A stretch of 36,182 nucleotides of DNA from Acidobacteriota bacterium (GTDB taxonomy: Bacteria > Acidobacteriota > Blastocatellia > Pyrinomonadales > Pyrinomonadaceae), in assembly GCA_019639215.1 (NCBI GenBank), contig JAHBSH010000016.1:1-36182 (forward strand). The letters run 5' to 3'. Below are positions 1-36,182 of the stretch, piece after piece (the first letter of the stretch is position 1; each line of letters begins with the position of its first letter). The notes under the pieces were generated by a model that ran no database searches, was not told the origin of the DNA, and saw nothing but the letters and a program-made list of their open reading frames with translations. A program made the position numbers and the translations under genes.

Positions 1-1
1 T

Positions 2-955
2 GGTGCTGCCTATTTCAGTTTACAGGAATGGTTTGCTTCGAACGGGCTCGGGCTGTCGTTTCTGCTGATCGTTCCTGCAATTTTCCTTTCCGGGCTGATG
101 GAAGTAAACAGTATCTGGCTCAATCGAAACAAAAGTTTTCGCTCTATTTCCGCAAACAAGGTTATAGCTGCCATAGTCACCGCATCAGTTTCGCTGACAT
201 GGGCGTTTCTGGTAAATAGAACATTTTTGGGCTTATTTGCCGGGCTTCTGATAGGACAGGTTGCGGCCGTACTTTTTTTGCATTATGAGAGCAGAAAATT
301 TCGCAGCGGCCCGATGGTAATGGAGAGAGCCTTGAAACTTATTAAAGATTTCAAGGATTTCCCTCTTTTTGAACTGCCCGCAACGCTGTCAAACACAGCC
401 GCCATACAACTGCCGGTATTTATGCTTGGGCGTTTTGCCGGAACTGAGCCTGTCGGCCATTTCAATATGAGCAACCGCCTGCTCGGGATGCCGGCGTTGC
501 TGATCGGCACGGCAATGGGCGAGGTCTTTCGCCAACGCGCGACCGAAGACTATCACAAACACGGAAACTGCCGCCCGATCTTGGTAAAAACTTTTCTTAC
601 GCTTGCCGCCATCGGCCTTTTCCCATTGGTCACGGTTTTGCTTTTCGGGCCGTGGCTTTTTGCCTTTGTCCTTGGAGAAGAATGGCGAACCGCCGGCGAA
701 TACTCACGCATCCTCGCCGTCCTTTTCTTTCTCCGCTTCTGCATCAGCCCCGTAACCTATGTCTTCTACATCGCAAATAAACAACGCCAAAATCTCATCG
801 GCCAGACCATTCTGCTATTATGCTCTTTCGTGCCTTTTATATTAGGTTTTTACTTTTACAGAACCGTTGAGGCCTCTTTACTCTTATATGTGATGAGCTA
901 TTCTCTCTTCTACATCCTGTATTTAGCCCTCAGCTTTCGGTATGCTAGAAGTTAA
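2..955 (+). CDS. Wzx-like polysaccharide flippase, 5' end cut by window edge
   Basis: The reading frame is open from the first bases of the window, so the first internal Met (base 98) is not the true start; about 317 C-terminal residues are visible. The protein is almost entirely hydrophobic helices separated by short basic loops, as in the polysaccharide transport (PST/MOP) family. A central stretch with FELPATLSN, GHFNMSNRLLG and GEVFRQR is typical of the middle helices of Wzx-type flippases, which are usually 420-500 residues. Such proteins move undecaprenyl-diphosphate-linked oligosaccharides to the outer face of the inner membrane. Its place at the head of a run of glycosyltransferases and an O-antigen ligase supports the role. 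Family is inferred from topology and context; another MOP exporter is possible. Confidence 0.75.
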   Translation, partial: GAAYFSLQEWFASNGLGLSFLLIVPAIFLSGLMEVNSIWLNRNKSFRSISANKVIAAIVTASVSLTWAFLVNRTFLGLFAGLLIGQVAAVLFLHYESRKFRSGPMVMERALKLIKDFKDFPLFELPATLSNTAAIQLPVFMLGRFAGTEPVGHFNMSNRLLGMPALLIGTAMGEVFRQRATEDYHKHGNCRPILVKTFLTLAAIGLFPLVTVLLFGPWLFAFVLGEEWRTAGEYSRILAVLFFLRFCISPVTYVFYIANKQRQNLIGQTILLLCSFVPFILGFYFYRTVEASLLLYVMSYSLFYILYLALSFRYARS

Positions 956-1005
956 TTTTTCATCGACATTAAATTCAGAATTCAAACATTTTGTAGGCAA
1001 CCAAG

Positions 1006-2310
1006 GTGAGTACCGAAAGATCCCATTTACATAAAGTATTAATAATTGCTTACTCCTACCCGCCCTTTAATGTTATAGCGTCTCATCGACCCCAGAGCTG
1101 GGTTGAAGCCTTTATCAAAGAAGGCATCCATCCAATAGTGGCTACAAGACACTGGCTAGGAACTGAAACTCTTGCAGATACAGAAACTCCTGTTAAAACC
1201 CCTGTAACTATTACAAAGACACCGTCACATACGATCCTACAAATGCCTTATATGGCTCGATTCTCCATGTTTTCTGAAAAACTGTCTGAATTCCCATTCA
1301 TACGAGACCTTATGGTTCTTTCTAGGAAGGTGTTTTTCGGACGACTTGAAGTGCATAACGATGCAAGTGAATTTCTACCATACTTGAGAGAATACATTAG
1401 AACTGAAAAAATCGATTGTATCCTAGTAACATTAAATCCTTTTGTTCAGGCATGGGTAGGTTATCGCTTAAGCAAAGAGTTCTCAATGCCTCTTGTAGTA
1501 GATTTTCGAGATCTGTGGAGCAACAAATATCTCAGCTCTTCAAGTAAAAAAACTGTCTCTGAAAAGATCAACTATTATATTTCTCGTTTTTATATGCGAC
1601 GCTGGTTGAAAAAGGCTTCTTTAATATCTGCCGTTACTAACGGCGTTCTTGATCACGTACGTTTGGTAGCACCACAAAAATCGACCGTTGTGGCCGCTAA
1701 TGGCTTTGAGAAAGATCTTTTCCAAAATATCACTACTTATGAGAACAAAAGAAAATTCATTTTTTCTGTAGTTGGCTCTCTTTATCCGCACCAAGAGTTT
1801 GATGTATTGATTCAAGGGATGCGTAAGTTTCTGTCGGATAAGAAGTCCGATGAGATCTCGGTTGAATTTGTAGGTGTAAACCAATTTCCTGAGGTTGCTC
1901 AGATGTTAGAAAAATCTATACCTAAAGAATTCACCTCTTTTATTTCTAGAGTTCCTAGAAAAGATGCCTTGAGGAAAATGGCCTCCTCAGATGTGCTTTT
2001 TTATATTGGCTGGAAAGGATACAAAGGTATTGCCTCAGGGAAGATCTATGAATATCTTGCGGCAAAAAGAAACATCCTTATTGCCCCAAATGACAACGAT
2101 GAACTTGAAAGAATATTAACATACACAAACGCGGGCAAACTTGCCGATTCGCCAGAGGAGTTCGCTCAGATAATGAATGAATGGTATGCCGAATGGAAAG
2201 AGAATGGTTTTTTGAAATATTATGGAAAGGAAGCTCTCATAAACGAATTCACCCGTGAAAATCAAGCTTCTATATTGGTTGGAGAGGTGAAGAAGCTATT
2301 GGAGAAGTAG
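1006..2310 (+). CDS. Glycosyltransferase, GT-B fold (GT4-like), low-GC gene
   Basis: 434 residues from a GTG start, 50 bases after the flippase. The N-terminal half has the acceptor-domain start ILIIAYSYPPF and the motif VVDFRDLW, common in GT4-type enzymes of polysaccharide clusters. The C-terminal half has FSVVGSLYPHQ (start of the donor domain) and SGKIYEYLAAKRNIL, in the place of the nucleotide-sugar binding EX7E region. It probably adds one sugar to the lipid-linked repeat unit at the cytoplasmic face. Base composition is visibly lower in GC than its neighbours (22 of 60 bases G or C in 1501-1560, against 35 of 60 in 8581-8640), and codons favour A/T third positions, a sign of recent acquisition. 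Donor and acceptor sugars cannot be read from sequence. Confidence 0.85.
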   Translation: MSTERSHLHKVLIIAYSYPPFNVIASHRPQSWVEAFIKEGIHPIVATRHWLGTETLADTETPVKTPVTITKTPSHTILQMPYMARFSMFSEKLSEFPFIRDLMVLSRKVFFGRLEVHNDASEFLPYLREYIRTEKIDCILVTLNPFVQAWVGYRLSKEFSMPLVVDFRDLWSNKYLSSSSKKTVSEKINYYISRFYMRRWLKKASLISAVTNGVLDHVRLVAPQKSTVVAANGFEKDLFQNITTYENKRKFIFSVVGSLYPHQEFDVLIQGMRKFLSDKKSDEISVEFVGVNQFPEVAQMLEKSIPKEFTSFISRVPRKDALRKMASSDVLFYIGWKGYKGIASGKIYEYLAAKRNILIAPNDNDELERILTYTNAGKLADSPEEFAQIMNEWYAEWKENGFLKYYGKEALINEFTRENQASILVGEVKKLLEK

Positions 2311-2389
2311 TTAATCTCCTATTTTTTCATAACTATGGCTTTTGCCTGAGTTCAGATAACCTCCTATTATTACGAACCTATAATAACTA

Positions 2390-3400
2390 ATGGACAATTT
2401 TTTGTTAGATATTTTGGTGTGTCCTAAATGCAAGTCCTCCTTACGGCTTTTAGACGATTACTCGGGAGATTTTGATATTGAGGACGGCGGGCTTGAATGC
2501 ACAGCGTGTGCCGCGACATTTCCGATTATCAACGGTATTCCAAGATTTGTGCCGGTCGAAAACTACGCGTCATCCTTCGGACTGCAATGGAATAAATTCA
2601 GGACAGAGCAGTTGGATTCCGTCAATGGTTCGACCATTTCAAAAGACCGCTTTTATAGTGTTACTGAGTGGGAACCCGAATGGCTAGAGGGAAAGGTGAT
2701 CTTGGATGCCGGCTGCGGTGCAGGACGCTTTCTTGAGGTCGCTGCCGAAGAGGCAGCCAATGTAATTGGTATTGACCTCAGTTCGGCAATTGATGCCTCG
2801 GCAAAGAACTTTAGCACTAAGGAGAATATTCATTTTGTTCAGGCAAGCATTTATGAGCTTCCTTTTAAGGATGGCACGTTCGACGGAGCTTATTCAATAG
2901 GTGTCGTCCAGCACACACCCGATCCGAAAAAAACAGTTGAGTGCGTGGCAAGAATGATAAAGCCGGGCGGCATGATCGGACTGTTCATATATGAAAATCG
3001 GAAGTGGACATTGTGGTATTCCAAGTATCTTTTGCGTCCAATTACTACTCGTATGAGCCACACAGCGCTTCTTAGAACCATAAAACTATTTATGCCTCTC
3101 GGGTTTGTCGCATCAGAAGTACTTTTCAGGGTGCCGTATCTCGGAAAGATATTTAGATTTTTGCTACCGGTTTCCAATTATGTCGGCGTTAACTCCGGCA
3201 GCGCTCCAAACCTTTCAATTTCTGAAAGATACCAGTGGGCGATCATGGACACATTTGATATGTTTGCCCCGGCATATGACATGCCGCAAACCCAGGACGA
3301 GATAGAGGCTGTTCTCACGGTTTCAGGTGTTGAGGATATTCATAGAACAAAGGGGATAGGTCTTTGCCTTAAAGGCACTAAAACACAGCTGACCAAGTGA
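2390..3400 (+). CDS. SAM-dependent methyltransferase with N-terminal Trm112-like zinc ribbon
   Basis: 336 residues. Residues about 8-55 form a Trm112-like zinc ribbon: CPKCK, then CTAC about 30 residues later, followed by FPIINGIPRFVP. The class I methyltransferase core begins near residue 104 with VILDAGCGAGRFLEVA (motif I, SAM binding), then GIDLS, ASIYELPFKDGTFD and a GVVQHTPDP segment typical of the Methyltransf_11 family. Proteins with this architecture are frequent in polysaccharide clusters and may methylate a sugar or a lipid-linked glycan, though the substrate is unknown. The stop overlaps the GTG start of the next gene by four bases, so the two are probably translationally coupled. 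No clear Shine-Dalgarno precedes the ATG. Confidence 0.87.
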   Translation: MDNFLLDILVCPKCKSSLRLLDDYSGDFDIEDGGLECTACAATFPIINGIPRFVPVENYASSFGLQWNKFRTEQLDSVNGSTISKDRFYSVTEWEPEWLEGKVILDAGCGAGRFLEVAAEEAANVIGIDLSSAIDASAKNFSTKENIHFVQASIYELPFKDGTFDGAYSIGVVQHTPDPKKTVECVARMIKPGGMIGLFIYENRKWTLWYSKYLLRPITTRMSHTALLRTIKLFMPLGFVASEVLFRVPYLGKIFRFLLPVSNYVGVNSGSAPNLSISERYQWAIMDTFDMFAPAYDMPQTQDEIEAVLTVSGVEDIHRTKGIGLCLKGTKTQLTK

Positions 3401-4554
3401 GTAATTCTGCAGATACAATCAGCGATCTTGGTTCGAGCGGCAAAAAGGTCGTTCTTTTTGTGTTGCCTTCAATGGCGGGCGGTGGTGCTGAAAAGGTTAC
3501 CACAACGCTGATCAAACATCTGTCCCGAAATGAATTTGAGTTGCATCTGGCTCTTGGCTCAAGAACGGGTGAGTTTCTGAATGAGATACCTAAAGACACG
3601 ACGGTGCATATTTTGGGTTCAGAAAGGGCAAGAAGCGCGGTATTTCCGCTTGTTCGCCTGATACGGAAATTGAGGCCGCATACTGTTTATTCAACATTGG
3701 GGATGAACTTTGCAGTAGCAGCCGCCAAGCCATTTATTGACAGAAAGACCCGCGTTGTCTTAAGAGAAGGAAGTTCTCCGTCGGCATTCCTAAAAGATGT
3801 TGAACGCCTCAGCAAAACAAAGGCCAATATTTACAGGACTATATATAAGACCATCTATAAACAGGTCGATCAGATCATCTGCCAAAGCAATTTTATGCAT
3901 AGTGATCTAGCCGAGAATTTCAGCGTTCCATTAGAAAAACTCGTAACAATATACAATCCTGTTGATTCCGATGTGATGGCTGCAACCATATCTGAAGAGC
4001 ATCTGAAGAATAAAAATGAAGGCGTATTTCATTTTCTTGCCGCCGGGCGTCTTTCTTACGAAAAAGGTTTCGACATTTTAATCAACGCATTTGCACAGGT
4101 TCGACTTCAGCGTGATCAGGTTTTTCTCACAATTTTGGGTGAGGGAAAAGAGCGTGGTGATCTAGAAGGTCTCGCAAGAACATTGGGGGTTTCGGACAGT
4201 GTATCATTGCCCGGTTTTACCGATGAGCCGCAATCATTCATGAAGGCCGCGGATTGTTTTGTTTTACCATCGCGATATGAGGGGTTTTCGAATGTGTTGA
4301 TAGAATCTCTCGCCTGCGGAACTCCTGCGGTAGTAACGGATTGTCCGGGAGCAAACAGAGAAGTTATCGTTGAAGGGCAGAATGGATGGTTTGCCAGTTC
4401 AGAAGATGCAGATTCGCTGGCAAATACTATGGTAAGGGCTATTGATGCTTCGGCTTCGATAAATTCTCGCCAGCTAATTGATGATTGTCTAGAGAGATTT
4501 GGTCTTGAGACTATAATTCCCTCTTATGAAGCTGCTATAAGAGGTAAAAGTTAA
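3397..4554 (+). CDS. Glycosyltransferase family 4
   Basis: 385 residues, GTG start inside the four-base GTGA overlap with the methyltransferase. The N-terminus, VLFVLPSMAGGGAEKVTTTL, is the classic GT4 acceptor-domain start with its GGAE turn. The donor domain shows FLAAGRLSYEKGFDILINAF and, near residues 290-315, PSRYEGFSNVLIESLACGTP, which contains the EX7E motif (the E of EGF and the E of IES) that holds the nucleotide-sugar donor. It is a retaining GT-B enzyme acting in the cytoplasm on the lipid-linked glycan. Length is normal for the family. The specific sugar is not deducible. Confidence 0.9.
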   Translation: MSNSADTISDLGSSGKKVVLFVLPSMAGGGAEKVTTTLIKHLSRNEFELHLALGSRTGEFLNEIPKDTTVHILGSERARSAVFPLVRLIRKLRPHTVYSTLGMNFAVAAAKPFIDRKTRVVLREGSSPSAFLKDVERLSKTKANIYRTIYKTIYKQVDQIICQSNFMHSDLAENFSVPLEKLVTIYNPVDSDVMAATISEEHLKNKNEGVFHFLAAGRLSYEKGFDILINAFAQVRLQRDQVFLTILGEGKERGDLEGLARTLGVSDSVSLPGFTDEPQSFMKAADCFVLPSRYEGFSNVLIESLACGTPAVVTDCPGANREVIVEGQNGWFASSEDADSLANTMVRAIDASASINSRQLIDDCLERFGLETIIPSYEAAIRGKS

Positions 4555-4572
4555 CCTTGCCTTAGGCCGATC

Positions 4573-5280
4573 ATGACGAGAACAGAAAATACAAATATCA
4601 CTGGTGAAGACCTAGCGGGAGGCTCGCTAGCCGTTTTTGATGTTTGTGATACGCTCTACTTTTCCAATACTACACATGATTTCGTCCGGTTCGCGGCGGA
4701 TAACAAGATGTCGGGTATCCGTAGATCTATCTTTCATATTTTTAACGCCCGTATTTCACCTCTTTTCTGGCTGCTCTTGGTAATGTCGCGTTTAAGCGGC
4801 AAGGATATTCATAAATCACTTAACATTGGTCTGCTCGGCGGAATGAGTTCACAAGAGGTTGAAAAACTTGCGAGCAAATTTTATCAAGAATTTTTATCTG
4901 ATAAGAAAATTTCTGTTTCGCATGCATTGATGCATGACGCCAGAAAAGCAGGACATGTAATATTACTTTGTTCGTCGAGCATAGAACCTGTCGTGAAGGC
5001 AGTTGCTGAAGGGATAGGAGCTGACAAATATTTATGTACAGAACTTGAGGTGTTGGACGATCACATATCGGGAAAGATCTCTCACGAGGTTCAGGGCATA
5101 AAGATCGGGAACATCCGGGAAAGATTCCCTGATGATGAGGTCGCTCTAGCCGTTTCAGACAATCTGAGTGATGCAAGTTTGCTGGCGGCTGCTCAAAAGG
5201 CGATCGCCATTTCATACTCAGACCGAGCCTCACAGTTTTGGAAAGATCAGAATGTCGAGGTGATCGATCTAAAACAATGA
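4573..5280 (+). CDS. HAD-superfamily hydrolase (HAD-IB like phosphatase)
   Basis: 235 residues. Motif I is VFDVCDTLY at residues 21-29: D23 is the nucleophile, but the usual second Asp (position +2) is Cys25, with Asp at +3. A similar change is seen in other polysaccharide-locus HAD proteins. Motif II is LLCSSS near residue 134, the Lys region is GIKIGN, and motif IV is AVSDNLSDASLL near residue 195. A helical insert after motif I (residues 35-110) fits a C1 cap. The reaction would be removal of phosphate from a small or lipid-linked substrate. The stop overlaps the next start by four bases (ATGA), tying it to the UbiA-like gene, so it could be the phosphatase acting on that enzyme's product. 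Loss of Asp +2 leaves activity uncertain. Confidence 0.75.
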   Translation: MTRTENTNITGEDLAGGSLAVFDVCDTLYFSNTTHDFVRFAADNKMSGIRRSIFHIFNARISPLFWLLLVMSRLSGKDIHKSLNIGLLGGMSSQEVEKLASKFYQEFLSDKKISVSHALMHDARKAGHVILLCSSSIEPVVKAVAEGIGADKYLCTELEVLDDHISGKISHEVQGIKIGNIRERFPDDEVALAVSDNLSDASLLAAAQKAIAISYSDRASQFWKDQNVEVIDLKQ

Positions 5281-6059
5281 TCGCATTTTTCAAATATTTT
5301 CTTCCGTTCACATACTTTGCGGCATCCAGGGTCAAAGGGCTGCAGATCTTTGTTTACCACGTGGTGATCGAATGGCTGCCGGCGGTGATGATCGTTGCCT
5401 ACTTCTCCGGGTTATCGGCAGATACAGCTGTCAGGCTAGGGCTTTACTACCTAGCCTTTATAAGCATTTATGAGATCGGATATCTGACGAATGATTTTAT
5501 CGCAGAGAAAAAAGAACACGATCCGCGGGGACGATCGAAGGAAGTTTCATTGAACAATGCCGGCTTATTGGCTTTGATCGCTTCTCGTATCGCATTCTTC
5601 CTCCTCATAACATGGGCACTTGAGTTATTTAACGACACACTTTGGTGGGCCTTTTATGTCTCATTGTCGGTGAGCTTCTTTTTTCATAACTACCTCGCAA
5701 ACCAATATCGTCTTCCGACGTTTACTGTTCTTTCGATATTTCGGTTTTTTGCTCCTTTCGTCTTTTTGATACAGAAAGATGCTCTGCTCATATTGCTACC
5801 TGTCGTAATATTTAACTACTCTCTGTTCCGGCTATTATCTTACGGTGCAAGCAAAGGCCTCGTGACACTCAAGAATCGAGAGGCGGCAAAATTCAAGATG
5901 CTTTATTATGCTAGTATATTGCCATTGAGTGTTTTCATCACTATTTTGTTCTCTTCGCCTTTACCAGTTGCCGCAACGCTTTACTATCTGGCGGCTTGGC
6001 TTCTGCAAGGCTTTGCCGCCTCATTAGTCAGTGGGCAAAATAACACAGAATCGAACTAG
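5277..6059 (+). CDS. UbiA-like polytopic membrane protein (possible polyprenyl-phosphate glycosyl donor synthesis)
   Basis: 260 residues. I chose the ATG at 5277, inside an ATGA overlap with the HAD gene, instead of a start 39 bases upstream that would add 13 charged residues ahead of the first hydrophobic helix. There are about seven to eight hydrophobic helices. After the second is GYLTNDFIAEKKEHDPRGR (residues 69-87), which resembles the first Asp-rich motif of the UbiA superfamily (NDxxDxxxD then a basic run), with some acids shifted. UbiA relatives such as mycobacterial decaprenyl-phosphate phosphoribose synthase put a sugar phosphate on a polyprenyl phosphate. The HAD partner upstream and GT-C-like enzyme downstream would suit that role. 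Assignment rests on one motif plus topology; an unrelated membrane protein remains possible. Confidence 0.5.
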   Translation: MIAFFKYFLPFTYFAASRVKGLQIFVYHVVIEWLPAVMIVAYFSGLSADTAVRLGLYYLAFISIYEIGYLTNDFIAEKKEHDPRGRSKEVSLNNAGLLALIASRIAFFLLITWALELFNDTLWWAFYVSLSVSFFFHNYLANQYRLPTFTVLSIFRFFAPFVFLIQKDALLILLPVVIFNYSLFRLLSYGASKGLVTLKNREAAKFKMLYYASILPLSVFITILFSSPLPVAATLYYLAAWLLQGFAASLVSGQNNTESN

Positions 6060-6092
6060 GATTTTCGTTAGTTCGGCTTACACATTCTAAGA

Positions 6093-7442
6093 ATGAAAAG
6101 TCTTGCTGTAGTTTTAAGTATTCTGGTTGCCGTTGCTATGGTTCTTGTCAACTACCCCAACGGCGCGGTCTCATTCTTTCTTGTCGTTATTTTGTCCATA
6201 CCATGCATCTTTATTCTTCATAAGCTGACGCCCAATCAAGACAAGAGATTCATTGTCGATCTGTTTCTTATTGCATTGTCGTTAAGGTTGCTCTTGGGTA
6301 TTGCTCTTGAGGTGTTAGACCTGAGGATGTTGGCCGGTGGTGATGCCAAGGGATACGATATGCTCGGAAGTCGTATTGCAGAATATTGGCACGGGTTGGT
6401 TGTTTATAATGACCCGTTGACAAGGCTGGCTATGGAACGCAATTCGAACTGGGGAATGAACTTCCTAGTTGCCATTTTGTATTACGTTATCGGGCCGAAT
6501 ATATTTGCGGCGCAGTCGGCGTGTGCTGTATTTGGGGCTGCGACGCCTCCATTGGCGTATCTGTGTTCGTTGAAGATATTTAAGAATCGTGATGTAGCAA
6601 AATATACTGCGATAGCTTTGGCTGTTGTTCCGGCTTTTATTTTGTGGTCAGGTCAGCTGTTGAAAGACGGGCTTATTGCATTTTTGCTTGTCCTTGCCAT
6701 CTATTTGGTCATGCGGTTGCAGGAGCGATTCAACTGGCTGGATGTCGTCTTGCTGATGGGAACGATGGCAGGCGTCATGGCGTTGCGATTCTATATATTT
6801 TATATGATCGCGGCTGCTGTAGCAGGGAGCTTCGTTGTTGGTTCGGGCACAACTAATAATTCCATGTTCAGACGAACTGCTGCTCTTATTGTTATAGCGT
6901 TCGGACTGACGTATTTTGGCGTGATGAGAACGGCCAGCCTGAATCTTAGTGAATATGGCCAACTCGAACGCATTCAGATGACACGCGACGCTCTCTCACG
7001 AGATGCAGGATCCGGTTTTGGAGATGACATAGATGTTTCCACCACCGGAGGCGCGGTCATGGCAATGCCTGTAGGGCTTACTTATCTGATGTTTTCGCCG
7101 TTCCCTTGGGAATTTAAGAGCATTCACCAGTTCATTACGCTGCCCGATCTGCTGATATGGTGGGCTACCATACCTTTTATTGTAATGGGGTTGGTATATA
7201 CATTCAGATATCGTTTAAGAGATGCCCTGCCGATATTGCTCTTTGTGCTGATGCTCTCGCTGGCATACTCCCTTTTTCAGGGAAATACAGGAATGATCTA
7301 TCGCCAGCGAATTCAGATACAAGTATTTCTTTTTATGATCGCTGCTGTCGGGTGGACACTTGTCAAAGAACGGCGTGAAAATCGCAGAATAATACAGAAT
7401 GAACAAGCTCAGCTTGTCCATGGCTCACATCTTCATACTTAA
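6093..7442 (+). CDS. Polytopic membrane glycosyltransferase, GT-C type (GT39/ArnT-like)
   Basis: 449 residues with about ten to twelve hydrophobic helices. Between the second and third helices is MLAGGDAKGYDMLGSRIAEYW (D84 inside GGDAKGYD), placed like the catalytic Asp loop in the first periplasmic segment of GT-C enzymes such as ArnT and PMT. After it come WGMNFLVAILYYVIG and a helix-rich half ending in a basic tail. GT-C enzymes use polyprenyl-phosphate sugars as donors on the outer face of the membrane. That fits the two genes just upstream, which could make such a donor. Start ATG is 33 bases after the UbiA-like gene. A Wzy-like polymerase is an alternative, but the GGDA motif after helix two favours GT-C. 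Confidence 0.6.
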   Translation: MKSLAVVLSILVAVAMVLVNYPNGAVSFFLVVILSIPCIFILHKLTPNQDKRFIVDLFLIALSLRLLLGIALEVLDLRMLAGGDAKGYDMLGSRIAEYWHGLVVYNDPLTRLAMERNSNWGMNFLVAILYYVIGPNIFAAQSACAVFGAATPPLAYLCSLKIFKNRDVAKYTAIALAVVPAFILWSGQLLKDGLIAFLLVLAIYLVMRLQERFNWLDVVLLMGTMAGVMALRFYIFYMIAAAVAGSFVVGSGTTNNSMFRRTAALIVIAFGLTYFGVMRTASLNLSEYGQLERIQMTRDALSRDAGSGFGDDIDVSTTGGAVMAMPVGLTYLMFSPFPWEFKSIHQFITLPDLLIWWATIPFIVMGLVYTFRYRLRDALPILLFVLMLSLAYSLFQGNTGMIYRQRIQIQVFLFMIAAVGWTLVKERRENRRIIQNEQAQLVHGSHLHT

Positions 7443-7508
7443 AACCGTTAATCTCTGTCTGCCTAACAAGACCTCAGATAAACAATCAGTTACAATTAGA
7501 CTTTTATC

Positions 7509-9395
7509 ATGTGCGGAATAGTTGGGATAGTTAACAGCTCCGGCAGCGTCAGTAGAGATGTGCTGGAAGGAATGAACCGGGCGATACTTCATCGCGGCCC
7601 GGACGATGACGGTTTTTATGTTAATGAGAATGTCGGCCTTGCGATGCGTCGCCTCTCGATCATCGACCTTTCCAGCGGAAAGCAGCCTATTCACAACGCT
7701 GACCGTACAAAATGGATAGTCTTTAACGGAGAGATCTATAACTACCAGGAATTAAGAAAAGACCTGGAAAAAGACGGACATAGGTTCTATACAAATTCGG
7801 ATACCGAGGCGATCGTACACCTTTATGATAGATACGGCGCCGATTGTCTTAGATTCCTAAGAGGCATGTTCGCATTTGCCATCTGGGACGAGACTGAGAA
7901 AGAACTTTTCATCGCTCGAGACCGCGTCGGGAAAAAGCCGCTTCTCTACTCTCATCAGCCTAACGGAAATCTAATATTTGGTTCTGAGTTTCGAGCCCTC
8001 CTTGAACATCCTGACATTTCCCGCGAGGTCGATAGCGAGGCCATAGATGCCTATCTATCATATCTTTGCGTTCCGGCTCCGCTGACGGCGTTCAAACAGA
8101 TCCGCAAGCTCGAACCCGGACATTGGCTGAAATGGAAAGCCGGGCAAATAGAGACAAGTCGCTATTGGCTGCCTGATTTTTCTAAAAAGATAAAGATCTC
8201 GGAAGAAGAAGCGATCGAAGAGACTACGCGGATCTTGCGCGAGTCCACAAAACTCAGGATGATCTCTGATGTCCCGCTCGGAGCGTTTCTTTCCGGAGGA
8301 GTTGATTCTTCTACGGTGGTTGCCTTGATGGCACAGGAAAGCTCTAAACCGGTCAAGACATTTTCGATCGGATTTGAGGATGAAGATTTCAGCGAACTGA
8401 AATATGCACGTCGCGTTGCGGAACACGTAGGGGCAGAATACAACGAATTCATCGTTCGGCCGGATGCTCTTGAGATCTTGCCGACGCTGATAGAGCATTA
8501 TGGCGAGCCGTATGCCGATTCAAGCGCGATACCGACCTATTACGTATCACGCGAGACCAGAAAGCACGTCACCGTTGCTCTGAACGGTGACGGCGGCGAC
8601 GAGAGCTTTGCCGGATATGACCGCTATCTGGCAATGAAGCTTGCTTCCGTATATCGTCGCTTTCCGGGTTTCCTTAGACAGCCGTTTATTGAATTTCCGG
8701 CAAGCCTTCTGCCTACTTCCGAAAAAAGGCGAACATTTTCGCGTGATATCAAAAAATTCATTGCGTCCGCACAAGGCACTCCGCCGCAGCGTTATCAGGG
8801 TTGGATGTCAGCATTCAAACCCGATGCAAAGGCTGGCCTTTATACGGGTGAGTTTGCTGAGACCCTTACCGATGCAGATGCTTTGATGTTCCTCGAAAAA
8901 TGGTTTGCCAAGGCAAACGGATCGGGCATAGTTGATACAACGCTCTTGGTAGATCAAATGACATATCTGCCTGATGATCTTTTGGTGAAGGTCGATATTG
9001 CTTCAATGGCAAATTCGCTGGAGGCGAGGTCGCCTTTCCTCGACCATAATCTCATCGAGTTTGCGGCAACACTTCCCGCAAACCTTAAAATTAAAGGCTT
9101 AAAAACAAAATATTTGCTGAAAAAGATCGCATCGCGGCTGGTTCCGCCAGAGGTTATCTACAGGCAAAAGATGGGATTCGGTGTGCCGATCGGTCGTTGG
9201 TTCCGCGGCGAGATGAAAGATTTTGTTCGAGATGTTCTGCTTTCTGAAACCGCCGCAAAGCGAGGCATAGTTCAACCGGCAGCCGTAGAGCGTTACATTA
9301 ACGACCATATTTCCGCAGAACGTGACAACACGGCACAGATATGGACGCTTCTGATGATGGAGCTTTGGTTCCGCAGATTCATTGACCGTCAATAA
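7509..9395 (+). CDS. asnB: Asparagine synthase (glutamine-hydrolysing) / amidotransferase
   Basis: 628 residues. The protein begins MCGIVGI, so Cys2 becomes the N-terminal nucleophile of the class II glutaminase after Met removal; RGPDDDG, FNGEIYNY and SDTEAI complete that site in the first 100 residues. The synthetase domain has the ATP-pyrophosphatase P-loop LSGGVDSS near residues 261-268, then GDGGDESFAGYDRY and KVDIASMANSLEARSPFLD. Length fits the AsnB family. It could make asparagine, but copies in polysaccharide and exosortase-linked loci often amidate uronic acids or other sugar intermediates, and its place between glycosyltransferases suggests that. No promoter is obvious in the 66 bases upstream. 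Confidence 0.92.
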   Translation: MCGIVGIVNSSGSVSRDVLEGMNRAILHRGPDDDGFYVNENVGLAMRRLSIIDLSSGKQPIHNADRTKWIVFNGEIYNYQELRKDLEKDGHRFYTNSDTEAIVHLYDRYGADCLRFLRGMFAFAIWDETEKELFIARDRVGKKPLLYSHQPNGNLIFGSEFRALLEHPDISREVDSEAIDAYLSYLCVPAPLTAFKQIRKLEPGHWLKWKAGQIETSRYWLPDFSKKIKISEEEAIEETTRILRESTKLRMISDVPLGAFLSGGVDSSTVVALMAQESSKPVKTFSIGFEDEDFSELKYARRVAEHVGAEYNEFIVRPDALEILPTLIEHYGEPYADSSAIPTYYVSRETRKHVTVALNGDGGDESFAGYDRYLAMKLASVYRRFPGFLRQPFIEFPASLLPTSEKRRTFSRDIKKFIASAQGTPPQRYQGWMSAFKPDAKAGLYTGEFAETLTDADALMFLEKWFAKANGSGIVDTTLLVDQMTYLPDDLLVKVDIASMANSLEARSPFLDHNLIEFAATLPANLKIKGLKTKYLLKKIASRLVPPEVIYRQKMGFGVPIGRWFRGEMKDFVRDVLLSETAAKRGIVQPAAVERYINDHISAERDNTAQIWTLLMMELWFRRFIDRQ

Positions 9396-9434
9396 AGACC
9401 TTTTTGCCCCTAATCCAAGTTGACCATATAGCTG

Positions 9435-10640
9435 ATGAACGTCCTTCGCATGATCGCACGCCTTAACGTCGGTGGCCCGGCGCGTCATGTGCTGTGGCTA
9501 ACGAAAGGTCTGGACAATGACAGGTTCAGATCGCGATTGGTAGCCGGAACTGTTCCGCCCGGCGAAGAGGATATGGCATATCTTGCGGAACAGCTTGGGG
9601 TAACACCTACCTACATTCGCGAAATGAGCCGCGAGTTGTCACCGCGTGACATCATCTCTTTATTCAAGGTATATCGTGAATTGCGGCGATTCTCACCGGA
9701 TGTCGTTCATACACATACGGCCAAAGCGGGAACGGTCGGCCGTGTCGCCGCTTTTGCGTATAAATGGTTTACGCCTAGTGTTCTCGTCGGTCGCCCGCGT
9801 CGCGTCCACGTTGTTCACACATTTCACGGACACGTATTTCACAGCTACTACGGACAGGCAAAGACCAGGTTATTCCTTTTTATAGAAAGAACGCTTGCCC
9901 GTTTTGCCACAGACAAGATCATCGTCATCTCTCAGCAGCAGCTTGAGGAAATAAACGGAACATTCAGCGTCGGCAGCAGAGATCAATTCGAAGTCATCCA
10001 GTTGGGCATTGACCTTGATCCGTTCAAAAAAGTTCCCTCGCCTCAGCCGCTTTCCGAACGCGGCCTCATCATTGCTTTTGTCGGCCGTTTGACGGAGATA
10101 AAGAACTTACCGATGCTGCTGAAAGCTGTGGCGAAATATAAAGAATTTTACAGCGAAGCCGTCGAACCTGAATTGACCATTGCCGGCAGCGGCAGCCTCC
10201 GCGAAAGCCTTGAAAGAACGGTTCTTGATCTGGCCCTCGATAAGAACGTCACATTTATCGGTAACGTCGAGGAAACAGCGTCCGTCTATGCTGATTGTGA
10301 CGTAGTGGCTCTGACCTCGCTGAATGAGGGAACGCCGCTTTCGCTGATAGAAGCAATGGCAGCCGGAAGGCCTGTAATTTCGACGACCGTTGGCGGCGTC
10401 ACTGACCTTTTAGGCGAGATCGTAGAGGAAAGAGATGGCTTCAATATTTGTGAAAGAGGCATTGGCGTTGCCTCCGGCGAAGCCGAAGGGTTTGCCAAGG
10501 GCTTGCGTTATCTGGAAAAAAATGAAAGATTACGAGAAACGCTTGCTGATAACGCCCGCGCTTTCGTTATCGAAAATTATTCCAAAGACAGGCTGATAAA
10601 TGATATTTCAAGGCTTTATGATTCTCTGGCCGAAAAGTAA
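9435..10640 (+). CDS. Glycosyltransferase family 4
   Basis: 401 residues. The start LRMIARLNVGGPARHVLWL carries the GGP acceptor-domain turn; DVVHTHTAKAGTVGRVAA and VHTFHGHVF are GT4 signatures. The donor domain shows IIAFVGRLTEIKNLPMLLKA near residue 210 and TSLNEGTPLSLIEAMAAGRP near residue 295, containing the EX7E donor site. It resembles the enzymes that act near the start of O-antigen or EPS assembly on the undecaprenyl-linked first sugar. It lies 24 bases ahead of the WecA-like gene, consistent with acting on that product. Sugar specificity is not readable. Confidence 0.9.
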   Translation: MNVLRMIARLNVGGPARHVLWLTKGLDNDRFRSRLVAGTVPPGEEDMAYLAEQLGVTPTYIREMSRELSPRDIISLFKVYRELRRFSPDVVHTHTAKAGTVGRVAAFAYKWFTPSVLVGRPRRVHVVHTFHGHVFHSYYGQAKTRLFLFIERTLARFATDKIIVISQQQLEEINGTFSVGSRDQFEVIQLGIDLDPFKKVPSPQPLSERGLIIAFVGRLTEIKNLPMLLKAVAKYKEFYSEAVEPELTIAGSGSLRESLERTVLDLALDKNVTFIGNVEETASVYADCDVVALTSLNEGTPLSLIEAMAAGRPVISTTVGGVTDLLGEIVEERDGFNICERGIGVASGEAEGFAKGLRYLEKNERLRETLADNARAFVIENYSKDRLINDISRLYDSLAEK

Positions 10641-10664
10641 GGCTGTTTTCGCCTGAAGATGTAA

Positions 10665-12473
10665 ATGCAGGAACTTGTTCAAAATCCGATATTCGTTTGC
10701 GGGCTTGCCATTGCTGTCTCGATAGGTTTTACATTCGCCGTTCGTGCTTTCGCACACAAGATCGGCCAGGTCGCAAAACCAAAATCCGACCGCTGGCACA
10801 AACGCCCGACCGCCATGCTCGGCGGTGTTGCTATCTTTCTCACCGTCGCTGTTCTTTTCGCATTTCTTACGCCAAAAAACACCGATTCGCTCGTCATTCT
10901 CGGCGGCAGCACGTTTCTCTTTTTTATCGGCCTGATAGACGACCTGCTTGATATAAAGCCTTATCAAAAGCTTGTCGGGCAGCTTATCGGAGCTCTCGTG
11001 ATAGTCGGGTTTGGCCTGCGTCTGCCGCTGACCGGTTCTGAGGTGATCGATTCCGCAATAACTGTTTTCTGGGTTGTCGCAATAACCAACGCGATCAATC
11101 TTTTGGACAATATGGACGGCCTGGCAGCAGGCATAGCGGCCATCGCGGCAATATCACTCGCCGTCGGTTTTTGGAATCACGGCCAGATCTCTGACGCTTT
11201 GCTGATATCCATCTTTATCGGCGCTCTGCTCGGCTTTCTTGTATTCAATTTTAATCCGGCGTCCATCTTTATGGGCGATTGCGGGTCGATGTTCGTCGGG
11301 TTCTTTCTCGCCAGCTCTGTTTTGCTGAGCGATGTCGGCGGCGGGCGTTCGCGCGGCATTTTCACGATACTCGCCGTTCCCGTGCTGATACTTTTTGTCC
11401 CGATATTCGACACGACCTTTGTAACGATCCTTAGAAAACTTTGGGGAAGAAAGGCATCGCAGGGCGGACGCGACCATACGTCTCACCGGCTGGTAGCACT
11501 CGGGCTGTCAGAACGTTCGGCTGTGCTGATGATCTATGGTTTCGCCATATCCGCTGGCGTTCTCGCTCTGTTCGTAAGCAGGCTTCGCGTAACGCAGAGC
11601 CTCGCCCTTATCGCCACGTTCACCGTCGCTCTTTCCCTTATAGGCGTCTATCTTTCAAAGGTCCGCGTTTACGATCAGGCCGAAGAGGAGCTTGCTTCAA
11701 AGAACAACGCTATGTTCGCGTTTTTGGTTGACGTTTCTCACAAACGGCGGATCTTTGAGGTGTTTCTTGATCTGATCCTGATAACGGTCTGCTATTACGC
11801 CTCGTACGTCATTATCTTTGGCCCTATCGAATCCAGCGGTGAATGGCCCGTTTTCAGCAAATCTCTTCCGCTGATCGTCATACTAAAGCTTTTCGCTTTT
11901 CTCATCTCCGGCGTCTATCGCGGCCTGTGGCGATACACAGGGCTTTCTGACCTGATCATCTTTACCAGAGGCGTTGTACTTGCCTCGGCATTGTGCGTTT
12001 TCGCGATCTTGCTCTTGTGGCGGTTCGAGGGTTTTTCAAGAACGGTCTTTGTGGTTGACGGCCTGCTCCTGCTGCTTGCGGTCTTCGGCAGCCGTCTCAC
12101 ATTTCGTCTTATTCGCGAAATGCTGCCCGGTTCCGGCGGCGAAAGAACACGCCGCGTTCTTATTTACGGAGCGGGCGACGGCGGCGAGATGGTTCTTCGT
12201 GAACTTCGCAATAATTCCGAGCTTGGTTATCAGCCGGTCTGCTTTGTTGACGACGATCCTTTAAAACAGGGCAAGGTCATCAGCGGGTTAAAGGTTTATT
12301 CGAGCGATGACGACATCAGCAAGCTGTGTGAGAAAATGGAGATAAGCGAGATGCTGGTCTCTTTCAGAAATGCCGAGGATGAAAAGCTTGAGGAACTGAA
12401 AGAGATCTGCCGCGGCTTGAACATAACGCTTAAAAAGGCTGAGTTTCGCATTGAGACCGTAGAGCTGGATTAA
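10665..12473 (+). CDS. WecA/TagO-like phosphoglycosyltransferase fused to a CapD-type N-terminal region
   Basis: 602 residues in two parts. Residues 1-350 are a MraY/WecA-family polyprenol-phosphate sugar-1-phosphate transferase with about ten helices. Motifs are GLIDDLLDIKPYQKL (Asp pair, Mg), NAINLLDNMDGLAAG, SIFMGDCGSM and GGRDHTSHRL (the HxxHR-like donor loop). This starts glycan synthesis on undecaprenyl phosphate. Residues about 360-600 have four more helices and then a Rossmann nucleotide-binding start, RVLIYGAGDGGEMVLREL, followed by FVDDDP. This matches the N-terminal (CoA-binding-like, PF13727-type) part of CapD/PglF/FlaA1 sugar dehydratases, but the catalytic short-chain dehydrogenase domain that should follow is absent. 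No stop or frameshift separates the halves, so it is a true fusion. The second half may bind a nucleotide sugar or regulate the first. Confidence 0.9.
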   Translation: MQELVQNPIFVCGLAIAVSIGFTFAVRAFAHKIGQVAKPKSDRWHKRPTAMLGGVAIFLTVAVLFAFLTPKNTDSLVILGGSTFLFFIGLIDDLLDIKPYQKLVGQLIGALVIVGFGLRLPLTGSEVIDSAITVFWVVAITNAINLLDNMDGLAAGIAAIAAISLAVGFWNHGQISDALLISIFIGALLGFLVFNFNPASIFMGDCGSMFVGFFLASSVLLSDVGGGRSRGIFTILAVPVLILFVPIFDTTFVTILRKLWGRKASQGGRDHTSHRLVALGLSERSAVLMIYGFAISAGVLALFVSRLRVTQSLALIATFTVALSLIGVYLSKVRVYDQAEEELASKNNAMFAFLVDVSHKRRIFEVFLDLILITVCYYASYVIIFGPIESSGEWPVFSKSLPLIVILKLFAFLISGVYRGLWRYTGLSDLIIFTRGVVLASALCVFAILLLWRFEGFSRTVFVVDGLLLLLAVFGSRLTFRLIREMLPGSGGERTRRVLIYGAGDGGEMVLRELRNNSELGYQPVCFVDDDPLKQGKVISGLKVYSSDDDISKLCEKMEISEMLVSFRNAEDEKLEELKEICRGLNITLKKAEFRIETVELD

Positions 12474-12486
12474 GCCCTGATAATTT

Positions 12487-13761
12487 GTGTCGGTTTCCGT
12501 AATAAACATCAAACCCAAAATTCGGCTCGCCGGCGTGGTTGCCGTGCCGTTGCTGCTGCTTATTCTGTCGTTTCTGACATTGAAATGGGCGGCAGGCCGT
12601 GCAGTTGCTCTTCAGGCAGAATTGCCCGAAGAAGCTGAGTATGCGATAGGTCTGGCTCCCGGCGACCCGCAGACGCATTTTGCCGCAGGCATCATGCGGT
12701 CTGAAACGTTCGGCATCGAAAACTACGATCTTGCCCTGACACATTTTGAGAACTCTGCCGCCCTGTCGCCGCACAATTACCTTATTTGGCTTGAGGTCGG
12801 GCGCCTACGCGAACGCAGCGGCGAAGCAAAGGACGGCGAGGAAGCTCTTCGGTTTGCGTCCCTGCTGGCTCCTAATTATTCCTCGGTCCAATGGGCGATC
12901 GGCAACAATCTGCTTCGCCAGGGCAGATATGACGAGGGCTTTGCGGAGATAAGAAAAGCGGTTCACAGCGATCCCAAATACACGGCTCCCGCAGTTGGCG
13001 TTCTTTGGAACATACTCAACGGCAATGTCGATGAGATCCAGAAAGCTCTTGGCGATCTGCCTCAGGCGCGGATCGCCCTGATAAGCACTTTGTCATCGTC
13101 GGGCCGTCATGACGATGCGGTCGCCACATGGAACTCACTTTCCACAGAAGAAAAAAGATCTGAGCAGGCAGAGTCCGCCGCAAACTCGCTGCTGAAAGTT
13201 CTCATCGACGGAAAACGATTTCGAGACGCCCTAAAGATCGTGGCGGACAGAACGGACGGCAATGCCATTCCCGCACTGGCAACGGTGACGAACGGCGGTT
13301 TTGAATCGCCGATAAATATCAGGGCAACAAGCTTGTTTGATTGGACGTTCCCTGACGGCAATGCTCCGCAGATCAGCCCGACGGATGGATCACGCCGCTC
13401 AGGCAATTTCAGCATCGTCTTTGCCTTTGGCAATCTCAGCGATAAATTTCGGAGCCCTTACCAGACGATCGCCGTTGAACCGGGCAAGCGATACAGGCTT
13501 GAGGTGTTTTACCGCTCCGAGTTAAAGACAAAGGCAAAGCTTGTCTGGAAGGTCATCGGCCTCGGTGACAAAAAAGTGCTTGCCGTGTCCGATCCGCTAA
13601 AGGAAAGCTCGGCTGACTGGGAAAGTGTTGTCATGAACTTTGCTGTGCCTGACGACACAGACGGCGTGCAGATATCGTTTGTGCGAGAGGGTTGTTCGGG
13701 CATTCAGTGTGCTGTTGGCGGGCTGTTATGGTTGGACGACATCAGCCTCACAGCCGAATAG
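12487..13761 (+). CDS. Membrane-anchored TPR protein with C-terminal carbohydrate-binding-like domain
   Basis: 424 residues from a GTG 13 bases after the WecA fusion. A single hydrophobic segment at residues 12-32 anchors the N-terminus. Residues about 45-250 contain TPR-like helical pairs (for example LALTHFENSAALSPHNYLIW and GRYDEGFAEIRKAVHSDPKY). Residues about 258-424 resemble a CBM4/9-like galactose-binding jelly roll: NGGFESPI at its start, then SGNFSIVFAF, PGKRYRLEVFYRS and ending LLWLDDISL. The protein probably sits in the periplasm and may bind the growing glycan or act as a scaffold between the initiating enzyme and the ligase, whose gene follows 9 bases later. Function is inferred; no enzyme motif is seen. 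Confidence 0.72.
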   Translation: MSVSVINIKPKIRLAGVVAVPLLLLILSFLTLKWAAGRAVALQAELPEEAEYAIGLAPGDPQTHFAAGIMRSETFGIENYDLALTHFENSAALSPHNYLIWLEVGRLRERSGEAKDGEEALRFASLLAPNYSSVQWAIGNNLLRQGRYDEGFAEIRKAVHSDPKYTAPAVGVLWNILNGNVDEIQKALGDLPQARIALISTLSSSGRHDDAVATWNSLSTEEKRSEQAESAANSLLKVLIDGKRFRDALKIVADRTDGNAIPALATVTNGGFESPINIRATSLFDWTFPDGNAPQISPTDGSRRSGNFSIVFAFGNLSDKFRSPYQTIAVEPGKRYRLEVFYRSELKTKAKLVWKVIGLGDKKVLAVSDPLKESSADWESVVMNFAVPDDTDGVQISFVREGCSGIQCAVGGLLWLDDISLTAE

Positions 13762-13770
13762 ACGAACGAA

Positions 13771-15168
13771 ATGAAAGAACGGGAAACAAGATCAGTGGAA
13801 ACAGAAATGCAGACCGGCGGCAAGGCCGAGGTCGGCGTTTTTATTCTGCTGCTCGCGATAGCTCTTGGTTCCACCATCGGTTTCGGAGCGGTCGATCAGC
13901 CTGCTCAGGCTCTGGTTTTCATTATCATTTCTATAACGGCTGCCCTGTGGGCATACGGTTCGTGGCGAAGCGGCCGATTCTTTTATTCCAGATCTCTTTT
14001 ACAGCTGCCATTGGCAGGACTGGTTCTTATCGGGTTCATACAGCTTTTGCCGCTCGGCGGCGGCATCGTTCCGCCCGAATTGCTCTCGGTTGCACCGTCA
14101 TCGGCTCTCAGCATTGACCCGTATGCGACGCGGCTCTTCACCATCCGCCTGCTTTTCTATCTCGTCTTTTTTGCAATGGCTCTTGTTTTCATCCGTTCCA
14201 CCAAGCGGCTGCGGACGGCGGCTGTCGTGCTGTTGATCTTTGGTCCGGTGATGGCAATGTTCGGAATAACCCAACGGCTGGCAAACCCGGACACGATCTA
14301 CGGAATAAGAGAAGCATATCAGGCTGTTCCATTTGGTTCGTTCATAAATCAGCACCATTTTGCTGCTTTGATGGTTATGATCTCCGGCATCGCCTTTGGG
14401 CTGTTGGCAGGCGGCGGCATCAAGCGCGATAAAAAACCGCTGTTATGGATCGGCGTTGTGATAATGCTACTGGCAATAGTTTTCACGGGTTCGCGCGGTG
14501 CAATGATCAGCTATATCGGCATGGCGTTGTTTGTGTTCCTTTCGGCCTCGGCATTGCGGAAACGCAGTGAACGCGATGATGCCTCGGCGGCTCGCGGCAA
14601 AAGGCTTTCGATGTTTGCCGGAGCAGCCGCGTTCATCGTCATCGTCCTCGGCCTGGCTGCTTTTATGGGTGTAGGTGACGGTTATTTACGAGGCATTGGC
14701 GATGATACACAGAGCGCTGACCTGACAAATGGCAGGACACATTTTTGGGCCATCGCCGGAAAGATCTTTCTTGATTCACCCGTCATCGGCACAGGCCATA
14801 ACACATACGGCATTGCCTTTACACAGTATGACACCTGGAAGGGCTACTACCGGCTCCAGAATGTTCACAACGAATATTTACAGGCATTGTCAGATTCGGG
14901 AATAATCGGTTTTGCCTGTGTCGCTGCGTTCATTTTTCTGCTGTTTCGAAATTCGCTAAAGGTGATCTTTGGCAGGGGCAGCCCGCTCAGAGCGTCTATC
15001 GCTGCGGGGTCTCTCGCAGGTATTCTCGGCATCCTGATCCACAGCTTTTTCGATTTTCCGCTAAGAACGCCTTCGAACGGATTTGTCTTTCTCATTCTTG
15101 CGGCAATGGCAGTTGCCCAAAGCGATCAAGCTCACGGCGAAAAGAACGAGACCGTCAGCGAACCCTGA
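13771..15168 (+). CDS. O-antigen ligase / polymerase family membrane protein (Wzy_C)
   Basis: 465 residues, about eleven hydrophobic helices. The long periplasmic loop before the last helices contains TGRTHFWAI-type and VHNEYLQALSDSGIIG (near residues 364-379). That HNEYLQ...GIIG pattern is the signature of the Wzy_C/WaaL family, where the His helps transfer glycan from undecaprenyl diphosphate. It would be the last step of the cluster: ligation to lipid A or another acceptor, or polymerisation. The first 20 residues are charged, so translation could begin slightly later, but no better start is visible. The 3' end overlaps the convergent TPR gene by 14 bases. Confidence 0.87.
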   Translation: MKERETRSVETEMQTGGKAEVGVFILLLAIALGSTIGFGAVDQPAQALVFIIISITAALWAYGSWRSGRFFYSRSLLQLPLAGLVLIGFIQLLPLGGGIVPPELLSVAPSSALSIDPYATRLFTIRLLFYLVFFAMALVFIRSTKRLRTAAVVLLIFGPVMAMFGITQRLANPDTIYGIREAYQAVPFGSFINQHHFAALMVMISGIAFGLLAGGGIKRDKKPLLWIGVVIMLLAIVFTGSRGAMISYIGMALFVFLSASALRKRSERDDASAARGKRLSMFAGAAAFIVIVLGLAAFMGVGDGYLRGIGDDTQSADLTNGRTHFWAIAGKIFLDSPVIGTGHNTYGIAFTQYDTWKGYYRLQNVHNEYLQALSDSGIIGFACVAAFIFLLFRNSLKVIFGRGSPLRASIAAGSLAGILGILIHSFFDFPLRTPSNGFVFLILAAMAVAQSDQAHGEKNETVSEP

Positions 15169-17956
15169 CGATCACCTCTTTCTTGCCGCATGGAGCCTGA
15201 AAAAGAACGGTGAATTCGCCTGTTCGTGTGCTTATTGACCGGACGATGTAGAAGATACGTTGTGAGGCTCCGGCAATTTTTGTCTGCTCCTTTACCTCGA
15301 TATCTTCAGGACTGCTGGACACTACTTTCATCGCTTCGGCATCGCCGTCAATGCCGATTATTATGCCCAAATTCCCGCCATTGTTGATTATCGAGATGTT
15401 GTCCTGTGTTGACGTGATAAGACACGGCTCAAAATTGATGTGATTGACCGGTGCGTCACTGACGACGCGCGGACGGACGATCTCATTATCTTCGGCGGTC
15501 GGTTCAGGCTCTGCTTTCTTTTCCGCCGGTTCCTCAGTTTCCTGCTTTGGTTCTTCCTTTGGCAAAGGTGTCTCTTCCTTTGGTTTCTGTTTGTCCTCGT
15601 CTTTCTTTTCCGCAGGAATCGGTTCTGTATCAGCCGGGTCTTTTTTCTCCTCGGCAGGTTCGGTCTCTACAGGCTTTGGTTCTTCCTTATTTTCATCTTT
15701 CGGAACGTCCTCTTTTGGCAGTTCTTCCTTAGGTGTTTCTTCTGTTTTTACCGGTTCGGTTTTCGTTTCCTCTGTCGGCTTTGGCGGATCTTCTTTTTTT
15801 TCTTCTTCGACAGGGATTTCTTCTTTTCTTTCAGGCTTATTTTCCTCTTTCGGAACTTCGTCACTCTTTACAGGTTCGTTTTCCTTCGGAAGATCTTCGG
15901 TTTTTTCTGTCGGTTCAGGAACGTCACTCGCCTTTTCGCCTACTGTGTTCTCATTGCTTGCGACCGCCTGCTCATCCGGCGTTTTTTGTTCATCCTCACG
16001 CGGCATCGGGTTAGGGCCGATCTTTGCCTCCAGGCCATCGAGCGTTTCATTGACCTTTTGATAGAGCCCTTCTATCACGGCATATTTTATGGCGTCGGGA
16101 CGGGCTGTTTCATAAGAGTCGATGTAATTTTCAAGTGCCTCTTTATCATTGCCCTCTGCGGCAAGCGAATTTCCCAGATCCCATTTTGTATTTCGCCACC
16201 AAAGGCTGTCTTTCGGCAAAACGCTCAGCGCCCGGCGAAAGCGGATGATCGCCTGCGCGTGTTCGCCTTTTTCTAGGTAGCCGCGTCCCGCCAGCTCCTC
16301 TATACGGCCGCGAAGAACAGCCGACAGAGTTTGCCTCGGCACCTCAGGCACCAGCAAATATTCATCACGGGCAATGGCTGCCTGTCTGCCGTCATAAAGA
16401 GCTTCAGCCATCACCGCCGCTGCCGGGTCTGCAACGGCAAGTCCGGCATCGGTTGCTCCCGTAGCCTCAAGCGCAAGCTCGCGTGCGGCATCGGGGTCAA
16501 TACGCGAATTCAGCAGTTTCGACGCGGTATAGAGCAGGCGATGTACACGCATATTGTCGCTGCCCGCCGCAAATGTCCTGGCCGCCGCTACGGCTGTTTG
16601 CGCATCGGGTTCTGAGGCCTCGACCGCGTTCGAAAATGCCAGCAGCTGCACTAATCTTGCGGCATCCTCGCCATCATCAGGGCCGCGATATGCAAAAAGG
16701 CTCGCCTGTCTTTCGCCTGCCAGCAGTTCGCCAAATGTCGCAGCCTCACGCCAGGTCTGTCCGCCGAGACGTGTCCCGATCACACCGTCATTCAATGAAA
16801 AGCTTTTTCTCAGTTCATCCGCAGCGTCACGGAAAAAGCCTGCTTTCGAACGCGCGAGAGCGATCTCATACTGAAGCGTCGGAAAATTGCCGTATCGTCG
16901 TGCGGTAAGCAGAACACGCTCTGCATCGACAGGTTTGCCCTGAAGAGCCAAAGCCCTTGCCAGAGCGATGTGAGACCAGATGTAACGTGGGTTTGCGGCT
17001 ATCGCCCGTGAAGCAAGTTCGGAAGCTCGTTCGCCGTTTCCGGCTACGACCTGCCGGTATGCTGCCGAGGCAAACAAAAGCACATTTGAAGGATCGGCTG
17101 CTGCCGCCCTTTCAAATTCGTCTTCAGCTTCTGCCGTATTTCCCGCCTCGTACAGCGACATCACAAGGCCTGTCCGTGCGGCTGCATTGTTGGGATCATT
17201 GGCAAGAAGACGTCTGTACAGATCGATTGCCTCAGCGGGTTTTCCTGCCGCTCGTCTGACATCTGCCAAAGCGCTGACGATCTGACCCGAATCCGGCCGC
17301 CTTTCCATCGCCGCCGAATATGCTTTCTCAGAAGCGGCCATATCGAAAGAAAGCCTTTCCGCCAAACCAAGAACAACGTATGCGTCAGCCGAATCGTTTC
17401 CTTCCGAAATGGCCTTTTGAACAAGCCTTTTCGCATTTGGGCCGTTCTCTATGCCCAGATAAAAGCCCGCCAGCATGACCAGTTTTGCCGGATCGCTGCC
17501 AAGTTTTGCTTCCATCGCCTCTGCCATTGCCAGAGCCTCGGCGCGTTGGCCGCGCATATATAATGTCGTCGGAAGTTTTGAGATTATCTCGGCAAATAGG
17601 CGGTCATGCCACGGCGTCGGAGCTTCAGAAAAAGCGAGTTTTATCAGATCCGTCCCGGCATCAGCATTTCCGGCATCAAGCATCGCTTCGCCATGAGCGG
17701 CACGCGTCGCCGTCAACATTTCACGGGCCTTTGTCAGCTCTTCGGATGCAGGGTGTTCGGCGATAAAAACAGAGAGCAGATTTATCCTTTCGGCAAGATC
17801 GGTGATCGCCGCTGCCGTCTCAAGCTTTTCGGCCTCTGTTGGCGTCGGCGACGGAATTGGTGTCGGTGTAGCCCTTGCTCGTCCCCTTGAAGGCGGCTGG
17901 GAAAGAACGGACGAAAATGATGCTGCGATAAGCAATATTAAAAGGGCCGACCTCAT
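15155..17956 (-). CDS. Large secreted TPR protein with Pro/Glu/Lys-rich linker and C-terminal beta domain
   Basis: 933 residues from the ATG at 17956, chosen because MRSALLILLIAASFSSVLSQ is a good signal peptide. A TTG two codons earlier or the ATG at 18016 are alternatives; an AAGGAG lies 16 bases before the chosen ATG. Next is a Pro/Thr-rich stretch (ATPTPIPSPTPTEAEKL). About 500 residues of TPR-type helical pairs follow, with many Ala, for example LYRRLLANDPNNAAARTGLVM. Residues about 655-825 are a low-complexity run of K, E, P, D and T. The last 100 residues (FEPCLITSTQDN onward) look like a small beta-sandwich ending KKEVIVRVR. It is probably periplasmic or on the surface, with the linker spanning distance. 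Length upstream to 18160 is open but not convincing as coding. Confidence 0.78.
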   Translation of the reverse strand: MRSALLILLIAASFSSVLSQPPSRGRARATPTPIPSPTPTEAEKLETAAAITDLAERINLLSVFIAEHPASEELTKAREMLTATRAAHGEAMLDAGNADAGTDLIKLAFSEAPTPWHDRLFAEIISKLPTTLYMRGQRAEALAMAEAMEAKLGSDPAKLVMLAGFYLGIENGPNAKRLVQKAISEGNDSADAYVVLGLAERLSFDMAASEKAYSAAMERRPDSGQIVSALADVRRAAGKPAEAIDLYRRLLANDPNNAAARTGLVMSLYEAGNTAEAEDEFERAAAADPSNVLLFASAAYRQVVAGNGERASELASRAIAANPRYIWSHIALARALALQGKPVDAERVLLTARRYGNFPTLQYEIALARSKAGFFRDAADELRKSFSLNDGVIGTRLGGQTWREAATFGELLAGERQASLFAYRGPDDGEDAARLVQLLAFSNAVEASEPDAQTAVAAARTFAAGSDNMRVHRLLYTASKLLNSRIDPDAARELALEATGATDAGLAVADPAAAVMAEALYDGRQAAIARDEYLLVPEVPRQTLSAVLRGRIEELAGRGYLEKGEHAQAIIRFRRALSVLPKDSLWWRNTKWDLGNSLAAEGNDKEALENYIDSYETARPDAIKYAVIEGLYQKVNETLDGLEAKIGPNPMPREDEQKTPDEQAVASNENTVGEKASDVPEPTEKTEDLPKENEPVKSDEVPKEENKPERKEEIPVEEEKKEDPPKPTEETKTEPVKTEETPKEELPKEDVPKDENKEEPKPVETEPAEEKKDPADTEPIPAEKKDEDKQKPKEETPLPKEEPKQETEEPAEKKAEPEPTAEDNEIVRPRVVSDAPVNHINFEPCLITSTQDNISIINNGGNLGIIIGIDGDAEAMKVVSSSPEDIEVKEQTKIAGASQRIFYIVRSISTRTGEFTVLFQAPCGKKEVIVRVR

Positions 17957-18076
17957 TAACAATGCTGACCTGCTCCTTAAAATGCCGCCCGAAAAAATTG
18001 AATGGCCGACTGTCATAAAGACGAATATTTTATCACGAAATTGATTTTCGACCCCTTTAGCATCTATCCTCTCGCT

Positions 18077-18595
18077 ATGAGCGAATTGGAGAACGAATGG
18101 GAAGTTCTGCTTGCCCGTGCAAAAGAGGCCGCCGGCAACACCGGCCGGTCCGATGTGCATGATTATCTTGCTCTTCGCTCATCGAACGACGCCATCCGCC
18201 GCACCGCCGTTTCGTGGCTGATGAACGAGGTCGTCACCATCGCGTCAGATCCGCTCCGCAACGGGAACAGCGTAAAGATCGAAAGGATCGACCCGCACAG
18301 CTTCCCCGCCTTTAAGGCGAACATCGTCGGAACCCGGCTCGAAGTGCGACGCGGGGTTAGATGTCTGGCGGTCGAGGCAGGTTGGACGCGAACGCCGTCA
18401 GACGGTTTTATGCGCGGCGGAGCACTGGCATTTGCACGCATCAGACATTTTGGAATGCCGAAAGCAAATATGGATCTGGGGCTTTACCGCATGGAAGGAA
18501 CCGTAGATTGGGCCGTCATCATAGAAGAAAAAATGGCCTCGCCCTTTTCCTCAGCCGACATCGAACGCCACCTAATGATCTTTCACGGAAGATGA
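18077..18595 (+). CDS. Uncharacterised protein, 172 residues
   Basis: I do not recognise a family. The start chosen is the ATG at 18077 (MSELENEWEVLLARAKEAAG); the 25 upstream in-frame codons overlap the regulatory region of the divergent TPR gene and look non-coding. It has no signal peptide or membrane helix. A helical N-terminus (residues 1-60) is followed by an alternating beta-type segment with GTRLEVRRGVRCLAVEAGW and ANMDLGLYRMEGTVDWAVIIE. It is divergent from the TPR gene and 85 bases ahead of the zinc-ribbon gene on the same strand. Codon use matches the neighbours, which supports it being a real gene. Confidence 0.65.
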   Translation: MSELENEWEVLLARAKEAAGNTGRSDVHDYLALRSSNDAIRRTAVSWLMNEVVTIASDPLRNGNSVKIERIDPHSFPAFKANIVGTRLEVRRGVRCLAVEAGWTRTPSDGFMRGGALAFARIRHFGMPKANMDLGLYRMEGTVDWAVIIEEKMASPFSSADIERHLMIFHGR

Positions 18596-18680
18596 CACAA
18601 GTGTTAAGCAACTTTAAATTTTAGTCCTTTTTGTATTAAAATCTTCTATTGGCAGTTTTTTACGGGAGAATTTAATAAAA

Positions 18681-19424
18681 GTGAGAGCAGAGCTAGAGAA
18701 ATTAATAGAACTTCAGAGGACTGATACTAACCTCAGAAGATTAAAAAACATTATCGAAAAGGCTGATGAAAAGCGTGCTGAAATTGAACAGGAGTTCGAC
18801 CAGCACGCTTTTTCCATTAGGGAGATACAAAACCGACGCGACGTAAATATCGCCGAAAGGGGCGAACTCGACAAGAAGATCGCCGAGAACAAGACATACC
18901 TCGAAAGGGCCGACCGCAACCTCAAACACGCACAAAACCAGAAAGAATATGAAACGGCAATGCGTGAAACCGACGCTCTGCAAAAGCAGATCGCCGCATT
19001 TGAGGGTGAGATCGTCGAAAAACTCACCACTTTTGAAGAGATCGAGGGCGAACTCAGTTCACGCGCCGAAGAGATAAGCACGATGGATTCGAAAAGGGCT
19101 GAGGGCATCGCGGCATTTGATGCCGAACTCGAAGCCGCACGTGCCGAATATGAAAGCGATGGGAAAAAGCGTGCTGAGGTCTTTACTACGCTGCCGGCCA
19201 ATCTGGCATCGGTTTACAACCGTCTTGTTCAGCGAAGCCGCGACGGCGTTGCCGTGGCTGAGGTCGTTAACGGTTCGTGTTCGGCATGTTTCATGTCGCT
19301 CAGGCCGCAGATGCAGCTTGAGGTAAAGCGAATGGACAGCGTTGTCACGTGTGAGAATTGCTCGAGGATATTGTTCATTGCCTCCGCACCTGCTTCTACC
19401 GAAGCTGAGGCCGCCGCGTCCTAG
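18681..19424 (+). CDS. Coiled-coil protein with C4 zinc ribbon (zf-RING_7 / DUF164 family)
   Basis: 247 residues, GTG start preceded by GGGAG. Residues 1-175 are a long charged coiled-coil hairpin (LIELQRTDTNLRRLKNIIEK onward). Residues about 195-235 carry four cysteines in two knuckles: GSCSACFMSLRPQ and VTCENCSRILF. This arrangement defines the zf-RING_7 (PF02591) proteins found in most bacteria as a single copy, with a proposed nucleic acid or tethering role (chlamydial CT398 is a structural example). Length fits the family. A short Ala/Glu tail follows. It is the last plus-strand gene before the convergent polA-like gene. Confidence 0.87.
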   Translation: MRAELEKLIELQRTDTNLRRLKNIIEKADEKRAEIEQEFDQHAFSIREIQNRRDVNIAERGELDKKIAENKTYLERADRNLKHAQNQKEYETAMRETDALQKQIAAFEGEIVEKLTTFEEIEGELSSRAEEISTMDSKRAEGIAAFDAELEAARAEYESDGKKRAEVFTTLPANLASVYNRLVQRSRDGVAVAEVVNGSCSACFMSLRPQMQLEVKRMDSVVTCENCSRILFIASAPASTEAEAAAS

Positions 19425-19680
19425 AGACCGGTCGCGCCATCACTATATGGCAGCTTGCTGCTATGATGTGCGGAAAAGTTTTACTTTTCCGCAGGTTCTA
19501 TATATATTCTCCGCGGCTTGCCGCCGATGGAATTCTGATCGCGGGCAAGCCCGCAGAACATTGAACACGCTCACGGCGAAACAAGTTTCGCCGCACATCA
19601 TAGCGGCAAGCCGCCGAAAAGAGCGGATCTGCTGAGGCCACGGAACTGACCATGTGTTAGCTGTTTCGTATGGCCTCTTT
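19425..19680. repeat. Cluster of REP-like palindromes between convergent genes
   Basis: This convergent intergenic segment contains several hairpins and no gene. GCGGAAAAG pairs with CTTTTCCGC at 19470-19492. CGGCGAAAC pairs with GTTTCGCCG at 19574-19593. GCGGCAAGCCGC lies at 19603-19614. A 17-base core GCYGCTATGATGTGCGG occurs forward at 19457-19473 and reversed at 19591-19607, so the block as a whole is an inverted pair about 150 bases long. A further pair (GGCTTGCCGCC and GCGGGCAAGCCCGC) lies near 19514-19555. Such paired palindromes can end transcription from both sides or protect mRNA ends. Confidence 0.8.
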
Positions 19681-21456
19681 TTATTTTGTCCATTCGTCCG
19701 AAACGGCAACATCTACCTTTACCGGCACTTTATTTATAAATTCCTCGCCGGCGCGCACCATTGAACTTTCCAGCGTTGCGGCTATCGCATCTGCCTCTTG
19801 AGCGTCGCATTCAACGATCACCTCATCGTGGACAATGTTCACAAGTTTGCCGGAAGTGTTCCGCAGGCCGTCATGCAAAAGCCGCAGCGATCGCTTCAAA
19901 ATATCCGCAGACGTTCCCTGTATCGGCATGTTCACGCCATATCGCCGTGCGGCGCCGACCTCTTGCCGGTTGGCAGCGTCAAACCGCAGCTTGAGCGTTC
20001 TGCCTGATCCCGTTCGGGCGATGCGTTCATCAGTAACCTTTGCCGCTGATGTGCGAAGATATTCATCCAGCTTTCGATAAGTGCTGAAATACTTCCGCAT
20101 CGTATTCTCTGCGTCCGATTGCGAAAGCCCTGTCATCAGCCCAAACCGCGAAGCGCCAACGCCGTAAACAATGCCGAAATTCAGACGCTTGGCAAATGAC
20201 CTTTGCTCTGACGTAACGTCTTCGGGCTTTGCCTTAAAGACCTGTGCGGCGGTCATCGTGTGAAAATCCTGTCCGGAAACAAATGCTTCAATGAAAGCCG
20301 CATCGTCAGAAAATTCCGCCAGTATCCTTAGCTCGATCTGCGAATAGTCGGCAATGACGAGCTTTCGTCCTTCCGGTGCGCGAAAGCACCGGCGGTATTT
20401 CGTTTCGTGCGGTATCTGCTGAAGGTTCGGGTGCGAACAGGAAAAGCGTCCCGTCGGTGCACCTATCTGGCGAAAATCTGCGTGCACACGGCCCGTATCA
20501 GAGCGGACATATTCCAGTATGTTCTCGCCAAAGCTGGTCGCGGCCTTTTGCACTTCGCGATATTCGAGCAGCTTTGCCACAGGCGGATATTTCTCGGCCA
20601 GCGGCTGGAGCTGCCATGCACGTGTGCTTTCAGGCATCGGGATGCCAAGGTTCAGAAGCGCGCCCATCACCTGCGTGTGTGAATCAAGGTTTATCTCCGT
20701 CCGGCCAAACAGGGTTGCCTGGGCAACACCGGCAGCCAGCAGATCTTGCAGCTCTTCTGCTTTTTGTGCCACGACAGCCTTGACCTCGGTCAGCCTTTCA
20801 CGCCATCGCTCTTCATCAAGGAAAAAACCGTTCAGCTCCATTTCCGCGACCGGAACGACCGTCTCAAACTCCAATCCGGCAACGCGTTCCAGATCGTCCG
20901 CCTTCAAACGGTCAGCCATCTGCTGATGCAGCGGCAACAGAACGGCAGCATCGCGCGCGGCGTATTCCAGCTGAGATTGCGAAAGCTCCGGCGACGCCCA
21001 ATCGCTGACCTGCTGGCTTTTGTCCAGTTCGGTTCCGGTAAAAAATTGGGCAACATCCGCCAGCGAATGCCGACGCTCGGTCTCGCCTGCGGCGATCAGC
21101 AAACTTGCCAGATATGTGTCAAAGACGCCGCCGAGTTCGCATCCCAGATGATGCCGCACCCATTTGGAGTCAAATTTGGCATTATGAACGACCTTTGTGT
21201 GTCTTTCGCTCGCTATCAGATCACGCAGCGGCGCCAGATCGGCATTTTCCCGAAGTCCGCCTTTTTCACGAAAAGGCAGCATGTCAAAGATCACCGAACC
21301 TTTGCCCGAACTGAACTGAACAAGCCTCAGATCGCCGTCATAAGGGTCAAGCTCGGTCGTTTCCGTGTCAAAACCAAGCGTTTCATCCGCCGAAAGCTTT
21401 TCGCACGCGGTCTTTACCGTCTCGGCATCCGTGACAAGCTGAAAATAGACATCCAT
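19681..21456 (-). CDS. polA: DNA polymerase I, Klenow-type (3'-5' exonuclease plus polymerase, no 5' nuclease)
   Basis: 591 residues, against about 928 for E. coli PolA; it matches the Klenow fragment in length. The proofreading domain is intact: FDTETT (D30, E32), HNAKFD (91-96) and YAARDA (Y165, D169) are the three DEDD-Y motifs. Family A polymerase motif A is VIADYSQIELR near 370, motif B is RSFAKRLNFGIVYG near 420, and motif C is NIVHDEVIVE near 540, with both catalytic Asp residues. No 5'-3' FEN-like nuclease domain is encoded, and the ATG is followed directly by the exonuclease domain, so this is the natural start. It would fill gaps in repair and Okazaki processing, needing a separate nuclease. 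It is transcribed divergently from the RNase E/G gene. Confidence 0.93.
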   Translation of the reverse strand: MDVYFQLVTDAETVKTACEKLSADETLGFDTETTELDPYDGDLRLVQFSSGKGSVIFDMLPFREKGGLRENADLAPLRDLIASERHTKVVHNAKFDSKWVRHHLGCELGGVFDTYLASLLIAAGETERRHSLADVAQFFTGTELDKSQQVSDWASPELSQSQLEYAARDAAVLLPLHQQMADRLKADDLERVAGLEFETVVPVAEMELNGFFLDEERWRERLTEVKAVVAQKAEELQDLLAAGVAQATLFGRTEINLDSHTQVMGALLNLGIPMPESTRAWQLQPLAEKYPPVAKLLEYREVQKAATSFGENILEYVRSDTGRVHADFRQIGAPTGRFSCSHPNLQQIPHETKYRRCFRAPEGRKLVIADYSQIELRILAEFSDDAAFIEAFVSGQDFHTMTAAQVFKAKPEDVTSEQRSFAKRLNFGIVYGVGASRFGLMTGLSQSDAENTMRKYFSTYRKLDEYLRTSAAKVTDERIARTGSGRTLKLRFDAANRQEVGAARRYGVNMPIQGTSADILKRSLRLLHDGLRNTSGKLVNIVHDEVIVECDAQEADAIAATLESSMVRAGEEFINKVPVKVDVAVSDEWTK

Positions 21457-21626
21457 AAGTGAAATCTAATTGTAAACGCGGGACTTTTAATTAACAATCC
21501 TGTGCATCGACTCTGAAGATGCCTGTCAGCACCGCCGGCGTAAGCAGGTGGCAATATTTTCATTGAACGATCCCGTCATTTGGTCGTGAGTCTTACCTCT
21601 AGAGCTTTACCTCCTCAACTCCCCTT

Positions 21627-21682
21627 CTCCCTGTCTCCCTGTCTCCCTGTCTCCCTGTCTCCCTATCTCCTTGTCTCTCTGT
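21627..21682. repeat. Tandem 8-bp repeat, unit CTCCCTGT, about seven copies
   Basis: Units 1 to 4 are exact copies of CTCCCTGT; units 5 to 7 have one change each (CTCCCTAT, CTCCTTGT, CTCTCTGT). The purine/pyrimidine strand bias is complete apart from the G of each unit. Decay at the right edge suggests slippage growth from the left. The repeat lies directly beside a REP-like palindrome. Confidence 0.9.
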
Positions 21683-21697
21683 CTATTTCCCCGGGCT

Positions 21698-21738
21698 TTG
21701 CCCTATCGCACTGCGGCGAAGCTGTGCTTCGCCGGATG
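21698..21738. repeat. REP-like double palindrome
   Basis: GGGCTTTGCCC-type arm, spacer with TATCGCACTG, then CGGCGAAGC-tgt-GCTTCGCCG (21714-21734). An inverted, near-identical copy lies at about 30972-31015. Confidence 0.85.
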
Positions 21739-22281
21739 GTTTTCGCAAAGATACGCAGCGGCTATGCCGCCAGGCCTCCGATACTCTTCCGAAACGTGAA
21801 AGTGATCTTTCTTGCCGCGATCACCTCTTGCAAGACGATCTTATATAAAAGTTTTTTATTCCGGGTATTTGCTAATGAGCATTTTTCGTCTATACTTTTT
21901 CCGAGAGTTTGCCTGAAGCTGTTTTGCAAGGAGCAAGACAGAAGCAAACGAATTTTGAGATTTTTTTTAAGGCTGGATCAGCCGTAAATAGTTTCGGGGT
22001 TGAGCGCTTTCCGGTTTTTTTAGGATGGCTGCTCCCTCAGAACGGACAGCATGATGCTGATGATCCGTTTAATAGAGATTCCTGCGTGAAAGATCACACA
22101 ACCTGTCTGCTTGGCACTCCCCGTCAAAGCCACGACACAAATGTAAAACTAAACGCGAATTTCGCCGCTGCCATCGTGCAGCGTTAAGCGGTTCTGTATC
22201 CTCTGTCGGTCTCATTCTTCTCTTTCCTTAATTCAGGCAGCATCCAAAAAAAGTTTTTTCTTTAAGGAATTCAAGTAATTT

Positions 22282-24927
22282 ATGTCAAAGGAAATGATCA
22301 TCAGCGTCAACGGACGCGAAAAGAAGATCGCAATATTGGATAACGGCCGCGTAACCGAATTTTATATCGAACGCGGCGAGGAAAATTCCGGCATCGCCGG
22401 AAATATATATAAAGGCCGCGTTCAGCGCGTTTTGCCCGGAATGCAGTCCGCATTCGTTTCCATCGGCCTCGAACGCGATGCGTTTCTCTACGTCTCAGAC
22501 TTTTTCGATGAAGAAGAAGAGATCGAACGCATTGTAATGGAGAAATCCAAGAAAGGTTCGCAGGAAGACGCAAAACGCGAGGCGAACGAACGCATCGAAC
22601 GTTCACGCATCGAGCGCGAAAAGCAGATGGAATCTGCACAGGACCTTGCCGAACCGCTGGCCGAATCGGTAGCCGCCGTTGAGACCGAGGAACCCGTCTC
22701 TGCCCGGCCCGCCGAGAAAAAAGGACGCGGCAGGCGCGGCCGCGGCAGAAAGGATGCCGAGGTCGAACAAACCGCCGCCCCAGTTGCCGAAAGCTCAGAT
22801 GACGAAACAGGCGAAGGTTCCGCGATAGTCGTTTCCGGATATTTGCCGGAGATGGATGATTCAGGTTTTGAACGCATCGTCGATGAAGAAGAGACCGGCG
22901 AGCTTTTCAAGGACGCTTACCGGCAAGAAGCCATCGTCGATCAGGTCCGCCTGGTAGAGTTTGATATGGAGAGCACCGAAGAAGCCGAGGTTGGTTCGCT
23001 GCTCAGCTCTCTGTCAGGTGAGGCTGCCGGATTTGAACGCATCGCTGACGAAGACGATGCAGAACCCGCACCCGCCAAAAAAGGCTCTAAGCGAGCACCA
23101 AAAGCAAAGGCAGCAACCCGCGGCAAAAAGGCAAAGGCAGAGAAAGACGCCGCAGAGCCTGACGCAGCAGAAAACGCTGATGAGACAGATGTAAAAGCAC
23201 CTGCCAAAAAAGCACGTGCGACCAAGGCAAAGTCAACAACGGCCAAAGCCAAAACGACCAAGACCTCAAAAGCAAAAAGCAAAAAGGCCGAAGCAGAACC
23301 TTTGGAAGACGGCGAGGCAAGCGTAAAGGAATCTTCCGAAACCGCCGCCATGAGCGTAAGACGCGGCGGACGCGGCAGACGTCGCGGCGGACGTTCGAAA
23401 AAAGCTGAGGCTACGGAAACAGATTCGAGCCTTGTCGGGTTTGAGGACATCGAGGTCGATGCTCCCGAAACCGAAGAAACCGCAGAGGCTGTTACTGAAA
23501 CAGCAGCAGAAGAGAACGAAGCTGTTCCGGCCGCCGAGGAAACATCTGAACCGTCAAACGGGAACAGCGGCAGCGACGAACGCTCGAACCGCAATGATCG
23601 CGGCCCGAGACAGGAACGGGGCGGTCGCGGTCGCCGTGATAAAGGCCAGCGGGACGACAAACGCCACGACAGAAATGACCGGGGCGATCGTCAGGAACGC
23701 AGGCCGCAGCCGACCATCTCTGACCTGCTTCGCGAAGGCCAGGAAGTTCTTGTTCAGATAGCAAAAGAACCGATCGCGAAAAAAGGCGCACGAATCACGT
23801 CTCACATCGCTCTGCCGGGACGTTTTCTGGTCTATATGCCGACCATCGAACACCTCGGCGTTTCCCGCAAGATCGAATCGTCAAACGAACGCGGACGCCT
23901 TCGTTCGCTGATACAGCGTATCCGCAATGAGGAAGACATTCCTTCGGGCGGCTTTATCGTCCGCACGGCAGGCATCGGCATATCGGAAGAAGACCTGCGT
24001 CAGGACGCACGCTATCTTGTCCGAACATGGCTCGATATCAAAAAGACATCCGAAAAGGCAAAATCTCCGGCTCTCGTCCATCAGGACCTGGACATCGTCC
24101 AACGCCTGCTTCGCGACCAGCTTTCTGACGATTTCACGGCCATCCGCGTTGACAGCGAGGAAGAATATCTCCGCACGGTCGAGTTCATCAACCGCATCCA
24201 GCCGCGTCTTGTCAACCGGGTAAAACTTTACACGCGTGAAGCTCCTATCCTCGAAGCTTACGGCGTACAGGAAGAGGTTGATAAAGCCCTGAAACCGCGT
24301 GTTTGGCTGAAATCGGGCGGCTATCTGGTCATCAATCAGACCGAAGCTCTGGTTGCCATCGACGTTAATACGGGCAAATTTGTCGGTAAGGGCAATGCAC
24401 GGCTTGAGGATACGATCACGCGTACCAACATGGAAGCTGTCGATGAGATAGCACGTCAGATACGGCTTCGCGACCTCGGCGGCATCATTGTTCTGGATCT
24501 GATCGATATGGAAGACCGCCGCAACCGGCACAAGGTCTCTCAGGCATTGCAGGAAGCTCTTGCAAGCGATAAGTCGCCGACAAAGGTGCTGTCGTTCAAT
24601 GATTTCGGCCTGATAATAATGACACGCAAACGCGTGAAGCAATCGCTCGAACGCACTATGTGCGCACCTTGCGATTATTGTGAAGGTGCGGGCTGGGTCA
24701 AATCTCCGCAGACGACCTGTTACGAGATATTGGCCGAAGCACGAAGGCTTGCCAAAGAGCTGGACGACGTTCGCCAGACCACGCTGCGAATACATCCTGA
24801 AGTGGCAAAGGCTCTGAGAGGTTCGGAAAGAACGGTGCTGGAAGAGATCGAGGCATATCTCGGCAACGTCGATCTGACAGCCGATCCGCACATCCATCAG
24901 GCACAATACGATTTCGCCTTTATCTAA
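22282..24927 (+). CDS. rng: Ribonuclease E/G family endoribonuclease with large insertion in the S1 domain
   Basis: 881 residues. Residues 1-80 are the first half of the S1 RNA-binding domain (GNIYKGRVQRVLPGMQSAFVS, FLYVSDFF). Residues about 82-475 are a disordered Ala/Glu/Lys-rich insert with RG-rich patches. S1 resumes at SDLLREGQEVLVQIAKEP (about 478) and continues into the 5' sensor/RNase H-like core (FIVRTAGIG). Catalytic Asp residues are D694 in VAIDVNTGKF and D739 in IVLDLIDM, 45 apart (E. coli RNase E D303 and D346 are 43 apart). The zinc-link is C794-x2-C797-x2-C800. The enzyme processes rRNA and decays mRNA. There is no RNase E-like C-terminal scaffold, so the disordered tail seems to have moved inside S1. 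A terminator follows 29 bases after the stop. Confidence 0.92.
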   Translation: MSKEMIISVNGREKKIAILDNGRVTEFYIERGEENSGIAGNIYKGRVQRVLPGMQSAFVSIGLERDAFLYVSDFFDEEEEIERIVMEKSKKGSQEDAKREANERIERSRIEREKQMESAQDLAEPLAESVAAVETEEPVSARPAEKKGRGRRGRGRKDAEVEQTAAPVAESSDDETGEGSAIVVSGYLPEMDDSGFERIVDEEETGELFKDAYRQEAIVDQVRLVEFDMESTEEAEVGSLLSSLSGEAAGFERIADEDDAEPAPAKKGSKRAPKAKAATRGKKAKAEKDAAEPDAAENADETDVKAPAKKARATKAKSTTAKAKTTKTSKAKSKKAEAEPLEDGEASVKESSETAAMSVRRGGRGRRRGGRSKKAEATETDSSLVGFEDIEVDAPETEETAEAVTETAAEENEAVPAAEETSEPSNGNSGSDERSNRNDRGPRQERGGRGRRDKGQRDDKRHDRNDRGDRQERRPQPTISDLLREGQEVLVQIAKEPIAKKGARITSHIALPGRFLVYMPTIEHLGVSRKIESSNERGRLRSLIQRIRNEEDIPSGGFIVRTAGIGISEEDLRQDARYLVRTWLDIKKTSEKAKSPALVHQDLDIVQRLLRDQLSDDFTAIRVDSEEEYLRTVEFINRIQPRLVNRVKLYTREAPILEAYGVQEEVDKALKPRVWLKSGGYLVINQTEALVAIDVNTGKFVGKGNARLEDTITRTNMEAVDEIARQIRLRDLGGIIVLDLIDMEDRRNRHKVSQALQEALASDKSPTKVLSFNDFGLIIMTRKRVKQSLERTMCAPCDYCEGAGWVKSPQTTCYEILAEARRLAKELDDVRQTTLRIHPEVAKALRGSERTVLEEIEAYLGNVDLTADPHIHQAQYDFAFI

Positions 24928-24955
24928 AAAGAGATCGTAAATGTAAAATGCAAAG

Positions 24956-25000
24956 CCCCTTCGCACGAACATGCGGAGGGGTGTTTATTTTTTGTTGTTT
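24956..25000 (+). terminator. Rho-independent terminator of the RNase E/G gene
   Basis: CCCCTTCGCA (24956-24965) pairs with TGCGGAGGGG (24972-24981), ten pairs with one G-U, over a six-base loop, followed by a T-rich tract at 24983-25000. Confidence 0.88.
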
Positions 25001-25061
25001 ACAAGAACCTTTGCCGATCTTTTTTATGGCAGATGGATCACCAATATCCCTTTGAAAAATT

Positions 25062-25242
25062 TATGATCGGGCTGTGCCGTGACGCATCGCGGTCGGTGCT
25101 GCGCCCGACCGTCACGCTGCATAACGCTCTTTTTGAGGCTGCGCCTCTGACTGTTTATAAAGAGGCACAGCCTCTTTAAAACAATGGGAAAAGTTTACGG
25201 TCGGGCACAGCTCCGACCGCAGTGCAATGCGGCACAGCCGAG
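25062..25242. repeat. REP-like palindrome cluster
   Basis: The space between the terminator and the DUF4112 gene holds at least four hairpins and no gene. One lies at 25089-25111 (GGTCGG arm, CCGACC arm). A near-perfect inverted copy is at 25198-25220. GAGGctgcgCCTC is at 25135-25147, and AAAGAGGC-aca-GCCTCTTT type at 25159-25177. The whole block reads as a nested inverted repeat. The loops repeatedly contain GCTGTGC or its complement, as in the palindromes at 21.7 and 30.9 kb. Confidence 0.82.
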
Positions 25243-25275
25243 ATCAGTTTTTCAAAAAAACCCTGTCAGCCGCGT

Positions 25276-25797
25276 CTAAATATTGCCGGTGAATATCTCC
25301 CAAAATATCGACCCGATGACGTAAAGGCTTACGGCGATGGAACCCAACAGTATCAAAATTAGGACACCGATGATGCCAAAGACAAACAAATAGTCGCTCT
25401 TTGTGCCTTTGTCCTTACCGGTCGCACGCGTGCGGATAAGATTCATGTTTTGCTTGTTCGATTTCCAGAAAAAGTCGAACGCGTCGCCAATAAACGGTAT
25501 CGCCCCGACAACGTAATCAAGCCCGATATTGAACGCCATCCGGAGCAGCGTTATCTTCGGCACGCCGTAACGAACACCCGCAAGTAGAATATAGAACGAC
25601 GCAAATGACGTGATAGTATCGCCGACGTTCGGCACAAGCCCGATCAGCGAATCAAGCCCGAACCGCCATGTAGTCCCCGGAACGCGAAAAAGCCCGTCCA
25701 GATAATGCGCCAGATTATCAAGCCCCTGCTCGATCTCTATCTCGCGGCGCTGTTCTTTACTAATGTCCGTTCTGGTTCTGGGGTTTATCTCTTGCAT
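25276..25797 (-). CDS. DUF4112 domain membrane protein
   Basis: 173 residues. The segment from residue 28 on (LDNLAHYLDGLFRVPGTTWR, LDSLIGLVPNVGDTITS, DYVVGAIPFIGDAFDFFWKSN) is the DUF4112 (PF13430) signature, with paired PNVGD and PFIGD turns between hydrophobic segments. A C-terminal transmembrane helix (FGIIGVLILILLGSIAVSLYV) follows a short basic region. The function of the family is unknown; proteins are usually 130-180 residues and membrane-bound, so length is normal. The ATG lacks an obvious ribosome site. It lies 27 bases after the 25825-26298 gene on the same strand and is probably the last gene of that run. Confidence 0.87.
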   Translation of the reverse strand: MQEINPRTRTDISKEQRREIEIEQGLDNLAHYLDGLFRVPGTTWRFGLDSLIGLVPNVGDTITSFASFYILLAGVRYGVPKITLLRMAFNIGLDYVVGAIPFIGDAFDFFWKSNKQNMNLIRTRATGKDKGTKSDYLFVFGIIGVLILILLGSIAVSLYVIGSIFWEIFTGNI

Positions 25798-25824
25798 AGT
25801 TTATTTTCACAACACAGAACAGAA

Positions 25825-26298
25825 TCAATAAACAGCAGTGAATGTCTCCAATTTCAATTCATTTCCTTCACGGGAAAAAAAGAATGATGCATTTTCGACA
25901 TAATCCTCGCCTGTGGTTTCATTCCGATAATTTTCACGAGTTACCCAGTAAATTACTTCAACCCTGTCAGCGAGATCTACTCTCTCTCCGACACGCCAAG
26001 TTTGTATTCTATACTTCTTTTCAGCCTCTTGGATACGTTCCTTGTTCTCATCGCTGACGAAAGCCAGGATCTTGTTCAAATTCCCCTCTTTCATTTGCGT
26101 CAAGTATTCCTCAGCTATCACTTCCGGCCTTGTATCACGAAAAGGATTCATCAAACAATGATGTCTCGGGCGTATCGAATCATCTAACGAAGTACACAAA
26201 ATTACAGGGTTTGACTGACGAAACACATACAACAATCCCAAAGATCCTACAACCAGTAAGATAAGGAGCGCTCCGCCAACTGTGATAAGCTTCGTCAT
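25825..26298 (-). CDS. Small membrane-anchored protein of unknown function
   Basis: 157 residues from the ATG at 26298; a GTG six codons earlier (26316) is the alternative, but it sits only one base after the GGGAG it would use. Residues 4-27 are one transmembrane helix (ITVGGALLILLVVGSLGLLYV), followed by a short Cys-containing loop. Residues 55-157 are a soluble domain beginning PEVIAEEYLTQMKEGNLNKI and ending in beta strands (SFFFSREGNELKLETF). The helix-then-curved-sheet pattern resembles NTF2-like/DUF4878-type domains, but I cannot name a family. It lies between the HEAT-cyclophilin and DUF4112 genes on the same strand with short gaps. Confidence 0.65.
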   Translation of the reverse strand: MTKLITVGGALLILLVVGSLGLLYVFRQSNPVILCTSLDDSIRPRHHCLMNPFRDTRPEVIAEEYLTQMKEGNLNKILAFVSDENKERIQEAEKKYRIQTWRVGERVDLADRVEVIYWVTRENYRNETTGEDYVENASFFFSREGNELKLETFTAVY

Positions 26299-26341
26299 TT
26301 TACTTGATCGACACACTCCCTACCGGTCGTGTTTCCGCCTT

Positions 26342-28576
26342 TTATCTCTGCGTTCTCTGTGTCCTCCGTGGTGAATTTCCTTCCACTATACGCACAGTCA
26401 ATATCTTATCGCCGCGAACGATATTATCTACGACCTTCATATCGTTTTCGTTCACTTTACCAAAGACGGTGTAGCCGCCGTCCAGATGCGGCTGCGGCGA
26501 ATGCGTGACGAACCATTGCGAACCGCCGGTATGTTTTCCGCTCAGTGCCATGCCGACAACGCCGCGTTCATAGGCCAGCATATTCACCTCACAGCGAATG
26601 GACCAGCCCGGCCCGCCGCTGCCATTTCCGAGCGGATCGCCGTCCTGCATCACAAAATTGGGCACTACGCGGTGCACGTCCAGTCCGTCAAAATATTTCG
26701 CGTTCGCAAGCTTGATAAAATTATCCACGGTCAGCGGAGCGTCCTCAGCCATCAGGTCTATCGTAAACCTGCCTTTTTGTGTGGTAAACACGGCCTTGGC
26801 AGAACCGTTCTTTCTCGCTGCCGCACGGCGGTAATCAGCATTGGTATTCAAGACCTGCCCGAGCTTTGTCCCATATGCCGGGTTCAGCGGCAGCACCTTG
26901 TCGCCGCGTTTTTTCCTTGCGTCCTCCAGCGACGCCTCTATTCCCGGAAAGTCTTTCTGGAGATCTTTTTTTGACAGCAGTTCAAAAGCAAGTTTTCTGA
27001 CAAGAAAATCCGGAGAAGTTAACGCGACCATCAGGCTTCCGACCGATGCCTTTGCATCCAATTTATTCAATGCGCTCAGCGTGGCAAGCTGTGCGTCGTT
27101 ATCGCGTTTGTCCGTGACCAGCGCGCGGGTGAACGCAGACCTTAGGGCATCCGTATTTTCTTTTGAAGCAGGCTGCTGGCCCAAAAGGTTCGCAGCAGTT
27201 GTTCGTATAAACACATCCTTGTTTGACAGCGCCCTGCGCAATATCACATCAAGGTCTGCTGTCTTAAATCTTGCATAGGCACGCAAAATATCCGGCCCGG
27301 CAAATATTCGCTTACCTTCCTCGCTCGGATCGGCATCAGCATAGGCTTCTGCAAGCGGTCTTAAAACCTGCGGAGCCTCGGCCTTCATCTGTTTGCCTTC
27401 GTCGTTTGTCGGTTCTACTGAGGCAAATTCCCCGATAAGCTGCGCCATTGTGCTGTATTGGCGCCAGTCTTCTAATCCGCCGTCCATCTTATCGCCTCGG
27501 CCCGGAGCTATCCGCAACCGGGCAATATAGATCTCAGGCGAAAGGGCGTTATCCAGTTCACCAAAACCGCGAAGATATGCGACCGCTCCTTCATCAAAAG
27601 TGTTTGGCAGCAATTGCCCAAGCACTACAGCGATCTCAAGCAGTTCACTTTGTTCTTTTGGAAAAAGGCTAGGCTTTTTATCTTTCTTGTACCTTTCCAG
27701 TAATGCATTGCCGTGTTTTAGCAGCGGCTCGGCGGCTTTTTTGTCCTTTAGCTGTGCCAAAGAGCGGATCGCCGAAACGCGAACGCGGCTGTCGTCGTCA
27801 CCTATAGCTGCTTCGATCAGAATATTAAAAGCATCTTTGTCATCGGCCGCCCCCAAAGCTCTCGCAGCATTTGCCCGCGCGACCGCATCGTCATCAGCAA
27901 GCAAGATGGTTCTCAGAGCAGTGTTCGCATTTTTTGCTCGCATGCGTGACAGAACATTTGCGGCATCAGCCCGGACGCGTGCATCCATGTTCGTCAAAAA
28001 CTTTGCCGCAACGCCGTCCGTTCCCTCAGGCCTTACACGCAGAGCCGCCGTCAGGCCCTGAATGATAACGTCCTTGCTCTGCCCGCTTGTTTTCTTTGCC
28101 TCGGCATCCAGAGTATCGAGTATCGCATCGCCCAGTCTTACGATACGCGGGTCTTTTTCAGAACCGGCAGGCCCGGCATTCGCGGCAGCTATCTTTCCCG
28201 CCGCTTCCAGCAAACGTGCTCGAAGCTCAGGTGATGCTTTTGTGTCCTGCAAAGCCCTTTCCACGAACGTTATCGCCATTTCGCTCTCTATCTCACCGAG
28301 GGCAAAAGCGGCGAATGGTTTAACAGCGGCGTTGCCGTTTTCCAAAATCGCCGCGACACCATCTACGGCTCTTGCATCACCGATACGCCCCGCAGCAAGC
28401 AAAGCACGTTTCTGCACCGCGATATTCTTGCTGATAATGAATGGCTTCAACGCATCAAGATCAAGCGAATCCTCTGCTTTGAGGATCGCGATATGCGTTG
28501 CGACGGGAACCTGTGCAATGGCTGAAAACGAAAATATCAGAATAATAAGAGCAGCGATCTTGAGGGTGTTTTTCAT
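26342..28576 (-). CDS. Secreted HEAT-repeat protein with C-terminal cyclophilin peptidyl-prolyl isomerase
   Basis: 744 residues. A signal peptide (MKNTLKIAALIILIFSFSAI, then AQVP) directs export. Residues about 30-560 are HEAT-like repeats with the usual D-R-A/N-A pattern (AVARANAARALGAADDKDAF, SRVRVSAIRSLAQLKDKKA). Residues about 585-730 are a cyclophilin domain: HRVVPNFVMQDGD holds the catalytic Arg and the F/M/Q pocket, and GGSQWFVTH and LDGGYTVFGKV follow. The position of human His126 is Tyr, as in many bacterial forms. It would speed proline isomerisation of exported proteins, with the HEAT solenoid for binding. The last ten codons (PRRTQRTQR) come from a dispersed DNA repeat. The start overlaps the stop of the upstream gene by four bases. 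Confidence 0.9.
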   Translation of the reverse strand: MKNTLKIAALIILIFSFSAIAQVPVATHIAILKAEDSLDLDALKPFIISKNIAVQKRALLAAGRIGDARAVDGVAAILENGNAAVKPFAAFALGEIESEMAITFVERALQDTKASPELRARLLEAAGKIAAANAGPAGSEKDPRIVRLGDAILDTLDAEAKKTSGQSKDVIIQGLTAALRVRPEGTDGVAAKFLTNMDARVRADAANVLSRMRAKNANTALRTILLADDDAVARANAARALGAADDKDAFNILIEAAIGDDDSRVRVSAIRSLAQLKDKKAAEPLLKHGNALLERYKKDKKPSLFPKEQSELLEIAVVLGQLLPNTFDEGAVAYLRGFGELDNALSPEIYIARLRIAPGRGDKMDGGLEDWRQYSTMAQLIGEFASVEPTNDEGKQMKAEAPQVLRPLAEAYADADPSEEGKRIFAGPDILRAYARFKTADLDVILRRALSNKDVFIRTTAANLLGQQPASKENTDALRSAFTRALVTDKRDNDAQLATLSALNKLDAKASVGSLMVALTSPDFLVRKLAFELLSKKDLQKDFPGIEASLEDARKKRGDKVLPLNPAYGTKLGQVLNTNADYRRAAARKNGSAKAVFTTQKGRFTIDLMAEDAPLTVDNFIKLANAKYFDGLDVHRVVPNFVMQDGDPLGNGSGGPGWSIRCEVNMLAYERGVVGMALSGKHTGGSQWFVTHSPQPHLDGGYTVFGKVNENDMKVVDNIVRGDKILTVRIVEGNSPRRTQRTQR
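26346..26375. repeat. Dispersed intergenic repeat overlapping the end of a gene
   Basis: The segment reads CTCTGCGTTCTCTGTGTCCT then CCGTGGTGAA on the plus strand. This CTCTG-rich sequence is of a kind I recall as common between genes in many environmental bacterial genomes. Here it encodes the last residues of the HEAT-cyclophilin. The family link is from memory, not a search. Confidence 0.55.
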
Positions 28577-28998
28577 GTCCTGATTATATTATCAGATTCC
28601 TTTTTCAGAAATGCCGTAGATCTGCGTGTTCTCGCCGTTGCCGTGCGGATGTCCAGGACGAGTACGCCGTCCTTGTCGGTTTCGACATTCTGAAATCTTA
28701 TTGTCTGCGGCAGGTCGATGCCAAACTCCTGCATCAGGCGAAAGGCTCTGATGATGCGTCCGCCGTGGCGTCCCTGTTTGCCTACCGCAAAAGCATCGCG
28801 GGCGCGCGGGTCAACGGCCTTTATTCCGATGCGGCTGTTTATTGCGTCAAAGAACAGGTGCACCGCATCAGGGCTTTTTAGGCTCTGGTGCGTTTTTCGG
28901 CTCATGACGATAAAGCCTCGCCGATTCATCGTTACATAATGGCTGGCCCAGCGTCCGGTCACTTCTCCTTTCGGGCATCTTTTCCAATTGTTGCTCAT
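28573..28998 (-). CDS. Uncharacterised conserved protein, 141 residues
   Basis: No signal peptide or membrane helix. It begins MSNNWKRCPKGEVTGRW and has TMNRRGFIVMSRKTHQSL, INSRIGIKAV, GRHGGRIIRAFRLMQEF and a C-terminal strand pair (DGVLVLDIRTA). I recall similar proteins annotated as hypothetical in Acidobacteria, which supports it being real, but no function is known. It overlaps the start of the HEAT-cyclophilin gene by four bases (ATGA), so the two should be co-transcribed. The strand order RGF-IVMS-RIGIK suggests a small beta-rich fold. Confidence 0.72.
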   Translation of the reverse strand: MSNNWKRCPKGEVTGRWASHYVTMNRRGFIVMSRKTHQSLKSPDAVHLFFDAINSRIGIKAVDPRARDAFAVGKQGRHGGRIIRAFRLMQEFGIDLPQTIRFQNVETDKDGVLVLDIRTATARTRRSTAFLKKESDNIIRT

Positions 28999-29410
28999 AC
29001 TTTGTCATCGCCTCTGCGGCATTTCCAAAGTAACAGCACGGCAGGCCTGTCTCCAGACCAAAGCTCAAGCAATGCACGAAACACACAAGATGCAGAGCGA
29101 TCATCCTCACAGCACGAATGACCACGCTTATCGAGCCTTTTATCACAGACGATATCAACCATGTCCTTCGCCATCGCTAGAACATACTCACAACCGTTAT
29201 TTGCCGGCACAGCTTTCGCCAAAACGGTCAGGAAAACACCTCGTTTGGTCAGGAAAAACGTCTGTTTGGTCAGGAAAATATCATTTTGGAACGGTGAAAT
29301 ATCAGTTTGGAACGGTATTTTGACAGGTTAGCAAAACCTGTTGAATCGTCAATTCTTATCGGGTATCATCTCTGCATCTCGCGTCGCCTATTCGGAACAA
29401 TGACCCGAAG
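28999..29410. other. Intergenic region before the transposase element; 21-bp tandem repeats, no gene supported
   Basis: 412 bases without a convincing gene. The left 220 bases have only short open frames with poor composition. The right part has the tandem repeats at 29240-29322, then a weak hairpin ACAGGTT-agcaa-AACCTGT near 29324-29342. Confidence 0.5.
29240..29322 (+). repeat. Imperfect 21-bp tandem repeats, four units
   Basis: Period is exactly 21 bases. Two units share GTTTGGTCAGGAAAA and two share TTTGGAACGGT; a degenerate copy (AACGGTCAGGAAAAC) lies just upstream near 29224. In one frame it reads as seven-residue repeats (LVWSGKT, SVWSGKY, HFGTVKY, QFGTVF) ending in a stop. No ribosome site or good start precedes it, so I treat it as a DNA repeat. 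Confidence 0.75.
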
Positions 29411-29479
29411 CAGACAACGTCTGTGGTATTAAGATAGCCCACATCGCAAGATGTGGGTAACTAGCCAATTTAGACAAAC

Positions 29480-29498
29480 AGTCGTTGAAAACGACTGC
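29480..29498 (+). promoter_or_regulatory. Hairpin just upstream of the transposase start
   Basis: CAGTCGTT-gaa-AACGACTG, eight pairs, ends seven bases before the ATG at 29506. It lies where a ribosome site would be, and none is visible, so it could hold translation low, as hairpins do in IS200-type elements. The regulatory role is inferred. Confidence 0.55.
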
Positions 29499-29505
29499 AT
29501 TATTT

Positions 29506-29952
29506 ATGGCTCATACTTACACAGACCTTCTTTTCCATGTTGTGTTCTCTACTCATGGCCATCTCAGATCACTGACAAAAGAACGACGCGCCGAACTTTT
29601 TGCCTACATGGCTGCTCTCATTAAAGAAAAAGGCGGTCGAACCCTGATAATAAATGGTGTCGAAGATCATGTGCATCTGCTTATCGCCTTGCCGCCAACC
29701 ATTTCGCTTTCAGACATCATGCGTTTCTTAAAAACCAACTCCTCGCGATGGTTTAGCCAACGTTTCAATGTAAAGTTCGCATGGCAAAAAGGTTTCGGAG
29801 CGTTCAGTGTTTCGCGTTCTGCGGCACATCAGGTCGAAAAATATATCCGACATCAAGAGGCTCATCACCAAAAACGTGATTTTCGGCAGGAATTTATTTT
29901 GATGCTGGAAAAAAGCGGTGTCGATTTTCAAGAAGAATTTCTCTGGAAGTAA
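29506..29952 (+). CDS. tnpA: Y1 (HUH) transposase, IS200/IS605 TnpA family (COG1943)
   Basis: 148 residues from the ATG at 29506 (MAHTYTDLLFHVVFST, the normal family start; seven further in-frame codons upstream fall in a hairpin). The HUH motif is DHVHLL near residue 60, and the catalytic Tyr is in VEKYIRHQEAHH near residue 114. FAWQKGFGAFSVSRS and the C-terminal EEFLW are family hallmarks. The enzyme cuts single-stranded DNA at hairpin ends using the Tyr. Length is normal and no frameshift is present, so it is probably active. It may be an IS transposase or a RAYT-like domesticated enzyme that acts on REP palindromes; the abundance of palindromes next to it makes the second worth testing. 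Confidence 0.9.
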   Translation: MAHTYTDLLFHVVFSTHGHLRSLTKERRAELFAYMAALIKEKGGRTLIINGVEDHVHLLIALPPTISLSDIMRFLKTNSSRWFSQRFNVKFAWQKGFGAFSVSRSAAHQVEKYIRHQEAHHQKRDFRQEFILMLEKSGVDFQEEFLWK

Positions 29953-30245
29953 CTCGCCGTTCTTTTGTGAAATGACGCCATATTTGACGGCCATTGCCGT
30001 GTTTATGTCGCCGTCTTTGACGGCTTATGCGTTTGGTTGGACGTTTACCCACATCTTGCGATGTGGGCTATTGATATACGGTCGTCTTCGACGACCCGGC
30101 CAAATGTCTGAGGCAAGTATGTTTTCGTTTGATCAGGCCCGATAGACAGGAATGAAACCTCTCGACCGGGAGCGGTAGCGACCGGGTTCTTTGACTGGAG
30201 CGCAGGCATCCTACCTGCATACGCTTCGCACAAGCGTCCAAGTCG

Positions 30246-30269
30246 GTACCGCTCGCGTCAGCGAGTGGC
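30246..30269 (+). repeat. REP-like hairpin, GTACCGC family, copy 1
   Basis: CCGCTCGC-gtca-GCGAGTGG forms an eight-pair stem with one G-T pair and a four-base loop. Twenty-four bases are identical to copy 2 at 31114-31137. Confidence 0.85.
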
Positions 30270-31113
30270 CAAGATATACGCCAGCTCGTCCCTTGAATAG
30301 CTCGAATTTCTCTTTTTCTTGCGGCTTGCCGCACTTATGGAAGAGTCACTTTTTTCTTGCGGCTTGCCGCTATGTTGTGCGGCGAAACTTGTTTCGCCGG
30401 AAGCCTGCCCAAACACGAGCGGGCTTGCCCGCGATCACCTGAGAATATCTATCCAATGGCCTTCGGCAGAGAGGAATTCTCTTTTTTTTAGTCTGCGGAA
30501 AAGCAAGCTTTTCCGCACAACATTGCGGCAAGCCGCAAATACAATGATTACCTCTACCCATTTATAGCAGCAAATATTGTTTTGGTTTAGCGGCGGTCTC
30601 CGACCGCCTTTGCCCCAGTGACCCCAGTCGCTCCCCGGTCACCCGAATCTGACCGAAGCTCCAGCCTCCTGCCTACCTCGGACCATGCCCGTCTATTTGC
30701 GGAAAAGCTCTGCCTTCCCTACTGATCTTCAGACTACCTCGGGCTATGCTCGTCTATTTGCGGAAAAGCTATGCTTTTCCGGCGCTCCTTTTCTCAATAT
30801 CTTGCGGCTCCGCCGCTTCGCATAATGAGAAAGTTCATCCCTTGTCTAAAAACGGCTTTGCCACCTTGCACTGCGGAAAGGCTGTGCCTTTTCGTAAGAT
30901 CTGAAAAATGAACACTTCCACCCTGCCGGAGGCTCGGCGGCACAGCCGCGTGAATATTTTGGGGACGACGTTCCGGCGAAGCTCAGCTTCGCCGCAGTGC
31001 GATAAGGCAAAGCCTAAAAAAGCAGGAAAGCAAGAGTGTCTAGTCTTCAGATCAGAGCAGTGCGGTAAGGCCGAGCCTCAAAAAACACAGGCGGATGATT
31101 GCCGCTAAGGTCA

Positions 31114-31137
31114 GTACCGCTCGCGTCAGCGAGTGGC
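31114..31137 (+). repeat. REP-like hairpin, GTACCGC family, copy 2
   Basis: Identical over 24 bases to copy 1, same orientation, with unrelated flanks on both sides. Confidence 0.85.
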
Positions 31138-31198
31138 ATGAAGTAGGTAGTTGCAGACCTCAGATGAAACCGGAAGCATTTCAACGCCTAACATCTAA

Positions 31199-31221
31199 CC
31201 ACCTGCTCACGCAGGCGGTAC
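31199..31221 (-). repeat. REP-like hairpin, GTACCGC family, copy 3 (reversed)
   Basis: On the minus strand it begins GTACCGCCTGCGTGAGCAGG and ends TGG. It differs from copies 1 and 2 at five positions; four of them are two pairs of compensating stem changes and the fifth is in the loop. Confidence 0.8.
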
Positions 31222-31253
31222 CGACAAAGCCGTTTCACTTATCCCTCATTTCT

Positions 31254-31281
31254 TGTCACCCGTCACCCGTCACTTGTCACT
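31254..31281. repeat. Tandem 7-bp repeat, unit CGTCACC
   Basis: Four units in a row: TGTCACC, CGTCACC, CGTCACT, TGTCACT. It lies eight bases from the 3' end of the OsmC-family gene. Confidence 0.8.
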
Positions 31282-31288
31282 GTATAAA

Positions 31289-31714
31289 CTATTCGACCTC
31301 GATGATCTCGTATGTCGTGGTGATCTCGGCGGTTGGGCGGACGGTTGCTGCGACCGAGCAGTATTTTTCGTCAGAAAGCTGAATGGCGTCGGCCAATGCC
31401 TTCTCCGAAACGCCGCGTCCATGCACGATATGGTGAACCCGAAAACTAACATATTTGCGCGGATGTTCGTCAGCGCGGACGCCTACGACCTCAACGCGGT
31501 AATCTGTCACATCCTGCCGTTTTTTGTGCAGGATAGAGATAACATCAGCCGCCGTACAGCCCGCTACCGAAACCAGCAGCATCTCCATCGGCGTCGGGGC
31601 GGCTCGTCTATCTCCTTTTGTATCAATGGTTTGTGCGTGTCCGCTGGGCGTTGTCCCGATAAAGAATTCGGCACCGGCATAGGCGACCGTCGCTTTGTAT
31701 TCGTTGTCTGCCAT
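31289..31714 (-). CDS. OsmC-family thiol peroxidase-like protein
   Basis: 141 residues; AGGAG lies 11 bases before the ATG. The OsmC/Ohr fold is shown by TPMEMLLVSVAGCTAADV with Cys53 and by DEKYCSVAATVRP with Cys119, the two conserved redox cysteines. YKATVAYAGAEF is the N-terminal strand pair. OsmC relatives reduce organic hydroperoxides using the cysteine pair and lipoamide or other thiols in the cytoplasm. This shorter YhfA-like form is less studied, so the substrate is open. It is transcribed divergently from the secreted glycine-zipper gene, 167 bases away. Confidence 0.9.
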   Translation of the reverse strand: MADNEYKATVAYAGAEFFIGTTPSGHAQTIDTKGDRRAAPTPMEMLLVSVAGCTAADVISILHKKRQDVTDYRVEVVGVRADEHPRKYVSFRVHHIVHGRGVSEKALADAIQLSDEKYCSVAATVRPTAEITTTYEIIEVE

Positions 31715-31881
31715 TAAAGATCTGCTCCTACTGATAGTCGTTTTAATAGTGATTTTATCACAGTCCGTTACCCTCTTTGCCGGGTCAGAACAGATATGAA
31801 CAACGTTTGGTACGAAATATGCTTCTTAACCTGTGGCAGGAATTGCCGCGTTCCATTATTGTGTTTACTTACGAGGTCATT

Positions 31882-33489
31882 ATGCGACGTTACATCAACC
31901 GTCTTTCTGTTCTTTCGCTTATCGCCCTTTTCCTGTTCGGTTCGGCAGCCACGGCAGATGCTCAGCGGCGCAACGAACGCGAAACGCGCGATACGCTCCG
32001 CAGCCTTAATTCAAAGATCGACGATTTTGCCTATGCGTTAGACGCACGGCTGAGAAGTTCGTCCGTAAATCGCGGTTCGCGCAGCGATGCTGAGAACAGT
32101 ATCGACAGGCTCCGCGAAGCAGTAAAAACATTTGGCGATAACCTTGACCTCAAACGCGAAAATCGAACGGACATCAACGGCATTGTTGCCGCTGCACAGG
32201 ACATTTCGGCTTATCTGGACGCCAATCCGCAAAACCGCCGGATCGGCTCTACTTGGGACGAAGTTCGCAGCCTGATAGACAGGCTTTCCGGTTCATACGG
32301 CGTTACGCCCGATTGGAGCGGCAGAACATCTGCTACGGACGATATACCGTATTCTTCGCCAATTCCGGCTGCGTCTTATCACCGCATGAGCGGCACCTAC
32401 AGCCTCGACAAAAACAAGAGCGAGGACACCGCCGATATCATTGACGGCATTCAGCTTTCGGACGAGAACCGCCGCGACCTCGAAGGCAAGCTCAGCTCAC
32501 CCGAGCAGATCGCTTTGCGGATAAACGGCGACAACGTAACGCTCGCCTCAAACCTGGCAGAACCGATCACCTTTGCCGCAGACGGCAGCGAAAGATCTGA
32601 ACAGGCAAATGGCCGCACGATACGCGTTCGCGCATCGATGAACGGCGACCGCCTGACCGTTTCAAGCCTCGGCGGCGATACAGATTACACCATCATCTTT
32701 GAACAGACCGGTAACGGCGGCATGAAGGTTACGAAACGCATAACAACACCATATCTGACCGAAACAGTCTTTGTTGACAGCGTTTACAACAAGACCGATG
32801 AGGTCGCACGGCTCGGCATTGAGGACATCGACGATACCTACGCCGCCAATGATGACGACGGAAATTGGTCAAGCAACGACCCCAATGACCGCACCACCAG
32901 CAGCAACAACAGCCCAAATCCCACATTGAGCAAACCGCGCATCGGTGAATTTATAATACCCAACGGCGAGATCATCACCGTCGCGCTGAACAACGAGATA
33001 AATACAAAGATCTCGCAAAACAACGACCGCTTCAAAATGACCGTGCAAAGCCCTGATGAATTTCGCGGCGCCGTCATCGAAGGCTATATCTCAGGCGTCG
33101 GCCGCTCAGGCCAGGTCTCAGGCCGCTCGAACGTGACGTTCAACTTTGAACGCATCACCCTAAGAAACGGCCGCGAATACGATTTTTCAGGCTACATACA
33201 TAGCATAAAGGACCAGGCAGGCAAGGAAGTAAAGATCAATCCTGAAGGAACCGTTCAAGGCGACAGTCAAACGAAGGAAACTGCAAAACGCGGAGGCATC
33301 GGCGCCGGTATCGGCGCGGTGATCGGAGCAATAGCGGGCGGCGGAAAAGGTGCTATCCTTGGTGCGATCATCGGTGGCGGTGCAGGAGCCGGATCGGTTA
33401 TTGCTACCGGTCGAGACGACGTTCGCCTGATGCCCGGTTCCACGATAACGATACAATCGTCATCGCCGATTCGTTCATCTAAACAATAA
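31882..33489 (+). CDS. Secreted protein with C-terminal glycine zipper
   Basis: 535 residues from the ATG at 31882, which has GAGG seven bases upstream and a clear signal peptide (RLSVLSLIALFLFGSAATAD, cut near ADAQ). The 35 in-frame codons before it are unlikely to be translated. Residues 28-120 are charged helices. A middle beta-rich domain (SGTYSLDKNKSEDTADII to GIEDIDDTY) is followed by a Ser/Asn/Asp linker. The next domain (IIPNGEIITVALNNEINTKI) resembles the conserved part of other acidobacterial secreted proteins. Residues about 473-505 are a glycine zipper (GIGAGIGAVIGAIAGGGKG), which can insert into or span membranes. It is probably an envelope protein; exact role unknown. Confidence 0.75.
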   Translation: MRRYINRLSVLSLIALFLFGSAATADAQRRNERETRDTLRSLNSKIDDFAYALDARLRSSSVNRGSRSDAENSIDRLREAVKTFGDNLDLKRENRTDINGIVAAAQDISAYLDANPQNRRIGSTWDEVRSLIDRLSGSYGVTPDWSGRTSATDDIPYSSPIPAASYHRMSGTYSLDKNKSEDTADIIDGIQLSDENRRDLEGKLSSPEQIALRINGDNVTLASNLAEPITFAADGSERSEQANGRTIRVRASMNGDRLTVSSLGGDTDYTIIFEQTGNGGMKVTKRITTPYLTETVFVDSVYNKTDEVARLGIEDIDDTYAANDDDGNWSSNDPNDRTTSSNNSPNPTLSKPRIGEFIIPNGEIITVALNNEINTKISQNNDRFKMTVQSPDEFRGAVIEGYISGVGRSGQVSGRSNVTFNFERITLRNGREYDFSGYIHSIKDQAGKEVKINPEGTVQGDSQTKETAKRGGIGAGIGAVIGAIAGGGKGAILGAIIGGGAGAGSVIATGRDDVRLMPGSTITIQSSSPIRSSKQ

Positions 33490-33566
33490 TCCACTATTAA
33501 TAAACGGTTAATGACCCTTTAGTTACCTCTGCCTCCGGCAGAGACTCAGGGCGATGTATTCGTCCG

Positions 33567-33611
33567 GCTTTAGCCATGGAATGCGATCTGCTTCATGGCT
33601 AAAGCTTTTTT
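33567..33611 (+). terminator. Terminator-like inverted repeat after the glycine-zipper gene
   Basis: GCTTTAGCCATG (33567-33578) pairs perfectly with CATGGCTAAAGC (33594-33605) around a 15-base loop and is followed by six T residues (33606-33611). A smaller hairpin (TCTGCC-tcc-GGCAGA) lies just upstream near 33527-33541. Confidence 0.75.
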
Positions 33612-33633
33612 CGCGCTATCATCTAATTTCTTT

Positions 33634-34434
33634 ATGTGGAAAATAACCGAAGAGATAGAACAGTACCGTGACCGTAAATGGAGGCGCGAAGATTCGCTCC
33701 GTATAAAAACAGCCGAAGATATCGAAAACATGGTTGATGATATCGGCTTTTGTCTCGGACTTACCGATGAAAGAAAACGGATGCCTTCGGTATATATTGC
33801 GGTCTGTGGCCGACGCGATGCACACATGCCACGTAATGTACAGAAAGACCCAGAAGCCAGCACAGCTTGGGTTTTAAAGGATGAGGTCATTGCGCTCGGT
33901 CGCATCTATTACGGAAAGATCTATAAAGGACATTCGATGTTTGTTTCTCGCAGACTTGTACCCGCGTTTAATTCTGTCTGGGGATGCTCAAAAGCCGGTG
34001 AAGCGGGAATTTTGTCGAAGCCAGCACAGACGGTTTTAAAAGTACTTCGAAAAGAATGGGAAATGGCTACGAGTGACCTTCGCGAAGCTTGCGGTTTTAA
34101 GGACAAGAATGAACTGAGCAAAGCCCTCGACGAACTGCAAAAGCGCATGAAAGTTGTCCCTCAGGAGGTAGCTTACTCACCGAAATTTACCTACATCTGG
34201 ACAACTGCAGAAGCACGTTTTCCAAAAGAATTGAGTGCCAAAATAAAGCGAGAAGACGCAATCCGCGAGATCGCCCGCGCATATCTGAGTATGTGCGGGC
34301 GAACATTGGTTGGTGAATTGGCTGGTAAATTCAGCCTTTCACGACGTGATGCTGGAAAGGCGAACCACGAATTGGTCGATGAAGGTTTCGCCGAATGTCT
34401 AGATAATGGGGTATATCAGTTAACTAATATTTGA
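33634..34434 (+). CDS. AlkZ-related winged-helix protein
   Basis: 266 residues from the ATG at 33634 (MWKITEEIEQYRDRKWRRED). An ATG 13 codons upstream lies in the terminator stem, so it is unlikely to be the start. VWGCSKAGEAG lies in the middle, and CGRRDAHMP, then AWVLKDEVIALGRIYYGKI, match what I recall of AlkZ-related proteins (kin of the YcaQ/AlkZ DNA glycosylases). Two winged-helix segments follow: TVLKVLRKEWEMATSDLRE and RTLVGELAGKFSLSRRDAG. The YcaQ catalytic QxQ motif is not visible, so glycosylase activity is doubtful. A role in DNA binding is inferred. No neighbour hints at a pathway. Confidence 0.55.
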   Translation: MWKITEEIEQYRDRKWRREDSLRIKTAEDIENMVDDIGFCLGLTDERKRMPSVYIAVCGRRDAHMPRNVQKDPEASTAWVLKDEVIALGRIYYGKIYKGHSMFVSRRLVPAFNSVWGCSKAGEAGILSKPAQTVLKVLRKEWEMATSDLREACGFKDKNELSKALDELQKRMKVVPQEVAYSPKFTYIWTTAEARFPKELSAKIKREDAIREIARAYLSMCGRTLVGELAGKFSLSRRDAGKANHELVDEGFAECLDNGVYQLTNI

Positions 34435-34452
34435 TCTACCCTTTGAGATTTC

Positions 34453-36182
34453 CTATCGACCCCGGCCAAGATCAGTCGAAGCTGCAGTGCTGATAGGCAT
34501 AAAGGTCACTTCGGCCATTGAATCAGCAAGCGTGACAACCTGTGGAGCATACTGAAAATTGCGCGAAGTAACGCTTACGACATAGGTCTCACCGGACATC
34601 AGACCCTCAAAGCTGAAGTAGCCAAATGATCCGGTACGCGACACCCTAGAATTTCCATTGGCATCGGTGATCGTAACGGTAGCATTTAGCAATCCTGCAG
34701 TTCCATTAGCAAAAACACGCCCATTGACAGCCCCCAGACCGGCGCTTGGAGCCGGATTGAATGAACCTGCACTAACAGCCAGTTCGCACAAGCCGCCGAA
34801 CAAATATGTCGCCTGCGGCTGTGTCACGTTCCCTGTTTCATCGACATATCGAGCCCGTGTGCTATTTGCCGAGGACGGAGCGGCCGTTAGTGGTAGTCGC
34901 TGGCCGTTCGATGCAGGGGTAACGTCCACATCATAATGCATTGTCACGACCCCTCCAGCCACAACCACTCCCGGATCCCAAGATATATTTCCTGTTCCGC
35001 CTATAGACGGTTGCGAAATGATGCCGCCGTTAGTGACAGATATATTGCCGGCAAAGACGACTCCGCCGCCCGGGATATTTGAGGTGATCATATGATTAGG
35101 CGAAGAGAATGTCACGGGATGGGCTGTGGGATTGTGAAAAATAACGCTGACACGCATTCTGCCCGTCTGGCCAACCCCGACCGGATTTGGGCCGGACACC
35201 TGTGTGTATCGCTGCGAGAGCTGCGGCTTCACCGGCCCTGAACCGCTATCGGTCGGCAGATAGATGCGAAAGGAATTTGCCGCGGGATTCGCAGTCGGCG
35301 GATTATTAGCCGCTTGCGAATTGGTCATATAAAAAGTAGCATAGTTGGAATTCTGCCCGCCGGATACGATGTACGATGTGATCGACATATTTCCCGTCCA
35401 AATGCCGTAATCGGCCGAGACCTGGTCGGTCGTCCAGCCGCTGAAATTGCCTCTTGACCAGGAATTATTGACGGACAGCTGACCCGACGAAAAATTCTGT
35501 GTAAAAGCGTTCGAGTTACTGATAAAGCTCATCGAACCGACCGTACCGCTGGCACTGTCATAGTCAAAATCGTTCTTTGCCGCTGAACATCCTGATGTGA
35601 TGTAAGGATACAGCGTATAGGAGCGGGTCAATGTCCCGGAGGTTGGATTGTTCACTCCTAATTGAACATAACTCGCAGCGTAAATGTTCAGTTCGGTGCC
35701 ACCTGCGCCCGATGTTCCGTCGTGAGCGCGGATGCCGACAGCGTTGATATCGTCACCGCTCGTGACGGAATCCGACATATTGATGCGAACCTCCCAATGG
35801 CCGGGCATGGGTAAACGATCATCGTGGATCTCAACATTATCCGCAAAGAATGTTCTGGTGGTACCAGAACCATATCCGCCTGCACGGCGAAAGCGGATAC
35901 GCATATTATTGGAGATAAAACCTGTGACGTCATACATTCTTGTTCCGGAACCGCCCGCACCCCCACTAAACGTTTCTAGTGTGGTCCAGGTTGTACCATT
36001 GTTGCCCGAAACCTCGACGGCGATCTGATTTGCATTCCCACCTGATCCGGTTGTTCTATAACTGAACGAAAGGAATGCGGTATTAAAATTCAGTCCGGTA
36101 CCAGAGAGATCTGCCTGCCGCCAGACAGTTTGCCCGCTGCCGCTGCTGAAGCCGCCTATCCGAAGCTCACCACCTGAAACCT
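34453..36182 (-). CDS. Large secreted/surface protein, C-terminal part (5' end beyond window)
   Basis: The frame is open from the right edge to the TAG at 34453, giving about 575 residues; the Met at 35937 is internal. The sequence is rich in Gly, Ser, Thr and Asn, with beta-sandwich repeats. Visible are discoidin/CBM-like pieces (FSYRTTGSGGNANQIAVEVS, then TTWTTLETFSGGAGGSGTRM), a DUF11-like segment (RVSVIFHNPTAHPVTFSSP) and, in the last 100 residues, a carboxypeptidase-regulatory/CnaB-like domain (NGRVFANGTAGLLNATVTIT, ISVTSRNF-type strand, ending VTFMP). These are typical of large extracellular proteins or adhesins. There is no sorting motif at the C-terminus (it ends STDLGRGR). It converges on the AlkZ-related gene with an 18-base gap. 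Confidence 0.72.
   Translation of the reverse strand, partial: VSGGELRIGGFSSGSGQTVWRQADLSGTGLNFNTAFLSFSYRTTGSGGNANQIAVEVSGNNGTTWTTLETFSGGAGGSGTRMYDVTGFISNNMRIRFRRAGGYGSGTTRTFFADNVEIHDDRLPMPGHWEVRINMSDSVTSGDDINAVGIRAHDGTSGAGGTELNIYAASYVQLGVNNPTSGTLTRSYTLYPYITSGCSAAKNDFDYDSASGTVGSMSFISNSNAFTQNFSSGQLSVNNSWSRGNFSGWTTDQVSADYGIWTGNMSITSYIVSGGQNSNYATFYMTNSQAANNPPTANPAANSFRIYLPTDSGSGPVKPQLSQRYTQVSGPNPVGVGQTGRMRVSVIFHNPTAHPVTFSSPNHMITSNIPGGGVVFAGNISVTNGGIISQPSIGGTGNISWDPGVVVAGGVVTMHYDVDVTPASNGQRLPLTAAPSSANSTRARYVDETGNVTQPQATYLFGGLCELAVSAGSFNPAPSAGLGAVNGRVFANGTAGLLNATVTITDANGNSRVSRTGSFGYFSFEGLMSGETYVVSVTSRNFQYAPQVVTLADSMAEVTFMPISTAASTDLGRGR

Follow-up and report, generated by a model that had tools for sequence, protein, structure and literature searches.

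A two-gene module of a HAD phosphatase-like protein and a predicted UbiA-like membrane protein, proposed to add ribofuranose to bacterial surface glycans

Introduction

Ribofuranose (Ribf) is common in bacterial surface glycans, and two enzymatic routes to its incorporation have been described as far as our literature search reached. ORF15 of Citrobacter youngae is a HAD-UbiA fusion, which makes polyprenyl-phosphate-ribose from PRPP, with the HAD part removing the 5'-phosphate (PMC11127046). This lipid-donor chemistry is known as part of a three-component pentofuranose system (PPPRS, flippase and a GT-C transferase of family GT136), and in the published case the lipid donor and GT-C together give an alpha linkage (PMC11127046). 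The dual-domain gPRT-PRP ribofuranosyltransferases of Klebsiella O4/O7, instead, transfer a phosphoribosyl group to the glycan, dephosphorylate it with a HAD domain and yield beta-Ribf (PMC11127046, PMC11231755); gPRT is a cytoplasmic protein. The UbiA-fold phosphoribosyltransferase known in structural detail is the mycobacterial DPPR synthase Rv3806c (8J8J/8J8K), whose PRPP site has Asn73 and Asp77 as Mg ligands, Tyr70 and Lys28 as contacts to the 5'-phosphate, and Lys87 and Arg90 as contacts to the pyrophosphate (PMC10994848). The phosphatase that acts with it, Rv3807c, does not belong to the HAD proteins.

Here, we describe a pair of adjacent genes that resembles these systems in part, encoding a HAD protein and a membrane protein of an unnamed family. 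If the reading proposed below is true, the pair would be a third, membrane-based route to ribofuranose.

Results and discussion

The locus

The DNA under study (hereafter, the window) is an entire contig of 36,182 nucleotides from the 2.9 Mb draft genome of an Acidobacteriota bacterium. It carries a polysaccharide cluster with a flippase fragment, glycosyltransferases, a methyltransferase, an XrtA-type amidotransferase, a WecA-like starter, and TPR and Wzy_C proteins. The flippase (98..955, forward strand; PF13440/PF01943, profile positions 100-290 of 293) is the C-terminal part of a MOP-superfamily polysaccharide flippase truncated by the contig start.

Three consecutive genes on the forward strand are of interest. 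The gene at 4573..5280 encodes a HAD-IB phosphatase-like protein of 235 aa (PF12710, 9e-13; TIGR01490, 69 bits, which is under the cut-off of that NCBIfam model), a DxC variant as discussed below. The gene at 5277..6059 encodes the integral membrane protein of 260 aa, predicted to have a UbiA fold, and starts with the ATG inside ...ACAATGA; the one at 6093..7442 encodes a GT-C-like multi-span protein of 449 aa (PF13231 PMT_2, 2e-8). The ORF coordinates confirm the gene positions, the four-base ATGA start/stop overlap between the first two genes (5277..5280, forward strand) and the 33-base gap before the third that had been noticed in an initial reading of the sequence alone (the sequence-only reading). 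From the ATGA overlap, we infer translational coupling of the HAD and UbiA-like genes; a similar overlap is found in an Alistipes plasmid and in many relatives.

Two other proteins of the cluster combine several domains. The WecA/MraY-like transferase (10665-12473; PF00953) continues into a C-terminal CoA_binding_3 domain, usual in polyprenyl glycosylphosphotransferases, and the methyltransferase (2390-3400) has an N-terminal Trm112-like zinc domain.

A family of membrane proteins paired with HAD proteins

Sequence searches of Pfam, NCBIfam and the PDB gave no match for the 260-aa membrane protein, and single-sequence searches of genus, class, viral, plasmid and genome collections gave no relatives. 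A short DNA motif scanned across the phylum returned, besides the window, only chance matches (including L012 and L050). The entry to the family came from the HAD protein, which matched a protein of an Alistipes plasmid; its gene lies in a glycan cluster and shares an ATGA overlap with a hypothetical gene. The product of this neighbouring gene is a distant relative of the membrane protein of the window (22% identity, pairwise E 2e-5), and its motif reads YEMGYIQND...E..P, against YEIGYLTND...E..P in the window protein.

A DNA pattern built for the YE/GY/ND/E/P motif and run on species genomes retrieved at least 80 loci from many phyla, and nearly all of those among the matches listed are true family members. 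Some of them stand alone and are about 260 aa long; in the others, an N-terminal HAD domain is fused to the membrane part, which brings the length to about 500 aa. The membrane parts of both architectures belong to one family (hhalign E 8.7e-19). Among the matches listed, a HAD gene lies directly upstream in 28 of the 30 standalone loci with upstream DNA; in one of the other two it lies 2.6 kb upstream, and in the last none was seen. In about 40 further loci among the matches listed, HAD is fused to the UbiA-like part. The pairing with a HAD phosphatase that the sequence-only reading had suggested is therefore strict and recurrent. Because no Pfam or NCBIfam model exists for this family, it is largely unannotated.

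The fusions (L015-L089, e.g. L046:2354-3874) occur in cyanobacteria, proteobacteria, Hydrogenedentota and others. They have a canonical DxDxT motif, lack the residue corresponding to R86 of the window protein, and are found in varied surroundings in which a common glycan cluster is not evident. Neither the 25 most frequent families of neighbours nor 44 unclassed ones scanned with Pfam showed a DprE1/DprE2-like epimerase that stood out beside the pair. Judged from the gene pairing, the unit is the two-gene pair of HAD and UbiA-like proteins.

Fold of the membrane protein

AlphaFold2 modelled the membrane protein with high confidence when 60 family sequences were supplied (pLDDT 94.5, pTM 0.89), and poorly from the single sequence (pLDDT 52). 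The best PDB match in Foldseek was the UbiA homologue 4tq6 (probability 1.00, TM 0.50), but with a weak E of 0.046; the Rv3806c structures 8j8j/8j8k were also listed, with a probability of about 0.8. In VIA, 8j8j aligned over 223 residues (Z 10.4, rmsd 4.8), tied with soluble prenyl synthases scoring up to 11.4, so that structure alone does not single out phosphoribosyltransferases. Profile methods gave no link to UbiA: PF01040 matched none of the 35 standalone and none of the 22 fused members (57 in all), and hhalign against 19 true UbiA proteins was not significant (probability about 2% or less), although the sole piece aligned with the standalone group, itself without a significant score, sets the ND motifs in register. 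The UbiA-like helical bundle postulated by the sequence-only reading is thus supported by the predicted model and its fold matches.

Motifs and the putative PRPP site

Residues of the window protein noted as family features are R18, Y65-E66-x-G68-Y69, N72-D73, E80, P83, R86 and N138. Its first Asp-rich motif reads N72-D73-x6-E80, with A76 where NDxxDxxxD would have the +4 Asp, and is indeed atypical, as had been remarked at the outset. The corresponding segment of Rv3806c is Y70-xx-N73-D74-xx-D77-xxx-D81, followed by K87. By spacing, Y69, N72, D73, E80 and R86 of the window protein correspond to Y70, N73, D74, D81 and K87 of Rv3806c, of which Y70, N73 and K87 take part in PRPP binding. The two proteins, about 11% identical over the structural match, would therefore have in common, besides the UbiA-like bundle, a Tyr at N-3, the Asn, an Asp at N+1, an acidic residue at N+8 and a Lys or Arg at N+14. 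D77 of Rv3806c has no counterpart and R90 is unmatched; R18 could stand in for K28. Since A76 takes the place of the Mg-binding Asp77, the metal site must differ. No second Asp-rich motif was found: the helix end placed in correspondence with it, by position in the model and not by superposition, reads YGASK in the window protein and YxDSK or ERxxxxR in its relatives.

The Tyr, Asn and Asp are invariant across all aligned members, but the motif pattern used for the collection requires all three; the acidic residue 80 and Arg86 are informative because they lie outside that pattern. The standalone group keeps the Tyr at N-3 and the Arg at N+14. Arg86 is present in nearly all standalone members and absent from the fusions, whose chemistry may therefore differ. 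If ribofuranose is indeed the sugar transferred, YE-x-GY-xx-ND-x6-E-xx-P would be a sequence marker for ribofuranose-containing glycans.

ORF15 of C. youngae shares with the window pair the glycan-cluster setting, the coupling of a HAD phosphatase to a membrane enzyme of (here predicted) UbiA fold, and the NDx6(D/E) spacing. The window family differs in not being recognizably UbiA by Pfam or hhalign, in being encoded, within its group, by a gene separate from that of HAD, in lacking the +4 Asp and in having a DxC HAD partner.

The HAD partner

A profile search of the PDB with the HAD protein matched phosphoserine phosphatase (1f5s, E 6e-10), with which it would share the HAD-IB fold and motifs I-IV; the PRP domain of the ribofuranosyltransferases was not found in that search up to E 1. 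While 1f5s has an Asp at position +2 of motif I, the nucleophile motif in the window is D23-V-C25-D-T. The Cys that the sequence-only reading had pointed out is a family trait: in an alignment of 23 HAD partners, D23, C25, S134, K177 and D200 are invariant, so that the +2 position, expected to be Asp in the DxDxT of HAD-IB, is Cys in 23 out of 23. By a rule-based match, motif I is DxD in the fusions, and most partners of standalone proteins have DxC. Error or decay as the origin of the Cys was ruled out by its invariance among these partners; more generally, because both the atypical Asp motif and the HAD Cys are conserved across the family, they are to be regarded as family traits and not as errors. 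We propose that the HAD protein is a 5'-phosphatase acting on the transferred phosphoribosyl group.

The GT-C-like gene and the variable module

The sequence-only reading had envisaged the three genes as a complete set to make, dephosphorylate and transfer a lipid-linked pentose. The distribution of the genes does not bear this out. Of 158 genomes of the class, 115 contain a homologue of the GT-C-like gene, and none of the relatives searched there was found to have the HAD/UbiA-like pair; conversely, the homologue occurs in only one of the other 27 pair-bearing genomes and was not found in 26. Across the genomes compared, the HAD and UbiA-like genes recur together, as anticipated, but the GT-C gene does not travel with them, as would the dedicated GT-C of the three-component system.

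In the nearest relative (G012), the backbone genes for GT-C, amidotransferase, GT4, WecA and TPR are 77-94% identical to those of the window, and different genes occupy the place of the pair. A blastn comparison aligned 6445-13000 at 83% and nothing upstream. DNA similarity thus starts at 6445, within the GT-C gene and downstream of the pair, and residues 1-118 of its product (6093-6446) are 40% identical to the nearest relative against 94% for the rest, a recombination edge within the gene. It follows that an exchangeable module, with its edge inside the GT-C gene, holds the pair, and that the N-terminal part of GT-C, including the GGDAxGYD loop, shares this variable module with the pair. In a tree, the window protein falls among mostly Bacteroidota members (support 96/94 for a set of eight), which is consistent with horizontal gain.

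Phylogenetic spread and synteny led us to reject the GT-C gene as part of the module; as read from these comparisons, it is part of the conserved EPS backbone of the lineage and not specific to the pair. A related multi-span protein is carried by some nearby Bacteroidota loci, and in view of this a functional link of the GT-C-like protein with the pair may exist.

The pair in E. coli O-antigen clusters

Using a Citrobacter copy as a lead, we found 62 positives among 5426 complete E. coli genomes. The clusters examined (L210-L214) are annotated as O5, O185, O54 and one untyped, and in each of them the HAD gene adjoins the UbiA-like gene. The UbiA-like ORF beside HAD is unannotated in four of these five records and a 'hypothetical protein' in the other; in the O5 record L211, it spans 9691-10479.

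The O5ac O antigen contains beta-D-Ribf (PMC9912281). The O5 cluster is composed of two GT2 genes, Wzx, Wzy, sugar-nucleotide genes and the pair, the two GT2 proteins being its only other transferases. We take the O5 repeat unit to be made up of four sugars, the first added by WecA, and O54 presumably contains Ribf as well. With a unit of this composition, three transfers are left for the two GT2 enzymes and the pair, and so the pair must account for the ribofuranose. No soluble gPRT domain was found next to HAD, where the neighbour is the predicted membrane UbiA-like bundle. Apart from Wzy, no GT-C-like gene was found in the O5, O54 and O185 clusters, nor was a second flippase. It must be considered that the window protein is 18-23% identical to the E. 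coli proteins and belongs to a separate subclade, so that O5 may not speak for it. If the assignment is true, the ribofuranose step that is missing for E. coli O5-type antigens would be identified with the pair.

Proposed function and alternatives

The predicted fold, the gene pairing, the conserved motifs, the presence in O5, O54 and O185 clusters and the published beta-D-Ribf of O5 are the basis from which we infer PRPP as the donor, ribose as the sugar of this organism, direct transfer and the substrate of the phosphatase. In the reading we prefer, to which we assign a probability of about 0.5, the pair is a two-gene sugar-adding module for PRPP-dependent phosphoribosyl transfer to a lipid-linked glycan followed by 5'-dephosphorylation by HAD. 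The UbiA-fold protein would use PRPP on the cytoplasmic side of the membrane and pass ribofuranosyl-5-phosphate, inverting the linkage to beta, to a membrane-held acceptor. This acceptor is most likely a sugar hydroxyl on the undecaprenyl-PP-linked repeat unit under construction. The 5'-phosphate would afterwards be stripped off by the coupled HAD protein. With such an acceptor, a separate GT-C would not be needed. A single inversion from alpha-PRPP gives a beta product, as in O5. The two-step logic would be that of gPRT-PRP, performed by a predicted membrane UbiA-like bundle in place of a cytoplasmic protein.

As the main alternative, it is conceivable, although rather unlikely, that the pair makes undecaprenyl-phosphate-ribofuranose by phosphoribosyl transfer to polyprenyl phosphate and subsequent dephosphorylation, which a flippase exports and a GT-C protein (perhaps that at 6093-7442) uses to add the pentose in the periplasm, as in C. 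youngae O1. Both explanations involve a UbiA phosphoribosyltransferase followed by a phosphatase, and they differ in the acceptor and in the need for GT-C. Both UbiA-fold phosphoribosyltransferases studied so far accept polyprenyl phosphate (PMC11127046, PMC10994848), the window cluster contains a MOP flippase fragment and a GT-C-like gene, and the part of the latter with the GGDAxGYD loop shares the variable module. However, GT-C genes are common in genomes that lack the pair, and in 26 of 27 pair genomes no homologue was found; unlike in the ORF15 system, neither a dedicated GT-C nor a second flippase goes with the window-type pair, as is apparent from the O5, O54 and O185 clusters; and the Ribf of O5 is beta-linked, while that of the ORF15 system is an alpha side chain. 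In addition, in Wzx/Wzy assembly the repeat unit is built first and only then flipped to the periplasm. Direct transfer from PRPP fits this order better than a GT-C step in the periplasm. Of the lipid-linked pentose pathway originally suggested, the PRPP/pentose role appears likely from the PRPP-site positions and the pair in the ribofuranose-containing O5 cluster, whereas the lipid-linked intermediate is possible and not required.

Less probable still is that the phosphosugar transferred by the pair is not phosphoribose, or that its product is some other intermediate, lipid-linked or phosphorylated. In that case, the altered metal site and the DxC HAD would reflect a different chemistry, which would agree with A76 in place of Asp, with Y-x-D/A-S-K or E-R-x4-R in place of a second Asp motif, with the invariant Cys, and with fused relatives devoid of R86 in varied surroundings; the location of the pair in the O5 cluster and the retention of Tyr at N-3 and Arg at N+14 in the standalone group argue against it. 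Finally, an ordinary quinone- or heme-type prenyltransferase beside an unrelated HAD gene is very improbable. The UbiA-like fold is the sole point in its favour, and is outweighed by the strict HAD pairing, by the glycan-cluster setting in the window, the Alistipes plasmid and E. coli, by the lack of PF01040 matches in all 57 members and by the two true UbiA proteins that the genome already has.

On a wider scale, and with a likelihood somewhat short of even, the direct phosphoribosyl transfer proposed above would define a family of membrane-embedded UbiA-fold glycan phosphoribosyltransferases, each with a dedicated DxC HAD, that add beta-ribofuranose directly to lipid-linked repeat units in E. 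coli O5, O54 and O185 and in many phyla, a second and unrelated solution to this task.

Minor observations

The genome of the window has two UbiA matches only, both of the kind found class-wide. Some congeners (L168, L174, L180, L181) have a canonical UbiA phosphoribosyltransferase-like protein, that of L168 matching Rv3806c at 5.7e-36. Elsewhere in the window, a single protein (26342-28576) joins HEAT repeats to a following cyclophilin-type peptidyl-prolyl isomerase domain, and a family A DNA polymerase of 591 aa (19681-21456) has 3'-5' exonuclease and polymerase domains, with no 5' nuclease domain found by Pfam.
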